From positions 1 through 48,205 of the forward strand of contig JAQYVT010000012.1 in the NCBI GenBank assembly GCA_030145345.1: 48,205 bases of DNA. Direction: 5' to 3'. Shown piece after piece: positions 1 through 48,205 of the stretch; the stretch's first letter is position 1; each line of letters begins with the position of its first letter. The translations under genes and the position numbers were made by a program. The notes below the pieces were generated by a model. The model was not told where the DNA came from. It saw nothing but the letters and a program-made list of their open reading frames with translations, and made no database searches. Origin of the DNA: Desulfobacterales bacterium. GTDB lineage: Bacteria > Desulfobacterota > Desulfobacteria > Desulfobacterales > UBA11574.

Positions 1-203
1 CTTGAGAAACATGATCAATTTTATCAGTACCATGAGTATTTCTGTGATTCTTATTCAGAAAAATTACGTTTTTAGACCCAATAATCCAACACCCCATTAT
101 TCCAACACTCCAACTGTTTGAGTTGAAGTTTATACTACACCCCTAATGGGTGAAACCAAAGCTGGGTCCTCTGGGCCCGGATTCTTTACTTTAGTAAATC
201 ATT
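1..203. other. Upstream intergenic region of the gspH operon
   Basis: No gene was recognised here. Bases about 77-119 carry a run of TTCCA/TCCAACA-type units (for example CCATTATTCCAACACTCC) resembling one arm of the TTCCA palindrome at 9499-9612, so this may be half of the same intergenic repeat. Whatever gene precedes gspH, possibly gspG by family order, ends before the window. Confidence 0.4.
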
Positions 204-716
204 ATGCTTGGCTTTGAACGAATGAAAGGCTTCACGCTTATCGAGCTCGTTGTTGTTGTCGCCCTGATCAGCATTATGCTTTTTTTGGCAATTCCCAGGT
301 TCCAGAGTGATGTTCTTACAGACAACACCAAAAAGGTTTCGCGCTGGATTCTGTATAAGGTCCCGGCGTTAAAAAAAAATGCGTTCCGGGAGCAAAAAAA
401 ATATGTGCTGCACGTGGGGATCGATTCCGAAAAACTGTGGATAACCCATGAAGGCATGTCGGACGAAGAGCTTCAAGATGCGGAAAAGGATGGCTACACA
501 CTTCCGGGCGACATAAAATTGCAGGATGTTGAATTTCCGGATGAAAACATAATATCTGCGGGCCGGGCGGATATTTATTTTTATGAAAAAGGGTACTCTG
601 ATAAAGCGATTATTCATATGGTCCATGACGATGATCATCGATTGTCCTTTCTCATAGAACCTTTTCTGCCTCGGGTCCATTTACATAATAAATATGTAGG
701 GTTTGAAGATTCATGA
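204..716 (+). CDS. gspH: Type II secretion system pseudopilin GspH
   Basis: A minor pseudopilin of the type II secretion pseudopilus, which pushes folded proteins from the periplasm through the GspD secretin. The N-terminus has a short basic leader ending in MKG followed by FTLIELVVVVALISIML. This is a prepilin peptidase site with Glu at mature position +5 and the hydrophobic assembly helix. The rest is a small globular domain with alternating charged stretches; total length is 170 residues, usual for GspH. ATG at 222 would give the canonical three-residue leader MKG, so the true start may be 222 rather than 204. It is first of an H-I-J-K gene run. GspH rather than another pseudopilin is inferred mainly from position before I, J and K. 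Confidence 0.85.
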   Translation: MLGFERMKGFTLIELVVVVALISIMLFLAIPRFQSDVLTDNTKKVSRWILYKVPALKKNAFREQKKYVLHVGIDSEKLWITHEGMSDEELQDAEKDGYTLPGDIKLQDVEFPDENIISAGRADIYFYEKGYSDKAIIHMVHDDDHRLSFLIEPFLPRVHLHNKYVGFEDS

Positions 717-744
717 TGATTTTTTTTAATAACTACCAGCCCTG

Positions 745-1248
745 TTGTTTATGCAACGTTCGGGCAGCGTCGAAAAACATTCGTTGAGGTCGGCAGACAG
801 CGTGAAAAAGATACTTACCGGGAACCAGAGACGAACCTTACGAAGGTCTCAGCCCGAAACTCAAAACCCGCAATCTAAAGCGGGTTTTACGTTGCTTGAA
901 ATCATGGTCGCCATTTCCATTATGGCCATTGTTCTAGTTACGGTATATAGAATGCATGCCCAGACTCTCTCCATGAACTATTCTGCAAGGTTTTATGCAA
1001 CAGCCCCCTTGTTGGTCCAAAAAAAAATGGTTGAAATTGAATCAGAAGAACAGCAGGATATGACAGACGATTCAGGCGATTTCGGGGATGAATTTCCAGG
1101 TTACCGCTGGCGAGTTGTCGTGGAGGATGTTGAATCAAAAGCACTGGGCAATGTCGCTGAAAATCTGAAAAAAATTGATATCCTCGTAACTCTGAACAAC
1201 GATGAATTCACTTATAGCGTAAGAACCTACAAATTCTTACAGGATTGA
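745..1248 (+). CDS. gspI: Type II secretion system pseudopilin GspI
   Basis: Minor pseudopilin of the pseudopilus tip complex with GspJ and GspK. The prepilin peptidase site is AG^FTLLEIMVAISI at residues 46-48 with Glu at +5, followed by the hydrophobic helix. The C-terminal domain (PGYRWRVVVEDVE and on) matches the GspI fold pattern. The leader is oddly long, 47 residues, rich in Arg, Lys, Ser and Gln. An in-frame GTG at 802 (Val20) would shorten it to 28 residues and may be the true start. It ends 10 bases before gspJ. Confidence 0.88.
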   Translation: MFMQRSGSVEKHSLRSADSVKKILTGNQRRTLRRSQPETQNPQSKAGFTLLEIMVAISIMAIVLVTVYRMHAQTLSMNYSARFYATAPLLVQKKMVEIESEEQQDMTDDSGDFGDEFPGYRWRVVVEDVESKALGNVAENLKKIDILVTLNNDEFTYSVRTYKFLQD

Positions 1249-1258
1249 GGACTACGGA

Positions 1259-1978
1259 ATGATTCAGAACCGGCAAACACGGCGCCTGAAATCCAATATC
1301 GATCCCCGTCATCCGGCCTGCGGCTTTACGCTCCTGGAAATTATGATTGCGATTTTTATTTTTGCCATCGTTGTTACAACGATATTCGCTTCCTATAACG
1401 CCTTGTTTTCAGGCAACGAAACCATCGAACAGGGCACTGCATCTTATGAAATGGCCAAAAACTGTCTTAACCGAATGATGATCGATCTGGAAACGGTCCA
1501 TGTATCATTACCGCCGGAATACTCGCCACAGGAGGTTGCCGATTCACCTGACCTTTACCGGATTGCCGGGGATATTGTTGATATTCAGGGGCGTGAATTT
1601 CCAAAAATCAGATTTACTTCCCTGTCCCACATCGCCTTTGGCGGAAAAACACAAAACGGAATTGCAGAAATTGTCTATTACGTTCAGACCGAAGACGATG
1701 GCCGTTTCCTGTTGAAACGTGCAGACAACCTGCATCCTTATCCTTTGTTTGAAGAAAAGGCCGGTGATCCTGTATTGTGCAACGACCTTAAATCTCTGAC
1801 GGTAAAATATTATGACGAAGAGGGCACTGAATACGATCTGTGGGATTCCGATGCCGAGGAGTTCGGATATTCCACACCCAGAACAATCCGGATAAAACTC
1901 GAATTGGCTTCGGAGTCACAGCCCCTGTTGTTTGAAACCATGGTAACACTTCCGGTTTTCAGGGAGAAGAAAAAATGA
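1259..1978 (+). CDS. gspJ: Type II secretion system pseudopilin GspJ
   Basis: Minor pseudopilin and partner of GspI and GspK at the tip of the pseudopilus. G22^F23 in ACGFTLLEIMIAIFIF is the prepilin peptidase site, with Glu +5 and a hydrophobic helix to about residue 45. The 239-residue length and the acidic C-terminal domain ending LLFETMVTLPVFREKKK fit GspJ. The GAGGA at 1246-1250 serves as ribosome binding site. The stop overlaps the gspK start by four bases (ATGA at 1975), indicating translational coupling. Confidence 0.9.
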   Translation: MIQNRQTRRLKSNIDPRHPACGFTLLEIMIAIFIFAIVVTTIFASYNALFSGNETIEQGTASYEMAKNCLNRMMIDLETVHVSLPPEYSPQEVADSPDLYRIAGDIVDIQGREFPKIRFTSLSHIAFGGKTQNGIAEIVYYVQTEDDGRFLLKRADNLHPYPLFEEKAGDPVLCNDLKSLTVKYYDEEGTEYDLWDSDAEEFGYSTPRTIRIKLELASESQPLLFETMVTLPVFREKKK

Positions 1979-3042
1979 GGCTTCTCGGAAACAACCGTGG
2001 AATCGCCCTTCTCGTTACCTTGTCAATTACGACGATATTGGTTGCGGTGACACTGGAAATGAACCGGAAGATGCGCTCAGCGGTCTTTTCCGCGGCCGCA
2101 ACCAGGGATCGCATGACGCTGTTGAATATGGCTTCATCCGGCATAGAAATAGGGAAAGCGATGCTGGTAAAAGATAAAAATGATTCCGACTCCGATTCGC
2201 TTCAGGAAGACTGGGCGGAATCTGAAAAAATCTCTGAACTTCTAAAGGATATTCCCTTTGAAAACGGAACGATCGCCTTAAGCATCGGTGATGAACTCGG
2301 TAAAATTCAGATCAACAGCCTTGTTAAATTTCCGGATGGACACAGTTTTAACGAACCCCAAAGGATTATGTGGGAGCAATTTTTAAGCGGTTTAATGTCT
2401 CAAAATGAATCGTTTGAGGATTTAGAACCGTTGACCATCATAAACTCGGTCAAAGACTGGCTAGATTCCGGGGACGATGATGCCATCACGGGGCTGAATG
2501 GCGCAGAGTCAGACTATTATCAGGATCTCGACCCACCGTACACCTGCAAAAACGGTCAGATTACCCATATCGGCGAACTTGCACTCATCAGAGGAATTAC
2601 ACCGGAGCTGTTAAAAGGCACAGGCGGGGTGTCGGGACTCTCAGACCATATTACCGTCTTTGGAATGAGCAAAACCGCGGACAATACCTTTACCTATGAA
2701 GGAAAAATAAATATCAACACTGCGGATCTTCCGACACTTGCGGCAATTCTGCCTTTAGGGAGTGAATATCTTGCACAGGCAATTTACGATTACCGCCAAG
2801 AGACCTCCGAATCCGAATATATCCACGACCTTTCAAGCCCAACCTGGTATAAAAGGGTCCCCGGTATGGGCGACATTAACATTGATTCAAACCTTATCAA
2901 GACCACCAGTGATTTATTTCGAATAGAATCTGTTGCAACGTTAAACGAGATGAAAGTGAAAATAAACACCGTGGTGAACAGAGAAAAAAACCAAAAAACG
3001 GGAAAATGGACCTGCAAAGTCTTACGGTGGGAAACAGAGTAG
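1975..3042 (+). CDS. gspK: Type II secretion system pseudopilin GspK
   Basis: Large tip pseudopilin of the type II secretion pseudopilus. The leader ends RG (residues 8-9) and the mature protein starts IALLVTLSITTILVAV, without Glu at +5. Lack of that Glu is typical of GspK, which caps the pseudopilus. The body contains the GspK-type segment with GKINIQTA-like repeats, here KININTADLPTLAAILP around residue 245, a helix-hairpin-helix-like unit. 355 residues is normal for the family. It is coupled to gspJ by an ATGA overlap and followed by about 200 bases containing a strong promoter for gspL. Confidence 0.9.
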   Translation: MRLLGNNRGIALLVTLSITTILVAVTLEMNRKMRSAVFSAAATRDRMTLLNMASSGIEIGKAMLVKDKNDSDSDSLQEDWAESEKISELLKDIPFENGTIALSIGDELGKIQINSLVKFPDGHSFNEPQRIMWEQFLSGLMSQNESFEDLEPLTIINSVKDWLDSGDDDAITGLNGAESDYYQDLDPPYTCKNGQITHIGELALIRGITPELLKGTGGVSGLSDHITVFGMSKTADNTFTYEGKININTADLPTLAAILPLGSEYLAQAIYDYRQETSESEYIHDLSSPTWYKRVPGMGDINIDSNLIKTTSDLFRIESVATLNEMKVKINTVVNREKNQKTGKWTCKVLRWETE

Positions 3043-3194
3043 AACTCTCAAACAGCGATTCGCCAAAACACCGGACATCTGAACGTCTGTGGACCTGTTT
3101 CATACGCCTAAAATGATACGACTTTTTAAGTGATAGACAACAGGGACGTCCTTCATGAGAAATTCGAGCTCAGCGTCGAAGAAAGAGGTTTGAC

Positions 3195-3223
3195 TTGACA
3201 AAACGATCATAACCTACTATAAT
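3195..3223 (+). promoter_or_regulatory. Consensus sigma-70 promoter upstream of gspL
   Basis: TTGACA at 3195-3200 and TATAAT at 3218-3223 are separated by exactly 17 bases: both hexamers and the spacer match the housekeeping consensus. The +1 would be near 3230, leaving a leader of about 20 bases before the gspL ATG at 3251. It splits the secretion genes into H-I-J-K and L-M-N-C units. Confidence 0.8.
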
Positions 3224-3250
3224 TACGTCTATTTTAATTTAAAGAAAACC

Positions 3251-4705
3251 ATGAGAAGAAAAATACTGGGACTAGACATACGACATGATGCGGTATCAGC
3301 GGTTCTGATAAAGAGCGGTATCAAAGGAACTGCCATAGATGCCCATGTTCATGTTCCCCTATTAGCCCGAGAAGCGGATGAAACCGGCTGGGTTGCGGCA
3401 CTTGAAACCATTGTGAAAAAGATGGATATATCCGGTTCCGTCTGCGTGGCGTCCTTTCCTGCTGACGAGATATCCTATAGAAATATTCAAGTCCCGTTTA
3501 AGGGTCAAAAAAAAATTAAAAAAATTCTGCCGTATGAACTGGAGCCAACCTTTCCGTTTCCCACACATGACCTGATCATCGATTTTGTTACGTTAAAACT
3601 ACCGGATAATATAAATGATAACAACCTTATCACCGCCGCGGTAGAAAAATCGAAGCTCCAATCTTTTTTAGATACACTCGCCACGTTCAATATCGCGCCC
3701 GAGACGGTTACCGTTGGCGGCTACCCCATTGCAGTATGCCTGACCCATCTTTTAGACGACCGTAAGAATTGGCTCGTCGTCGACATAGACAGCAACAACG
3801 TCGCTATATTTTTTATTTTGTCCGGCGGGGTTTGCCTGATACGTTCTTTCCCAATACGTTCAAATTCCCGTTCATACAAGATAAAATCCATTTGCAGCAC
3901 CATACGGCAGACACACGCTGCATTGGAAAAGATGATTGGATTTGAATTTGATCCGGACGGTTTGTTTATTACAGGATGCGGCCTCGATGATTTGGGTTTT
4001 GAACAGGACATGGGAGAGGCATTGGGATTATCCATCGAACGGGTAGACCTGTTACGGGATACAGATCTTATAAAACATCAAGATCCGCCAAAATCCTGGA
4101 TTCCTTTCCTGATGGACAATGCCCTTTCATTGGCGCTTATGGAAGTTGAAGGTGCCAACGGATTAAATTTTCGAAAAGGTCCGTTTGCCTCAAAAAAGTT
4201 CTGGGAGGAAAATAAAAAAGGCCTGATCCAAACCGGAGTTTTCTTTGCCCTGGTGGTGGCATTGGCGTTTTTCAACGTCTTTATCGACTCATATTTTATG
4301 GGGAAAAGGCTGACCCGGCTGGACAATCAAACAACAGATATCTTTACTTCGACATTTCCGGATGTCAAAAAAATTGTCGACCCGGTGCAACAGATGCGGA
4401 TAAAAATACAGGCGGCCAGAAAAAAGGAGTTGCTTCCTGGAGAAGCCGAAAAACCCATACGGGCCATTGATATTCTAAACAATATCAGTCAACGTATTCC
4501 GAGCGAAACGGACGTTACCCTTACACGGATGGTTATAGGATTGGAGAACGTTGTTATTTCAGGGGATACAGATACCTTTAATTCGGTGGACAATATAAAG
4601 AGCCGGCTGGAGCAGGTGGATTCTTTTAAAAAAATCATTATCAGTTCCGCCAATATCAACAAATCGGACAACCGCGTGCGGTTTAAGCTGAAGATCACAT
4701 TTTGA
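3251..4705 (+). CDS. gspL: Type II secretion inner-membrane platform protein GspL (PilM-like)
   Basis: Inner-membrane assembly protein that links the cytoplasmic ATPase GspE to GspM and the pseudopilus. Residues 1 to about 310 form the actin-like (PilM/GspL) cytoplasmic domain, starting KILGLDIRHDAVSAVLI. A single transmembrane segment lies at about 325-347 (TGVFFALVVALAFFNVFI). The periplasmic part contains the ferredoxin-like domain of the family (RAIDILNNISQRIPSETDVTL onward resembles a PilN/GspL module). Its 484 residues are somewhat longer than the roughly 400 of classical GspL. Only a weak ribosome binding site (AAAGAAA) precedes the ATG. Confidence 0.85.
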   Translation: MRRKILGLDIRHDAVSAVLIKSGIKGTAIDAHVHVPLLAREADETGWVAALETIVKKMDISGSVCVASFPADEISYRNIQVPFKGQKKIKKILPYELEPTFPFPTHDLIIDFVTLKLPDNINDNNLITAAVEKSKLQSFLDTLATFNIAPETVTVGGYPIAVCLTHLLDDRKNWLVVDIDSNNVAIFFILSGGVCLIRSFPIRSNSRSYKIKSICSTIRQTHAALEKMIGFEFDPDGLFITGCGLDDLGFEQDMGEALGLSIERVDLLRDTDLIKHQDPPKSWIPFLMDNALSLALMEVEGANGLNFRKGPFASKKFWEENKKGLIQTGVFFALVVALAFFNVFIDSYFMGKRLTRLDNQTTDIFTSTFPDVKKIVDPVQQMRIKIQAARKKELLPGEAEKPIRAIDILNNISQRIPSETDVTLTRMVIGLENVVISGDTDTFNSVDNIKSRLEQVDSFKKIIISSANINKSDNRVRFKLKITF

Positions 4706-4769
4706 CAGGCTGTTGCTCAGACAATAATTCTTTAGATTAACGTCCACGAACCGAAAACCGACGGCACAT

Positions 4770-5300
4770 ATGTTGAGAAAGCTGACAAAAAGAGAGAGAA
4801 TCGCAATTTATGCGTTATCAGGGGTTGTCTGCCTGTTTATTATTATTCGATTTTTCGTATTCCCATCCATCGACAAGAGGGAACGTCTTAAAAGAGCACT
4901 CCAGGTCAAAGCAGAAAGCCTTGAAGAGATGATCGCCCTTAAGTCCGAATACAGTGCGATTAACCAGAGAGCAAATTTGTCAAAGGTGCGTTTAGAAACC
5001 AGGAAAAAAGATTTTACCCTGTTTTCTTTCCTCGACAGACTCACCGGTGTGGCAGGGATCAAAGAACGTGTAACGTACATGAAGCCTTCAACAACTGTTC
5101 AGAAAGACAGCCCCTACAAAATATCTCAGGTGGAAATGAAACTCCAGAGCCTGACACTAGAGCAGTTGACCACTTACCTGCATATGATCGAAACATCAAA
5201 AAACATGGTCTACATAAAAAGGCTTTCCATATTGAAGACCGGTAAACAAGAGGGGTTTATCGACGCGGTTATACAGGTTGAAACGGTTGAAAAAGGATGA
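4770..5300 (+). CDS. gspM: Type II secretion system protein GspM
   Basis: Small bitopic inner-membrane protein that pairs with GspL. A short basic N-terminus (MLRKLTKRERIAIYALSG) leads into one transmembrane helix at about 12-31, then a coiled-coil-prone stretch (residues 34-80) and a ferredoxin-like C-terminal domain (EMKLQSLTLEQLTTYLHMIE). The 176-residue length and position after gspL support the call; sequence is poorly conserved in this family. Its stop overlaps the gspN start (ATGATG at 5297). Confidence 0.82.
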   Translation: MLRKLTKRERIAIYALSGVVCLFIIIRFFVFPSIDKRERLKRALQVKAESLEEMIALKSEYSAINQRANLSKVRLETRKKDFTLFSFLDRLTGVAGIKERVTYMKPSTTVQKDSPYKISQVEMKLQSLTLEQLTTYLHMIETSKNMVYIKRLSILKTGKQEGFIDAVIQVETVEKG

Positions 5301-6169
5301 TGAGCAATACCCGAAAATGGTTGCCGTATGTCATATACAGCATGGGAGCTGCACTGTTTTTCATTTACTATCTGTTCCCGTCAGATGCCGTAAAAAACAT
5401 TATAACCTCTAATTTTAATACCGCCAATCCAGGGGTGAATATTACCATTGATCATATAACCCCTTCTTTTCCCCCGGGGTTGAAGTTACATCATGTAAAT
5501 TTGTATTACCTGAATGATGCGTTGTTTAAGGCAGAGCGGATTAAGATCGCTCCGAACCTTTTGTCGCTTCTTCGTTCAAGGATCATTTTTTTTTTCAAAG
5601 GGAGCGCTTTTAAAGGCAGTTTAGAGGGAAGGGGAGAGTTTTCGAAAAACAGACCACATCAAAATTTTATGGTTCAAGGAAAACTTTCCAATGTTCAGAT
5701 GGAAGAAATATCCGCTGTCAAGCATTATTTCGGCCGTTCGTTAACCGGAATGCTCAACGGTGATTTCACCTGCAGAAGTGGTGGAAAATCTGGAGGAAGT
5801 CTTGGGGCCAAGCTGGTCATTTCAGACGGTGAAGTAGAACTGTTAACGCCTGTTTTCAATATGAAGCGCATACCTTTTCGTAAAATCGATGCCGATCTGA
5901 CCATGATCGATCGGAGGCTTAAAATCAAACGATGTGACATGGAGGGCGCGCCGATGAATGGCAGCATCTCCGGTGCTGTTACTTTAAAAGAGCCTCCAGG
6001 AGACAGTTATTTAAAACTTTCAGGCGTGATCAAACCGAATCGGTCGTTTCTCGAAAATCTGGGAAAAGATTTTCCGGCGAATCTATTGCCTGAAAAGGTA
6101 TTGAATAAAGGCGTCATTCGAATCAGAATATACGGTACGCTGGACGAACCCCGTTTCTTTCTGAATTAG
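5297..6169 (+). CDS. gspN: Type II secretion system protein GspN
   Basis: Accessory type II secretion protein of 290 residues. One N-terminal transmembrane anchor (about 8-27, VIYSMGAALFFIYYLF) is followed by a mostly beta-strand periplasmic domain resembling the AsmA/DUF748-like repeats seen in deltaproteobacterial GspN. Examples are FKGSLEGRGEFS and ADLTMIDRRLKIKRCDMEG. It overlaps gspM by four bases. In gammaproteobacteria GspN is often missing; its retention between M and C is usual in Desulfobacterota. Its precise role is not known. Confidence 0.8.
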   Translation: MMSNTRKWLPYVIYSMGAALFFIYYLFPSDAVKNIITSNFNTANPGVNITIDHITPSFPPGLKLHHVNLYYLNDALFKAERIKIAPNLLSLLRSRIIFFFKGSAFKGSLEGRGEFSKNRPHQNFMVQGKLSNVQMEEISAVKHYFGRSLTGMLNGDFTCRSGGKSGGSLGAKLVISDGEVELLTPVFNMKRIPFRKIDADLTMIDRRLKIKRCDMEGAPMNGSISGAVTLKEPPGDSYLKLSGVIKPNRSFLENLGKDFPANLLPEKVLNKGVIRIRIYGTLDEPRFFLN

Positions 6170-6219
6170 CGGGGAATTTGGAGGTTCAGGAAACCGGTGT
6201 TTTACGCGAACTGTGAGCC

Positions 6220-7071
6220 GTGTTAAAATTTATGAAACGATATTTTACCATATTGAATGTTCTGTTAATTACCGCAGCTGTTTTTTTTATGATTAAGGCC
6301 TTTTATAAAATTGCCGGCGCCAAAATTGATCCTGCGCCGCCCCCCAGAGATGCAGCCAGGCATGTGATCCCAAATGAAGCGTCGACGCGGCATCCATTGT
6401 CGGATTACAGAGCCATCATGGATCGTAATCTATTCAAAACAAAAACAGGGACCGGGGGCCGCCCCCAGAAACTCGACATCGAAAGCCTTACCCCAACGGA
6501 TCTTAAACTGAAACTGCTGGGAACCGTTACAGGTGACGAAAAAAAAGCCTATGCAGTCATTGAAGACACTGCTGTAAGACGCCAGAATCTATACAAAATT
6601 GGGGATACCATCCAAAATGCAACCCTTAAGATGATTTTAAGAGAAAAGGTTGTACTCCATGTCAACGGCAAGGATGAAATTCTCGGGATAGAGAAAGTCC
6701 GAGAAGAGCGGAAAACAGACAGATCTCCCGAGAGAAAAAGTGCATCGAGTTCCCGAAATATAGCCATAAAACGATCACAGATAGATACGGCCCTCCAGGA
6801 TGTCAACACCCTTATGAAGCAGGTCAGGATACAGCCGCATTTCCAAAATGGCAAGCCCGACGGCCTTCGCTTGACCGGGGTCAGGCCAAACTCCATTTTT
6901 TATAAAATGGGATTAAAGAGCGGAGATATCATTATGGGTGTTGATGGAAAAAATATCGAATCCGTGGATGACGCCTTAAAATTTTATCAAAGCCTGCAAT
7001 CGGCTTCCAAGGTACAGCTTCAGTTAAAACGAAGGGGCCGGCCGAAAACCATCGAATATAATATTGAATAA
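6220..7071 (+). CDS. gspC: Type II secretion system protein GspC with PDZ domain
   Basis: Inner-membrane clamp protein that connects the platform to the secretin. One transmembrane helix near residues 10-27 (ILNVLLITAAVFFMIKAFY) precedes the homology region (residues about 65-150, LKLKLLGTVTGDEKKAYAVIED) that contacts the GspD N0 domain. The C-terminal PDZ domain, residues about 205-283, contains GLRLTGVRPNSIFYKMGLKS and GDIIMGVDGKNIESVDDA. The start shown is GTG at 6220; ATG at 6232 is an equally good candidate and neither has a strong ribosome binding site. Confidence 0.88.
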   Translation: MLKFMKRYFTILNVLLITAAVFFMIKAFYKIAGAKIDPAPPPRDAARHVIPNEASTRHPLSDYRAIMDRNLFKTKTGTGGRPQKLDIESLTPTDLKLKLLGTVTGDEKKAYAVIEDTAVRRQNLYKIGDTIQNATLKMILREKVVLHVNGKDEILGIEKVREERKTDRSPERKSASSSRNIAIKRSQIDTALQDVNTLMKQVRIQPHFQNGKPDGLRLTGVRPNSIFYKMGLKSGDIIMGVDGKNIESVDDALKFYQSLQSASKVQLQLKRRGRPKTIEYNIE

Positions 7072-7108
7072 GTGATAAATGTATGATAATATATAAAATG
7101 TTAAAAGT

Positions 7109-7234
7109 GATGGCGTTGTAAAAAATCCCATCCACTGCGTTGAAGTATTTTTTCGGCCACTCGGCATACTACATATATGGCCTCGTTCCTGAAAAAATAC
7201 TACGCCTTGTATATGAACTTTTTACTTGGCCGTC
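7109..7234. repeat. Palindromic MITE-like element between gspC and gspD
   Basis: An imperfect inverted repeat of about 126 bases fills most of the 7072-7408 gap. The outer arms begin GATGGCGTTGTAAAAAAT (7109) and end GTAAAAAGTT-type complement near 7215-7234. The inner arms GCGTTGAAGTATTTTTTC and GAAAAAATACTACGC pair around a loop at about 7160-7185. It encodes no protein. The remaining gap (7235-7408) has AT-rich sequence and a repeated ATCGAATTC/GATGAATTC motif but no gene. Confidence 0.65.
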
Positions 7235-7408
7235 TATAGTTGAATTCATGACTTTTTAAGAGATCATCAAAAGTCCGTTCACCACAATCGGTATTCAAAT
7301 AAATTCCGATGAATTCGTATCACATCGAATTCATTTTTGTTTTAGGTTTTTATCTTTAAAATGTGAAGATCGGTACAAAACACAACCATACGGGTTAATC
7401 GACGACAA

Positions 7409-9406
7409 ATGAGATCACTCACCTTTGGTTCAAAAGTTATCAGAAACCTGTTTATTTTAACGGTTATGATTTTGACGGTGCCCCTATCCATCGAGGCCCA
7501 GACAGATACCTCCGGAAAAGTTCTCAAATCTTCAAAAAATGAAACAGCAGTCCAGGGGAATCAGGATTCGGAAAGATTCATTTCCATAGATTTCAATGAT
7601 GTGGATATCAATGTTTTTATTAAATTTATCAGCGAGTTGACATCAAAGAACTTTATCGTCGATCAACGTGTAAAGGGAAAAGTGACGATCATTTCACCCA
7701 GCAGAATTTCCATAAAAGAAGCTTACAAAGTATTTGAATCGGTTCTGGAAGTTCATGGGTTTACCACCGTAAAATCCGGAGAAGTCATTAAAATCATTCC
7801 GTCTCCGGATGCACGATCAAAAAGCATTGAAACCCGGCTTAAAGAAGAAGCCGCCTCACCTGAAGATCGAGTTGTAACGCAGCTGATACCTTTAAAATTC
7901 GCAAGTTCTTCTGAAATAAAAAAACTCTTCGCACCATTGGTTTCCAAAAACAGCGTGATTCTGGCTTATCCTCCGACGAACATGTTGATTGTCACCGATG
8001 TATATTCCAATATAAAACGGCTGATTCGAATCCTGAATGCCATCGATGTTTCCGGTATGGGCCAAGAGCTTTCCATCATTCCGTTGGAATATGCCGATGC
8101 CACAAAATTTGTGAAGATTCTCGATTCTGTTTTCCAGGAAAAGAGAAAAACCAAAGGACCGGATCTGCAAACAATCAAATTCGTGGCGGATGAGCGGACC
8201 AATACCATTATTGTAATGGCCAGCGAGGTCGAGACCGCAAGGATAAAAAAGCTGATCGATATGCTCGACCGGGAAACACCCAGAGGAAAAGAAAGGATCC
8301 ATGTCTATTATCTAGAAAATGCCAATGCCGAGGATCTGGCAAAGGTCCTACGGGAACTGCCGACGAAACAGGCCGGGACACCCGAAGAGAGAAAACTTCC
8401 GTTTATTTCGGAAAAAGTCAAGCTGGCCGCCGATAAAGCGACCAACAGTCTGATTATCATGGCAGGCAAGGAGGATTACCAGGTCCTGGATGAGATCATT
8501 AAGAAATTGGATGTTCCAAGGGCCATGGTGTATATCGAAAGCCTGATCATGGAAGTCGACGTGAACAAGGATTTTAAGCTCGGTGTCGAATGGAAGACGG
8601 GCGGTAAGACGACCATCGGCGGAAAAGATGCCGCCATTGGGGGTACATTTTCATCGCCGCTCAGCGTTCTGGGAACAACGCCGCTTGCGACCTTGCCGTC
8701 TGCGGACGGTTTGTCCCTGGCCGTAATTACCGAAGCCATTACCATCGGCAATATCACATTCCCCAACCTTGCCGCAGTTGTAAATGCGTATAAAAAGGAT
8801 AAAGATGTTCATATACTCTCGACCCCTCAACTCCTGACCTTGGACAATCAGGAGGCCGTCATTATTGTGGGCAAGAACATTCCCTATCAGACCCGGTCGG
8901 CCGCCGAAACCGGCGTCGAGACATACAGTTCCTATGAGTATAAAGATGTTGGGATTACCTTAAAGATCACGCCGCAAATCAGCAAGGATCGGCTGGTTAA
9001 CTTGAATATTTCTCAGGAAGTGACTAGACTCGATGAAGCCACAACCGCCTTGGCTTCAACGGATCGTCCGACCACATTAAAGCGGAGCATCGACACCACG
9101 GTGATTGTAAAAGACGGGAGTACCGTTATCATCGGCGGGCTGATCGACGAAAGCATTTCAGAAATAGAATATAAGGTCCCCTGCCTGGGAGACGTCCCTT
9201 TTTTCGGGTATCTGTTCAAATCGACGTCAAGGGGAAGTGAAAAGACCAATCTTTATGTGTTTATCCAACCCACGGTTGTCAGCAGCCCTGCCGAGGCACA
9301 GACGCTTTTGGAAAGCAAAAAGGAGGAAGTCGATCAGATCAGAGCAGGGAAAATCAAAATGTACGAAAAACAACCTGACAGCGCCGGACCCGGATCCAAA
9401 CCATAA
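7409..9406 (+). CDS. gspD: Type II secretion system secretin GspD
   Basis: Outer-membrane secretin forming the exit channel. A signal peptide spans about residues 1-30 (VIRNLFILTVMILTVPLSIEA). The N0 domain (residues about 45-115, ISIDFNDVDINVFIKFISEL) follows. Three N1-N3 repeats lie at about 145-365, each with the LIPLKFASSSEIKKLF or VYYLENANAEDLAKVL pattern. The secretin barrel domain runs from about 400 to 630 and includes VPCLGDVPFFGYLF, the signature near residues 590-603. 665 residues is normal. The C-terminal S-domain is short and ends in a Pro/Ser/Gly-rich tail. The 337-base gap from gspC suggests a separate promoter. Confidence 0.95.
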   Translation: MRSLTFGSKVIRNLFILTVMILTVPLSIEAQTDTSGKVLKSSKNETAVQGNQDSERFISIDFNDVDINVFIKFISELTSKNFIVDQRVKGKVTIISPSRISIKEAYKVFESVLEVHGFTTVKSGEVIKIIPSPDARSKSIETRLKEEAASPEDRVVTQLIPLKFASSSEIKKLFAPLVSKNSVILAYPPTNMLIVTDVYSNIKRLIRILNAIDVSGMGQELSIIPLEYADATKFVKILDSVFQEKRKTKGPDLQTIKFVADERTNTIIVMASEVETARIKKLIDMLDRETPRGKERIHVYYLENANAEDLAKVLRELPTKQAGTPEERKLPFISEKVKLAADKATNSLIIMAGKEDYQVLDEIIKKLDVPRAMVYIESLIMEVDVNKDFKLGVEWKTGGKTTIGGKDAAIGGTFSSPLSVLGTTPLATLPSADGLSLAVITEAITIGNITFPNLAAVVNAYKKDKDVHILSTPQLLTLDNQEAVIIVGKNIPYQTRSAAETGVETYSSYEYKDVGITLKITPQISKDRLVNLNISQEVTRLDEATTALASTDRPTTLKRSIDTTVIVKDGSTVIIGGLIDESISEIEYKVPCLGDVPFFGYLFKSTSRGSEKTNLYVFIQPTVVSSPAEAQTLLESKKEEVDQIRAGKIKMYEKQPDSAGPGSKP

Positions 9407-9498
9407 GGACTGCCGTCGTTCAATATAACTTGACGTCTCGGAATTTCTAAAATTGTTTGAAATTAAGGATCTTTTAATAGCTACTGGTTTATGCCACT

Positions 9499-9612
9499 TC
9501 AATGGAATGATGGAATTTTGGAATAGTGAAAGATTGGGTTAACGGATCAATATCATTCTTATTCCTAAAGTTACTCATTATCCCAGTATTCCATTGTTCC
9601 ATCATTCCAATT
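9499..9612. repeat. TTCCA-type inverted repeat between gspD and gspE
   Basis: Arms AATGGAATGATGGAATTTTG (9501) and the complement of TATTCCATTGTTCCATCATT (9587) pair over about 25 bases around a 60-base loop. Each arm is itself a tandem of short TTCCA/TGGAAT units. A similar single arm occurs at 77-119. No gene is present between 9407 and 9669. Confidence 0.65.
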
Positions 9613-9669
9613 GTGAGCAAAGCGAACTAACTTGATAATATAGAAACTTCCTTCAACCTTTCAATCACC

Positions 9670-11430
9670 ATGCAAAAACATTTTACCCAGATACTCCAGG
9701 ACACCTTCGAGGTCTCAGACGAAGATCTAAAAGAGGCCCAAAGGATTATTTCCGAAAAGGGCGGCGATTTCGGAGAAACCCTCGTGGCAAGGAAGATCAT
9801 CACCGAAAGACAGCTTCTCGAAGCTTTAAGCATCCAATACGACATTCCTTTCTGGCCGGAACTGCCCCTTGAAAAGTTTAAAACCGATTTTACCGACCGT
9901 GTTCCGATTCAATTTTTAAAAAAATACAACATGGTTCCTTTGATAAAAGGACGTCCGGATTCCGATACCGACAAGAGATTGCACGACGAGGATCGACACC
10001 ATAAGAAAGAAGATTTTTTCAACTCGGATTCGACCATCGCCGTAAACGACCCGGCCTGTATACAACCCCTCGATGACCTTATCAAGATTCTCGGCATCCA
10101 TGATGTTAAGCTCGTCCTTTCAACAAAGGACGCAATTCTATTTGCCATAAATATATCGTATGATCTCAGCAGGGGCTCGGCCGAGCAGCTGGTCCAGGAT
10201 ATGGAAGAAAACGGCAGTGCCATTATCAGTGAGATCGAGGAAAAGGCGGACCTGCTGGATGACATCAGTGATGCACCGATCATAAAACTTGTGAACCATA
10301 TTATTTCACAATCCGTGAAAGCCCGTGCCAGCGATATTCACATCGAACCCTACCAGGACAGTTTCAAAGTGCGCTATCGCGTTGACGGTATTCTATATGA
10401 CCTGCTGTCCCCTCCAAAATGGATCCAGCCTGCGCTGATCTCCAGAATCAAGGTCATGGCGAAGATGAACATTGCGGAAAAACGTCTTCCCCAGGACGGT
10501 CGTCTGGACGTTAAAATCGGCAATCAGGAGATCGATGTGCGGGTATCCACCATTCCGACATCGTTTGGAGAGCGTCTGGTGCTCAGGCTCCTTGACAAAT
10601 CAGCGTCCTTGATTTCACTTTCGGATCTCGGACTTGTATCGGACAAACTCGATACCCTCGAAACCCTTGTCAAGTCTCCGAATGGGATTATCCTTGTCAC
10701 CGGCCCCACCGGCAGCGGGAAAACCACGACGCTGTATGCAATCCTCTCGTCCATCAACATGCCGGATATCAACATCATCACCATTGAAGATCCCATTGAA
10801 TATCAGATCGAAGGGATCAGTCAAATACAGGTGAATCCGAAAATAGACCTTACCTTTGCCAGTGGACTCCGGTCGATTGTCCGGCAGGACCCCGACGTCA
10901 TTCTGGTCGGTGAAATACGGGATAGGGAGACAGCGGACATTGCGGTTCAGTCGGCCCTCACAGGTCATCTTGTTTTTTCCACACTCCATACCAACGATTC
11001 TGCAAGCGCGATTACCCGCCTTGTGGACATCGGTGTTGAACCCTTTCTAATTTCATCATCGGTCCTGGCGGTTGTTGCCCAGAGGCTGGTCCGGGTTCTT
11101 TGCAAAAGCTGCCGAGAGCCTTACACACCCGATGACGTTGCATTGGAAAGCATCGGGATCGACGCCGATCAGTGTCGGGAAGCTGTTATTTACAAATCCA
11201 TAGGATGTGAAAACTGTTTTTTTACCGGGTATAAAGGCCGAACCGGTATTTTTGAAATTATGCTGTTGGATGACCGTTTAAAAAGTCTTATATTAAAGAC
11301 CCATGATTCCAACAGTATAAAAAACGAGGCGTTGAATCAGAATATGGTCACTTTGCGCCAATACGGTGTACAAAAGGTGTTAGACGGTATATCTACCATT
11401 GAAGAAGTGTTCCGAGTCACCCAAAAATAA
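9670..11430 (+). CDS. gspE: Type II secretion system ATPase GspE
   Basis: Cytoplasmic hexameric ATPase that powers pseudopilus assembly. An N-terminal MshEN-type domain (residues about 10-130) includes GETLVARKIITERQLLEALS. The Walker A motif GPTGSGKTTT is at about 345-354, followed by the Asp box (IEDPIEYQIEGISQIQV) and Walker B (DPDVILVGEIRDRETADIA). The His box is LVFSTLHTNDSASAITRL. Two CxxC pairs (Cys478/481 and Cys513/516) form the zinc-binding tetracysteine typical of GspE and PilB. 586 residues. It is the last secretion gene here and is followed by a long palindrome. Confidence 0.95.
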   Translation: MQKHFTQILQDTFEVSDEDLKEAQRIISEKGGDFGETLVARKIITERQLLEALSIQYDIPFWPELPLEKFKTDFTDRVPIQFLKKYNMVPLIKGRPDSDTDKRLHDEDRHHKKEDFFNSDSTIAVNDPACIQPLDDLIKILGIHDVKLVLSTKDAILFAINISYDLSRGSAEQLVQDMEENGSAIISEIEEKADLLDDISDAPIIKLVNHIISQSVKARASDIHIEPYQDSFKVRYRVDGILYDLLSPPKWIQPALISRIKVMAKMNIAEKRLPQDGRLDVKIGNQEIDVRVSTIPTSFGERLVLRLLDKSASLISLSDLGLVSDKLDTLETLVKSPNGIILVTGPTGSGKTTTLYAILSSINMPDINIITIEDPIEYQIEGISQIQVNPKIDLTFASGLRSIVRQDPDVILVGEIRDRETADIAVQSALTGHLVFSTLHTNDSASAITRLVDIGVEPFLISSSVLAVVAQRLVRVLCKSCREPYTPDDVALESIGIDADQCREAVIYKSIGCENCFFTGYKGRTGIFEIMLLDDRLKSLILKTHDSNSIKNEALNQNMVTLRQYGVQKVLDGISTIEEVFRVTQK

Positions 11431-11434
11431 AGGT

Positions 11435-11610
11435 CTCGTAAAAAGTCTTTTGTTCGCTCAGTGACCATTTGGGGGCGTTTCAAGCCGTGATGCTAAATTT
11501 CAAGAACTCGTCGCAAGCTCCTCAAACAGCTTGAAAATTTTAACGCATCACCACTTGAAACACTGGATCCCCAAATGATCAGATACCGCTCACAAAAGAT
11601 TTTTTACGAG
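11435..11610. repeat. 176-base palindromic element between gspE and yidD-like gene
   Basis: A near full-length inverted repeat. The outer arms are CTCGTAAAAAGTCTTTTGT (11435) and ACAAAAGATTTTTTACGAG (ending 11610). Inner arms include CCATTTGGGG with CCCCAAATG and GCGTTTCAAG with CTTGAAAC. The loop is near 11505-11530. It starts five bases after the gspE stop, so its transcript would form a long hairpin that could act as a terminator or stabiliser. It resembles the other 110-180 base palindromes of this window in size and placement. Confidence 0.75.
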
Positions 11611-11627
11611 TTAGTTAAAAATAAGAT

Positions 11628-12020
11628 ATGAAAATAAGATTTGGTTTCATCATTGGTTGTGCAATTCTAAACGTATGTTGGAGCAGTGCCTGCGCCCGGC
11701 AGGAGATGAATCTTACTGACCATCCAAAAGGGTTACATGTGGCTGCAGAAAAACAGGGGAGCCCTCTCCTTTATCCCTTCAAGTTTTATAGAGATTACAT
11801 TTCAAATGTCGACGGGGATCGTTGCCCCATGTATCCCACATGTTCCCAGTACTGTATGGATGCCATCAAAAAACATGGCTCCCTTACCGGCTGGATTATG
11901 TGCAGTGACCGTCTGATGCGATGCGGCAGAGACGAGACAAAATTGTCGGCCCCGGTCTGGATAAACGGTGAACAGCGCAACTACGACCCTGTGAGTAACA
12001 ACGACTTCTGGCGGCAATGA
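11628..12020 (+). CDS. YidD-family protein with an N-terminal export signal
   Basis: The YidD (DUF37) core occupies residues about 48-110: FKFYRDYISNVDGDRCPMYP then TCSQYCMDAIKKHGSLTGWI and DRLMRCGRD, with the three characteristic Cys. Family members are usually 70-85 residues, encoded next to rnpA and yidC, and assist YidC membrane insertion. This one is 130 residues. It carries an extra N-terminal hydrophobic segment (FGFIIGCAILNVCWSSACA) that looks like a signal peptide or a weak lipobox. It is not near rnpA, and its stop overlaps the next gene, a TPR membrane protein, by four bases. A dedicated export or envelope role is therefore more likely than the housekeeping one. The family assignment is firm; the function is inferred. 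Confidence 0.82.
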   Translation: MKIRFGFIIGCAILNVCWSSACARQEMNLTDHPKGLHVAAEKQGSPLLYPFKFYRDYISNVDGDRCPMYPTCSQYCMDAIKKHGSLTGWIMCSDRLMRCGRDETKLSAPVWINGEQRNYDPVSNNDFWRQ

Positions 12021-12994
12021 TCATTATGCGCATCCGACACATTTGCTCTGGCTCTCGGTTCATCGCTCTGGTTGCGCTATTTTTTCTTTTTATCCCCTTT
12101 TCAAAATCTTTTGCCGGCACTAAAACGCCACCGGACCAAAATCCTTCTGTGATCATAACGCCGGACAAACAGTTCAATTATGCAGAGAGCCTTTTTTCCA
12201 ACAACGATTATTCGACGGCCGTTATGGAATTCAAGCGGTTTATCTATTTCTTTCCGGAGGATCAGCGGGTGGAACGGGCAATGTACCAAACCGGTATGTC
12301 GTATTACCTCGGAGGGGATTTCAAGACGGCCGTCGATTCATTTCAAAAATTAATCGATGAATATGTGGATACCGATGATGCCATTAAATCGTATTTCAAG
12401 ATCAGTGACGCCTATATGAAGCTAAATGCCTTGGATCCTGCCATCATCAATCTCAACAATCTTATTGTGGTCGCGCACAATGAGGATGTCAGGGATGAGG
12501 CCTACTACCGGCTCGGGTGGATTTATCTTGAAACGGCATCCTGGGAAGAGGGCAGACGATACTTTTCAAAAATAAGTGTTAAAAATAAAGATAAATACAG
12601 ACTTGAAACACTGTCTGCTGAACTTGAAAAGGAAAAATTAATTCCAAAAAAGAACCCGAAGCTGGCGGGATTTTTATCGGTTATTCCCGGAGCAGGATAT
12701 TTTTATTGTGAAAGATACCAGGATGCGCTGATCGCTTTTTTGATCAATGGTGCGCTCATATACGCCGCCTATGAGTCTTTCGATGGGGGGAATCCTGCCC
12801 TCGGCGGGCTCCTTACTTTTGTGGAAGTGGGTTTTTATGCCGGAAACATATACGGAGCCGTAACGGGTGCTCACAAATACAACCGGAAAAAAACCGGCCT
12901 TTTTTTAGAACGATTAAAAGACAATGTGAAAATTAACCTTTCAGCCGATGTCAAGAACAAAGGTGTTTGTCTTTCCTTTCAGTTTGGCTTTTAG
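12017..12994 (+). CDS. TPR-repeat envelope protein with C-terminal hydrophobic domain
   Basis: A signal peptide (about residues 1-33, ending KSFAG) precedes three to four tetratricopeptide-like repeats at about 52-190. Examples are FNYAESLFSNNDYSTAVMEF and AMYQTGMSYYLGGDFKTAVD, as in YbgF/BamD-type envelope proteins. Residues about 215-290 form a hydrophobic Gly-rich region (KLAGFLSVIPGAGYFYCERY, ALIAFLINGALIYAAYES) resembling the TM2/DUF5683-like segments of small membrane proteins. It is translationally coupled to the YidD-like gene. The pair recurs as a plausible functional unit, but the substrate is unknown. An alternative start is the ATG at 12026. Confidence 0.72.
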   Translation: MIIMRIRHICSGSRFIALVALFFLFIPFSKSFAGTKTPPDQNPSVIITPDKQFNYAESLFSNNDYSTAVMEFKRFIYFFPEDQRVERAMYQTGMSYYLGGDFKTAVDSFQKLIDEYVDTDDAIKSYFKISDAYMKLNALDPAIINLNNLIVVAHNEDVRDEAYYRLGWIYLETASWEEGRRYFSKISVKNKDKYRLETLSAELEKEKLIPKKNPKLAGFLSVIPGAGYFYCERYQDALIAFLINGALIYAAYESFDGGNPALGGLLTFVEVGFYAGNIYGAVTGAHKYNRKKTGLFLERLKDNVKINLSADVKNKGVCLSFQFGF

Positions 12995-13135
12995 AAGCCA
13001 TTTTAAAAATAGTAGATTACGCTCAAGGGTAAGGCGCAGGCCGACGAAAAAGCACAGCATACCTCATAGTATGTGAGCATTTTAAGGAGGCATGGAACGC
13101 AGCCATTGGGCGTTAGATGCATTTTTAGATGGCTT
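12995..13135. repeat. 141-base palindromic MITE-like element
   Basis: Terminal inverted repeats AAGCCATTTTAAAAATAG (12995) and the complement of GCATTTTTAGATGGCTT (ending 13135) pair over about 28 bases. The interior has a second hairpin, CATACCTCATAGTATG. The element starts directly after the TAG stop of the TPR gene, and TAG also flanks the right end (ATAG at 13136-13139 region), which may be a short target duplication. Confidence 0.7.
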
Positions 13136-13180
13136 ATAGTCTGGATTGGGAATGAACCGATTTAACCTGCAGAGAATCAT

Positions 13181-14299
13181 TTGAAATTTTTATTCCTGGA
13201 ACCTTTTTTTGGCGGATCACATCGGGATTTTGCCCAGGGCCTTATTTCACACTCCCGGCACAGAATCGACCTTGTCACGCTCCCCGCGCGTTTCTGGAAA
13301 TGGCGGATGCGAGGGGCGGCCCTATACTTTGTGAAAAAAATTCCCTCCCTTAAAGACTACAACGGACTGATCACAAGCGACCTTATGAGCCTGTCGGATT
13401 TTAAGGCCCTATGGGGTCGGTTTTGTCCGCCTTCTTTGGTTTATTTTCATGAGAATCAATTGACCTATCCATTGGCGCCCGGTGAAAGCAGGGATTTTCA
13501 GTTTGGTTTCACCGACATTACCACAGCCCTTGCAGCAGACAAGGTTCTTTTTAATTCCCGGACCCACATTGATGCATTTTTCTCGAGCCTTCCGGAGTTT
13601 TTAAAAATGATGCCCGAATACCGGCCCATGTGGGTGATCCAAGAAATCCGCAGAAAGAGCGGGGTCCTCTATCCAGGATGTCATTTTTCGGCCGCAGACC
13701 GCCCGCTGCTCCGGTCGGTTCCCGAAACCGACGCGCCGCCGCTGATCATCTGGAATCATCGCTGGGAATTTGACAAAGACCCCTCGGCTTTTTTCCAAGC
13801 CCTGGATGCCGTACGCCAACGGGGTTTCGATTTTCGTCTTGCACTTTTGGGGGAAAATTTCCAGATGGTCCCCAAAGAATTTATCGCTGCCAGAGAGCGT
13901 CTCAAGAACCGGATCGTTTGCTACGGCTATGAAGCCTCCAAAGAAAAATACCAGGAATGGCTGATGAAGGGAGATATTGTCATCAGTACGGCAAATCAGG
14001 AAAATTTCGGTATTTCAGTGGTTGAGGCGATCCGTTACGGCTGTATCCCCCTGTTGCCTCACCGGCTGTCCTACCCGGAAATCATTCCAAAGGCCTTCCA
14101 TGATGATTTCCTCTATACAGACCCCACGGACCTGATCGAGAAACTCTGCTTTCTTATCTTGAATTTTTCCCAATTTGAGGTTAAACGACAAAACCTATCC
14201 GAAGCGATGTCCCGCTTTGCCTGGGAAAAACTGATCGATCAATATGATGCGGTGTTGGAAAAGCTTGCAGAAACGAGGTGCTATAATGTCAAGGGATAA
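13181..14299 (+). CDS. tRNA-queuosine alpha-mannosyltransferase-like glycosyltransferase (DUF3524)
   Basis: The N-terminal DUF3524 domain begins FLFLEPFFGGSHRDFAQGL and continues with SLVYFHENQLTYPL and FNSRTHIDAFF. The C-terminal GT4-like part has IIWNHRWEFDKDP, GYEASKEKYQEWL and ISTANQENFGISVVEAIRYG, which supplies the EX7E-type nucleotide-sugar motif. These motifs are those of the GTDC1/QTMAN family, which attaches mannose to queuosine in tRNA-Asp in animals; bacterial members are common and presumed to modify tRNA similarly. The start is TTG at 13181; no upstream ATG keeps the conserved N-terminus. Its stop overlaps the next glycosyltransferase. Confidence 0.82.
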   Translation: MKFLFLEPFFGGSHRDFAQGLISHSRHRIDLVTLPARFWKWRMRGAALYFVKKIPSLKDYNGLITSDLMSLSDFKALWGRFCPPSLVYFHENQLTYPLAPGESRDFQFGFTDITTALAADKVLFNSRTHIDAFFSSLPEFLKMMPEYRPMWVIQEIRRKSGVLYPGCHFSAADRPLLRSVPETDAPPLIIWNHRWEFDKDPSAFFQALDAVRQRGFDFRLALLGENFQMVPKEFIAARERLKNRIVCYGYEASKEKYQEWLMKGDIVISTANQENFGISVVEAIRYGCIPLLPHRLSYPEIIPKAFHDDFLYTDPTDLIEKLCFLILNFSQFEVKRQNLSEAMSRFAWEKLIDQYDAVLEKLAETRCYNVKG

Positions 14300-15539
14300 G
14301 GCGGATCGATTGAGAATCTGCCTGTTGAGCTACCGAAGCCATCCCCACTGCGGCGGGCAGGGGGTCTATATATATAATTTGAGCAGAGCGCTCAAAGACT
14401 TGGGGCATCATGTGGAGGTGGTTTCAGGGCCCCCCATCCCCCAGCTCGATAAAGATATAAAGCTGTTTCAGCTTCCCGGTCTCGACCTTTATAACCCGGA
14501 TGATCTGTTCAGAATGCCCTCTTTAAAAGAGCTTTCAGATCCCATCAATCTTATCGAGTGGCTGGGGGTTTCCACCATGGGATTCCCGGAACCGTTCACG
14601 TTCGGTCTCAGGGCGTATCGATTTTTAAGGAAACGGCGACACACATACGATATCGTTCATGACAATCAGAGCCTTTCATACGGCATAAAGTCCATTAAAG
14701 AATTTATTCCCACCATCGCCACAATCCACCATCCCATTACCGTTGACCGGGACCTGGCCGTAAGAACGGCGCCGTCTTTTTGGCAAAAGATAAAACAGAT
14801 GCGATGGTATTCTTTTATCGGTATGCAAAAAAGGGTTGCCAGAACCCTCTCCCACATCATCACCGTTTCACGGTCTGCCAAAAACGACATCAGTAAAAAT
14901 TTCGGGATTCCCCAGGAACGATTCAAAGTCATTATGAATGGCATCAATACGGACCTTTTTTATCCGGTTTCTGGAATCAGAAGGGAAAAAGGGAGGATTA
15001 TCGTTACCAGCAGTGCGGATACGCCGATAAAAGGGCTCCGCTACCTCCTTGAAGCCGTGGCTGAAATCTCCAAGACCTTCGACGTCAGGCTCGTTATTGT
15101 CGGCACCGTTAAAAAGAATGGCGATATTGAAAAACTCATAAAAAACTTGGGCATAAAAGAGCGAATTAGGTTTACAGGCCGGATCGACAATGAAGCCTTT
15201 GTTCAGCAATATGCCAGGGCTTCTTTGGCCATCGTTCCGTCCGTATACGAGGGGTTCGGTTTTCCGGCCGGCGAGGCGATGGCATGCGGTCTTCCGGTGG
15301 TCAGCACCACCGGCGGTGCCTTGCCCGAGGTGGTGGGGGATGCCGGTGTTCTGGTCCCCCCTGCGAATTCCCGGGAACTTGTGAATGCTATCAAGGAACT
15401 TCTCGAAAATCCTGACCAGGCGGAAAAAATGGGTCGTGCCGGGTTTAATCGGGTCCACCATCGTTTTACCTGGAAAAAGGCGGCAGAAATGACCGTTGGG
15501 GCGTACAGGGAGACCATCCGTGATTACCATCGATTTTGA
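14286..15539 (+). CDS. GT4 family glycosyltransferase
   Basis: A GT-B fold retaining glycosyltransferase of 417 residues. The N-terminal domain starts RICLLSYRSHPHCGGQGVYI, with the Gly-rich acceptor loop. The C-terminal nucleotide-sugar domain has EGFGFPAGEAMACGLPVVST (EX7E motif) followed by GGALPEVVGDAG. The start at 14286 has AGGTG upstream and is preferred to an ATG at 14244. It overlaps the gene before it by 14 bases and the methyltransferase after it by 20, so the three are probably translated together. No lipid-carrier or polymerase genes are nearby, so acceptor and sugar are unknown. Confidence 0.88.
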   Translation: MSRDKADRLRICLLSYRSHPHCGGQGVYIYNLSRALKDLGHHVEVVSGPPIPQLDKDIKLFQLPGLDLYNPDDLFRMPSLKELSDPINLIEWLGVSTMGFPEPFTFGLRAYRFLRKRRHTYDIVHDNQSLSYGIKSIKEFIPTIATIHHPITVDRDLAVRTAPSFWQKIKQMRWYSFIGMQKRVARTLSHIITVSRSAKNDISKNFGIPQERFKVIMNGINTDLFYPVSGIRREKGRIIVTSSADTPIKGLRYLLEAVAEISKTFDVRLVIVGTVKKNGDIEKLIKNLGIKERIRFTGRIDNEAFVQQYARASLAIVPSVYEGFGFPAGEAMACGLPVVSTTGGALPEVVGDAGVLVPPANSRELVNAIKELLENPDQAEKMGRAGFNRVHHRFTWKKAAEMTVGAYRETIRDYHRF

Positions 15540-16248
15540 CCGGCTCAACATAACACCCGGCTGTCGTATCCTGGATATCGGATGCGGAACCGGGCGCCAC
15601 ACCTGCGGTGCTTTTAGGTTCAGAAACATCGTTGCCATCGGGGTGGACATCAACGTTGATGATGTTTTTGAGGCACAACGCAGGGTTGAAAACCAGGAAA
15701 GACTCGGAGAACACGGCGGTGGGATCTGCAAGGTTGCTGTTGCCGACATATATCACCTGCCGTTCAGGGACAATTATTTTGACCTTGTCATCTGTTCGGA
15801 GATTCTGGAACATCTTCATGACGAGCAGACCGCAGTCTCTGAAGCCGTCAGGGTCTTGAAACCGGATAAGGACTTGGTTGTCAGTGTTCCAAACTATCTG
15901 CCCGAGCGAATCTGCTGGGCACTTTCCGAAAGTTACCACAACACTGAAAATGGACATGTCCGTATCTATAAAAAGAAAGCGCTGATGGATCTTTTGGAAA
16001 GAAAAGGCCTGAAACCGCGCGGAAACCATTCTGCCCACAGCCTCCATACCCCGTATTGGTGGCTGAAGTGCCTTGTCGGTCCGGAACGAGAAGATTCCCG
16101 GCTCGTAAACCTGTATCACCGTCTTCTGGTATGGGATATCATGAAGCATCCTTTGATACCACGCTTTTTCGACCGGCTGTTCAATCCGGTCATGGGCAAG
16201 AGCCTTGTGGTGTATCTGACAAAAGACGACCCTAACACCTTATCGTAA
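15520..16248 (+). CDS. Class I SAM-dependent methyltransferase
   Basis: A 242-residue methyltransferase of the Methyltransf_11 type. Motif I is RILDIGCGTGRHT near residues 18-30, the acidic loop is GVDINVDDVFEAQRR, and motif II is FDLVICSEILEHL. The C-terminal half (GHVRIYKKKALMDLLERKGL, then HTPYWWLKCLVG) looks like the families acting on lipids, quinones or glycans. GTG at 15520 is chosen because AGGGAGA sits eight bases upstream; a TTG at 15496 would add eight residues. It overlaps the GT4 gene, so it may act on the same product. Confidence 0.85.
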   Translation: MITIDFDRLNITPGCRILDIGCGTGRHTCGAFRFRNIVAIGVDINVDDVFEAQRRVENQERLGEHGGGICKVAVADIYHLPFRDNYFDLVICSEILEHLHDEQTAVSEAVRVLKPDKDLVVSVPNYLPERICWALSESYHNTENGHVRIYKKKALMDLLERKGLKPRGNHSAHSLHTPYWWLKCLVGPEREDSRLVNLYHRLLVWDIMKHPLIPRFFDRLFNPVMGKSLVVYLTKDDPNTLS

Positions 16249-16258
16249 AAATTAATTC

Positions 16259-16400
16259 GTTTCCATCCATAAATGGCTATTTTTCCGATGAGCGGCGTTC
16301 TCCGCGGGTTTCCGCCCTCGACGTACAGGCGTACGCCTCGGGCAAAAACCCTTGTGCGGCCTTGCTCATCGAAAAAATATCTCATTTGTGAATTGGAAAC
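16259..16400. repeat. MITE-like element, CCATCCATAAAT family, copy 1
   Basis: Terminal arms GTTTCCATCCATAAATG (16259) and CATTTGTGAATTGGAAAC (ending 16400) pair. Subterminal arms CTATTTTTCCGATGAGC and GCTCATCGAAAAAATA extend the palindrome to the centre at about 16325. The outer arm is shared with the element at 37079-37219. A small separate hairpin GGAAACT-ACTC-AGTTTCC follows at 16395-16412. The rest of the 16249-16554 gap has no gene. Confidence 0.72.
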
Positions 16401-16554
16401 TACTCAGTTTCCTTGGGGCAAAACTCAAATGACAAAAATTAAATGCCAAATCAAATCTAAAACCCCAATTTTAAAAAAATCATCCGGGGCTTGACCCTTT
16501 CTTTTCCACATATTTGCTTTCAGTTAGATTCCTTGGATGGGGTGTATTGAGTGA

Positions 16555-17205
16555 TTACTTCTGGGGGAGGGTTTCAGGGATGGCGCCGGACGGCATGCGT
16601 CTCAGGACTCCCAAGGTGTTTATCATGGAAACTTCTTTGAAAAGACCGGATGCAACCGCCAGCTTGTAAACATGATACGGTGCCTGGCCGCCCTTTTCAA
16701 GGTCTTTAAAAATGTCGTGAATCAGCAGATATCCATTGGGCATGATATGCCCGGCCCAGGCGTTGTAATCCGTGTATGCCGCCGCATAGGAATGACCGCC
16801 GTCAATAAAAACCAGGCTGAGGGATGTTGACCACAAACGCGCAGCGAGTTCGGACCTGCATACCATGGGGACCACCGTATCCTCGAGCCCGGCCTTTTCA
16901 ATGGTATTTCTAAATTCTTTAAATGTGTCCACACGGCGGGTTTTTCGGTCGTAAAGCTCGGGATCGAAATATTCTTCTCCAGGCTGCTGTTCTTCAGATC
17001 CTCGGTGATGATCGATGGAGAATAGAACGCTGTTGTTTTTTCTGCAGGCTGAACCCAGATAAATCGTCGATTTTCCGCAGTAACTCCCGATTTCCAGACA
17101 GGGACCGCGACGGCTGGCTTCCAGGGCAATTTCATAAAGGGCCTTACCCTCTTGACGGTCCAGAAAACCTTTAACGGTATTGATCAGTTTTTCATCAAGC
17201 TTCAT
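16555..17205 (-). CDS. Class I SAM methyltransferase (Methyltransf_24 type)
   Basis: A 216-residue protein with GPCLEIGSYCGKSTIYLG (SAM-binding motif I, residues about 34-51), SIDHHRG, SLVFIDGGHSYAAAYTDYNA (metal- or substrate-binding loop) and NGYLLIHDIF. This pattern is that of the CmcI/Methyltransf_24 group, often acting on sugars or small molecules. It begins 14 bases after the ftsK stop on the same strand, so it is probably the last gene of the plsC-rnj-ftsK operon. Its substrate cannot be told from sequence. Confidence 0.82.
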   Translation of the reverse strand: MKLDEKLINTVKGFLDRQEGKALYEIALEASRRGPCLEIGSYCGKSTIYLGSACRKNNSVLFSIDHHRGSEEQQPGEEYFDPELYDRKTRRVDTFKEFRNTIEKAGLEDTVVPMVCRSELAARLWSTSLSLVFIDGGHSYAAAYTDYNAWAGHIMPNGYLLIHDIFKDLEKGGQAPYHVYKLAVASGLFKEVSMINTLGVLRRMPSGAIPETLPQK

Positions 17206-17219
17206 TTTTAGGTTACAGG

Positions 17220-19382
17220 CTAAGGAATGTCTTCATATCCTTTAACCAGGACCGCCCTCGGTTTGGCACCGTCCGAGGGACCCACGATCCCTTCTTCCTC
17301 CATCATTTCGATGATACGGGCCGCTCGATTATAGCCGATACGCAAATGCCGCTGAATCATGGATATGGATGCCTGTCCATTTTTTGTAATGAGTGCCACG
17401 GCATCGTCATATCTTTCGTCATATTCTTTATCACCGGAATCTTCCGTTTCCTTTGGCGGCGCTTTGACAATGGTTTTGTCGTATTCCGGTGTTTCCTGTT
17501 TCTTCAAAAATTCGATGATTCTTCCAAGCTCCAATTCTGAAAGGTATGCCCCATGAATGCGCTGGAGCTTGGCGGTGCCCGGCGGCAGAAAAAGCATGTC
17601 CCCGTTTCCCAATAGGTTTTCAGCACCGTTCGCATCGATGATGGTTCTGGAATCGGTCTTGGAAGAAACCTGGAAGGTCAGGCGGGTGGGAAAATTGGCC
17701 TTGATGATCCCGGTCAGCACGTCCACAGAAGGCCGCTGGGTGGCAAGTATCAAATGGATGCCGGCGGCTCTGGCCATCTGGGCAAGGCGTGTCAAGGCGA
17801 CTTCCACGTTCCTTGATGCGGCCAACATAAGATCGGCAAGTTCATCGATGACAACAACGATATACGGCAGTTTCTCCGCGTCCTTTCCTTCGGGGGTCTG
17901 ACGCTCCTTTTCGATCTTCTGGTTATACTGTCGTATGTGTCTGGCTTTATTTTCAGACAGAAGTTCGTACCGTCTCTCCATTTCACGTACGGCCCAGAAG
18001 AGGGCATTGGTGGCTTTTTTAATATCTGTTACCACCGGCGTAATGAGATGCGGTATTCCGTCGTAATTGGAAAGTTCAATTCTTTTGGGATCGACCATAA
18101 TCAGCTTTACATCATCCGGGGTCGATTTGTAGAGCAGGCTGCAGATCATGGCATTCAGGGCCACGCTTTTGCCGCTTCCGGTTGCGCCGGCAATGAGAAG
18201 ATGCGGCATCTTGTCGAGCTCTGCAACGACAGGGTTTCCGATGATGTCCCTGCCGAGACAGATGGTCAGTTTGGATTTTGATTTTTGAAAGGCGCTCGAA
18301 GCGACAACCCCTTTGAATCTTACAATCTCCCTGGAGGCGTTGGGGAGTTCGATCCCGATGACGGCTTTTCCAGGGATGGGGGCCACAATTCTAATGCTTA
18401 TGGCTCGGAGCGCCAGAGAAAGGTCGTCGGTAAGATTGACGATTTTGTTTATTTTAATCCCCGGAGCCGGTTCATATTCAAAGGTTGTGATGATGGGTCC
18501 GGGGGATATGGCAACCACCTTTCCTTGGACATTAAAGTCTTCGAGCTTTTTTTCAAGGAGTTTCGACTGCATCTTTAAATTTTCATCATCGGCAGAAGAG
18601 AGGGCCTCTTCGAAATCGTCTAAAAGATTGATCGATGGCAGATGAAATCCTTTTCCGCCATGCATGAAATCAAACACTTCCTGCCGTGGAACCGGAGTTT
18701 CCTTGATGGGCCGAGGTTTGGGAGTTTTGATTTTTATTTTCTGTTGCTGCTTGACTTTCTGAACTTTTTTTGTGCCGGAATGTTTTTTTGATTTTTCCCG
18801 TTGCGCTTTCAATTTTATGAATAATGTGCGCAGTTGATCTGCTGAAAAAATGCCTGTTTGCCAACATCGTTTGCCAAACTTTATCAAAGAAAAACCGGTG
18901 GCCAGAATCAAACCGATGATCCATAAAAGCGCCAGGATAACGGCGCCGCCCAGGATATTGGAATACTTTACGAGAAATGATTTTAAAGGGATTCCGACGA
19001 GGCCGCCGGAAGAAAATTTGCTGCCAAGAATAACAATATGGTTGTGCTTGAGTGCCAGTAAACTTCCCGTGGTGATCATCAGAATAACGCCGCCGGCAAG
19101 GGTCGAAATGACTGCCTTTCGGGAATGGTTGCCGAAAAAATGGATACTGGTAAGAAGTAGTAGAATCGGGACCCAGAAAGCACCGAGCCCGAACAGTCCG
19201 ATGAGGATGCCCGCCAGATGGGCGCCAAATATACCAAAAAAGTTGTGAATCTGACCCGCAGCCCTGGCATTATTGATCGAAGGATCCGCCGGACTGTATG
19301 ACAGAAGACTGATCAGCGTAAAAATAACGAGAAAAAATAGTAAAATTCCTATGATTTCTTTGCGCATTTGAACCCATTTCAA
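17220..19382 (-). CDS. ftsK: DNA translocase FtsK
   Basis: Septum-anchored DNA pump that clears chromosome dimers at division. Four to five N-terminal transmembrane segments lie within residues 1-185 (GILLFFLVIFTLISLLSY and later segments). A Lys/Gln/Pro-rich linker follows at about 195-235, shorter than in enterobacteria. The motor domain has Walker A GATGSGKS near 398-405 and Walker B IVVVIDELADLML near 510. The C-terminal gamma winged helix (residues about 650-720, ISMIQRHLRIGYNRAARIIE) binds KOPS-type sites. 720 residues matches SpoIIIE/FtsK of this group. It lies 10 bases after rnj. A second in-frame ATG is five codons in (MRKEIIG). Confidence 0.95.
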   Translation of the reverse strand: MKWVQMRKEIIGILLFFLVIFTLISLLSYSPADPSINNARAAGQIHNFFGIFGAHLAGILIGLFGLGAFWVPILLLLTSIHFFGNHSRKAVISTLAGGVILMITTGSLLALKHNHIVILGSKFSSGGLVGIPLKSFLVKYSNILGGAVILALLWIIGLILATGFSLIKFGKRCWQTGIFSADQLRTLFIKLKAQREKSKKHSGTKKVQKVKQQQKIKIKTPKPRPIKETPVPRQEVFDFMHGGKGFHLPSINLLDDFEEALSSADDENLKMQSKLLEKKLEDFNVQGKVVAISPGPIITTFEYEPAPGIKINKIVNLTDDLSLALRAISIRIVAPIPGKAVIGIELPNASREIVRFKGVVASSAFQKSKSKLTICLGRDIIGNPVVAELDKMPHLLIAGATGSGKSVALNAMICSLLYKSTPDDVKLIMVDPKRIELSNYDGIPHLITPVVTDIKKATNALFWAVREMERRYELLSENKARHIRQYNQKIEKERQTPEGKDAEKLPYIVVVIDELADLMLAASRNVEVALTRLAQMARAAGIHLILATQRPSVDVLTGIIKANFPTRLTFQVSSKTDSRTIIDANGAENLLGNGDMLFLPPGTAKLQRIHGAYLSELELGRIIEFLKKQETPEYDKTIVKAPPKETEDSGDKEYDERYDDAVALITKNGQASISMIQRHLRIGYNRAARIIEMMEEEGIVGPSDGAKPRAVLVKGYEDIP

Positions 19383-19392
19383 TGGTCGATGT

Positions 19393-21042
19393 TTAGACTT
19401 CCAGAATAAACGGAAGTATAACCGGTCGGCGATTGATGGTAAAGGAAAAATATTTTCTCAGGGCTTTTTGTATTTTTGATCGGATTTTGGCTGCCCGATC
19501 CGGGACTTCGGGGCTCACTTCTTCGACAATTTCCAGGACAACACATTTCGCGTCTTCCAAAAGGTGGCCCGTTTCCGTTTCAAACACAAAGCCGCGAGAA
19601 ACGATCTCCGGTCCGTATACCACAATGCCGGTCTCTTCATCAAAGGCCATGTTAACCACAACCAGGCCGTCTTCGGAGAGGTTTCGTCTTTCCTTGAGCA
19701 CGCTCCTTCCCACATCTCCGATACCTTTGCCGTCAATGAGCACCCGGCCGGTACAAACATTGTCTTGAATTCTTCCGCCATTTTCATCAAATTCTATGAT
19801 CTGTCCATTTTCCGCAAGAAGAATGTTTTCCTCGGCGATGCCGACCTGCTTTGCCAGACGTGAATGAAGAACCAGATGCCGAAATTCTCCGTGGATTGGA
19901 ATAAAATATTTGGGCCGGGTGAGATTGATCATTAGCTTTAACTCTTCCTGAAAAGCATGGCCCGATACGTGAATCTTCGATATTTTTTCATAAATAACAT
20001 CGGCACCTCGCCGATAAAGATCGTTAATAATCTTGGTGATGGCTTTTTCGTTACCGGGTATAAATTTTGAAGAAAGGATAACCGTATCTTCTTTTTTGAT
20101 CTTTATCTGCTTGTGGGTACCTGCTGACATGCGAGCAAGGGCCGCCATGGGCTCTCCCTGACTGCCGGTCGTAATTATAACGATTTCTTCGTCCGGGAAA
20201 TCAATGACCTGTTCGATATGGATTTCCATCTCTTCAGGGATGCGTATGTATCCAAGATCTTTTGCGATATTTACACTCGTTTCTATACTCCTGCCGTTAA
20301 AAACGACTTTCCTGTTGATGGCCAGTGCGATATCGATAACCTGCTGGATTCGGGTAATGCTGGAGGCAAAAAGACCGATAATGATTCGTCCGGTTCTGCC
20401 TGCTGAAATTCGTCCCAGGGTGTCTCCAACCTCCTGATCGGAGATGGTATATCCTTCCCTTTCAACATTCGTGGAATCCGATAGAAGCGCAAGAACCCCT
20501 TTCTCGCCATACCGGGCAAACTTGTTTACGTCGGTTATCATGCCGTCAACAGACGTGTGGCTGATCTTAAAATCGCCGGTATGAACGACGAGCCCTAAGG
20601 GTGTTTTAATGGCAATGCCCACGCCATCTACGGCGCTGTGGCAGACACGAATAAACTCGAGTTCAAAAGGGCCCAATTCAAGCTTTTCTCTGGGTGAAAT
20701 TTCATTCAGCAGAACGGGTGAAAGGAGTCCATGTTCTTCAAGTTTTTTCCGCACAACCCCCAGGGTAAACGGCGTGCCATAAATCGGCACATTCATCTCT
20801 CTCAGAAGATACGGCAGTGCTCCGATATGGTCTTCGTGGGCATGGGTTAAGACGACCCCTGAAATATCGGGTTTTTTCTGTTTGATGTAGGTCATATCCG
20901 GAATTACATAATCGATCCCCAGCATATAGTCCTCCGGGAACATCAGCCCGGCATCAACGATGAACGCTGAATCGCCATATTCAAAAACCATCATGTTAAG
21001 TCCGATTTCTCCCAATCCGCCGAGGGGTATTATTTTCAGCAT
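19393..21042 (-). CDS. rnj: Ribonuclease J
   Basis: A metallo-beta-lactamase/beta-CASP nuclease with 5'-3' exonuclease and endonuclease activity on RNA. The catalytic zinc motif HAHEDHIGALPYLL is at about residues 70-83, with further ligands in VCHSAVDGVG and VVHTGDFKI. The beta-CASP part includes LLSDSTNVEREGYT, ITTGSQGEPMAALARM and HVSGHAFQEELKLMI, and the family C-terminal domain ends the protein. 549 residues is typical of RNase J1/J2. Its start overlaps the plsC end by seven bases. Confidence 0.95.
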   Translation of the reverse strand: MLKIIPLGGLGEIGLNMMVFEYGDSAFIVDAGLMFPEDYMLGIDYVIPDMTYIKQKKPDISGVVLTHAHEDHIGALPYLLREMNVPIYGTPFTLGVVRKKLEEHGLLSPVLLNEISPREKLELGPFELEFIRVCHSAVDGVGIAIKTPLGLVVHTGDFKISHTSVDGMITDVNKFARYGEKGVLALLSDSTNVEREGYTISDQEVGDTLGRISAGRTGRIIIGLFASSITRIQQVIDIALAINRKVVFNGRSIETSVNIAKDLGYIRIPEEMEIHIEQVIDFPDEEIVIITTGSQGEPMAALARMSAGTHKQIKIKKEDTVILSSKFIPGNEKAITKIINDLYRRGADVIYEKISKIHVSGHAFQEELKLMINLTRPKYFIPIHGEFRHLVLHSRLAKQVGIAEENILLAENGQIIEFDENGGRIQDNVCTGRVLIDGKGIGDVGRSVLKERRNLSEDGLVVVNMAFDEETGIVVYGPEIVSRGFVFETETGHLLEDAKCVVLEIVEEVSPEVPDRAAKIRSKIQKALRKYFSFTINRRPVILPFILEV

Positions 21043-21761
21043 AATGATCCGTTCTTTTTAGCGTTTTCTAAGGATTCCAGGATCACATTTCTGACTTTTT
21101 CCATCAGAAGGCCTTTTGTTTTTCTGCTATAATCCGAAGATTCGATGGGTTTTTTGATTTCCACAAACACATGGCCGGGTTCGATAACAATCTGGCTTTT
21201 GGGCATAATTTTCCAAGTTCCGTGAAGGACTACCGGGACGATGGGAACACCGGAATCCACCGCCAAAACAAATCCTCCTTTCTTAAATGGCTGGACATTT
21301 TGATTCCCGCTTCGGGTTCCTTCAGGGAATATAATGACGGAGGCGCCGTTTTTGATGATGTTTGCTGCCCGTTGGAGACTCTGTATGGCCGATTTCTTAT
21401 TGGAACGATCGATGCTGATATAGCCTGCTCTTTTCATGGCCCAACCGAAGATCGGTATCTTAAAAAGCTCGGTTTTGGCAAGCCATCTGAATTGAACCGG
21501 AAGACAGGCCTGAAGAACAGGGATATCAAAATTGCTTGTATGGTTGGCCATATAAATGTGAGGCCCGTGTAGATTTATATTTGAGATACCCTTAACCGTG
21601 ACCTTGATGTTGCTCGCCGCAAGCAGGTATTTTGCCCAGGTTCTTCCAACGTTATGCGCCGTGTTTTCATCGGTGCTCAAAAAGGAGAGAATTACGGTCA
21701 AACCCGCCATGTATGCGGTAAATAGAAAGGTCCATAAAACAATAATTAGTTTGCGTATCAT
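21036..21761 (-). CDS. plsC: 1-acyl-sn-glycerol-3-phosphate acyltransferase
   Basis: Membrane acyltransferase making phosphatidic acid from lysophosphatidate. An N-terminal hydrophobic segment spans residues 5-27. The HX4D catalytic motif is in ANHTSNFDIP near residues 71-80. The second block YISIDRSNK, the third IIFPEGTRSG and the fourth VPIVPVVLHGT complete the PlsC signature. 241 residues is usual. It is the first gene of the plsC-rnj-ftsK run. Confidence 0.92.
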   Translation of the reverse strand: MIRKLIIVLWTFLFTAYMAGLTVILSFLSTDENTAHNVGRTWAKYLLAASNIKVTVKGISNINLHGPHIYMANHTSNFDIPVLQACLPVQFRWLAKTELFKIPIFGWAMKRAGYISIDRSNKKSAIQSLQRAANIIKNGASVIIFPEGTRSGNQNVQPFKKGGFVLAVDSGVPIVPVVLHGTWKIMPKSQIVIEPGHVFVEIKKPIESSDYSRKTKGLLMEKVRNVILESLENAKKNGSLC

Positions 21762-21848
21762 TTTGTTATCAAAAAAACTTCATCATCAATTCAGAACGTT
21801 TCGGTGTCTGTTCATGGTTGTTCCATCTATGGTGGAATGGGGGGTGGA

Positions 21849-22181
21849 TTAGATTTTAATCCCGAGTTGATCAAATATTGAGTCGGCAAGCCCGATAAGC
21901 CAATTGCGTTGATTTTCGGTTGCATAGCCCATGCAACTGCATCGCATTCTTTTCTGGGTCCGGATCAGCATCTCAAAGGCGATAAGGTTCGGCTCCAGTT
22001 CGACGGCAAAATAAAAGGGTTGACAGTCCGTATGCTCCTTTTGAATTTGGGTGAGGATGTCCTGTTCAAGGGGTATCCAGTAAATTCCATCCATATCGGA
22101 GGCACGATAGTTCTCTTCCAAGTAGACCTTGATCTCTTCATGATCCTTGGGCGTGAGTTCATCGATCACGTATTGTTTCAT
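21849..22181 (-). CDS. Small conserved hypothetical protein
   Basis: 110 residues, no signal peptide or membrane segment. The sequence MKQYVIDELTPKDHEEIKVY followed by GIYWIPLEQDILTQIQKEH reads as a compact alpha/beta protein, and residues 78-84 hold a small Cys pair (RCSCMGY). No family was recognised, though the composition looks like a genuine conserved gene rather than a chance frame. It precedes plsC on the same strand by 87 bases and may be cotranscribed. The ribosome binding site is weak. Confidence 0.6.
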   Translation of the reverse strand: MKQYVIDELTPKDHEEIKVYLEENYRASDMDGIYWIPLEQDILTQIQKEHTDCQPFYFAVELEPNLIAFEMLIRTQKRMRCSCMGYATENQRNWLIGLADSIFDQLGIKI

Positions 22182-22298
22182 AAAAGGAAGTTATCACAGT
22201 TTGTTGTGCCGTGCAAGACGTATGTTTGCCGGCATTTTGAAGGTTAAAAAATTTATCTTTTACCGCTAATCTGAATTTTTTTCAAGCTGAGATAACAT

Positions 22299-22510
22299 AA
22301 ACCTAAACTGATCGGTTCCAGGTTCAGGGTTCAAAGTTCAAGGGTTACAACCGATTGAAACTGCTCAAAATATTGATCGAAATCCGGAATGCCTGCCATA
22401 ATCTATTGGGTGGAACGGTTTTGAACCCACGATGAAGCCAGTATCACATTGATGCGAGCTGTTTGAGGTTTTTCCAACCCGGAACGTTGAACCCTGAACC
22501 GCTCAACCTC
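22299..22510. repeat. 210-base dispersed repeat, left copy (inverted relative to 24439-24642)
   Basis: The sequence AACCTAAACTGATCGGTTCC and what follows reappears as reverse complement at 24439-24642 with high identity over about 200 bases. The interior block around 22400-22470 (ATCTATTGGGTGGAACGG and AGTATCACATTGATGCGAGC) is nearly identical. Within each copy the ends GGTTCAGGGTTCAAAGTTC and GAACGTTGAACCCTGAACC are themselves near inverted repeats, so the unit resembles a palindrome-ended MITE. It occupies most of the 22182-22629 gap. Confidence 0.8.
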
Positions 22511-22559
22511 GGATAAAATAATTTCTTAGCGGTGTTTATCGGAAATCCTGGATAGCATC

Positions 22560-22588
22560 TTGATTGCCATAGACGGTAATGCTACGAT
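22560..22588 (+). promoter_or_regulatory. Possible promoter of the M48 protease gene
   Basis: TTGATT at 22560-22565 and TACGAT at 22583-22588 are separated by 17 bases, about 40 bases before the ATG at 22630. Both hexamers deviate from consensus. Confidence 0.35.
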
Positions 22589-22629
22589 ACAGGCCGTTTT
22601 TTCATTAATGATTGTTGTCCGGGGTGTGA

Positions 22630-23892
22630 ATGATACCATTTAACGCATGTTTGATCGCCTATATCAGTGCCTATCTTCTCAGTGTGGCCCTGTGTCTGGC
22701 CATCGAGCGAATAAATATAAATTATCTCAATAAGTATGGGCAAAAGGTTCCCGTGGCCTTTCAAGGGGTGATTCATGCGGCGGAGTTAAAAAACATCATT
22801 CGATACACCACGGACAATTACCGATTCATGTTTCTCCGGACCAGCGCCGGCAAAATGCTTTTTCTTTTTATCATTATGTCAGGGGTTCTCCCATGGCTCG
22901 ATGAAAAACTGGCGACCACAAATTTTTTGTCTGCAGGCTTGATTTTCTTTGCCGTCATTGGTCTGGGAGAGATGTTGGCCGGCCTTCCTTTCGATTATTA
23001 TCATAGTTTTGTCATCGAAGAACGATACGGTTTTAATACAAAAACCATAAAAATTTGGATTTCTGATCTGGTAAAGGGATTGCTGGTGATGATCGTTTTG
23101 GGCGGTTTTCTCCTATCCGCCCTCCTGTTGATGTTGAAGTATCTCGGAGAGAACTGGTGGATTTGGGCCTGGGCTGTTTTTTTGTGTTTCCAGCTGTTGA
23201 TGACCGTTCTTTATCCCACCCTTATTGCACCCCTGTTTAACGCATTTACACCCCTCGAGGAGAGCGACCTTAAAACCGGGATTAAACGACTTGCCCAAAG
23301 AGAAGGCCTCGACATCGAGGGGATATACCAGATGGATGCAACCCGGAGAACCCGGCACACCAATGCGTATTTTTCAGGACTGGGAAAAGCCAAGCGGATC
23401 GTCCTGTTCGATTCTCTGATTCAATGTCACAGTCCAGCCGAAATCCTGTCGATTCTGGCCCATGAAATCGGACATCTGAAAAAAAATCATATTAAAAAGC
23501 AAATTCTTTTAAGCGGTTTCGTGTCCTTTCTGCTTTTCTTTCTGGCAGCAAAGTTGATGACATGGGGAGTGATGTATGAAAGTTTTGGTTTTTCAGACAG
23601 GTCTTACTATGTGGGCCTTTTTCTGATAGGGTTTTTGTGGGAGGCTGTAACGTTTTTTCTGTCGCCCGTTGGAAAAGCTATTTCCAGAAAATTTGAACGG
23701 GAGGCGGATTTTTATTCTCTCGGGATTATAAAGACCGCAACGCCCCTCGTCACTGCGTTGAAGAAAATGGCAAAGGAAAACCTTTCGAATCTCAGACCGC
23801 ATCCGCTGTATGTCTTTTTTAACTTTTCTCACCCACCCTTGCTCGAAAGAATTGAATATCTGGAAACGGGTGAAATGTCCGGGGGGCTGTGA
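22630..23892 (+). CDS. M48-family membrane metalloprotease, Ste24-like
   Basis: An integral membrane zinc protease of 420 residues. It has the N-terminal Ste24-type domain with several transmembrane helices (residues about 5-25, 75-95, 100-125, 155-180 and 185-210) and the substrate-interaction sequence YHSFVIEERYGFN. The zinc site is HEIGH at 278-282 within LAHEIGHLKKNH, with the third ligand Glu in FEREADFYSL near residue 357. Bacterial members are presumed to degrade misfolded or small membrane proteins, since CAAX prenylation is absent. It stands alone between two inverted repeats. The ribosome binding site is GGGGTG. Confidence 0.9.
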   Translation: MIPFNACLIAYISAYLLSVALCLAIERININYLNKYGQKVPVAFQGVIHAAELKNIIRYTTDNYRFMFLRTSAGKMLFLFIIMSGVLPWLDEKLATTNFLSAGLIFFAVIGLGEMLAGLPFDYYHSFVIEERYGFNTKTIKIWISDLVKGLLVMIVLGGFLLSALLLMLKYLGENWWIWAWAVFLCFQLLMTVLYPTLIAPLFNAFTPLEESDLKTGIKRLAQREGLDIEGIYQMDATRRTRHTNAYFSGLGKAKRIVLFDSLIQCHSPAEILSILAHEIGHLKKNHIKKQILLSGFVSFLLFFLAAKLMTWGVMYESFGFSDRSYYVGLFLIGFLWEAVTFFLSPVGKAISRKFEREADFYSLGIIKTATPLVTALKKMAKENLSNLRPHPLYVFFNFSHPPLLERIEYLETGEMSGGL

Positions 23893-24044
23893 AGACAGGG
23901 GCGACCGGTGAGAACCTCGGGTTTTTCATCCCCTAGAAGACGGTGTCATCATCCGGTGGTTCGGTGTTTAAAGTTCCCGTGTCCGGTTGTCCGGAGAGGG
24001 AAGGCGGGGATCGTAATTTATAGGGGCCGTCATCGGGTGGACAT

Positions 24045-24080
24045 TGTCCCCCGGTCCATGTAAAAAAGGACCAGGGGACA
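24045..24080. other. Strong intergenic hairpin downstream of the ferredoxin gene
   Basis: TGTCCCCCGGTCC (24045-24057) and GGACCAGGGGACA (24068-24080) form a 13-bp stem with one mismatch and a 10-base loop. It sits 18 bases beyond the ferredoxin stop and about 150 beyond the convergent protease stop, so it may end both transcripts. No U-tract follows on either strand, so an intrinsic terminator is uncertain. Confidence 0.5.
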
Positions 24081-24097
24081 TGGATTCGATTGACGGA

Positions 24098-24286
24098 TTA
24101 TGTCTCTTCTACCGTAATTGCACCGGGTTCACACACCTCGACACAACTCTCACAACCCAAACATTCGTCAGCATTTACCGGAACAGATTTATCGTCCTCC
24201 ATCTCAAACACTTCAACAGGACAGACATCTACACATTCCTCACAACCTTCACATTTTTCTTGGTCAACAGTAGGGATAAAAGCCAT
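24098..24286 (-). CDS. Dicluster [4Fe-4S] ferredoxin
   Basis: A 62-residue acidic electron carrier with two clusters. The motifs are CEGCEECVDVCP (residues about 12-23) and CLGCESCVEVCEPGA (about 43-57), giving the full eight Cys in the 2[4Fe-4S] arrangement. The second half uses CEPGA rather than CP, a common variant in anaerobes. The start has a strong AAAGGAGG upstream. It is monocistronic and lies convergent with the protease gene inside the inverted-repeat-bounded segment. Confidence 0.95.
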   Translation of the reverse strand: MAFIPTVDQEKCEGCEECVDVCPVEVFEMEDDKSVPVNADECLGCESCVEVCEPGAITVEET

Positions 24287-24361
24287 TTAAAGAGCCTCCT
24301 TTCACTATAGAATTAGGTCACGGCGATAAAATTCACCGCTCATTCATTATCGCGAAAATTC

Positions 24362-24388
24362 CTTATACCAATTGATTGGGCGAGTCAA
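24362..24388 (-). promoter_or_regulatory. Possible promoter of the ferredoxin gene
   Basis: On the minus strand TTGACT (24388-24383) and TATAAG (24367-24362) lie about 75-100 bases before the ferredoxin start. The spacer is only 15 bases, shorter than optimal, so the call is tentative. Confidence 0.35.
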
Positions 24389-24438
24389 GCTTTCTTGTGT
24401 ATTTTTTTAACTTTTATGAAAACATCTATTTTACACAT

Positions 24439-24642
24439 AGGTTGAGCGGTTCAGGGTTCAACGTTCCGGGTTGGAAAAACCTCAAACAGCTCGCATCAAT
24501 GTGATACTGGCTTCATCGTGGGTTCAAAACCGTTCCACCCAATAGATTATGAGCAGGTATTCCGGATTTTAATCCATATGTTGAGTAGGTTCAATCGGTT
24601 GTAGCCCTTGAACTTTGAACCTGGAACCGATCCGTTTAGGTT
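24439..24642. repeat. 210-base dispersed repeat, right copy (inverted)
   Basis: Reverse-complement counterpart of 22299-22510. It begins AGGTTGAGCGGTTCAGGGTT and ends AACCGATCCGTTTAGGTT. Differences from the left copy are scattered substitutions and short indels, concentrated around 24550-24600. The two copies enclose the M48 protease and ferredoxin genes. The rest of the 24287-24832 gap holds only the tandem repeats before the four-helix-bundle gene. Confidence 0.8.
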
Positions 24643-24734
24643 ATATTTGGAAAAAGACCGAAACAGAAATTTTATGCGTTCCGTTTAAATGTTTTTTCGC
24701 AAAAAAAACGAAATTTTAGCGTTTTGGGAACACT

Positions 24735-24825
24735 GCTGCTTTAGGGTCTCGCTTATCTTGGTTTCAAAGACCCGAATTTAAAAATAAGGATTCAAGGATT
24801 CAAGGGGCCAAGGGGTCAAGGATTC
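24735..24825. repeat. Left flank repeats of the four-helix-bundle gene
   Basis: CTTATCTTGGTTTC (24750-24763) followed by tandem AAGGATTCAAGGATTCAAGG and AAGGGGTC units up to 24825. The same blocks occur as reverse complement after the gene (25138-25200), so the gene sits in an inverted-repeat cassette. Confidence 0.6.
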
Positions 24826-24832
24826 GAGTGAA

Positions 24833-25117
24833 ATGCTTAAGAATTACATAGAGTTGAAAGTTTGGCAAACGTCGTGCAGACACTGTTTGGATCTTAATAG
24901 AATAACAAAAAATTATCCAAAAGAAGAAAGATATGGCAGGAAGACAATAGCGAACGACTTGAGGTCATTATCTGTTGCCGATGGTTCTGTTTGCGAATTG
25001 GCGCCCCGGGTGCTGCTTTCCGGTGATTTGCATTATGTAACTACAGAAAATTTAAAGGATCTCAATGATGATGCAGCGGAAGTTGAAAGGATGCTCAAAG
25101 CACTGATAAAATCGTAG
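24833..25117 (+). pseudogene. Four-helix-bundle protein (TIGR02436/S23 type) with internal deletion
   Basis: The N-terminal helix YIELKVWQTSCRHCLDLNRI and the motif KNYPKEERYG match the S23/IVS four-helix-bundle family, and the C-terminal part (RKTIANDLRSLSVADGSVCE, VERMLKALIKS) matches its last two helices. In the family a block of about 20 residues (the LTSQIRRAAVSIP...EGYG segment) lies between ERYG and RKT. Here the two are joined directly as ERYGRKT, consistent with an in-frame deletion between two YG-coding sites. The 94-residue product lacks the second helix, so it is probably non-functional or altered. There is no clear ribosome binding site. Family members occur in rRNA intervening sequences or as mobile-like cassettes with flanking repeats, as here. 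Confidence 0.7.
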
Positions 25118-25137
25118 GAAAACAAACGGTTGCCGGA

Positions 25138-25200
25138 GTGAAACCAAGATTCCGTCATTGGAGGACCCTTGACCCTTTGAGACCCCAAATCCTCGAACCC
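25138..25200. repeat. Right flank repeats of the four-helix-bundle gene
   Basis: GAAACCAAGATTC (25140) and GGACCCTTGACCCTTTGAGA (25162) are the reverse complement of the left-flank blocks at 24750-24825. This inverted flank supports a repeat-bounded cassette of about 450 bases. Confidence 0.6.
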
Positions 25201-25255
25201 TCTTCTCCGCGCCATCCAACCAATTTCGTTTCGGTAACCCAGAAACCCTGTTTTT

Positions 25256-26323
25256 TTAATTTTTTTGTCTTCTATCTTTGGCGGTTCTTCGGTCAACCCC
25301 ACTGCGCTTCTCAGGACCGTTATAATCGGGGTAGTCATTCTGCCTGCGATCATGGTCCACAATAATAATACCGTCTCTCATTTTTCTGCGCCTGTCTTCG
25401 GAACTGTCCTCCTGCTGGGCCGTATCGCTTTTTCGTCGACGTCTGTTGATACTCAATGGATCTTTCTGATAGACATACGTACCGATATTCGGTGTCTTCT
25501 TGATCTTCCGCTGATAGGAAGAAATGGCCGGACCGCTTTTCTCAGATTCAGCGCGCAATTTCGTGGCCAGCTTTTTGAAGTTTTTGGTGATGGCTTCGCC
25601 CGGAGCAAATTGCGCCAGTGCCTTTCCCTCATTGATGGCATTTACTGTGGTTTGATAATCATTGGGAATGGTCCAAAATATCTCTTTTTCAAAGGAAGAT
25701 TCTGCATCGGTTAAGGAAATAATCGACTTTTTTAAATAACGATTGACAACGATCTTGATGTTTTCGTTCAAAGGAAAACCTAAACCGCGAAATGTCTTTA
25801 AAAGCTTTTTGGTGTTTAATATACAGGGCGGGGTTAAAATTGAGACCAGCAGCGCAATGTCTGATAATTCTAAGATTTTGAAAGAGATGTCATCCAAGGG
25901 TTGCCCCCCGTCGATGATTATAAAATCAAACACCCGTTGCATGATCACGAGTAAATGTGCCAAAAAATCAGGAGTTTCAACGTTCGGATCGTTGACGTAA
26001 CTCGGAGATGGAAGGACAGAAACTCCCGAAGTATCAACGGACAGGATGTTTCTCAAAAAATTATCATCCAGACGGGAAATGTTCTTGGTGATCTCACTCC
26101 AGTTGTATTTTGGCTCGATCTCCAAAAAAAGTGGGATATCTCCAAACAACAGATTCATGTCAATCAATGCAACCGATGGATGGTTTTTCTCTGCAGCCAG
26201 GCTCACGGCCAAATTTACAGCGATGGTGGTTGTTCCGACGCCGCCTTTGCTGCTGATGACATTAATGATCTTTCCGTGTTTGAAAATCTTCTTGCTTTCG
26301 GCATTGTTTTTTATATCAGCCAC
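25256..26323 (-). CDS. CpaE/TadZ/MinD-like P-loop ATPase with basic C-terminal tail
   Basis: A 355-residue SIMIBI ATPase. The deviant Walker A is ISSKGGVGTTTIAVNLAVSL at about residues 23-42, with Thr in place of the second Lys, as in CpaE/TadZ. Switch regions are ALIDMNLLFGDIPLFL and FDFIIIDGG, with late Asn-rich VVNRYLKKSI. The usual N-terminal receiver domain of CpaE is absent. Residues from about 290 are an unusual tail rich in Arg, Asp and Lys (RRRRKSD, SEDRRRKMRDG, GPEKRSGVDRRTAKDRRQKN), a pattern seen as linkers in deltaproteobacterial regulatory proteins. No tad/flp pilus genes are in the window. The role is probably polar localisation or regulation, unproven. Confidence 0.8.
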   Translation of the reverse strand: MADIKNNAESKKIFKHGKIINVISSKGGVGTTTIAVNLAVSLAAEKNHPSVALIDMNLLFGDIPLFLEIEPKYNWSEITKNISRLDDNFLRNILSVDTSGVSVLPSPSYVNDPNVETPDFLAHLLVIMQRVFDFIIIDGGQPLDDISFKILELSDIALLVSILTPPCILNTKKLLKTFRGLGFPLNENIKIVVNRYLKKSIISLTDAESSFEKEIFWTIPNDYQTTVNAINEGKALAQFAPGEAITKNFKKLATKLRAESEKSGPAISSYQRKIKKTPNIGTYVYQKDPLSINRRRRKSDTAQQEDSSEDRRRKMRDGIIIVDHDRRQNDYPDYNGPEKRSGVDRRTAKDRRQKN

Positions 26324-26921
26324 TGCTCAAACCTCTTTTACGGTTCCGAACTTATTGAATGTATAATTTTATTGCAACCTTTAATTTTTATTGAGCAACA
26401 CCATCCAAATTTACAGCAGTAACCTACGACGGATGTGTCCGAAGGTTTTACCCCCAATTGAGCGGAAGTTTAGGCTTCCCCAAATGCCGTTGTTAATCTC
26501 GGTGCACATCATATTTTAGCATATTTATGCAGATGGCCGAAGAAAAAGATGCACGTACACCAGAGAAACCATGTGTCAAGTGCCACCTCAAACTCCCTTT
26601 TAAAATATAACCCTTGGAGGCCATTGGCCATCGCATGGTTTTTATATGGATGTTGAAGCTGGGTGGCACTTGGTTACACCCATGCTGGTTTCAACGCTTT
26701 GCCTTAAGAGAAGCATAAATCATGCCAAATTCATATTGTAGAAAAAATTTGCCAAATAAATTAGTTGGTTAGCTCATTAATAGAAATGATGTCATCGAAT
26801 ATTATGGATAATATTTGCCAGGGACTTATGTAATTCATTTCACAATTTTAAGCACTTATCGCATTTTGGATAGCTTCTGTTTTTTTTAGCGAGTTTGGCA
26901 CCGGTTCAACCCCTTCTCCTT
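26324..26921. other. 598-base intergenic region with an inverted repeat
   Basis: No coding sequence could be supported. Bases 26570-26680 contain a palindromic element with perfect 11-base arms CAAGTGCCACC (26577) and GGTGGCACTTG (26662), weaker outer pairing, and the inner palindrome GGCCATTGGCC. The remainder is AT-rich. It separates the CpaE-like and Slp genes, both on the minus strand. Confidence 0.5.
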
Positions 26922-27455
26922 TTACCAGTAATAGGGGTAATGGCGATGCCGGTACCCATAGTAGGGATATGGATAAAACCATGGATCATAGTAAGGTGCG
27001 GGGTAATAGAACGCTTCCTTGGGCCAAAGGTATATTTCACGACTTTTGATCTTGAGATAGGGCTGGGGGTAATCGTCAATTTTTTTCAACACGGTGCCGG
27101 CGATGGTGCCGGCCACCGTAATTTTTCGGTCTTTGTTGTAAATCTCCGGGTCCAAGAAACCCTTTTGTGAAATGATGAATCTCCCCTCTGAAAGGTCTTT
27201 TGATTTGGGTTTTTCTCCGAATCCCAGAGGAACTTGCAAGACTTTAATCAACGATTTGTCCGCCAAATTCTGTGTTTCCAGAATGTAGCCGCCCAGGATC
27301 ACAGTATTCCCCATGTACTTATCTTTTTCCAGAAAAAGGGTTTTGAACTGAATCGGGGGTATGGATTCCGTTCTGATCTGTTGAGAAATCACCGAACAGG
27401 ACCCGAGAAAAAGCGTTATTGGTATTGCCAGCAATGCCGTCCACAATATCCTCAC
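26922..27455 (-). CDS. Slp-family outer-membrane lipoprotein with aromatic tail
   Basis: Slp-type starvation/stationary-phase lipoprotein. The lipoprotein signal peptide ends LFLGSC (lipobox, Cys at residue 20). The Slp domain covers about 35-145, including YMGNTVILGGYILETQN and ITVAGTIAGTVLKKIDDYPQ. The last 30 residues are extremely rich in Tyr, Pro, His and Trp (FYYPAPYYDPWFYPYPYYGY and RHRHYPYYW), a tail seen on some deltaproteobacterial Slp proteins. Start is GTG at 27455 with AAAGGAGGG just upstream. Function in the outer membrane is not known. Confidence 0.88.
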   Translation of the reverse strand: MRILWTALLAIPITLFLGSCSVISQQIRTESIPPIQFKTLFLEKDKYMGNTVILGGYILETQNLADKSLIKVLQVPLGFGEKPKSKDLSEGRFIISQKGFLDPEIYNKDRKITVAGTIAGTVLKKIDDYPQPYLKIKSREIYLWPKEAFYYPAPYYDPWFYPYPYYGYRHRHYPYYW

Positions 27456-27682
27456 AATCCCTCCTTTGATTAAAACCCAACGTCGATCATGACAACGTGA
27501 TTGGATGAAATAATTCTGTACAAATCTAAGGTGCGGTTGTCAAGCATTATACCCATGGGGTTAAAGCCCCTCCCGGGTTATGACGAAAAGCCGCCATTAA
27601 GAACCCTTAAAAGATTCTCTTGATTTTGTTTGCGCTTATTTAGGATGAAAGTGAAAGGGTGACCCAATTCCGCCGCGCCGTC

Positions 27683-28744
27683 CTATATCGGTTTTATGAT
27701 CTCCCTTATTCTACCGGATTCGATGGCTTCAGAGAATTCGTCCCCCAGTATTTTGTTTTTTTCAACGACTTTTTTCCAGTATTTCATGCGTTCTTTGTCT
27801 TTTCCAAAGAACGTCTTAAAGTCTTTTCTGTCGGGGATTTTGCCAAACGGAAGACGATCAACAAATCTATTTGAAGGTGCGACAAGCACGACACTTTCCA
27901 TATTTTTTGCGTCAGGGTTGCGATTTAAGGACTTGTCGAACCATCCGGGTGTAATGTGCTCATAAAAATGGGGATACAAAACAAGGCCATCTTCATTGGG
28001 TAAGAACGGTATGTCCAGATGGTAATCGAGTATCCCTCCATCGCGAAAAAGACCCGACACGCCGTCAATATTTGAAATCCCCTCCATTGCCATTGGAATC
28101 GACCCGGAAGCCAACAAGGCTGTCTTAAAATTCGATTGGGTAAGACGATAGATGCCCAAAGGGAATTGATTCATGGATGCAAAGGGAGGTTTTTCCTTTG
28201 AAGCACAGAAAAGCGCTCTTTCAAAGAAATAACCCAGCTTGTCTCTGCTCAACCGGTTAACGGCTACAGAAAGTGCAACGCCGAGCCCCTGGACCCATAG
28301 GTTTTCACTTTTTAAAAGTCCTTTACATTTATCGGATAGAAAACAAATTCTCATGAAAGGATGATTGATAATGTGTTCTATTTCATCATCATCTATGTAG
28401 GCATGAATGATTCTCCAGGACGCTTCTGTTATTTCTTTTCTTGTGGGCCTTGAATCATAGTGTTGTGCAATATATTCTCTTTCAAGTTTTCCAAGGGCAT
28501 CTATCGGGTCTCTCTGGCAGTAAGCAGCCATGCGAAAGGCACCAATCGAAGTGCCAATAAAATAAAGGGGGTCTGTCCTTGGTTTAAACCGTGACAGCAG
28601 TACCCGGTCAATTCCCGTTAAAACAAGAAATTTGGCTGCACCGGAAGCACCGGCGATAACCTTTACCCTTGATAAATTCAATCCCTCGTCCCGGATTATT
28701 CCGATTGCTTTGCTACCGGCACGTACTGAGATATTTTCAAACAT
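27683..28744 (-). CDS. Patatin-like phospholipase family protein
   Basis: A 353-residue serine acyl hydrolase candidate. The oxyanion Gly-rich loop GASGAAKFLVL is followed by the nucleophile elbow GTSIG (Ser in FIGTSIGAFRMAAY, residues about 87-91) and the catalytic Asp in FRDGGILDYH. These are the patatin Ser-Asp dyad elements. The C-terminal part has no recognised domain. Start ATG at 28744 is preferred; a TTG at 28762 would add six residues. It shares its strand with the DUF1499 and DUF2177 genes and could be linked to membrane-lipid turnover in this island. Confidence 0.8.
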   Translation of the reverse strand: MFENISVRAGSKAIGIIRDEGLNLSRVKVIAGASGAAKFLVLTGIDRVLLSRFKPRTDPLYFIGTSIGAFRMAAYCQRDPIDALGKLEREYIAQHYDSRPTRKEITEASWRIIHAYIDDDEIEHIINHPFMRICFLSDKCKGLLKSENLWVQGLGVALSVAVNRLSRDKLGYFFERALFCASKEKPPFASMNQFPLGIYRLTQSNFKTALLASGSIPMAMEGISNIDGVSGLFRDGGILDYHLDIPFLPNEDGLVLYPHFYEHITPGWFDKSLNRNPDAKNMESVVLVAPSNRFVDRLPFGKIPDRKDFKTFFGKDKERMKYWKKVVEKNKILGDEFSEAIESGRIREIIKPI

Positions 28745-29069
28745 ATCTAATTTTCGATCCAAGCATTAAAATCGGCAAAGGGGAAACTGTTCCGACTTAA
28801 TGGGATTGTTGTACAGCTATTTTTTTCAAAATGTTCCAACCATACCCCCTATCAATTGAAAGGAATTTATATGCTTGGCGGAATATCTCAAGAAAAAATT
28901 TTACATTCTCTCCCGTGGGATTTGGCCTTTGTGCCAGCGCTTCGACGATTCCACGGGGCTATGGTGTCGGGTTTCGACGGGCCGTTGCCCAAACAAAAAT
29001 CTCTTTGAACCCGTCTACACTTGTTTTGTAAATCGCACTTCTGATTTCCGACGTGTCCGGATCAAAAGG
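28745..29069. other. Intergenic region between the patatin-like and DUF1499 genes
   Basis: No gene is supported. A nested hairpin lies at 28912-28957 (CCCGTGG with CCACGGG outside, TGGC with GCCA inside). It could be part of a terminator or repeat remnant for the DUF1499 gene on the minus strand. No T-tract follows. Confidence 0.35.
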
Positions 29070-29531
29070 TTATTCGATGATGTCTTTGTGCCGGAGTTTT
29101 TTTCTGAGGTTTTCAACACGACGACGATTAACACCGAAGTCTGAATAGCCGGTTCTGGAGGCCGAACGAATGTGAACAATGCCGTTAGAAGGGGTTAAAT
29201 GGAGCGTGAGGTCATCAACAAATCTAAAAATTACGCTCCTGCATTCTGCATGAATACCGCTGTTATCTGCTGAAACTATTTTTGTTCGGGGCATTGAGCC
29301 AACCGTTTTTTTAATAATATCCCAGCTTGTTTTGGGATCTTTTTTTAATTTAAGGGGTTCAACGCGATGTTTTGAATTTTTTGCTAATGACGACACGCAA
29401 TTGGGGGTATCCGGGCAATCCAAGAACCCTGATGATTCCCGATTGTAACGTTCCGTTCGGTTTTCGGAACATCCCCATAATATGGCAACAAAAATCAAAG
29501 ACCCAATGAAAACCTTGATCATTTTCTTCAT
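29070..29531 (-). CDS. DUF1499 family lipoprotein
   Basis: A DUF1499 protein of 153 residues. The likely lipoprotein signal peptide is MKKMIKVFIGSLIFVAILWG followed by Cys. The domain includes LDCPDTPNCVSSLAKNSKHR at the start and later GIHAECRSVIFRFVDDLTLH and GIVHIRSASRTGYSDFGVNR, hallmarks of DUF1499. The start at 29531 matches the signal peptide; an upstream ATG at 29615 would overlap the DUF2177 gene. DUF1499 proteins often accompany membrane or photo-oxidative stress genes, and it follows DUF2177 by 18 bases. Confidence 0.85.
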   Translation of the reverse strand: MKKMIKVFIGSLIFVAILWGCSENRTERYNRESSGFLDCPDTPNCVSSLAKNSKHRVEPLKLKKDPKTSWDIIKKTVGSMPRTKIVSADNSGIHAECRSVIFRFVDDLTLHLTPSNGIVHIRSASRTGYSDFGVNRRRVENLRKKLRHKDIIE

Positions 29532-29548
29532 TTCTTTGCCGTCACCGT

Positions 29549-29956
29549 TTACGAGAGCCATTTCGCAATCATAAAACTTATGGAAGCGACCATGGAACAG
29601 AGAAAAACGCCCCACAGAATATCAACCATCACCACCTTTAGCGGCCAATTCTTTATGGTGGCCATATTGGTCAAATCGTAGGTTGCGTATGTGAAAAAAC
29701 CGAACAAACAGCCCCACAAAAGCGCCTTGCCCAATGATTCTTTTTCCAATGCCGGCACAACAGCAAAAATGAGAATGCCCGCAATATACAGCAAATAAAA
29801 GCTGATTGCCGCCGTCCAGTTCACATCCGGACTCAGTATAAATCCAAGATTGTTTCGATAAAACTTTTTTGCAACAAATCCCAGCCAGATAATATCAATG
29901 GCAAAAAATATCGGGACAGTCAATACGTATAGTTTTAAGTAAAAGATAATATTCAT
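29549..29956 (-). CDS. DUF2177 family membrane protein
   Basis: A 135-residue membrane protein with four predicted transmembrane helices, about 5-25, 45-65, 75-95 and 105-130. The family motif IDIIWLGFVAKKFYRNNLGF is at 21-40 and ATYDLTNMATIKNWPL near 92. DUF2177 genes recur in alpha- and gammaproteobacterial light or singlet-oxygen responsive clusters with DUF1295 and cfa. It heads the DUF2177-DUF1499 unit and diverges from the chalcone-isomerase-like operon. Confidence 0.88.
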   Translation of the reverse strand: MNIIFYLKLYVLTVPIFFAIDIIWLGFVAKKFYRNNLGFILSPDVNWTAAISFYLLYIAGILIFAVVPALEKESLGKALLWGCLFGFFTYATYDLTNMATIKNWPLKVVMVDILWGVFLCSMVASISFMIAKWLS

Positions 29957-30425
29957 TCGGTCACCCTTGTGGCGTATCCGGAGACAACTCGTTTGTTACA
30001 GGCTAACTCCGAAAAATTTTAACAATTCAAAAAATTTTGTGTATGGACAAACATCTCAATGATTGATTGACTATCACCATAAGCATTTTTAGGTCGCTAA
30101 TCAATGGGTGTGGATTAAGTTCTCTGGATTAGAAAAAAACTGTCAGGCAAATTTCTATTACCCGGGTTGCAGACGCTTTGTTTTTAGCAGCGTCAATATA
30201 TCATGGCAGGCCGGGAAAATTTTTAAAGGCTTTTTAGCCGTATTCGGGTGCCAAAGCTCAGCCATTCCCAAGTCAAAAAATAATAGGTATTACCTATTAC
30301 CATACCCTTTTTTTTCTCCCATTGAATATTCTTTAAACGTGGATAATTTTAATGAGAAAAGGAAATTTTTAATTTAAGCAACGGGCGATTTTTTGAAAAC
30401 CAAAAATGCATTGAGGAACGGATTC
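29957..30425 (+). promoter_or_regulatory. Divergent promoter region with a 17-base operator-like palindrome
   Basis: This 469-base gap separates divergent DUF2177 and chalcone-isomerase-like genes. At 30282-30298 is a perfect 8-base-arm palindrome AATAGGTA-T-TACCTATT. About 25 bases further (TTGAAT near 30324) a plausible -35 is followed by an AT-rich -10. The palindrome is placed for a transcription factor acting on the + operon. No coding sequence is supported in the gap. Confidence 0.5.
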
Positions 30426-30998
30426 ATGAAACATATTATCTATCTTATCACAATTCTTACGATGATAACATGGGTTAGTGGAACACCCGATGTTAATGGC
30501 GCAGAGATCGAAGGGATACATTTTGAAGACAGCTACGAGTCAGAAGGGATTCGATTGAAGATTCGGGGTGCAGGTCTGCTTCGGTATTTGGGCGTTATCA
30601 AAGCCTATGTCGGCGCCCTCTACCTGGAAGAGAAAAGATCCACAGACGATGTTCTTTCTGACAAACCCAAGCGTCTGGAGGTCGAGTATTTCCATGCCCT
30701 AAAAGGAGAAGATTTCGGGGTTACCACCAACAAAATGATCGCAAAAAACACGGATGCACAAACCCTGCAAAGAATTCGACCACAAATCGATTATCACAAC
30801 TCACTGTATGAAGACGTTCAACCGGGAGACCGGTATTCATTGACATATATCCCGGGAAGGGGCACAGCGTTGGCATTGAACGGAAAAACCAAGGGCATTA
30901 TCAAAGGCGCTGATTTTGCGTCCGCACTTTTTTCAATGTGGTTGGGGAAATTCCCCATGAACAAACCGTTTAAAGATCAGTTGTTGGGGATCAAATGA
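30426..30998 (+). CDS. Chalcone-isomerase-like periplasmic protein
   Basis: A 190-residue protein with a signal peptide (KHIIYLITILTMITWVSG, cut near NGA). The chalcone isomerase-like domain (residues about 30-185) includes IRLKIRGAGLLRYLGVIKAY, VEYFHALKGEDF and GTALALNGKTKGIIKGADFA. Bacterial members are not flavonoid enzymes; they recur with DUF1295, cfa and MFS genes and may bind fatty acids. Start ATG 30426 has GAGGA upstream. It overlaps the next gene by four bases (ATGA). Confidence 0.87.
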   Translation: MKHIIYLITILTMITWVSGTPDVNGAEIEGIHFEDSYESEGIRLKIRGAGLLRYLGVIKAYVGALYLEEKRSTDDVLSDKPKRLEVEYFHALKGEDFGVTTNKMIAKNTDAQTLQRIRPQIDYHNSLYEDVQPGDRYSLTYIPGRGTALALNGKTKGIIKGADFASALFSMWLGKFPMNKPFKDQLLGIK

Positions 30999-32398
30999 AT
31001 GCTGTAGCCCGAAAAACCGTTCCGCTCAATAAAAAGATTGCGTATGCTGCACCGGCGTATGCCCTTGCAGTGGTCGGCATACCGATTTATGTGTACATAC
31101 CGAAATTCTATACGGATATTGTCGGGATCAACGTTATGATACTGGGCTATATTCTCTTGAGTGTTCGAATCTTCGATGCCATAACGGATCCGGCCATAGG
31201 GTTCATTTCCGATCGAACAAATACAACCTTCGGCAGAAGACGGCCTTTTATCGCAGGAGGGTCTTTCTTCGTTGCATTGTCAATGTACTTTTTGTTTAAC
31301 CCGCCGGAAGCTTCTGCATCTTATTCTGCCCTATGGTTCGGTATAAGTATCTATGCGTTGTTTTTTTTCTGGACGTTGGTCAGTGTACCTTATGAATCTT
31401 TGGGCCCTGAAATTACCTTTGATTATCATGAACGGATCTCTTTGTTCGGCGTTCGGGACGGTTTTCTGATTGCCGGAACACTCGCTGCCGCAAGTTCGCC
31501 GGCTCTGGTGGAATGGCTGTTTAATCTTTCAGATACCGCCCCGGGAGAACGGGCCAAATTTTTCTGGATCGCGGTGATGTATTCGCCGCTCGTTATCGGT
31601 TTTTCATGGTGGTGTGTGCTTTCCATAAAAGAATTGCCTCACGAGCGTGTGAACCGTCCTATGGGAATTGCAAGGGGACTTCGGCAGACGGGTCGTAACC
31701 GACCGTTTGTCATTCTCCTCATTGCATACACCATCAGTGCAATTGGAAATAACCTGCCGGCCACGTTGATCCTTTTTTACGTTGAGTATGTGCTACAATC
31801 AAATTTGGCAGACTTTTTTCTGCTGATATACTTTGTTTCCGGTATTATTTTCCTTCCGGGATGGATTTCGATTTCACGAAAAATCGGCAAAAAAAAGGCA
31901 TGGTTGACGTCCATGGCCATAAATACGGGCGCTTTTTTCGGTGTTTTTTTTCTTGGACCGGGAGATGTCGTAATCTACGGGGTATTGGTATTTTTATCTG
32001 GCGTCGGCTTCGGTGCCACCTTGGCGATTCCGTCCGCCATACAGGCGGACGTCATCGACTATGATGAATGGTTGACCGGTGAACGGCGAGAAGGACAATA
32101 TATCGGTTTGTGGTCAATTTCAAAAAAGCTCGCAGCGGCAGTCGGTGTCGGGGCCGGGCTTTCAATTCTCGGTGCAGCGGGCTACACCCCCAATGTTGAA
32201 CAATCTGAACAGGTAAAATTAGTCTTGCGAACGCTTTATGCATTGGTACCGTCCGTTTGTAACTTGATTGCCATTTTAATTGCGATGGCGTATCCGATCA
32301 GCAGCAAGGTTCATGAAAACATACGAAAAGCCATTGATGATCGAAACAAAGGCATCTTTGTGATCAATCCCATAAAACCGATGTCTTCGGTGGCTTGA
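30995..32398 (+). CDS. MFS transporter, GPH (sugar:cation symporter-like) family
   Basis: A 467-residue 12-helix transporter of the glycoside-pentoside-hexuronide type. YKLAY-like start KIAYAAPAYALAVVGIPIYV, the loop motif DAITDPAIGFISDRTNTTFG, then RRRPFIAGG and PYESLGPEI match the MelB/GPH family. Genes of this type are embedded in alphaproteobacterial RpoE/ChrR and Pseudomonas light-induced clusters beside lipid-modifying enzymes. A lysolipid or fatty-acid-related cargo is therefore more likely than sugar. It is coupled to the chalcone-isomerase-like gene. Confidence 0.87.
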   Translation: MNAVARKTVPLNKKIAYAAPAYALAVVGIPIYVYIPKFYTDIVGINVMILGYILLSVRIFDAITDPAIGFISDRTNTTFGRRRPFIAGGSFFVALSMYFLFNPPEASASYSALWFGISIYALFFFWTLVSVPYESLGPEITFDYHERISLFGVRDGFLIAGTLAAASSPALVEWLFNLSDTAPGERAKFFWIAVMYSPLVIGFSWWCVLSIKELPHERVNRPMGIARGLRQTGRNRPFVILLIAYTISAIGNNLPATLILFYVEYVLQSNLADFFLLIYFVSGIIFLPGWISISRKIGKKKAWLTSMAINTGAFFGVFFLGPGDVVIYGVLVFLSGVGFGATLAIPSAIQADVIDYDEWLTGERREGQYIGLWSISKKLAAAVGVGAGLSILGAAGYTPNVEQSEQVKLVLRTLYALVPSVCNLIAILIAMAYPISSKVHENIRKAIDDRNKGIFVINPIKPMSSVA

Positions 32399-32473
32399 AT
32401 ATAGAATTCACGGACGGTTCCCAATTTTCGAATCAGAACGTTGAATTTTAAGAAGCAGGTGGAGAAATATGAC

Positions 32474-33268
32474 ATGGAAAATTTAATTTTTATATTCAGC
32501 CTCAATTTGGGGGCCGTTATACTGATGATGATGATCGGATGGTTGCTCAGCCTTGTTCTTAAGAATGTAACGGTGGTCGATAGTTTTTGGGGATTTGGAT
32601 TTGTCATGATTGCCTGGGCAACCTTTTTTTTAACGGATGGTTTTTTAGGACGAAAGCTGTTAATCGCATCGCTGGTAACGGTTTGGGGTGTAAGACTGAG
32701 TATTCATCTGACGTGGCGCAACTGGGGAAAGGGGGAGGATCCCAGATATGGTTCCTGGCGTGAAAAGAGCGGCAAACATTTCTGGATTGTGAGCCTTTTT
32801 AAGGTGTTTTTGCTCCAGTCTCTATTTTTGTGGGCCATTTCCATTTCACTTCAGTACGGCGTGGCGTCCAAGACACCGGAAATGATCACCTGGCTGGATG
32901 TGTGCGGTTTAACAGTTTGGGGGGTCGGTTTTATATTTGAAGCTGTTGGGGATTGGCAGTTGGCGGCATTTAAATCCAACCCTGCCAACAAAGGAAAAGT
33001 CATGGATCGGGGATTGTGGGCCTATACCCGACATCCCAATTATTTTGGTGAATCTCTCATGTGGTGGGGGATTTTTCTCATTGCATTTTCAGCACCCAAC
33101 AGCGGGTGGACCGTTTTGAGTCCGTTGATCATCACTGCGGTGCTGCTGAAAATGACAGGGATTCCACTCACTGAAAAAACCATGGTAACCCATCGACCGG
33201 GTTACACAGAATATATTCAGCGTACCAATTCTTTTATTCCCTGGTTTCCAAAAGCAAAGAAAAAATAA
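32474..33268 (+). CDS. DUF1295 family membrane protein (steroid 5-alpha-reductase-like)
   Basis: 264 residues with six to seven transmembrane helices and the DUF1295 signature near the C-terminus: GLWAYTRHPNYFGESLMWWG (residues about 179-198), then PGYTEYIQRTNSFIPWFPK at the end. The fold is related to steroid 5-alpha-reductases and isoprenylcysteine methyltransferases and probably acts on an acyl chain using NADPH. ATG 32474 is chosen because GGTGGAG precedes it; 32441 (TTG) would add 11 residues. It is the third gene of the chalcone-isomerase-like operon. Confidence 0.88.
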   Translation: MENLIFIFSLNLGAVILMMMIGWLLSLVLKNVTVVDSFWGFGFVMIAWATFFLTDGFLGRKLLIASLVTVWGVRLSIHLTWRNWGKGEDPRYGSWREKSGKHFWIVSLFKVFLLQSLFLWAISISLQYGVASKTPEMITWLDVCGLTVWGVGFIFEAVGDWQLAAFKSNPANKGKVMDRGLWAYTRHPNYFGESLMWWGIFLIAFSAPNSGWTVLSPLIITAVLLKMTGIPLTEKTMVTHRPGYTEYIQRTNSFIPWFPKAKKK

Positions 33269-33622
33269 AGTGTTTGATGGACTCGGCAAACAAGTTAGTT
33301 GAGGGGTCGGGGAGTTTTCCAAATAGTCGCTCCATGGATAATCTTTTTTTAAAAAGCGTGAACTCGTGGCAAGGGATAGTAAAGAAAAAACAGGAACCAA
33401 TCTTTGAAAAATCTATAGGGTTGCCACACAATCTCTAATTTATTTTAAAGGTGCGATTTCGGCATGCGCCTGTTCTTTCTCACGATCCCTAAGCCACTCA
33501 AACAGCACCCGCTTTAAAAAAAGATCAACCATTCCAATAACATCAAAGGATTTAGAAGAAAAACTCCCCGAGAGTTCATTTGGTTGGAACTGGTTTTCAT
33601 GAAGCCAGGACCATTGGGTTGA
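33269..33622. other. Convergent intergenic region with an open frame extending past cfa
   Basis: Between the convergent DUF1295 and cfa genes. On the minus strand the frame of the cfa-like gene stays open for about 60 codons beyond its TGA stop (33625-33623), to a TAA near 33440. It reads STQWSWLHENQF and then VDLFLKRVLFEWLRDREKEQ, which looks like coding sequence. The only in-frame ATG gives a 30-residue peptide without a good ribosome binding site. It may be a decayed C-terminus, a remnant small gene or chance. Confidence 0.4.
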
Positions 33623-34903
33623 TCAGACGAGAGGGGGAAGCAACGGTTCCCTTCTGCACATGGGTTTGGTCAACAGCATTTGAACATCCCCGATATATCT
33701 TTCGGCAAAGCCCCCCTCACAATAGCAAAGATAATATTCCCACATTCGAATAAAAGTATCTGAAAATCCCATTTCACGAACGTCATCAATGTGATCGAAA
33801 AATCGTTTCCGCCATTCGGCAAGTGTTCGGACGTAGTGTGGTGTGATATCCTCGAGATGAAACAGCTTCAGATCTGTCTTGCGGGCGATGGAACTCATAA
33901 TGGCATGGATTGAGGGAATACAGCTGCCCGGAAAGATATACCGCTTGGTGAAATCGACCGAGCGTTTATGCGCGTCAAAGACCTGATCGACAATGGTGAT
34001 GGCCTGAAGCAGCATCATGCCGTTGGATTTGAGCAACCGGCTGCAGATTTGAAAAAAAGTATTCAGATACTGATGGCCCACCGCTTCGATCATTTCGATG
34101 GAGACCAGTTTGTCAAATTTGCCGGCAAGATGTCGATAATCCTTGCGAAGCAATCTGATTCGATGGGACAAACCGGATGCCGCAATGCGTTTTTCGGCCA
34201 AAACATACTGTTCATCGGAAATGGTTGTGGTGGTCACCCGACATCCGTAATTTTTGGCAGCATGTATGGAAAAACCGCCCCATCCGCCGCCGATTTCGAT
34301 GACATGGTCACCGGAATGAAGCTGGAGTTTGCGGCAGATTCGATCGTATTTTGCTATGGAAGCCGCCTCCAGCGTACTGTTTTCGTGCTCAAAGATGCCG
34401 CAGGAGTAGGTCAAGGTTTCATCCAGAAAAAGCCGATAAAAATCGTTGCCCAGATCGTAATGGGCAACGATATTTTCTTTGCTCCCTTTCAAGGTATTGC
34501 GTCGAAACCAGTGATACAATCGATGAACCGGATCAGAGAGCCAAGACCAGCCTTTGTCCATTTTTTCCATCATTTTCTGATTCAAAATCACCAGGCGTAT
34601 GACATGGGTCAGATGGGATGTTGACCACAGTCCGGCCATATAGGCTTCTGCAGAACCGATGCTGCCGCCAAACACGGTGCTCGTATAAAATCGTGGATGA
34701 TGCACATGAAGGGTCGCCTGCAAAGCCCCCCTCTTTGATGATTGACCGAATCGGACCTGCTGATTTTTTTCGATCAAGGTAAGTTTTCCTATCTTAAAAT
34801 CTTTCATCAACGCGAGAAAGAGTCTACGGGACAGTCTGTCGATAAACGTTTCCCGAAGACAATCCAGGGCAGACACTTTATAGGGCATGAATGTTTCCGT
34901 CAT
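33623..34903 (-). CDS. cfa: Cyclopropane-fatty-acyl-phospholipid synthase family methyltransferase
   Basis: 426 residues, SAM-dependent modification of unsaturated acyl chains in the membrane. Elements include HYDLGNDFYRLFLDETLTYS, CGIFEH, the SAM motif VIEIGGGWGGFSIHAAKNYG (about 200-219) and the catalytic region YQLNTFFQ-like YLNTFFQICSRLL, with PGSCIPSIHAI and the terminal YYLCYCEGGFAER. It lies downstream of DUF1365 and the FAD oxidoreductase with ATGA overlaps. In Rhodobacter-type clusters such homologues carry out methylation or cyclopropanation of acyl chains under oxidative stress. The exact product is unknown. Confidence 0.88.
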   Translation of the reverse strand: MTETFMPYKVSALDCLRETFIDRLSRRLFLALMKDFKIGKLTLIEKNQQVRFGQSSKRGALQATLHVHHPRFYTSTVFGGSIGSAEAYMAGLWSTSHLTHVIRLVILNQKMMEKMDKGWSWLSDPVHRLYHWFRRNTLKGSKENIVAHYDLGNDFYRLFLDETLTYSCGIFEHENSTLEAASIAKYDRICRKLQLHSGDHVIEIGGGWGGFSIHAAKNYGCRVTTTTISDEQYVLAEKRIAASGLSHRIRLLRKDYRHLAGKFDKLVSIEMIEAVGHQYLNTFFQICSRLLKSNGMMLLQAITIVDQVFDAHKRSVDFTKRYIFPGSCIPSIHAIMSSIARKTDLKLFHLEDITPHYVRTLAEWRKRFFDHIDDVREMGFSDTFIRMWEYYLCYCEGGFAERYIGDVQMLLTKPMCRREPLLPPLV

Positions 34904-35685
34904 GGGTCATTTCCTCTATATGGCAGTGATCTTTTTTGGGGATGCGTAAAAAATGGGGTGTTTTTCAGCAGCAGACGAATTGCCTGAAAATAGATCATTG
35001 TCGTTACTTTCATGGTCATTAAGGGGTATTTCATCAGCACGCGGGTTAATTCTTTATGGCTGATGGGTCGCCTTTTCAGCATCAGACTGGCATCGAACAG
35101 TTTTTCACCCTTTTCGATATCGATCATATGAATGCGCATTACTTCGCCGGGCACACGAAATCGCCAGTCGTAGTGGATATCCATATCAATAAACGGTGAA
35201 ACATGAAAAATCTTGTTGAAACGGTAGCGACGCCAATGATGAAGGGGGTGTTCATTGTGCGTATCACCGAGTACATAACAATGGTGTTCCCCCCAGGGGG
35301 TATTGTGAATCTCGACCACAATGGTCTCGACCCGGGTATCAGAAGCGTCGTAGCAATAATAGAAACTGGCCGGATTAAAGCAATATCCAAAATATCTTAA
35401 GTGGGTCAGCAGACGAATCGGCCCGGCCGGTCGGTTCCCAAGGCGGGTTTGAACAAGATTTCGAACAGCGGTATCCATGGGTACGGAAGGATCACCAAAA
35501 TGATCTTTGCGGCGGAAATAAGCTACATTCCATCCTTGGTATGACCACAGGGGGTGAGAATCGAAAAGTGTGGGGAGTTCCTCCAGATCGAGAAACATAA
35601 AAAAGAGGCGGTATTGAAACATGTTCGGCCGGGGTCTGAAGCGCCGATGCCTTACAGCGCCTTCATATATCGCGCTCTTTGTCAT
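34900..35685 (-). CDS. DUF1365 family protein
   Basis: 261 residues, cytoplasmic or membrane associated. Family features are AIYEGAVRHRRFRPRPNMFQ near the start, LFFMFLDLEELP, LLTHLRYFGYCFNPASFYYC and HNTPWGEHHCYVL, and HVSPFIDMDIHYDWRF. DUF1365 is almost always encoded between an FAD amine-oxidase-like gene and a cfa homologue, as here. ATG at 35685 is chosen because it overlaps the upstream stop as ATGA; a start at 35712 would lie inside the oxidoreductase gene. Its biochemical activity is not established. Confidence 0.9.
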   Translation of the reverse strand: MTKSAIYEGAVRHRRFRPRPNMFQYRLFFMFLDLEELPTLFDSHPLWSYQGWNVAYFRRKDHFGDPSVPMDTAVRNLVQTRLGNRPAGPIRLLTHLRYFGYCFNPASFYYCYDASDTRVETIVVEIHNTPWGEHHCYVLGDTHNEHPLHHWRRYRFNKIFHVSPFIDMDIHYDWRFRVPGEVMRIHMIDIEKGEKLFDASLMLKRRPISHKELTRVLMKYPLMTMKVTTMIYFQAIRLLLKNTPFFTHPQKRSLPYRGNDP

Positions 35686-36929
35686 GACAACGTTTTTCCA
35701 AAATGTTTGCAAACCGACAAGGCACTGTTCACGCCGTCCTCATGAAACCCGTAACCCCAGTAGGCTCCGCAGAAATAGGTCCGATTTTTTCCGTTGACTT
35801 CATCCTGTTTTCGGCGCGCGCTTAAACTGTTCGGGTCGTAGACCGGATGATGGTAAATGATACGTTGAATAACACGGTCCGGGTGGATTTTCTCCGGCAT
35901 GTTTAAGGTGACGCAAAACGCTTCCGTCGCCCCCAGGGTTTGTAGGATATTCATATTATAGGTCAGCGCAACTCGCCCTTTTTCTTGTTTGGGGATGTGA
36001 TAATTCCAGCTGGCCCAGGCCGTTCTTTTGGGCGGGAGGAGCGATGTGTCGGTGTGCAAAACGGCCAGGTTTTCCTGGTAAGGAATGGCGCCTAAAACGT
36101 CTCTTTCCAGGTCCGAAGGATCCGCCAGCATCTGGAGCGCCTGGTCGCTGTGAGTGGCGATGACCACCTGATCGAAGTGGGCCGTGTCTCCTCCTTTTGT
36201 GGTGATTTCGACGTTTTCCGGGAATCGTTTGATTGATGCAACCGGCGAGTTCAGACGGATCCGGTCTTTATAGGGCCGGGTTAAAGGACCGATATACTGC
36301 CTCGACCCCCCTTTGATGACCCGCCATTGGGGCTGATGACGGATGTTCAGAAAACCATGGTTGTGAAAAAATTCTACCAGATATCGTGCCGGAAACTTTC
36401 TGAACCGAACAGGATCCGCCGACCAGATGGCGCCGCCCATGGGAATAATGAAATGTTCAATGAAGGAATGGCTGTATTTCTTTTGTTCCAAATAGGACTG
36501 AAGGGTGATGCGGTAATCATCGGATCGAATGAGTTCCGACGCTTCACGCCGGAACCGAAGCGCATCCCAAAGCATCCGGTAAAATGAGGGACGGAAAAGA
36601 TTTTTTCGCTGAACAAATAAAGCGTTCAAGGTGCTGGGGGAAAAAACCAGCCCCGTCCGATGGCATTGAACGCTGAAACTCATGTTCGACGGTTGCCAGG
36701 CCACCCCGAGCGACCCCATCAATTTAATAAAATTCGGGTAGGTCTTTTCATTGAATACGATGAAACCGGTATCCACCGGATAGGAAATACCCTTGATGGA
36801 TACATCGATAGTGTGGGTATGTCCGCCGAGGGTGTTGTCGGCCTCATACACAACAATGTCGTGGTCTTGACTCAGCAAATATGCGGATACCATCCCGGAA
36901 ATGCCCGAACCAACAACTGCAATTCGCAT
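35682..36929 (-). CDS. FAD-dependent amine-oxidase-like oxidoreductase
   Basis: 415 residues with the Rossmann motif VVGSGISGMVSAYLLSQ at 5-21 and YEADNTLGGHTHTI (second FAD contact). It continues with PVDTGFIVFNEKTYPNFIKL and ends with CGAYWGYGFHEDGVNSALSV, typical of the NAD/FAD-binding protein that partners DUF1365 and cfa. In Rhodobacter-like clusters a related flavoprotein takes part in desaturation or furan fatty acid formation; here that is inference. A strong AGGAGG precedes the ATG. It is the first clear gene of the minus-strand operon. Confidence 0.88.
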   Translation of the reverse strand: MRIAVVGSGISGMVSAYLLSQDHDIVVYEADNTLGGHTHTIDVSIKGISYPVDTGFIVFNEKTYPNFIKLMGSLGVAWQPSNMSFSVQCHRTGLVFSPSTLNALFVQRKNLFRPSFYRMLWDALRFRREASELIRSDDYRITLQSYLEQKKYSHSFIEHFIIPMGGAIWSADPVRFRKFPARYLVEFFHNHGFLNIRHQPQWRVIKGGSRQYIGPLTRPYKDRIRLNSPVASIKRFPENVEITTKGGDTAHFDQVVIATHSDQALQMLADPSDLERDVLGAIPYQENLAVLHTDTSLLPPKRTAWASWNYHIPKQEKGRVALTYNMNILQTLGATEAFCVTLNMPEKIHPDRVIQRIIYHHPVYDPNSLSARRKQDEVNGKNRTYFCGAYWGYGFHEDGVNSALSVCKHFGKTLS

Positions 36930-37078
36930 TTATTTTCCTCCTGTCAAACCTAGCAGCGGCGAAAGGGCATCCGCCTCCAAATCGATCTGATTCAGCAGCG
37001 TATTCATGAATTGTGTGTGTATTTTTGAGTTTTTCGAATGTGTTATTGAATTGCGACCGGCCACGAACAAATTAGTTG
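36930..37078 (-). other. Leader region of the FAD/DUF1365/cfa operon
   Basis: A 25-codon frame (MNTLLNQIDLEADALSPLLG and five more residues) ends with TAA directly before the oxidoreductase ATG (TAAATG). It could be a translated leader that couples ribosomes into the operon, or a chance frame. Its own ribosome binding site is weak. Confidence 0.3.
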
Positions 37079-37219
37079 GTGTCCATCCATAAATAGTCTT
37101 TTTGCCCAATTTCTGCGTGATGCTCAAAAAATAATCCTCGGAATATCAACTGTATGCCTGTGGTTATTTTTTTCGCATGCCTTGATCTTGAACAAAAATC
37201 CTGATTTATGGATGGACAC
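37079..37219. mobile_element. MITE-like element, CCATCCATAAAT family, copy 2
   Basis: A 141-base element with perfect 16-base terminal inverted repeats GTGTCCATCCATAAAT (37079) and ATTTATGGATGGACAC (ending 37219). TAGTT occurs just outside both ends (37073-37077 and 37220-37224), consistent with a target-site duplication of four to five bases. It has inserted at the stop codon of the 72-residue gene that follows. The outer arm is shared with the element at 16259-16400. Confidence 0.75.
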
Positions 37220-37222
37220 TAG

Positions 37223-37441
37223 TTATGTCAATTCGACGGGAACCCCCTTTTTTTCCAGATCTTCAAGTATCGCCTTTAATTGAGGTCCGGCACAATCTTC
37301 AATGTGGTAGACATTTTTTACGCCATCCGCAAATAGCAATACAAAACGGCCGTTGTCATCCAAGTAGGCCTTGCGAATATAATCATCGTCCAGCCAGGGC
37401 GTGAGCGCTTTCATAAAATCGGACAAATTACATGTTTTCAT
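37223..37441 (-). CDS. Small hypothetical protein
   Basis: 72 residues, no signal or membrane segment; sequence such as MKALTPWLDDDYIRKAYLDD and FVLLFADGVKNVYHIEDCAG reads as a compact alpha/beta domain. A strong AGGAGGTG precedes the ATG. No family was recognised. It lies upstream of the FAD/DUF1365/cfa operon on the same strand, separated by the MITE-like element, and may originally have been its first gene. Confidence 0.65.
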   Translation of the reverse strand: MKTCNLSDFMKALTPWLDDDYIRKAYLDDNGRFVLLFADGVKNVYHIEDCAGPQLKAILEDLEKKGVPVELT

Positions 37442-37655
37442 TGAAACACCTCCTGACTTCCCGAGTTTTCCAAAACGCCGAGTGGAGCGTAAAACACCAT
37501 TTGTGATGGGGTTGAAGCATCATTATATCCTATTTACATCAAAAGACAAAGTCAAAATGGAAAAAGCGTCGCTGTCCGTTCCATCGAATTTTTTCGAGGA
37601 ACACGGAGTTACTTTATGTATATTTCTGTGCAGTCTAAACAAATGAGGATGCAAA

Positions 37656-37697
37656 CTTAAAAAAAAGTCCGATAACCTCAGAAAGAGAGGTTATCGG
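37656..37697 (-). terminator. Rho-independent terminator of the 104-residue hypothetical gene
   Basis: CCGATAACCTC (37669-37679) and GAGGTTATCGG (37687-37697) form a perfect 11-bp stem with a seven-base loop. Read on the minus strand the stem is followed by ACTTTTTTTAAG, a U-tract. It lies 60 bases after the stop of the gene at 37757-38071. Confidence 0.85.
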
Positions 37698-37756
37698 AGG
37701 CAGTGAATAAGAAGGATTTTAACGTTAAAATACAGATGCAATGAGGTTATTAAAGC

Positions 37757-38071
37757 CTATCCCGGTACGTCTACCGGCGCGGCTCTTCCGCCGATGTAAT
37801 CAATGACTTCGTCATACGAATTGGTTAAGTTGCCCTTGGCACCCTCAATTTCGTCCCTTATCGGCTTCCACTCCAGAGGACATTCCGTCCTGAGCTGATG
37901 AATCCTATCTTCCAATTCAGTGATGACCATCTTGAGGTCTTGAATGTTTGGAAGAACCTTTTCCAGTTCCCTGGATCCCAATTGATCGGATTTGCGAATT
38001 ACGTCAAAAATTTTTGCTTTCCATACCGTAAGTTCCATATCCACGCTTGAACAATAATCTTTTACTTCCAT
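37757..38071 (-). CDS. Small coiled-coil hypothetical protein
   Basis: 104 residues, mostly helical: MEVKDYCSSVDMELTVWKAK, then KVLPNIQDLKMVITELEDRI and IRDEIEGAKGNLTNSYDEVI, with heptad-like spacing. AAGGAGGTTATC before the ATG and a clear terminator after the stop show it is an expressed monocistronic gene. No family was recognised with certainty; helical proteins like this appear beside stress genes in Desulfobacterota. It diverges from cydA. Confidence 0.7.
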   Translation of the reverse strand: MEVKDYCSSVDMELTVWKAKIFDVIRKSDQLGSRELEKVLPNIQDLKMVITELEDRIHQLRTECPLEWKPIRDEIEGAKGNLTNSYDEVIDYIGGRAAPVDVPG

Positions 38072-38238
38072 GATAACCTCCTTTTACAATCGGTTGACTT
38101 AATGGTTAAAGAAGACTTTTATCAACACAACAAAAACTTTCCTATAAGAATAGCAATAACCATACCAAAAGAGAAATATGTATAACGAGATAATATTACT
38201 CGATAAAAACAAGGGGCCATTGGGTCGAAACTGTTTGT

Positions 38239-38258
38239 ATGATACAATTGTGTATCAT
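38239..38258. promoter_or_regulatory. Operator-like palindrome between the 104-residue gene and cydA
   Basis: ATGATACA (38239-38246) and TGTATCAT (38251-38258) form a perfect 8-base inverted repeat with spacer ATTG. It lies in a 425-base divergent gap that otherwise holds no gene, about 190 bases before the cydA promoter and 170 bases from the start of the gene at 38071. It resembles the binding sites of MerR- or dimeric-type regulators; the factor is not known. Confidence 0.5.
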
Positions 38259-38429
38259 GAGACAATGGGTCATACACTTGCAGCATGGAATTCTTTTTAC
38301 CTCTACCGGTGATTACCGTTGGCGATAGATTGTCTTCGAGAAAACATGAGCCGTAACTTTTTGTGGCGACAATATTTCCGCCTGATGACTTTCAGTGTTT
38401 CATCGCGTATGTCTTACAAACAAGTAAAC

Positions 38430-38457
38430 TTGACAAAAGTCAGGTGCTCATTACTTT
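38430..38457 (+). promoter_or_regulatory. Probable sigma-70 promoter of cydA
   Basis: TTGACA at 38430-38435 and TACTTT at 38452-38457 with a 16-base spacer, about 40 bases before the cydA ATG at 38497. GAGG eight bases before the ATG is the ribosome binding site. Confidence 0.5.
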
Positions 38458-38496
38458 CAGAGGTAAATATATAAACATGATAACGAGGTTTTAGGG

Positions 38497-39900
38497 ATGA
38501 TAGAAAAATTTGATCCTGTTTTGTTGTCGCGCATACAGTTTGCCTTTACCATATCGTTTCATATTATTTTTCCGGCCTTTACCATCGGTCTTGCAAGCTG
38601 GTTGGCGGTTTTGGAATGGCGATGGTTAAAAACCGGTAACACGGTCTATGAAGACGTCTACCGCATGTGGGTCAAAATATTTGCCGTAACATTTGGCATG
38701 GGGGTGGTGTCCGGCGTGGTGATGTCGTTTCAGTTCGGCACCAACTGGTCGGTCTTTTCCGATCGGGCCGGGAATGTATTGGGACCGCTGCTGGGCTACG
38801 AAGTGCTCACCGCATTTTTTTTAGAGGCCTCGTTTTTGGGGGTGATGCTCTTTGGATGGAATCGCGTGAGTCCAAAAATGCATTTTGCCGCCACCGTCAT
38901 TGTTGCCTTAGGAACCCTGATTTCGGCGTTCTGGATCCTATCGGCCAATAGCTGGATGCAGACACCCCAGGGATACCGAGTGGGGACCGAAGGCCTGCTG
39001 TATCCCACCGACTGGATCAAAATAATTTTCAATCCTTCTTTTCCCTACCGCTTTTTGCATATGGTCACTGCATCCTACTTAACCACGGCATTTGTCGTCG
39101 GTGGGATCGGCGCGTATTATCTCTTGCGAAATCGACATGTAAAACACGCCAGGGTGATGCTGGGAATGGCGATGATTATGGCGATATTTGTCGCTCCAAT
39201 TCAGGCGGGGATGGGTGATTTGCACGGCCTGAATACCCTGAAACACCAGCCGGCAAAAGTGGCTGCCATGGAAGGTATCTGGGATACGGAACACGGTGCT
39301 GCATTGAAGCTGTTTGGATGGCCGGATCAAGAGGAAGAAAAAACCAAATACGCCATTGAGATTCCTAAGTTATCGAGTCTGATTTTAACCCATGACCTCA
39401 ATGGCGAGGTAAAGGGTTTAAAAGAATGGCCAAAAGACGAACGTCCCCCCGTTGCCTGGGTATTCTGGTCATTTCGGGCCATGGTCGGCATTGGCGTGTT
39501 GATGATTATTACCGGTGTGACGGCTGCAATCCTATTTCTGCGCAAGCAATTGTTCACCAAACGATGGTTTCAACTCTGGTGTATGGCCATGACACCGTCG
39601 GGATTTGTTGCCGTGCTCGCCGGTTGGTTTGTCACGGAAATCGGTCGGCAACCGTATATCGTCTATGGCGTTATGCGCACCGCGGAAACGGTATCGCCGG
39701 TGATGGGTTCCCAGGTGGCACTGTCTCTTCTGGCGTTTATCTTCAGTTATGTTTTTGTGTTTGGTGCGGGAAGTTATTACATTTTAAGATTGATCGGAAA
39801 GGGGCCCGGTGTCCTGGAAAAAGCATACGGCACACACGGCGTAAAAGAACCGCCTATCTTGACAGATCTGACTTCTGAAACAGGAGGAAAGCATGTTTAG
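38497..39900 (+). CDS. cydA: Cytochrome bd ubiquinol oxidase subunit I (CIO type)
   Basis: 467 residues, nine transmembrane helices, catalytic subunit that reduces oxygen to water. SFHIIFPAFTIGLASW holds the first haem His (near residue 19-20), YRFLHMVTASYLTTAF a second (near 187), and the motif GRQPYIVYGVMRTAETVSP is near residue 388. The loop between helices VI and VII is short, as in cyanide-insensitive (CIO) oxidases, not the long E. coli Q loop. The usual GRQPW has Tyr instead of Trp here. It is the first gene of cydA-cydB-DUF2474 and probably protects an anaerobe from oxygen. Confidence 0.93.
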   Translation: MIEKFDPVLLSRIQFAFTISFHIIFPAFTIGLASWLAVLEWRWLKTGNTVYEDVYRMWVKIFAVTFGMGVVSGVVMSFQFGTNWSVFSDRAGNVLGPLLGYEVLTAFFLEASFLGVMLFGWNRVSPKMHFAATVIVALGTLISAFWILSANSWMQTPQGYRVGTEGLLYPTDWIKIIFNPSFPYRFLHMVTASYLTTAFVVGGIGAYYLLRNRHVKHARVMLGMAMIMAIFVAPIQAGMGDLHGLNTLKHQPAKVAAMEGIWDTEHGAALKLFGWPDQEEEKTKYAIEIPKLSSLILTHDLNGEVKGLKEWPKDERPPVAWVFWSFRAMVGIGVLMIITGVTAAILFLRKQLFTKRWFQLWCMAMTPSGFVAVLAGWFVTEIGRQPYIVYGVMRTAETVSPVMGSQVALSLLAFIFSYVFVFGAGSYYILRLIGKGPGVLEKAYGTHGVKEPPILTDLTSETGGKHV

Positions 39901-40912
39901 TCTTGAGAGCTTCGTGGATTTGCCGTTGATCTGGTACGGCCTCATTGCCACGGCCATCTTTCTGTACGTCCTGCTGGATGGATTTGACCTGGGGGTGGGC
40001 ATCTTGTTTCCGTTTGCCCCCTCGGACAGCTGCCGGAATCGCATGATGAACTCCATTGCTCCTTTCTGGGACGGCAACGAAACATGGCTGGTCCTCGGCG
40101 GCGGCGGGCTGTTTGCCGCTTTTCCCCTGGCGTATGCGATATTGATGCCGGCCCTCTATATGCCGGTCATTCTGATGCTGCTCGGATTGATCTTCCGAGG
40201 TGTTGCATTTGAGTTTCGGTTCAAGGCCACCGGGAAATCGCGAAAGTTCTGGGAATATTCTTTTCATTTCGGGTCTCTTGCGGCGACCTTCATGCAGGGC
40301 ATGGTGCTGGGGGCATTTGTCCAGGGTGTAAAGGTTCAGGGACGCAGCTTTGCCGGCGGCGCCTTTGACTGGCTCAACGCCTACAGTGTCATGGTGGGTA
40401 TGGCCTTGGTGTTTGGTTATGCATTGTTGGGCGCTACCTGGCTGATCATAAAGACCGATGGTATCACCCAGGACTGGGCACGAAAGTGTGCAGGATATGT
40501 GCTGGGCTATGTCGGCATATTCCTGGGACTTGTCAGCCTCAGTATGCCCATGATGAACACCGATGTAAAAGCGCTGTGGTTCAGTTTGCCGAACATTTTT
40601 TATCTGTTGCCCATCCCCGTATCCACTTTTGTGATGTTTGTGATGATCTGGCGGGGCCTACACAAAGGAAAAGAGTATCTGCCCTTTTTCTTGAGTATCG
40701 GTGTGTTTCTGACGGGTTATTTGGGATTGGGAATCAGTTTGTGGCCGTGGCTGGTTCCATTTAACGTGTCCTTTCGTCAAGCCGCCGCCGCGCCGGAATC
40801 CCAATCGTTTCTGCTTGTCGGTACCGCTGTGATGCTTCCCTTGGTTCTTGGTTATGTCGCATACAGTTATTATGTGTTTCGAGGTAAGACGTCTGATGAA
40901 GCCCTTTACTAA
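39893..40912 (+). CDS. cydB: Cytochrome bd oxidase subunit II
   Basis: 339 residues, eight to nine helices. Hallmarks are LIWYGLIATAIFLYVLLDGF followed by DLGVGILFPF, then APFWDGNETWLVLGGGGLFA and AFPLAYAILMPALYMPV. It overlaps cydA by eight bases and has AGGAGG before its ATG. The subunit supports oxidase assembly and quinol access. It ends over the DUF2474 gene start. Confidence 0.93.
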   Translation: MFSLESFVDLPLIWYGLIATAIFLYVLLDGFDLGVGILFPFAPSDSCRNRMMNSIAPFWDGNETWLVLGGGGLFAAFPLAYAILMPALYMPVILMLLGLIFRGVAFEFRFKATGKSRKFWEYSFHFGSLAATFMQGMVLGAFVQGVKVQGRSFAGGAFDWLNAYSVMVGMALVFGYALLGATWLIIKTDGITQDWARKCAGYVLGYVGIFLGLVSLSMPMMNTDVKALWFSLPNIFYLLPIPVSTFVMFVMIWRGLHKGKEYLPFFLSIGVFLTGYLGLGISLWPWLVPFNVSFRQAAAAPESQSFLLVGTAVMLPLVLGYVAYSYYVFRGKTSDEALY

Positions 40913-41012
40913 AAAGCAAACCCAATGGCTGTGGTTCGTCGCACTTTGCTTCGGCGGGCTCATTGCCACGTTTCTGCTGGCACATATTACAAGATGGATC
41001 GTATCGGTTTAA
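40896..41012 (+). CDS. DUF2474-type small subunit of cytochrome bd oxidase
   Basis: A 38-residue single-helix protein beginning MKPFTKKQTQWLWFVALCFG and ending THITRWIVSV-like HITRWIVSV. The Lys-rich start and one transmembrane helix with Trp before it match DUF2474, the small partner of CIO-type oxidases, analogous to CydX. Its ATG overlaps the cydB end by 17 bases, so it is translationally linked. The gene is too short for most gene finders. Confidence 0.85.
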   Translation: MKPFTKKQTQWLWFVALCFGGLIATFLLAHITRWIVSV

Positions 41013-41290
41013 TAGAATCAGTTCCAAAACTTCCCGTTCGTTAACCTGTCACAATACATTTCAGCTCAACCGGTGATTGTCCAAATCACTTCCCATTGAT
41101 TCTTTGATAGATCCGGCGAAAGCTACGGAAGCGGAGTTGGAGAATTGTGTGGACGACGGCACTGTCGGCCGATATGCCGGAAATATTGAAATTGCCGGGT
41201 AAGGCAAGTAAACGACCGCCCGTGAAAAGGGTGGATTGAATTTCGGCAATAGGCCGAAAAGGCAGAAGCACCTTGGCGCTTAAATGAGAT
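41013..41290. other. Intergenic region between the cyd operon and bcp
   Basis: About 280 bases with no supported gene. Several short frames on the minus strand have no ribosome binding site or family resemblance. Confidence 0.3.
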
Positions 41291-41320
41291 TTGACAATCC
41301 GCCGCCAAACAGATTATCCT
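41291..41320 (+). promoter_or_regulatory. Sigma-70 promoter of the bcp gene
   Basis: TTGACA at 41291-41296 with TTATCC at 41314-41319 (17-base spacer) or TATCCT at 41315-41320 (18). The start would be near 41327, just before AAAGGAG at 41328-41334. Confidence 0.65.
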
Positions 41321-41340
41321 GTTAAGAAAGGAGATTGATA

Positions 41341-41802
41341 ATGAAAACGCTCAATTCGGGAGACGAGGCCCCCCGGTTTGATCTTAAAGATCAGAATGGT
41401 CAGAATGTGGATTTTTCCGATTTTGCTGGGAAGAAACTGTTTCTTTATTTCTATCCCAAGGCCAACACCTCCGGTTGAGCTGCACAGGCAAACAATGTGC
41501 GGGACGCACTGGAGGAACTAGAAGGCAAAAACATCGCCGTCATAGGCATCAGTCCGGATACGCCTGAAACACAGAAAAAATTTGATGACAAGTATAACCT
41601 GGGCTTTAATCTGCTGTCCGATCCGGATCATAAAGTTGCAGAGGCTTATGGCGTTTGGGGGGAGAAAAAGATGTACGGTAAAACCTTTATGGGAATCGTT
41701 CGTTCATCTTTTCTCATTGATGAAAATGGAAACATCGAAAATGCCTGGTACAAGATCAGCCCCAAGAATACGGTTCCCGAGCTGATGAAGGTACTGGAAT
41801 AA
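41341..41802 (+). CDS. bcp: Bcp/PrxQ-type peroxiredoxin, probable selenoprotein
   Basis: 153 residues when the in-frame TGA at 41476-41478 (codon 46) is read as selenocysteine. Upstream sequence MKTLNSGDEAPRFDLKDQNG and LFLYFYPKANTSG matches the Bcp family, and downstream AAQANNVRDAL, IAVIGISPDTPETQKKFDDK and SSFLIDENGNIENAWYKI completes it. Homologues have TPGCT at this place, with Cys as the peroxide-reducing residue, so the TGA falls exactly on the catalytic position. There is no other Cys at all: the usual resolving Cys five residues later is Asn. The enzyme would reduce peroxides with an external thiol or thioredoxin. AAAGGAG precedes the ATG. Reading the TGA as a stop would leave two useless halves. 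Confidence 0.85.
41497..41509 (+). promoter_or_regulatory. Candidate bacterial SECIS hairpin in bcp
   Basis: GTGC (41497-41500) and GCAC (41506-41509) enclose the loop GGGAC, which starts with GG 22 bases after the TGA. This fits the bacterial SECIS pattern of a short stem, a small loop with G at its first two positions and a distance of 16-37 bases. A competing hairpin, GCACA with TGTGC at 41482-41500 and loop GGCAAACAA, is closer to the TGA than usual. Confidence 0.5.
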
Positions 41803-42129
41803 AAAATTTTTCACCCTTCTTGATTTTGAATCCCGCTAAACGCGGAAAACATTTTTCAAAGGTCTTTCAGAGAAAAGAAATGTGATTCGGTCAAGCCGTC
41901 CAAAAGTAAAAATGAGTTTATTTTTATGCGGATACGGTCTGATTCCGGATGGTGTATGAAATCTTTCATATGAGAAAAAGATTCCAGCATCCTGCCTCGA
42001 ATCCGGGGCACCCTCGACGTTTGCTCAACTAGGGTAAAAGCGAAAGTTCAAAAGCGTTTTTGTGGTTTGAAGCAGGCAATGACGGTATAAAAAATCGATG
42101 GATAATCATCAAGGATTGTGAGGTCAGGC
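41803..42129. other. Intergenic region between bcp and the DUF523/DUF1722 gene
   Basis: No gene is supported over 327 bases. A short palindrome TATGAAA-TC-TTTCATA lies at 41955-41970. AT-rich sequence follows; a promoter for the next gene probably lies here but no clear hexamers were found. Confidence 0.35.
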
Positions 42130-43080
42130 ATGAGCGAAAAAATAAAACTTGGCATCAGCGCGTGTTTATTGGGCGAGCAGGTCCGCTGGAACGGCGGGCA
42201 TGCAAGGGACCGATACCTGACCGACATACTCGGTCAATACGTGGAATATGTTCCGGTGTGCCCTGAAGTGGAATGCGGGATGGGCGTTCCCCGGGAGACC
42301 TTGCGTCTTGTGGGGGATCCGGACAACCCGAATCTGGTTACTTCTAAAACAAATATCGACCATACTCAGAGGATGACCGAATGGGCACGGAAAAGAATTG
42401 AAGAACTGGAAAAAGAAAATCTCTGCGGATTTGTTTTTAAAAAAAACTCTCCAAGCAGCGGTTTGTTTAGAGTTCCGGTTAAAAATTTCAAAGGAATGCC
42501 CCAGAAAAAAGGGCAGGGCATATTTGCCCGTGCGTTTACGGAGCACTTTCCGTTGGTTCCGGTGGAAGAAGAGGGCCGGCTGCATGATTCCAAACTCAGA
42601 GAGACCTTTATTGAGCAGATTTTTACCTTGATGCGGTGGCGGGAAACGCTATCCAGAAAGAAAAGCATGGGAAGTCTGATCGATTTTCATACCCGGCACA
42701 AGCTGCTGATTATGTCGCACAGTCCCAACCATTCGCGGATGATGGGTAAGCTGGTTGCCCAAGGTAAAGCACTGCTCATGGAGGATTTGTTTGCCCAATA
42801 CGAGATCCTGTTGATGGCGGCTTTGGGAATGAAAACCACTCTGAAGAAGAATGTCAACGTACTGCAACATATCATGGGATATTTTAAAAGGCAGCTGTCC
42901 CCGGACGAGAAGCAGGAACTGCTCGAGATCATCGAGCAGTACAGGCAGGAACATGTTCCCTTGATCGTGCCGGTGACCCTGCTCAACCATTATGTGCGAA
43001 AATACAAACAGCCGTATCTGGCGCAACAGGTCTATTCAAACCCGCATCCTATTGCACTGAAGCTGCGCAATCATGTATAA
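42130..43080 (+). CDS. DUF523 and DUF1722 domain protein
   Basis: 316 residues. The N-terminal DUF523 domain (about 1-155) starts KLGISACLLGEQVRWNGGHA, with VPVCPEVECGMGVPRETLRL and FVFKKNSPSSGLFRV, which supply conserved Cys. The C-terminal DUF1722 domain (about 190-310) has HKLLIMSHSPNHSRMMGKLV and VPLIVPVTLLNHYVRKYKQP. Fusions of this kind sit beside class II or class I photolyase genes in many bacteria, as here; the function is unknown, perhaps DNA or nucleoside repair. ATG 42130 is chosen with GAGGT upstream; GTG 42118 is an alternative. Confidence 0.88.
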   Translation: MSEKIKLGISACLLGEQVRWNGGHARDRYLTDILGQYVEYVPVCPEVECGMGVPRETLRLVGDPDNPNLVTSKTNIDHTQRMTEWARKRIEELEKENLCGFVFKKNSPSSGLFRVPVKNFKGMPQKKGQGIFARAFTEHFPLVPVEEEGRLHDSKLRETFIEQIFTLMRWRETLSRKKSMGSLIDFHTRHKLLIMSHSPNHSRMMGKLVAQGKALLMEDLFAQYEILLMAALGMKTTLKKNVNVLQHIMGYFKRQLSPDEKQELLEIIEQYRQEHVPLIVPVTLLNHYVRKYKQPYLAQQVYSNPHPIALKLRNHV

Positions 43081-43203
43081 CCTGAATCTTGAACGAGTTG
43101 GAGGCTTCCATCTACTGCGTTATTAAGGGCTCGCAATAGTCGACTATGGCTTCGCCCTTAAATGCCTTACATATGAAAGCCTCAAGCTCGTGAAAAATTC
43201 AGG
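43081..43203. repeat. 123-base palindromic element
   Basis: Starts directly after the preceding stop. Arms of about 27 bases (43081-43107 and 43177-43203, CCTGAAT... with ...ATTCAGG) pair well, and inner arms AAGGGC and GCCCTT enclose a loop near 43130-43150. Same size class as the elements at 11435 and 12995, so it is probably one of the window's MITE-like repeats. Confidence 0.72.
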
Positions 43204-43224
43204 TAGGGATATAAGGTGATTTCA

Positions 43225-44763
43225 ATGAAAGACGACAAACCGATTCTGGTTGCCGGTGCCACCGGCTATGTGGGCGGACGGTTGATTCCAGCCCTGCTTG
43301 AAGCAGGCTACACCGTGCGCGCCATGGGCAGGTCTCTTGAGAAATTGGCCTGTCGTCCATGGGGTCGTCATCCAAAAGTGGAACTGGCCAAAGGAGATGT
43401 TCTTGACAGGGAATCCCTGGAAACGGCCCTGTCAGGCTGTGGGGCGGCATATTACCTGGTCCATTCCATGATCGCCCAGAAACAAAAATTTGTTGAAGCC
43501 GACCGCAAGGCCGCTCAAAACATGGTATCGGCAGCCGAATCCGCAGGTATTGATCGGATCATCTACCTGGGGGGTCTTGCAGAAAAAAAAGACGGCCGGT
43601 TAAGCAAGCATTTGCGTTCCCGAATCGAGGTCGCAGATATCCTTCAATCCGGCAGCGTGCCGGTGACCGATTTGCGGGCGCCCATGATTCTGGGATCCGG
43701 CAGTGCTTCATTTGAAATTTTGCGGTACCTGGTAGAACGTCTTCCGGTGATGATCACACCGCGCTGGGTGGGATCCTTGAACCAGCCGATTGCCATCCGA
43801 AACGTTGTCAACTATCTGGTCGGCTCTCTCGAACACCATGAAACCATCGGCCAAACCTATGATATCGGGGGCCCGGATGTGCTGGCTTACCGGGATTTGC
43901 TGGATATTTATGCCCAGGAAGCAAAATTGGCCAAGCGATGGATCTTTCCGGTTCCCGTGCTCACACCCACCCTCAGTGCTTACTGGATACATCTCGTCAG
44001 TCCCGTGCCCCATTCCATTGCGTTGCCGTTGACCGAAGGCTTGAGCAGCAATGCCGTATGTTCAGACAAACGTATTCTATCGATTATCCCCCAAAAATTG
44101 CTCAGTCCCAGGGAGGCGATTCGAACGGCGCTGGATAAAATCATCGAGGAGCAGGTGGACACCTGCTGGGCCGATGCCGGAGAAATCTTAGCACCGGAAT
44201 GGGCCCACTGCGGCGATGCGGATTGGGCCGGCGGCACCATTATGCAATGCGGATATCGGGCTCGAATAAACGCTTCATTGGAGGATGTCTGGCGTCCCAT
44301 TAGCAGGATCGGCGGTCATGAAGGGTATTATTACGCCGACAGTTTGTGGGGGTTGCGCGGTCTGCTGGATCGATTGGTTGGCGGTGTTGGATTGCGTCGA
44401 GGTCGGCGTCACACAACCGAACTGCGGGTTGGAGACGCCCTGGATTTTTGGCGAGTACTGGATGTCGCGCCCAAGGAGAGACTGGTTCTACTGGCTGAAA
44501 TGAAGGTTCCCGGCGAAGCCCTGCTGGAATTTAAAATCGATTCAATGGGAGAACAGTCCACGGAGTTGCAGATGCTGTCCCGTTTTTTGCCCAAAGGATT
44601 GGGGGGGATACTCTACTGGTACACGCTCTATCCGTTTCATGAAAAGATTTTTTTTGGAATGCTCAAAGGAATTGCCAAGGCAATTGAAAAACCCATTGTA
44701 TCCGGCCCCGAGCGTTTTACGCCAAGACTTCACGGGTCGTGTGCATTGCCCTCAGGATTATAG
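43225..44763 (+). CDS. SDR-family NAD(P)-binding protein with C-terminal DUF2867
   Basis: 512 residues. The N-terminal Rossmann domain has GATGYVGGRLIPALLEAGY near 11-29, GDVLDRESLETALSG and the NmrA-like VHSMIAQKQKFVEADRKAAQ. Residues about 345-510 are DUF2867, related to SRPBCC/START-like ligand-binding domains, with DSLWGLRGLLDRLVGGVGLR and RFLPKGLGGILYWYTLYPFH. This fusion is typical of photolyase and stress clusters. A start at 43225 has AAGGTG eight bases upstream. It precedes the photolyase by 137 bases. Confidence 0.88.
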   Translation: MKDDKPILVAGATGYVGGRLIPALLEAGYTVRAMGRSLEKLACRPWGRHPKVELAKGDVLDRESLETALSGCGAAYYLVHSMIAQKQKFVEADRKAAQNMVSAAESAGIDRIIYLGGLAEKKDGRLSKHLRSRIEVADILQSGSVPVTDLRAPMILGSGSASFEILRYLVERLPVMITPRWVGSLNQPIAIRNVVNYLVGSLEHHETIGQTYDIGGPDVLAYRDLLDIYAQEAKLAKRWIFPVPVLTPTLSAYWIHLVSPVPHSIALPLTEGLSSNAVCSDKRILSIIPQKLLSPREAIRTALDKIIEEQVDTCWADAGEILAPEWAHCGDADWAGGTIMQCGYRARINASLEDVWRPISRIGGHEGYYYADSLWGLRGLLDRLVGGVGLRRGRRHTTELRVGDALDFWRVLDVAPKERLVLLAEMKVPGEALLEFKIDSMGEQSTELQMLSRFLPKGLGGILYWYTLYPFHEKIFFGMLKGIAKAIEKPIVSGPERFTPRLHGSCALPSGL

Positions 44764-44819
44764 GTCTCAGAATAGGGTCCATTCCACCGACACGTATGGC
44801 TTCACAGAAAATACACCTC

Positions 44820-44843
44820 GATGACTCAAATACTCGAGTCATC
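44820..44843. other. Hairpin before the photolyase gene
   Basis: GATGACTC (44820-44827) and GAGTCATC (44836-44843) pair with an eight-base loop. It lies between the SDR stop and the photolyase ATG, and could be a regulatory or attenuating structure. No T-tract follows. Confidence 0.4.
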
Positions 44844-44900
44844 AAGATGGATGAAAAAGACCCGTAAATAAGGGCCAAAACACACGTCATCAAATCACAG

Positions 44901-46301
44901 ATGATCCAATACCCCAACATCCAGGACGCGCGTATTCAGCCATTAAACGATTTTGATGTCCGTTTCGACGCAGATTACGTGTTGTACTGGATGCAGCAAG
45001 CCCAGCGGGCGGAATACAATCACGCACTGGAATTTGCGGTTCAGCAGGCCAATGACCTCGGATTGGGCGTTGTGGTGGTATTGGGTCTCACCGACGATTA
45101 TCCGGAGGCAAACTTACGGCATTATACGTTTTTGTTGGAGGGTTTAACAGAAACTCGAACGTTGCTTGCAAAGCGTGGTATCAAAATGGCGGTTCGTCGG
45201 GGATCGCCGCCGGATGTGGCCTTGGAATTGGGTCAAAACGCCGCGATGATCGTCTGCGATTGCGGCTATCTCAAGCACCAAAGAATCTGGCGGGATCAGG
45301 TGGCCCGCAAGGCGGATTGCCGCGTTGTACAGGTGGAATCCGATGTGATCGTTCCCCTGGCGGTGGTCTCTAAAAAAGCCGAATATGCCGCCCGAACCAT
45401 TCGGCCCAAGATACAAAAGCATCTTGACGATTATCTGATCGAATTGAAGCCGATCAAGGTTCAAAATTCCACCGTGAATATTTCCCTTGATGGTCTTGAT
45501 TTGAAACGGCCGGCGGATATTTTAGCCGGCATGCAAATTGATCGAAAAGTTATTGCTGTATCTCAATTCTACACGGGCGGAACTTCCCGGGCAAAAAAAC
45601 TCTTTGATGACTTTATTCGGTCAAGATTGACCCGGTATCAAAGAAATCATAACCAGCCCCAGACCGACGACATCTCCCACATGAGCATGTACTTGCATTT
45701 CGGTCAGATTTCACCCCTGTATCTGGCCCTGCAAATCAAGAAAGCAGATCGGCCGATGGAACCCGCTAAAGATGCTTTTTTAGAAGAACTGATTGTGCGC
45801 CGTGAACTGGCAGCCAATTTTGTTTATTACAATACCCAATACGATAGCTATCAGTGCCTGCCGGATTGGGCCCGGCGCACACTGTCGGAGCATCGAAAAG
45901 ACCGGCGAACGTATACCTATAGCCGCCGAAAATTGGAGAATGCCAAGACCCATGATCCCTATTGGAACGCTGCCATGGAGGAGATGAAGTACACCGGATT
46001 CATGCACAACTACATGCGCATGTACTGGGGCAAAAAAATATTGGAGTGGTCGTCCTCACCGGAAGCAGCGTTCCGCACCACCTTGGAAATTAATAATAAA
46101 TATTTTCTGGACGGCCGCGATTCGAATTCCTATGCCGGCGTTGCATGGATTTACGGCATGCATGATCGTGCCTGGCCCGAGCGGGCGATTTACGGAAAAA
46201 TACGCTGTATGATGGCGTCGGGGTTGGAACGCAAATGCGATATCCAGGGGTATGTGGACAAAGTCAAGACCTACGTTCGAAAAGCCGAATATACGATGTA
46301 A
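44901..46301 (+). CDS. phr: Class II cyclobutane pyrimidine dimer photolyase
   Basis: 466 residues. The N-terminal photolyase alpha/beta domain includes VLYWMQQAQRAEYNHALEFA and GLGVVVVLGLTDDYPEANLR. The FAD domain has TRYQRNHNQPQTDDISHMSM (class II pattern), YLHFGQISPLYLALQI, ELIVRRELAANFVYYN and the signature MRMYWGKKILEWSSSPE, with NNKYFLDGRDSNSYAGVAWI then HDRAWPERAIYGKIR. These features are those of class II enzymes like Methanosarcina PhrII. It repairs UV dimers using light and reduced FAD, an unexpected capacity in a likely anaerobe. No nearby factor controls it. Confidence 0.93.
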   Translation: MIQYPNIQDARIQPLNDFDVRFDADYVLYWMQQAQRAEYNHALEFAVQQANDLGLGVVVVLGLTDDYPEANLRHYTFLLEGLTETRTLLAKRGIKMAVRRGSPPDVALELGQNAAMIVCDCGYLKHQRIWRDQVARKADCRVVQVESDVIVPLAVVSKKAEYAARTIRPKIQKHLDDYLIELKPIKVQNSTVNISLDGLDLKRPADILAGMQIDRKVIAVSQFYTGGTSRAKKLFDDFIRSRLTRYQRNHNQPQTDDISHMSMYLHFGQISPLYLALQIKKADRPMEPAKDAFLEELIVRRELAANFVYYNTQYDSYQCLPDWARRTLSEHRKDRRTYTYSRRKLENAKTHDPYWNAAMEEMKYTGFMHNYMRMYWGKKILEWSSSPEAAFRTTLEINNKYFLDGRDSNSYAGVAWIYGMHDRAWPERAIYGKIRCMMASGLERKCDIQGYVDKVKTYVRKAEYTM

Positions 46302-46478
46302 CCCGCCCAAATCAAGTATTGCAAGACGGATTGTCAGACGTCGGCCCAAACGTATTGGCCATGTTATTTGCCCAATGGGAAAGCCCGCCGGAGGCGGACA
46401 AGCCGATGGTGCTGCAACTCCTGCCCTGTGAAATGCGAACTTTATTTCACCGGGGCAGCACCCGCGACGTCTGCAACA

Positions 46479-47069
46479 TTAGGGTTTATTTTCAAAAATC
46501 TGCATATAAAAGTGCTCACCCACTGGTATGGTATTCATGGGGGCCAAGGGAATTATGTCCTTTAGCTCGTCGGGAGAAAACCTTATTTTCAAGGGCGGCC
46601 CGAATGGGGTCTCTTTCTTTTCTATTTCAACAATTGCCAACAGCGCAGTCGGTTTGAGAAGGCGTTTGACTTCCTGTAAAAAGTTCTGCATTTGCTCTTT
46701 GGAAAACCCGTGAATCACTGCCGATACATAAATAAGGTCCACAGATGCCGGTTCGAAGGGGGTCTGCGTCGTTATATCGCCTTCCATCGCCTCGATATTG
46801 GTTCCCAGAATTTCTTTTTTGAGAGCATCTATAACGTATTTATCGGGGTCCAGTGAATACACTTTCCCGGATTGGGTGACCGCATTTGAAAACACCTTGG
46901 ACATATATCCATTGCCGCAACCCGCATCGAGGACGGTTTGTCCGGCCTGAATATTCAGTGCATTCAATATCAGCTCCTTGTCCAAACGGTCTTCTGTGGA
47001 CTTTCCTCTATGGTTGTGTTTTTCTTCCATTGAGGTATCATTTTTCGCCGCTTCGGCTTCTTCACACAT
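46479..47069 (-). CDS. Class I SAM-dependent methyltransferase
   Basis: 196 residues of the Methyltransf_25/UbiE-like group. Motif I TVLDAGCGNGYMSKVFSNAV is at about 44-63, acidic loop YSLDPDKYVIDALKKEI, and post-II VDLIYVSAVIHGFS. The substrate is unknown, though the shape suggests a small molecule or metal methylation. AAAGGA seven bases upstream supports the ATG at 47069. It converges with the photolyase gene. Confidence 0.82.
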   Translation of the reverse strand: MCEEAEAAKNDTSMEEKHNHRGKSTEDRLDKELILNALNIQAGQTVLDAGCGNGYMSKVFSNAVTQSGKVYSLDPDKYVIDALKKEILGTNIEAMEGDITTQTPFEPASVDLIYVSAVIHGFSKEQMQNFLQEVKRLLKPTALLAIVEIEKKETPFGPPLKIRFSPDELKDIIPLAPMNTIPVGEHFYMQIFENKP

Positions 47070-47518
47070 TCTTGATTTCCTTTTACAAAGTTATTCGTGG
47101 TTCACTTTCAGCTTGAATTCACCCCTCAATCAGTATCTGAAGAGCGGGTGGAATTGCTTCGGCAAGACCGAAGTCGCCGCAGGCTTCAAAGCGATCAACT
47201 ATTGGATCATCCGCCGTGGGTGACCCCCGTTTTGCCCGGATTTTTTTGATCAGCTCCCTGGCTCCCTGGCTCCCGACCCCTGACCGCTGACCGCTGACCG
47301 CTGATCCCCGCCCCTGACGCCTAACTTCCTACACGCTTAAATCAAATCCTGTTTAAATGCAACAAGCATACCAGAAACTAAACCTCTGATATCGTTGTGA
47401 ATAAAAATTATAAGGTAACTTTCATGCACATTTTTTTGTGCGACGCGCACAGTTTTATGTGCAAAAAAGGAGCGGTTGTTTATTTTAACAGACGGCGGTG
47501 GCTTTAGAAACTGATTAC
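47070..47518. repeat. Intergenic region with tandem repeats and a nested hairpin
   Basis: From 47253 there are two GCTCCCTG units, then three tandem TGACCGC units (47281-47301) and a partial fourth. At 47425-47463 the arms TGCACAT and ATGTGCA enclose an inner hairpin GTGCG with CGCAC. No gene is supported. The hairpin may be subterminal sequence of the adjacent IS remnant. Confidence 0.5.
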
Positions 47519-48205
47519 TCAAGTTTCGCACCCTCTACCCAATGTTGAGTGACGTTCGGTTTCATTTAAGTAACTGATCAAACTGTAGCGCATAAAGCTG
47601 GCGGTAGTCGAAAACACCTGAGCGTTAAAACTATTGCTTTGACCTTTGCCAAGACCAAGCAGTTGGTTGAATTCTTTGAAGCAGTCCTCTACGGGTCAGC
47701 GTTTAATATACTTCTTGATGATAGATGAAGCATGCAGACGGGTATCGGTCGATAGAAAAGCATCCCCTTTGGACGCTTTGGTTTTCTTTTTTTCTTTGGG
47801 GTTTTCTTTTTTGGGTTCACGATATCCCTTGGCAAACACGATAACAGATTCTTGATCACAATCGGGTAGTTTTACGGTTACTCGTTTTAGCACAAGACCT
47901 GTTTTGTTATCTTTTTAAGCTGAGATTTAACCTTTTGGTAAAGCTCAGAGAACCGATAGCGTTTGCCGCGATAGTTATATTTGCTCGGATTTTCCTTGAG
48001 CCGACAAATGACAGGTAGATCATCTTTGATAGCACGTACTTTTTTGATCATCGCCGGCCAAGCATACCCGCTATCAAACAAAACGTTTCCGGATGTAAAG
48101 CCATTATCAATAGTACGTTCGATCATCATCACTGCCAGATCTGATATTGGTTTCTGCAGGCAACAGTATTATATTCGCTTTTCTGTTTGTCATCGTCCAG
48201 CATAA
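47519..48205 (-). pseudogene. Decayed IS4-type transposase, running off the window end
   Basis: The minus strand encodes a DDE transposase in broken pieces. SGNVLFDSGYAWPAMIKKVR and DLPVICRLKENPSKYNYRGK are followed, after a frame shift near 47890, by KRVTVKLPDCDQESVIVFAK, then SSIIKKYIKR, a TGA stop, and PVEDCFKEFNQLLGLGKGQS. In intact relatives the stop position is Trp in RWPVE (the Glu of the DDE triad), so TGG has become TGA. Another frame break lies near 48140. The 5' part continues beyond the window. It cannot produce an active transposase as shown. Confidence 0.75.

Follow-up and report, generated by a model that had tools for sequence, protein, structure and literature searches.

Bacterial MITEs are short, gene-less elements with inverted ends, which duplicate their target and occur in many intergenic copies, with empty sites in relatives. 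One of them, the BrickBuilt MITE of Porphyromonas gingivalis, is described as containing short tandem repeats and inverted-repeat ends and as being present in 19 intergenic copies in one strain (PMC4596501). The repeats analyzed here, located in a 48,205-nt stretch of DNA from a Desulfobacterales bacterium (the window), have these general features of bacterial MITEs, but differ in that the PF01609, PF13701 and PF00665 loci searched yielded no autonomous element with matching ends. As far as BrickBuilt is described in that report, both are MITEs with short tandem repeats, inverted-repeat ends and intergenic copies; however, the tandem units of BrickBuilt measure 23 nt, compared with imperfect 7-nt units here, and sequence and phylum are different.

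5-bp AT-rich target duplications have been described for ISEcp1, a member of the IS1380 family, and for Tn3-family derivatives (PMC2887853). The present element shares this type of duplication with IS1380-family elements such as ISEcp1. The inverted repeats of ISEcp1 begin with CCTAG, so that the CCTA start of the ends is also held in common, but beyond CCTA the ends are not alike. Tn3 ends begin with GGGG, and the 38-bp end repeats of the Tn3 family contrast with the imperfect 17-nt ends starting with CCTA found here. Since the end strings of the element had no match in the literature searched, and nothing specific to this group of bacteria was found there on MITEs, the family is apparently undescribed, yet of the well-known MITE kind.

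The inverted repeat pair and the enclosed genes

An earlier note on this DNA had reported two inverted repeats of about 210 bases with high identity, each with inverted ends of its own, enclosing an M48 protease and a ferredoxin. We could confirm the pair to within a few bases: the left copy comprises 211 nt (22302-22512, + strand) and the right copy, which has one 7-nt unit fewer, 205 nt (24436-24640, - strand). Compared end to end, 193 of 204 aligned bases are identical, and the alignment contains one gap, of 7 nt, on the side of the right copy. In the raw repeat finding, the pair was represented by arms at 22397-22509 and 24439-24551 (113 nt, 100% complementary), at 22321-22396 and 24553-24628 (76 nt, 87%) and at 22300-22334 and 24608-24642 (35 nt, 91%), a complementarity far beyond chance. 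The exact ends of both elements were fixed by the inverted ends together with the target duplications.

Inverted ends are indeed present in each copy. The outer 17 nt form imperfect inverted repeats (CCTAAACTGATCGGTTC / CCTAGGTTGAGCGGTTC), and further inward in the left copy the stretches 22321-22339 and 22482-22500 are 95% complementary. The left copy starts with the L-end terminal repeat CCTAAACTGATCGGTTC (22302-22318, + strand), which has no mismatch to the end signature given below, and finishes with the R-end terminal repeat CCGAGGTTGAGCGGTTC (22496-22512, - strand; one mismatch). The right copy carries the R-end repeat CATAGGTTGAGCGGTTC (24436-24452, + strand) and the L-end repeat CCTAAACGGATCGGTTC (24624-24640, - strand), with one mismatch each. 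Three imperfect 7-nt units, GGTTCAG GGTTCAA AGTTCAA, lie inside the L end of the left copy (22321-22341, + strand), and copies of the element vary in length in steps of this size. The longest reading frame within either window copy has at most 52 codons, and the copies contain no gene. The left copy is flanked by ATAAA on its 5' side (22297-22301) and again on its 3' side (22513-22517), the right copy by TTACA (24431-24435) and TTATA (24641-24645), which agree in four of five positions. Both duplications are AT-rich.

The identity of the two enclosed genes was borne out by Pfam. An M48 metalloprotease with a CAAX-protease-type N-terminus is encoded at 22630-23892 (+ strand; PF16491 and PF01435), and a two-cluster 2[4Fe-4S] ferredoxin of 62 aa at 24098-24286 (- strand), within the alignments to two congeneric genomes, G003 and G002. 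The M48 start codon is preceded by the left copy at a distance of 117 nt and the ferredoxin start codon by the right copy at a distance of 149 nt, and each copy faces the gene with its R end. Owing to this position and orientation, it is possible that the copies change the expression of both genes.

Dispersed copies, target duplications and empty sites

Mapping of further copies throughout the genome, which the earlier note had proposed as a check, revealed a large family. A search of the own assembly (3.57 Mb, 188 contigs) returned 42 matching places, among them 24 near-full-length copies of at least 183 nt, distributed over many contigs, with 82-100% identity to the left copy. When aligned, they follow a common pattern, CCTAAACTGATCGGTTC-CA-(7-nt units GGTTCAG/GGTTCAA/AGTTCAA)-interior-GGAACGTTGAACCCTGAACCGCTCAACCTAGG. 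The number of units varies and, as a result of unit loss, copy lengths differ in 7-nt steps (211, 204, etc.), ranging from 191 to 211 nt in the 21 copies that have both ends. According to crude ORF calling, all 24 copies sit between genes and none is spanned by a long ORF.

To quantify the target duplications, we compared the 5-bp flanks of those 21 copies in which neither end is damaged. These were drawn from the 28 longest matches, with shorter matches left out; three copies with one damaged end (L018-L020) and four partial ones (L025-L028) had been set aside before counting. Matching was found for 92 of 105 flanking bases, as compared to 53.3 expected from re-paired flanks (z 8.9; none of 2000 permutations as high). 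The duplication is exact in 14 of the 21 copies and extends to at least four of five bases in 19, the remaining two (L006 and L014) having no matching duplication. A first version of the test on 17 copies gave the same answer in another phase, with a best z of 6.6.

Comparison with the congeners revealed the sites without the element. The genome G003 aligns with the window unbroken across both insertion points and contains neither copy. In G002 the right copy is absent, and the target there reads TTATA once. Together these are three observations of empty sites, both sites in G003 and the right one in G002, the empty left site being observed in G003 only. The left site of G002 (L072, reverse strand, about 1265-1390) is occupied by another insert, of ~110 nt and unrelated to the element, with inverted ends of its own, GGTAAACGCATTTGA / TCAAATGCGTTCACC; an end similar to that of this insert is present at locus L193 of the own genome. 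Both congeners carry the M48-ferredoxin segment in the same order and orientation as the window, with M48 orthologues 89% identical, and without these flanking copies. The comparison thus shows the M48 and ferredoxin genes to be resident rather than cargo, and the copies to have arrived later.

We therefore consider it highly probable that the pair represents two independent insertions of a non-autonomous, MITE-type DNA transposon, given that each copy has its own 5-bp duplication, that the congeners have empty sites and that the genome harbors 24 near-full-length copies. The earlier note had offered two insertions of one repeat family as one of two options, and it is this option that the data favor. 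Five features of a MITE are present: a short element without a transposase gene, terminal inverted repeats, a duplication fixed at 5 bp, dispersed copies, and empty sites with a restored target. The inverted ends, the fixed duplication, the empty sites and the dispersed copies point to a DNA transposon that is mobilized in trans. In the proposed mechanism, a transposase encoded elsewhere would recognize the imperfect inverted ends, starting with CCTA, of the gene-less element of ~211 nt and paste it into a staggered cut, and repair of the gaps would leave the 5-bp AT-rich target duplication, as the duplications themselves suggest. We infer such an enzyme, together with its cut-and-paste or copy-and-paste chemistry. 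Of the two window copies, one would have inserted ahead of the M48 gene and the other, oppositely oriented, ahead of the ferredoxin gene. The appearance of an inverted pair is a by-product of the relative orientation of the two copies. What surrounds the two genes is ordinary mobile DNA, dispersed over this genome of sulfate-reducer type and those of its relatives, and most probably no flip switch. The striking pair is explained by a common mobile element that inserted by chance, and thus offers no phase-variation story to build on.

Alternative readings of the pair

Could the element instead be a domesticated structured RNA or regulatory element, e.g., a small RNA, a terminator or a promoter donor, that is kept by selection and not by transposition? 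The element folds better than shuffled sequences (z -4.5 for the + strand and -2.1 for the - strand), but folding is what inverted ends give, and RNAalifold on 25 diverse elements retained nine pairs, all of them end-to-end, with a total of -1.35 kcal/mol. The R end of both window copies faces the downstream start codon, and promoters are reported to be carried by the BrickBuilt MITE of P. gingivalis (PMC4596501). Over the 24 copies, however, no orientation preference towards neighboring genes was evident by crude ORF calling, and a search of Rfam with the element gave no match of value. Taken together, we regard selection for such a role as an improbable explanation of the family.

The other option of the earlier note was an invertible cassette. 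As considered here, site-specific or homologous recombination between the two copies would turn the M48-ferredoxin segment around and in this way change its expression. Perfect inverted identity over 113 nt at a distance of 1.9 kb would suit such an exchange. In addition, the two halves of the window pair differ unequally, with no differences in 113 positions on the right and nine in 87 on the left, and the window pair alone of 275 has identical right halves, which fits gene conversion. The hint at gene conversion or homologous exchange between the two window copies is nonetheless a weak one, since the right half is the more conserved half in general (mean difference 8.3% versus 14.5% for the left half among copy pairs). 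An inversion would unpair the duplications, each copy then combining its own outer one with the other copy's inner one in inverse form, whereas each copy has kept a matching pair; the segment has consequently not been left inverted since insertion, and the assembled orientation can be taken as the orientation at insertion. G002 and G003, which lack the copies, show the segment in the same orientation, so that a single orientation is seen in the assembly and in two congeners, and the repeats belong to a genome-wide family. No site-specific recombinase was found among the 18 window ORFs scanned with Pfam (13181-33268). The invertible-cassette proposal is not supported by these observations and is very unlikely, although a minority of cells may have the other orientation.

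A composite transposon, in which both copies would move jointly and take the M48 and ferredoxin genes along, is suggested by two inverted copies of one element flanking a short segment, but it is refuted by the congeneric empty sites, as the segment occupies the same place in G003 without the copies and in G002 without these copies, and each copy has its own duplication instead of one shared outer pair, leaving this reading next to no probability.

End signature in relatives, transposase candidates and the S23-type neighbor

When 60 relatives were searched with the element, 33 gave a match at E 0.001 or better, mostly short matches to the ends, and the 211-nt type is present in diverged form in other genera. 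An alignment of 25 elements from the own, congeneric and more distant genomes showed 92% identity at positions 1-17 and 82% over 193-211, as compared to a mean pairwise identity of 55-59% in the interior. Conserved ends combined with a variable interior are expected if an enzyme reads the ends.

The end signature CCTARRYTGAKCGDTTB was detected in all 24 genomes of the bacterial family, at 2 to 81 sites each, whereas its reversed control occurred at two sites in total in these genomes. Pairing of ends in the loci examined yielded elements of ~42-65, 160, 208, 211 and 240-290 nt, which have the ends in common and differ in their interiors. In a hand count of 59 end pairs, which includes a few overlapping or doubtful pairings, 50 agreed in four or more of the five duplication bases, 35 of them in all five. 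The exact 23-nt end pattern was found in 55 stretches of named records, all of them with titles referring to Desulfobacterales, Desulfobacteraceae, Desulfosarcina, Desulfatibia, Desulfatiglandales, Deltaproteobacteria or the Olavius Delta 1 symbiont; the end is present, for instance, in the closed Desulfobacterales chromosomes CP070746 and CP070673. A 35-nt pattern had no match in genome contig records, and a plasmid search likewise gave no match. The family of end signatures helps to annotate Desulfobacterales MAGs. A second MITE class of ~255 nt, with the ends CCTAAATTGAGCGTTTC / CCTAAGTTGAGCGATTG and 5-bp duplications, is likewise dispersed over the genome and found in its relatives (e.g., L108 591-845, L110 872-1126 and L138 1501-1756).

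To search for the transposase, PF01609 loci were inspected in four genomes of the genus and nine further ones, PF13701 loci in 24 genomes and PF00665 loci in eight. None of the loci in these genomes, which are fragmented assemblies, had a transposase with the ends of the element. PF13701 was represented by nine loci in eight of the 24 genomes, two of them over the cut-off, and no IS1380-type transposase locus with these ends was among them in the 24 genomes of the family. An IS1380-like enzyme would fit the 5-bp AT-rich duplications and is a candidate only. In the own genome, the sole PF01609 match is an IS4-family element on contig C43 (L128, G000:C43, 1231-2763; 1533 nt), which has perfect ends of 20 nt, ACTCAACTTTCGGGATTAAA, and is flanked by a 5-bp duplication, TGTTT; as its ends differ, it was rejected as a partner.

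The loci examined were also screened for an autonomous partner in the form of facing end pairs 450-7000 nt apart with matching duplications. The best facing pair (L165 519-2246, G009:C84) lies 1728 nt apart and is flanked by TTAAA on both sides. Its ORFs, with translations judged by eye, look ordinary and not transposase-like, and it was rejected as an autonomous element; its ends are more likely two separate element ends. The ends with the enclosed ORFs are possibly a composite unit, or a product of chance. Two further candidates, G016:C426 (2319 nt between the ends) and G000:C103, were dismissed for ordinary-looking ORFs, again by eye. Identification of the missing transposase would be of general interest. 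A bolder and rather doubtful proposal is that of an order-wide dynasty, in which five or more MITE size classes (about 65, 160, 208, 211 and 255 nt) do not resemble each other in their interiors, yet all have the CCTARRYTGAKCG end and the 5-bp duplication. They would still be moving in many Desulfobacterales genomes, and the enzyme mobilizing them in trans would lack these ends itself in every genome examined and possibly not be one of the usual DDE insertion-sequence transposases.

Next to the pair, the window contains a degenerate copy of a 23S-rRNA-intervening-sequence-type element (S23, four-helix bundle, PF05635) at 24787-25208, in which an ORF (24833-25117) is flanked by inverted arrays of ~8-nt TTCAAGG-like units. 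Several S23 copies have caps in common, such as TCATCTCCAATTGAG..GTGTGATC and CTCTTCTCCAACTAAATTGGAGAAGAACC; in the window copy these have been lost. The S23 protein has 46 tblastn places in the genome, many of them at contig ends, and the S23-type element has the appearance of a mobile element with multiple copies outside rRNA. Two S23 elements (L206, G000:C95:10600-12200, and L207, G000:C33:8900-9979) contain a MITE copy at an identical position, and the S23 element was apparently duplicated with the MITE already inside it.
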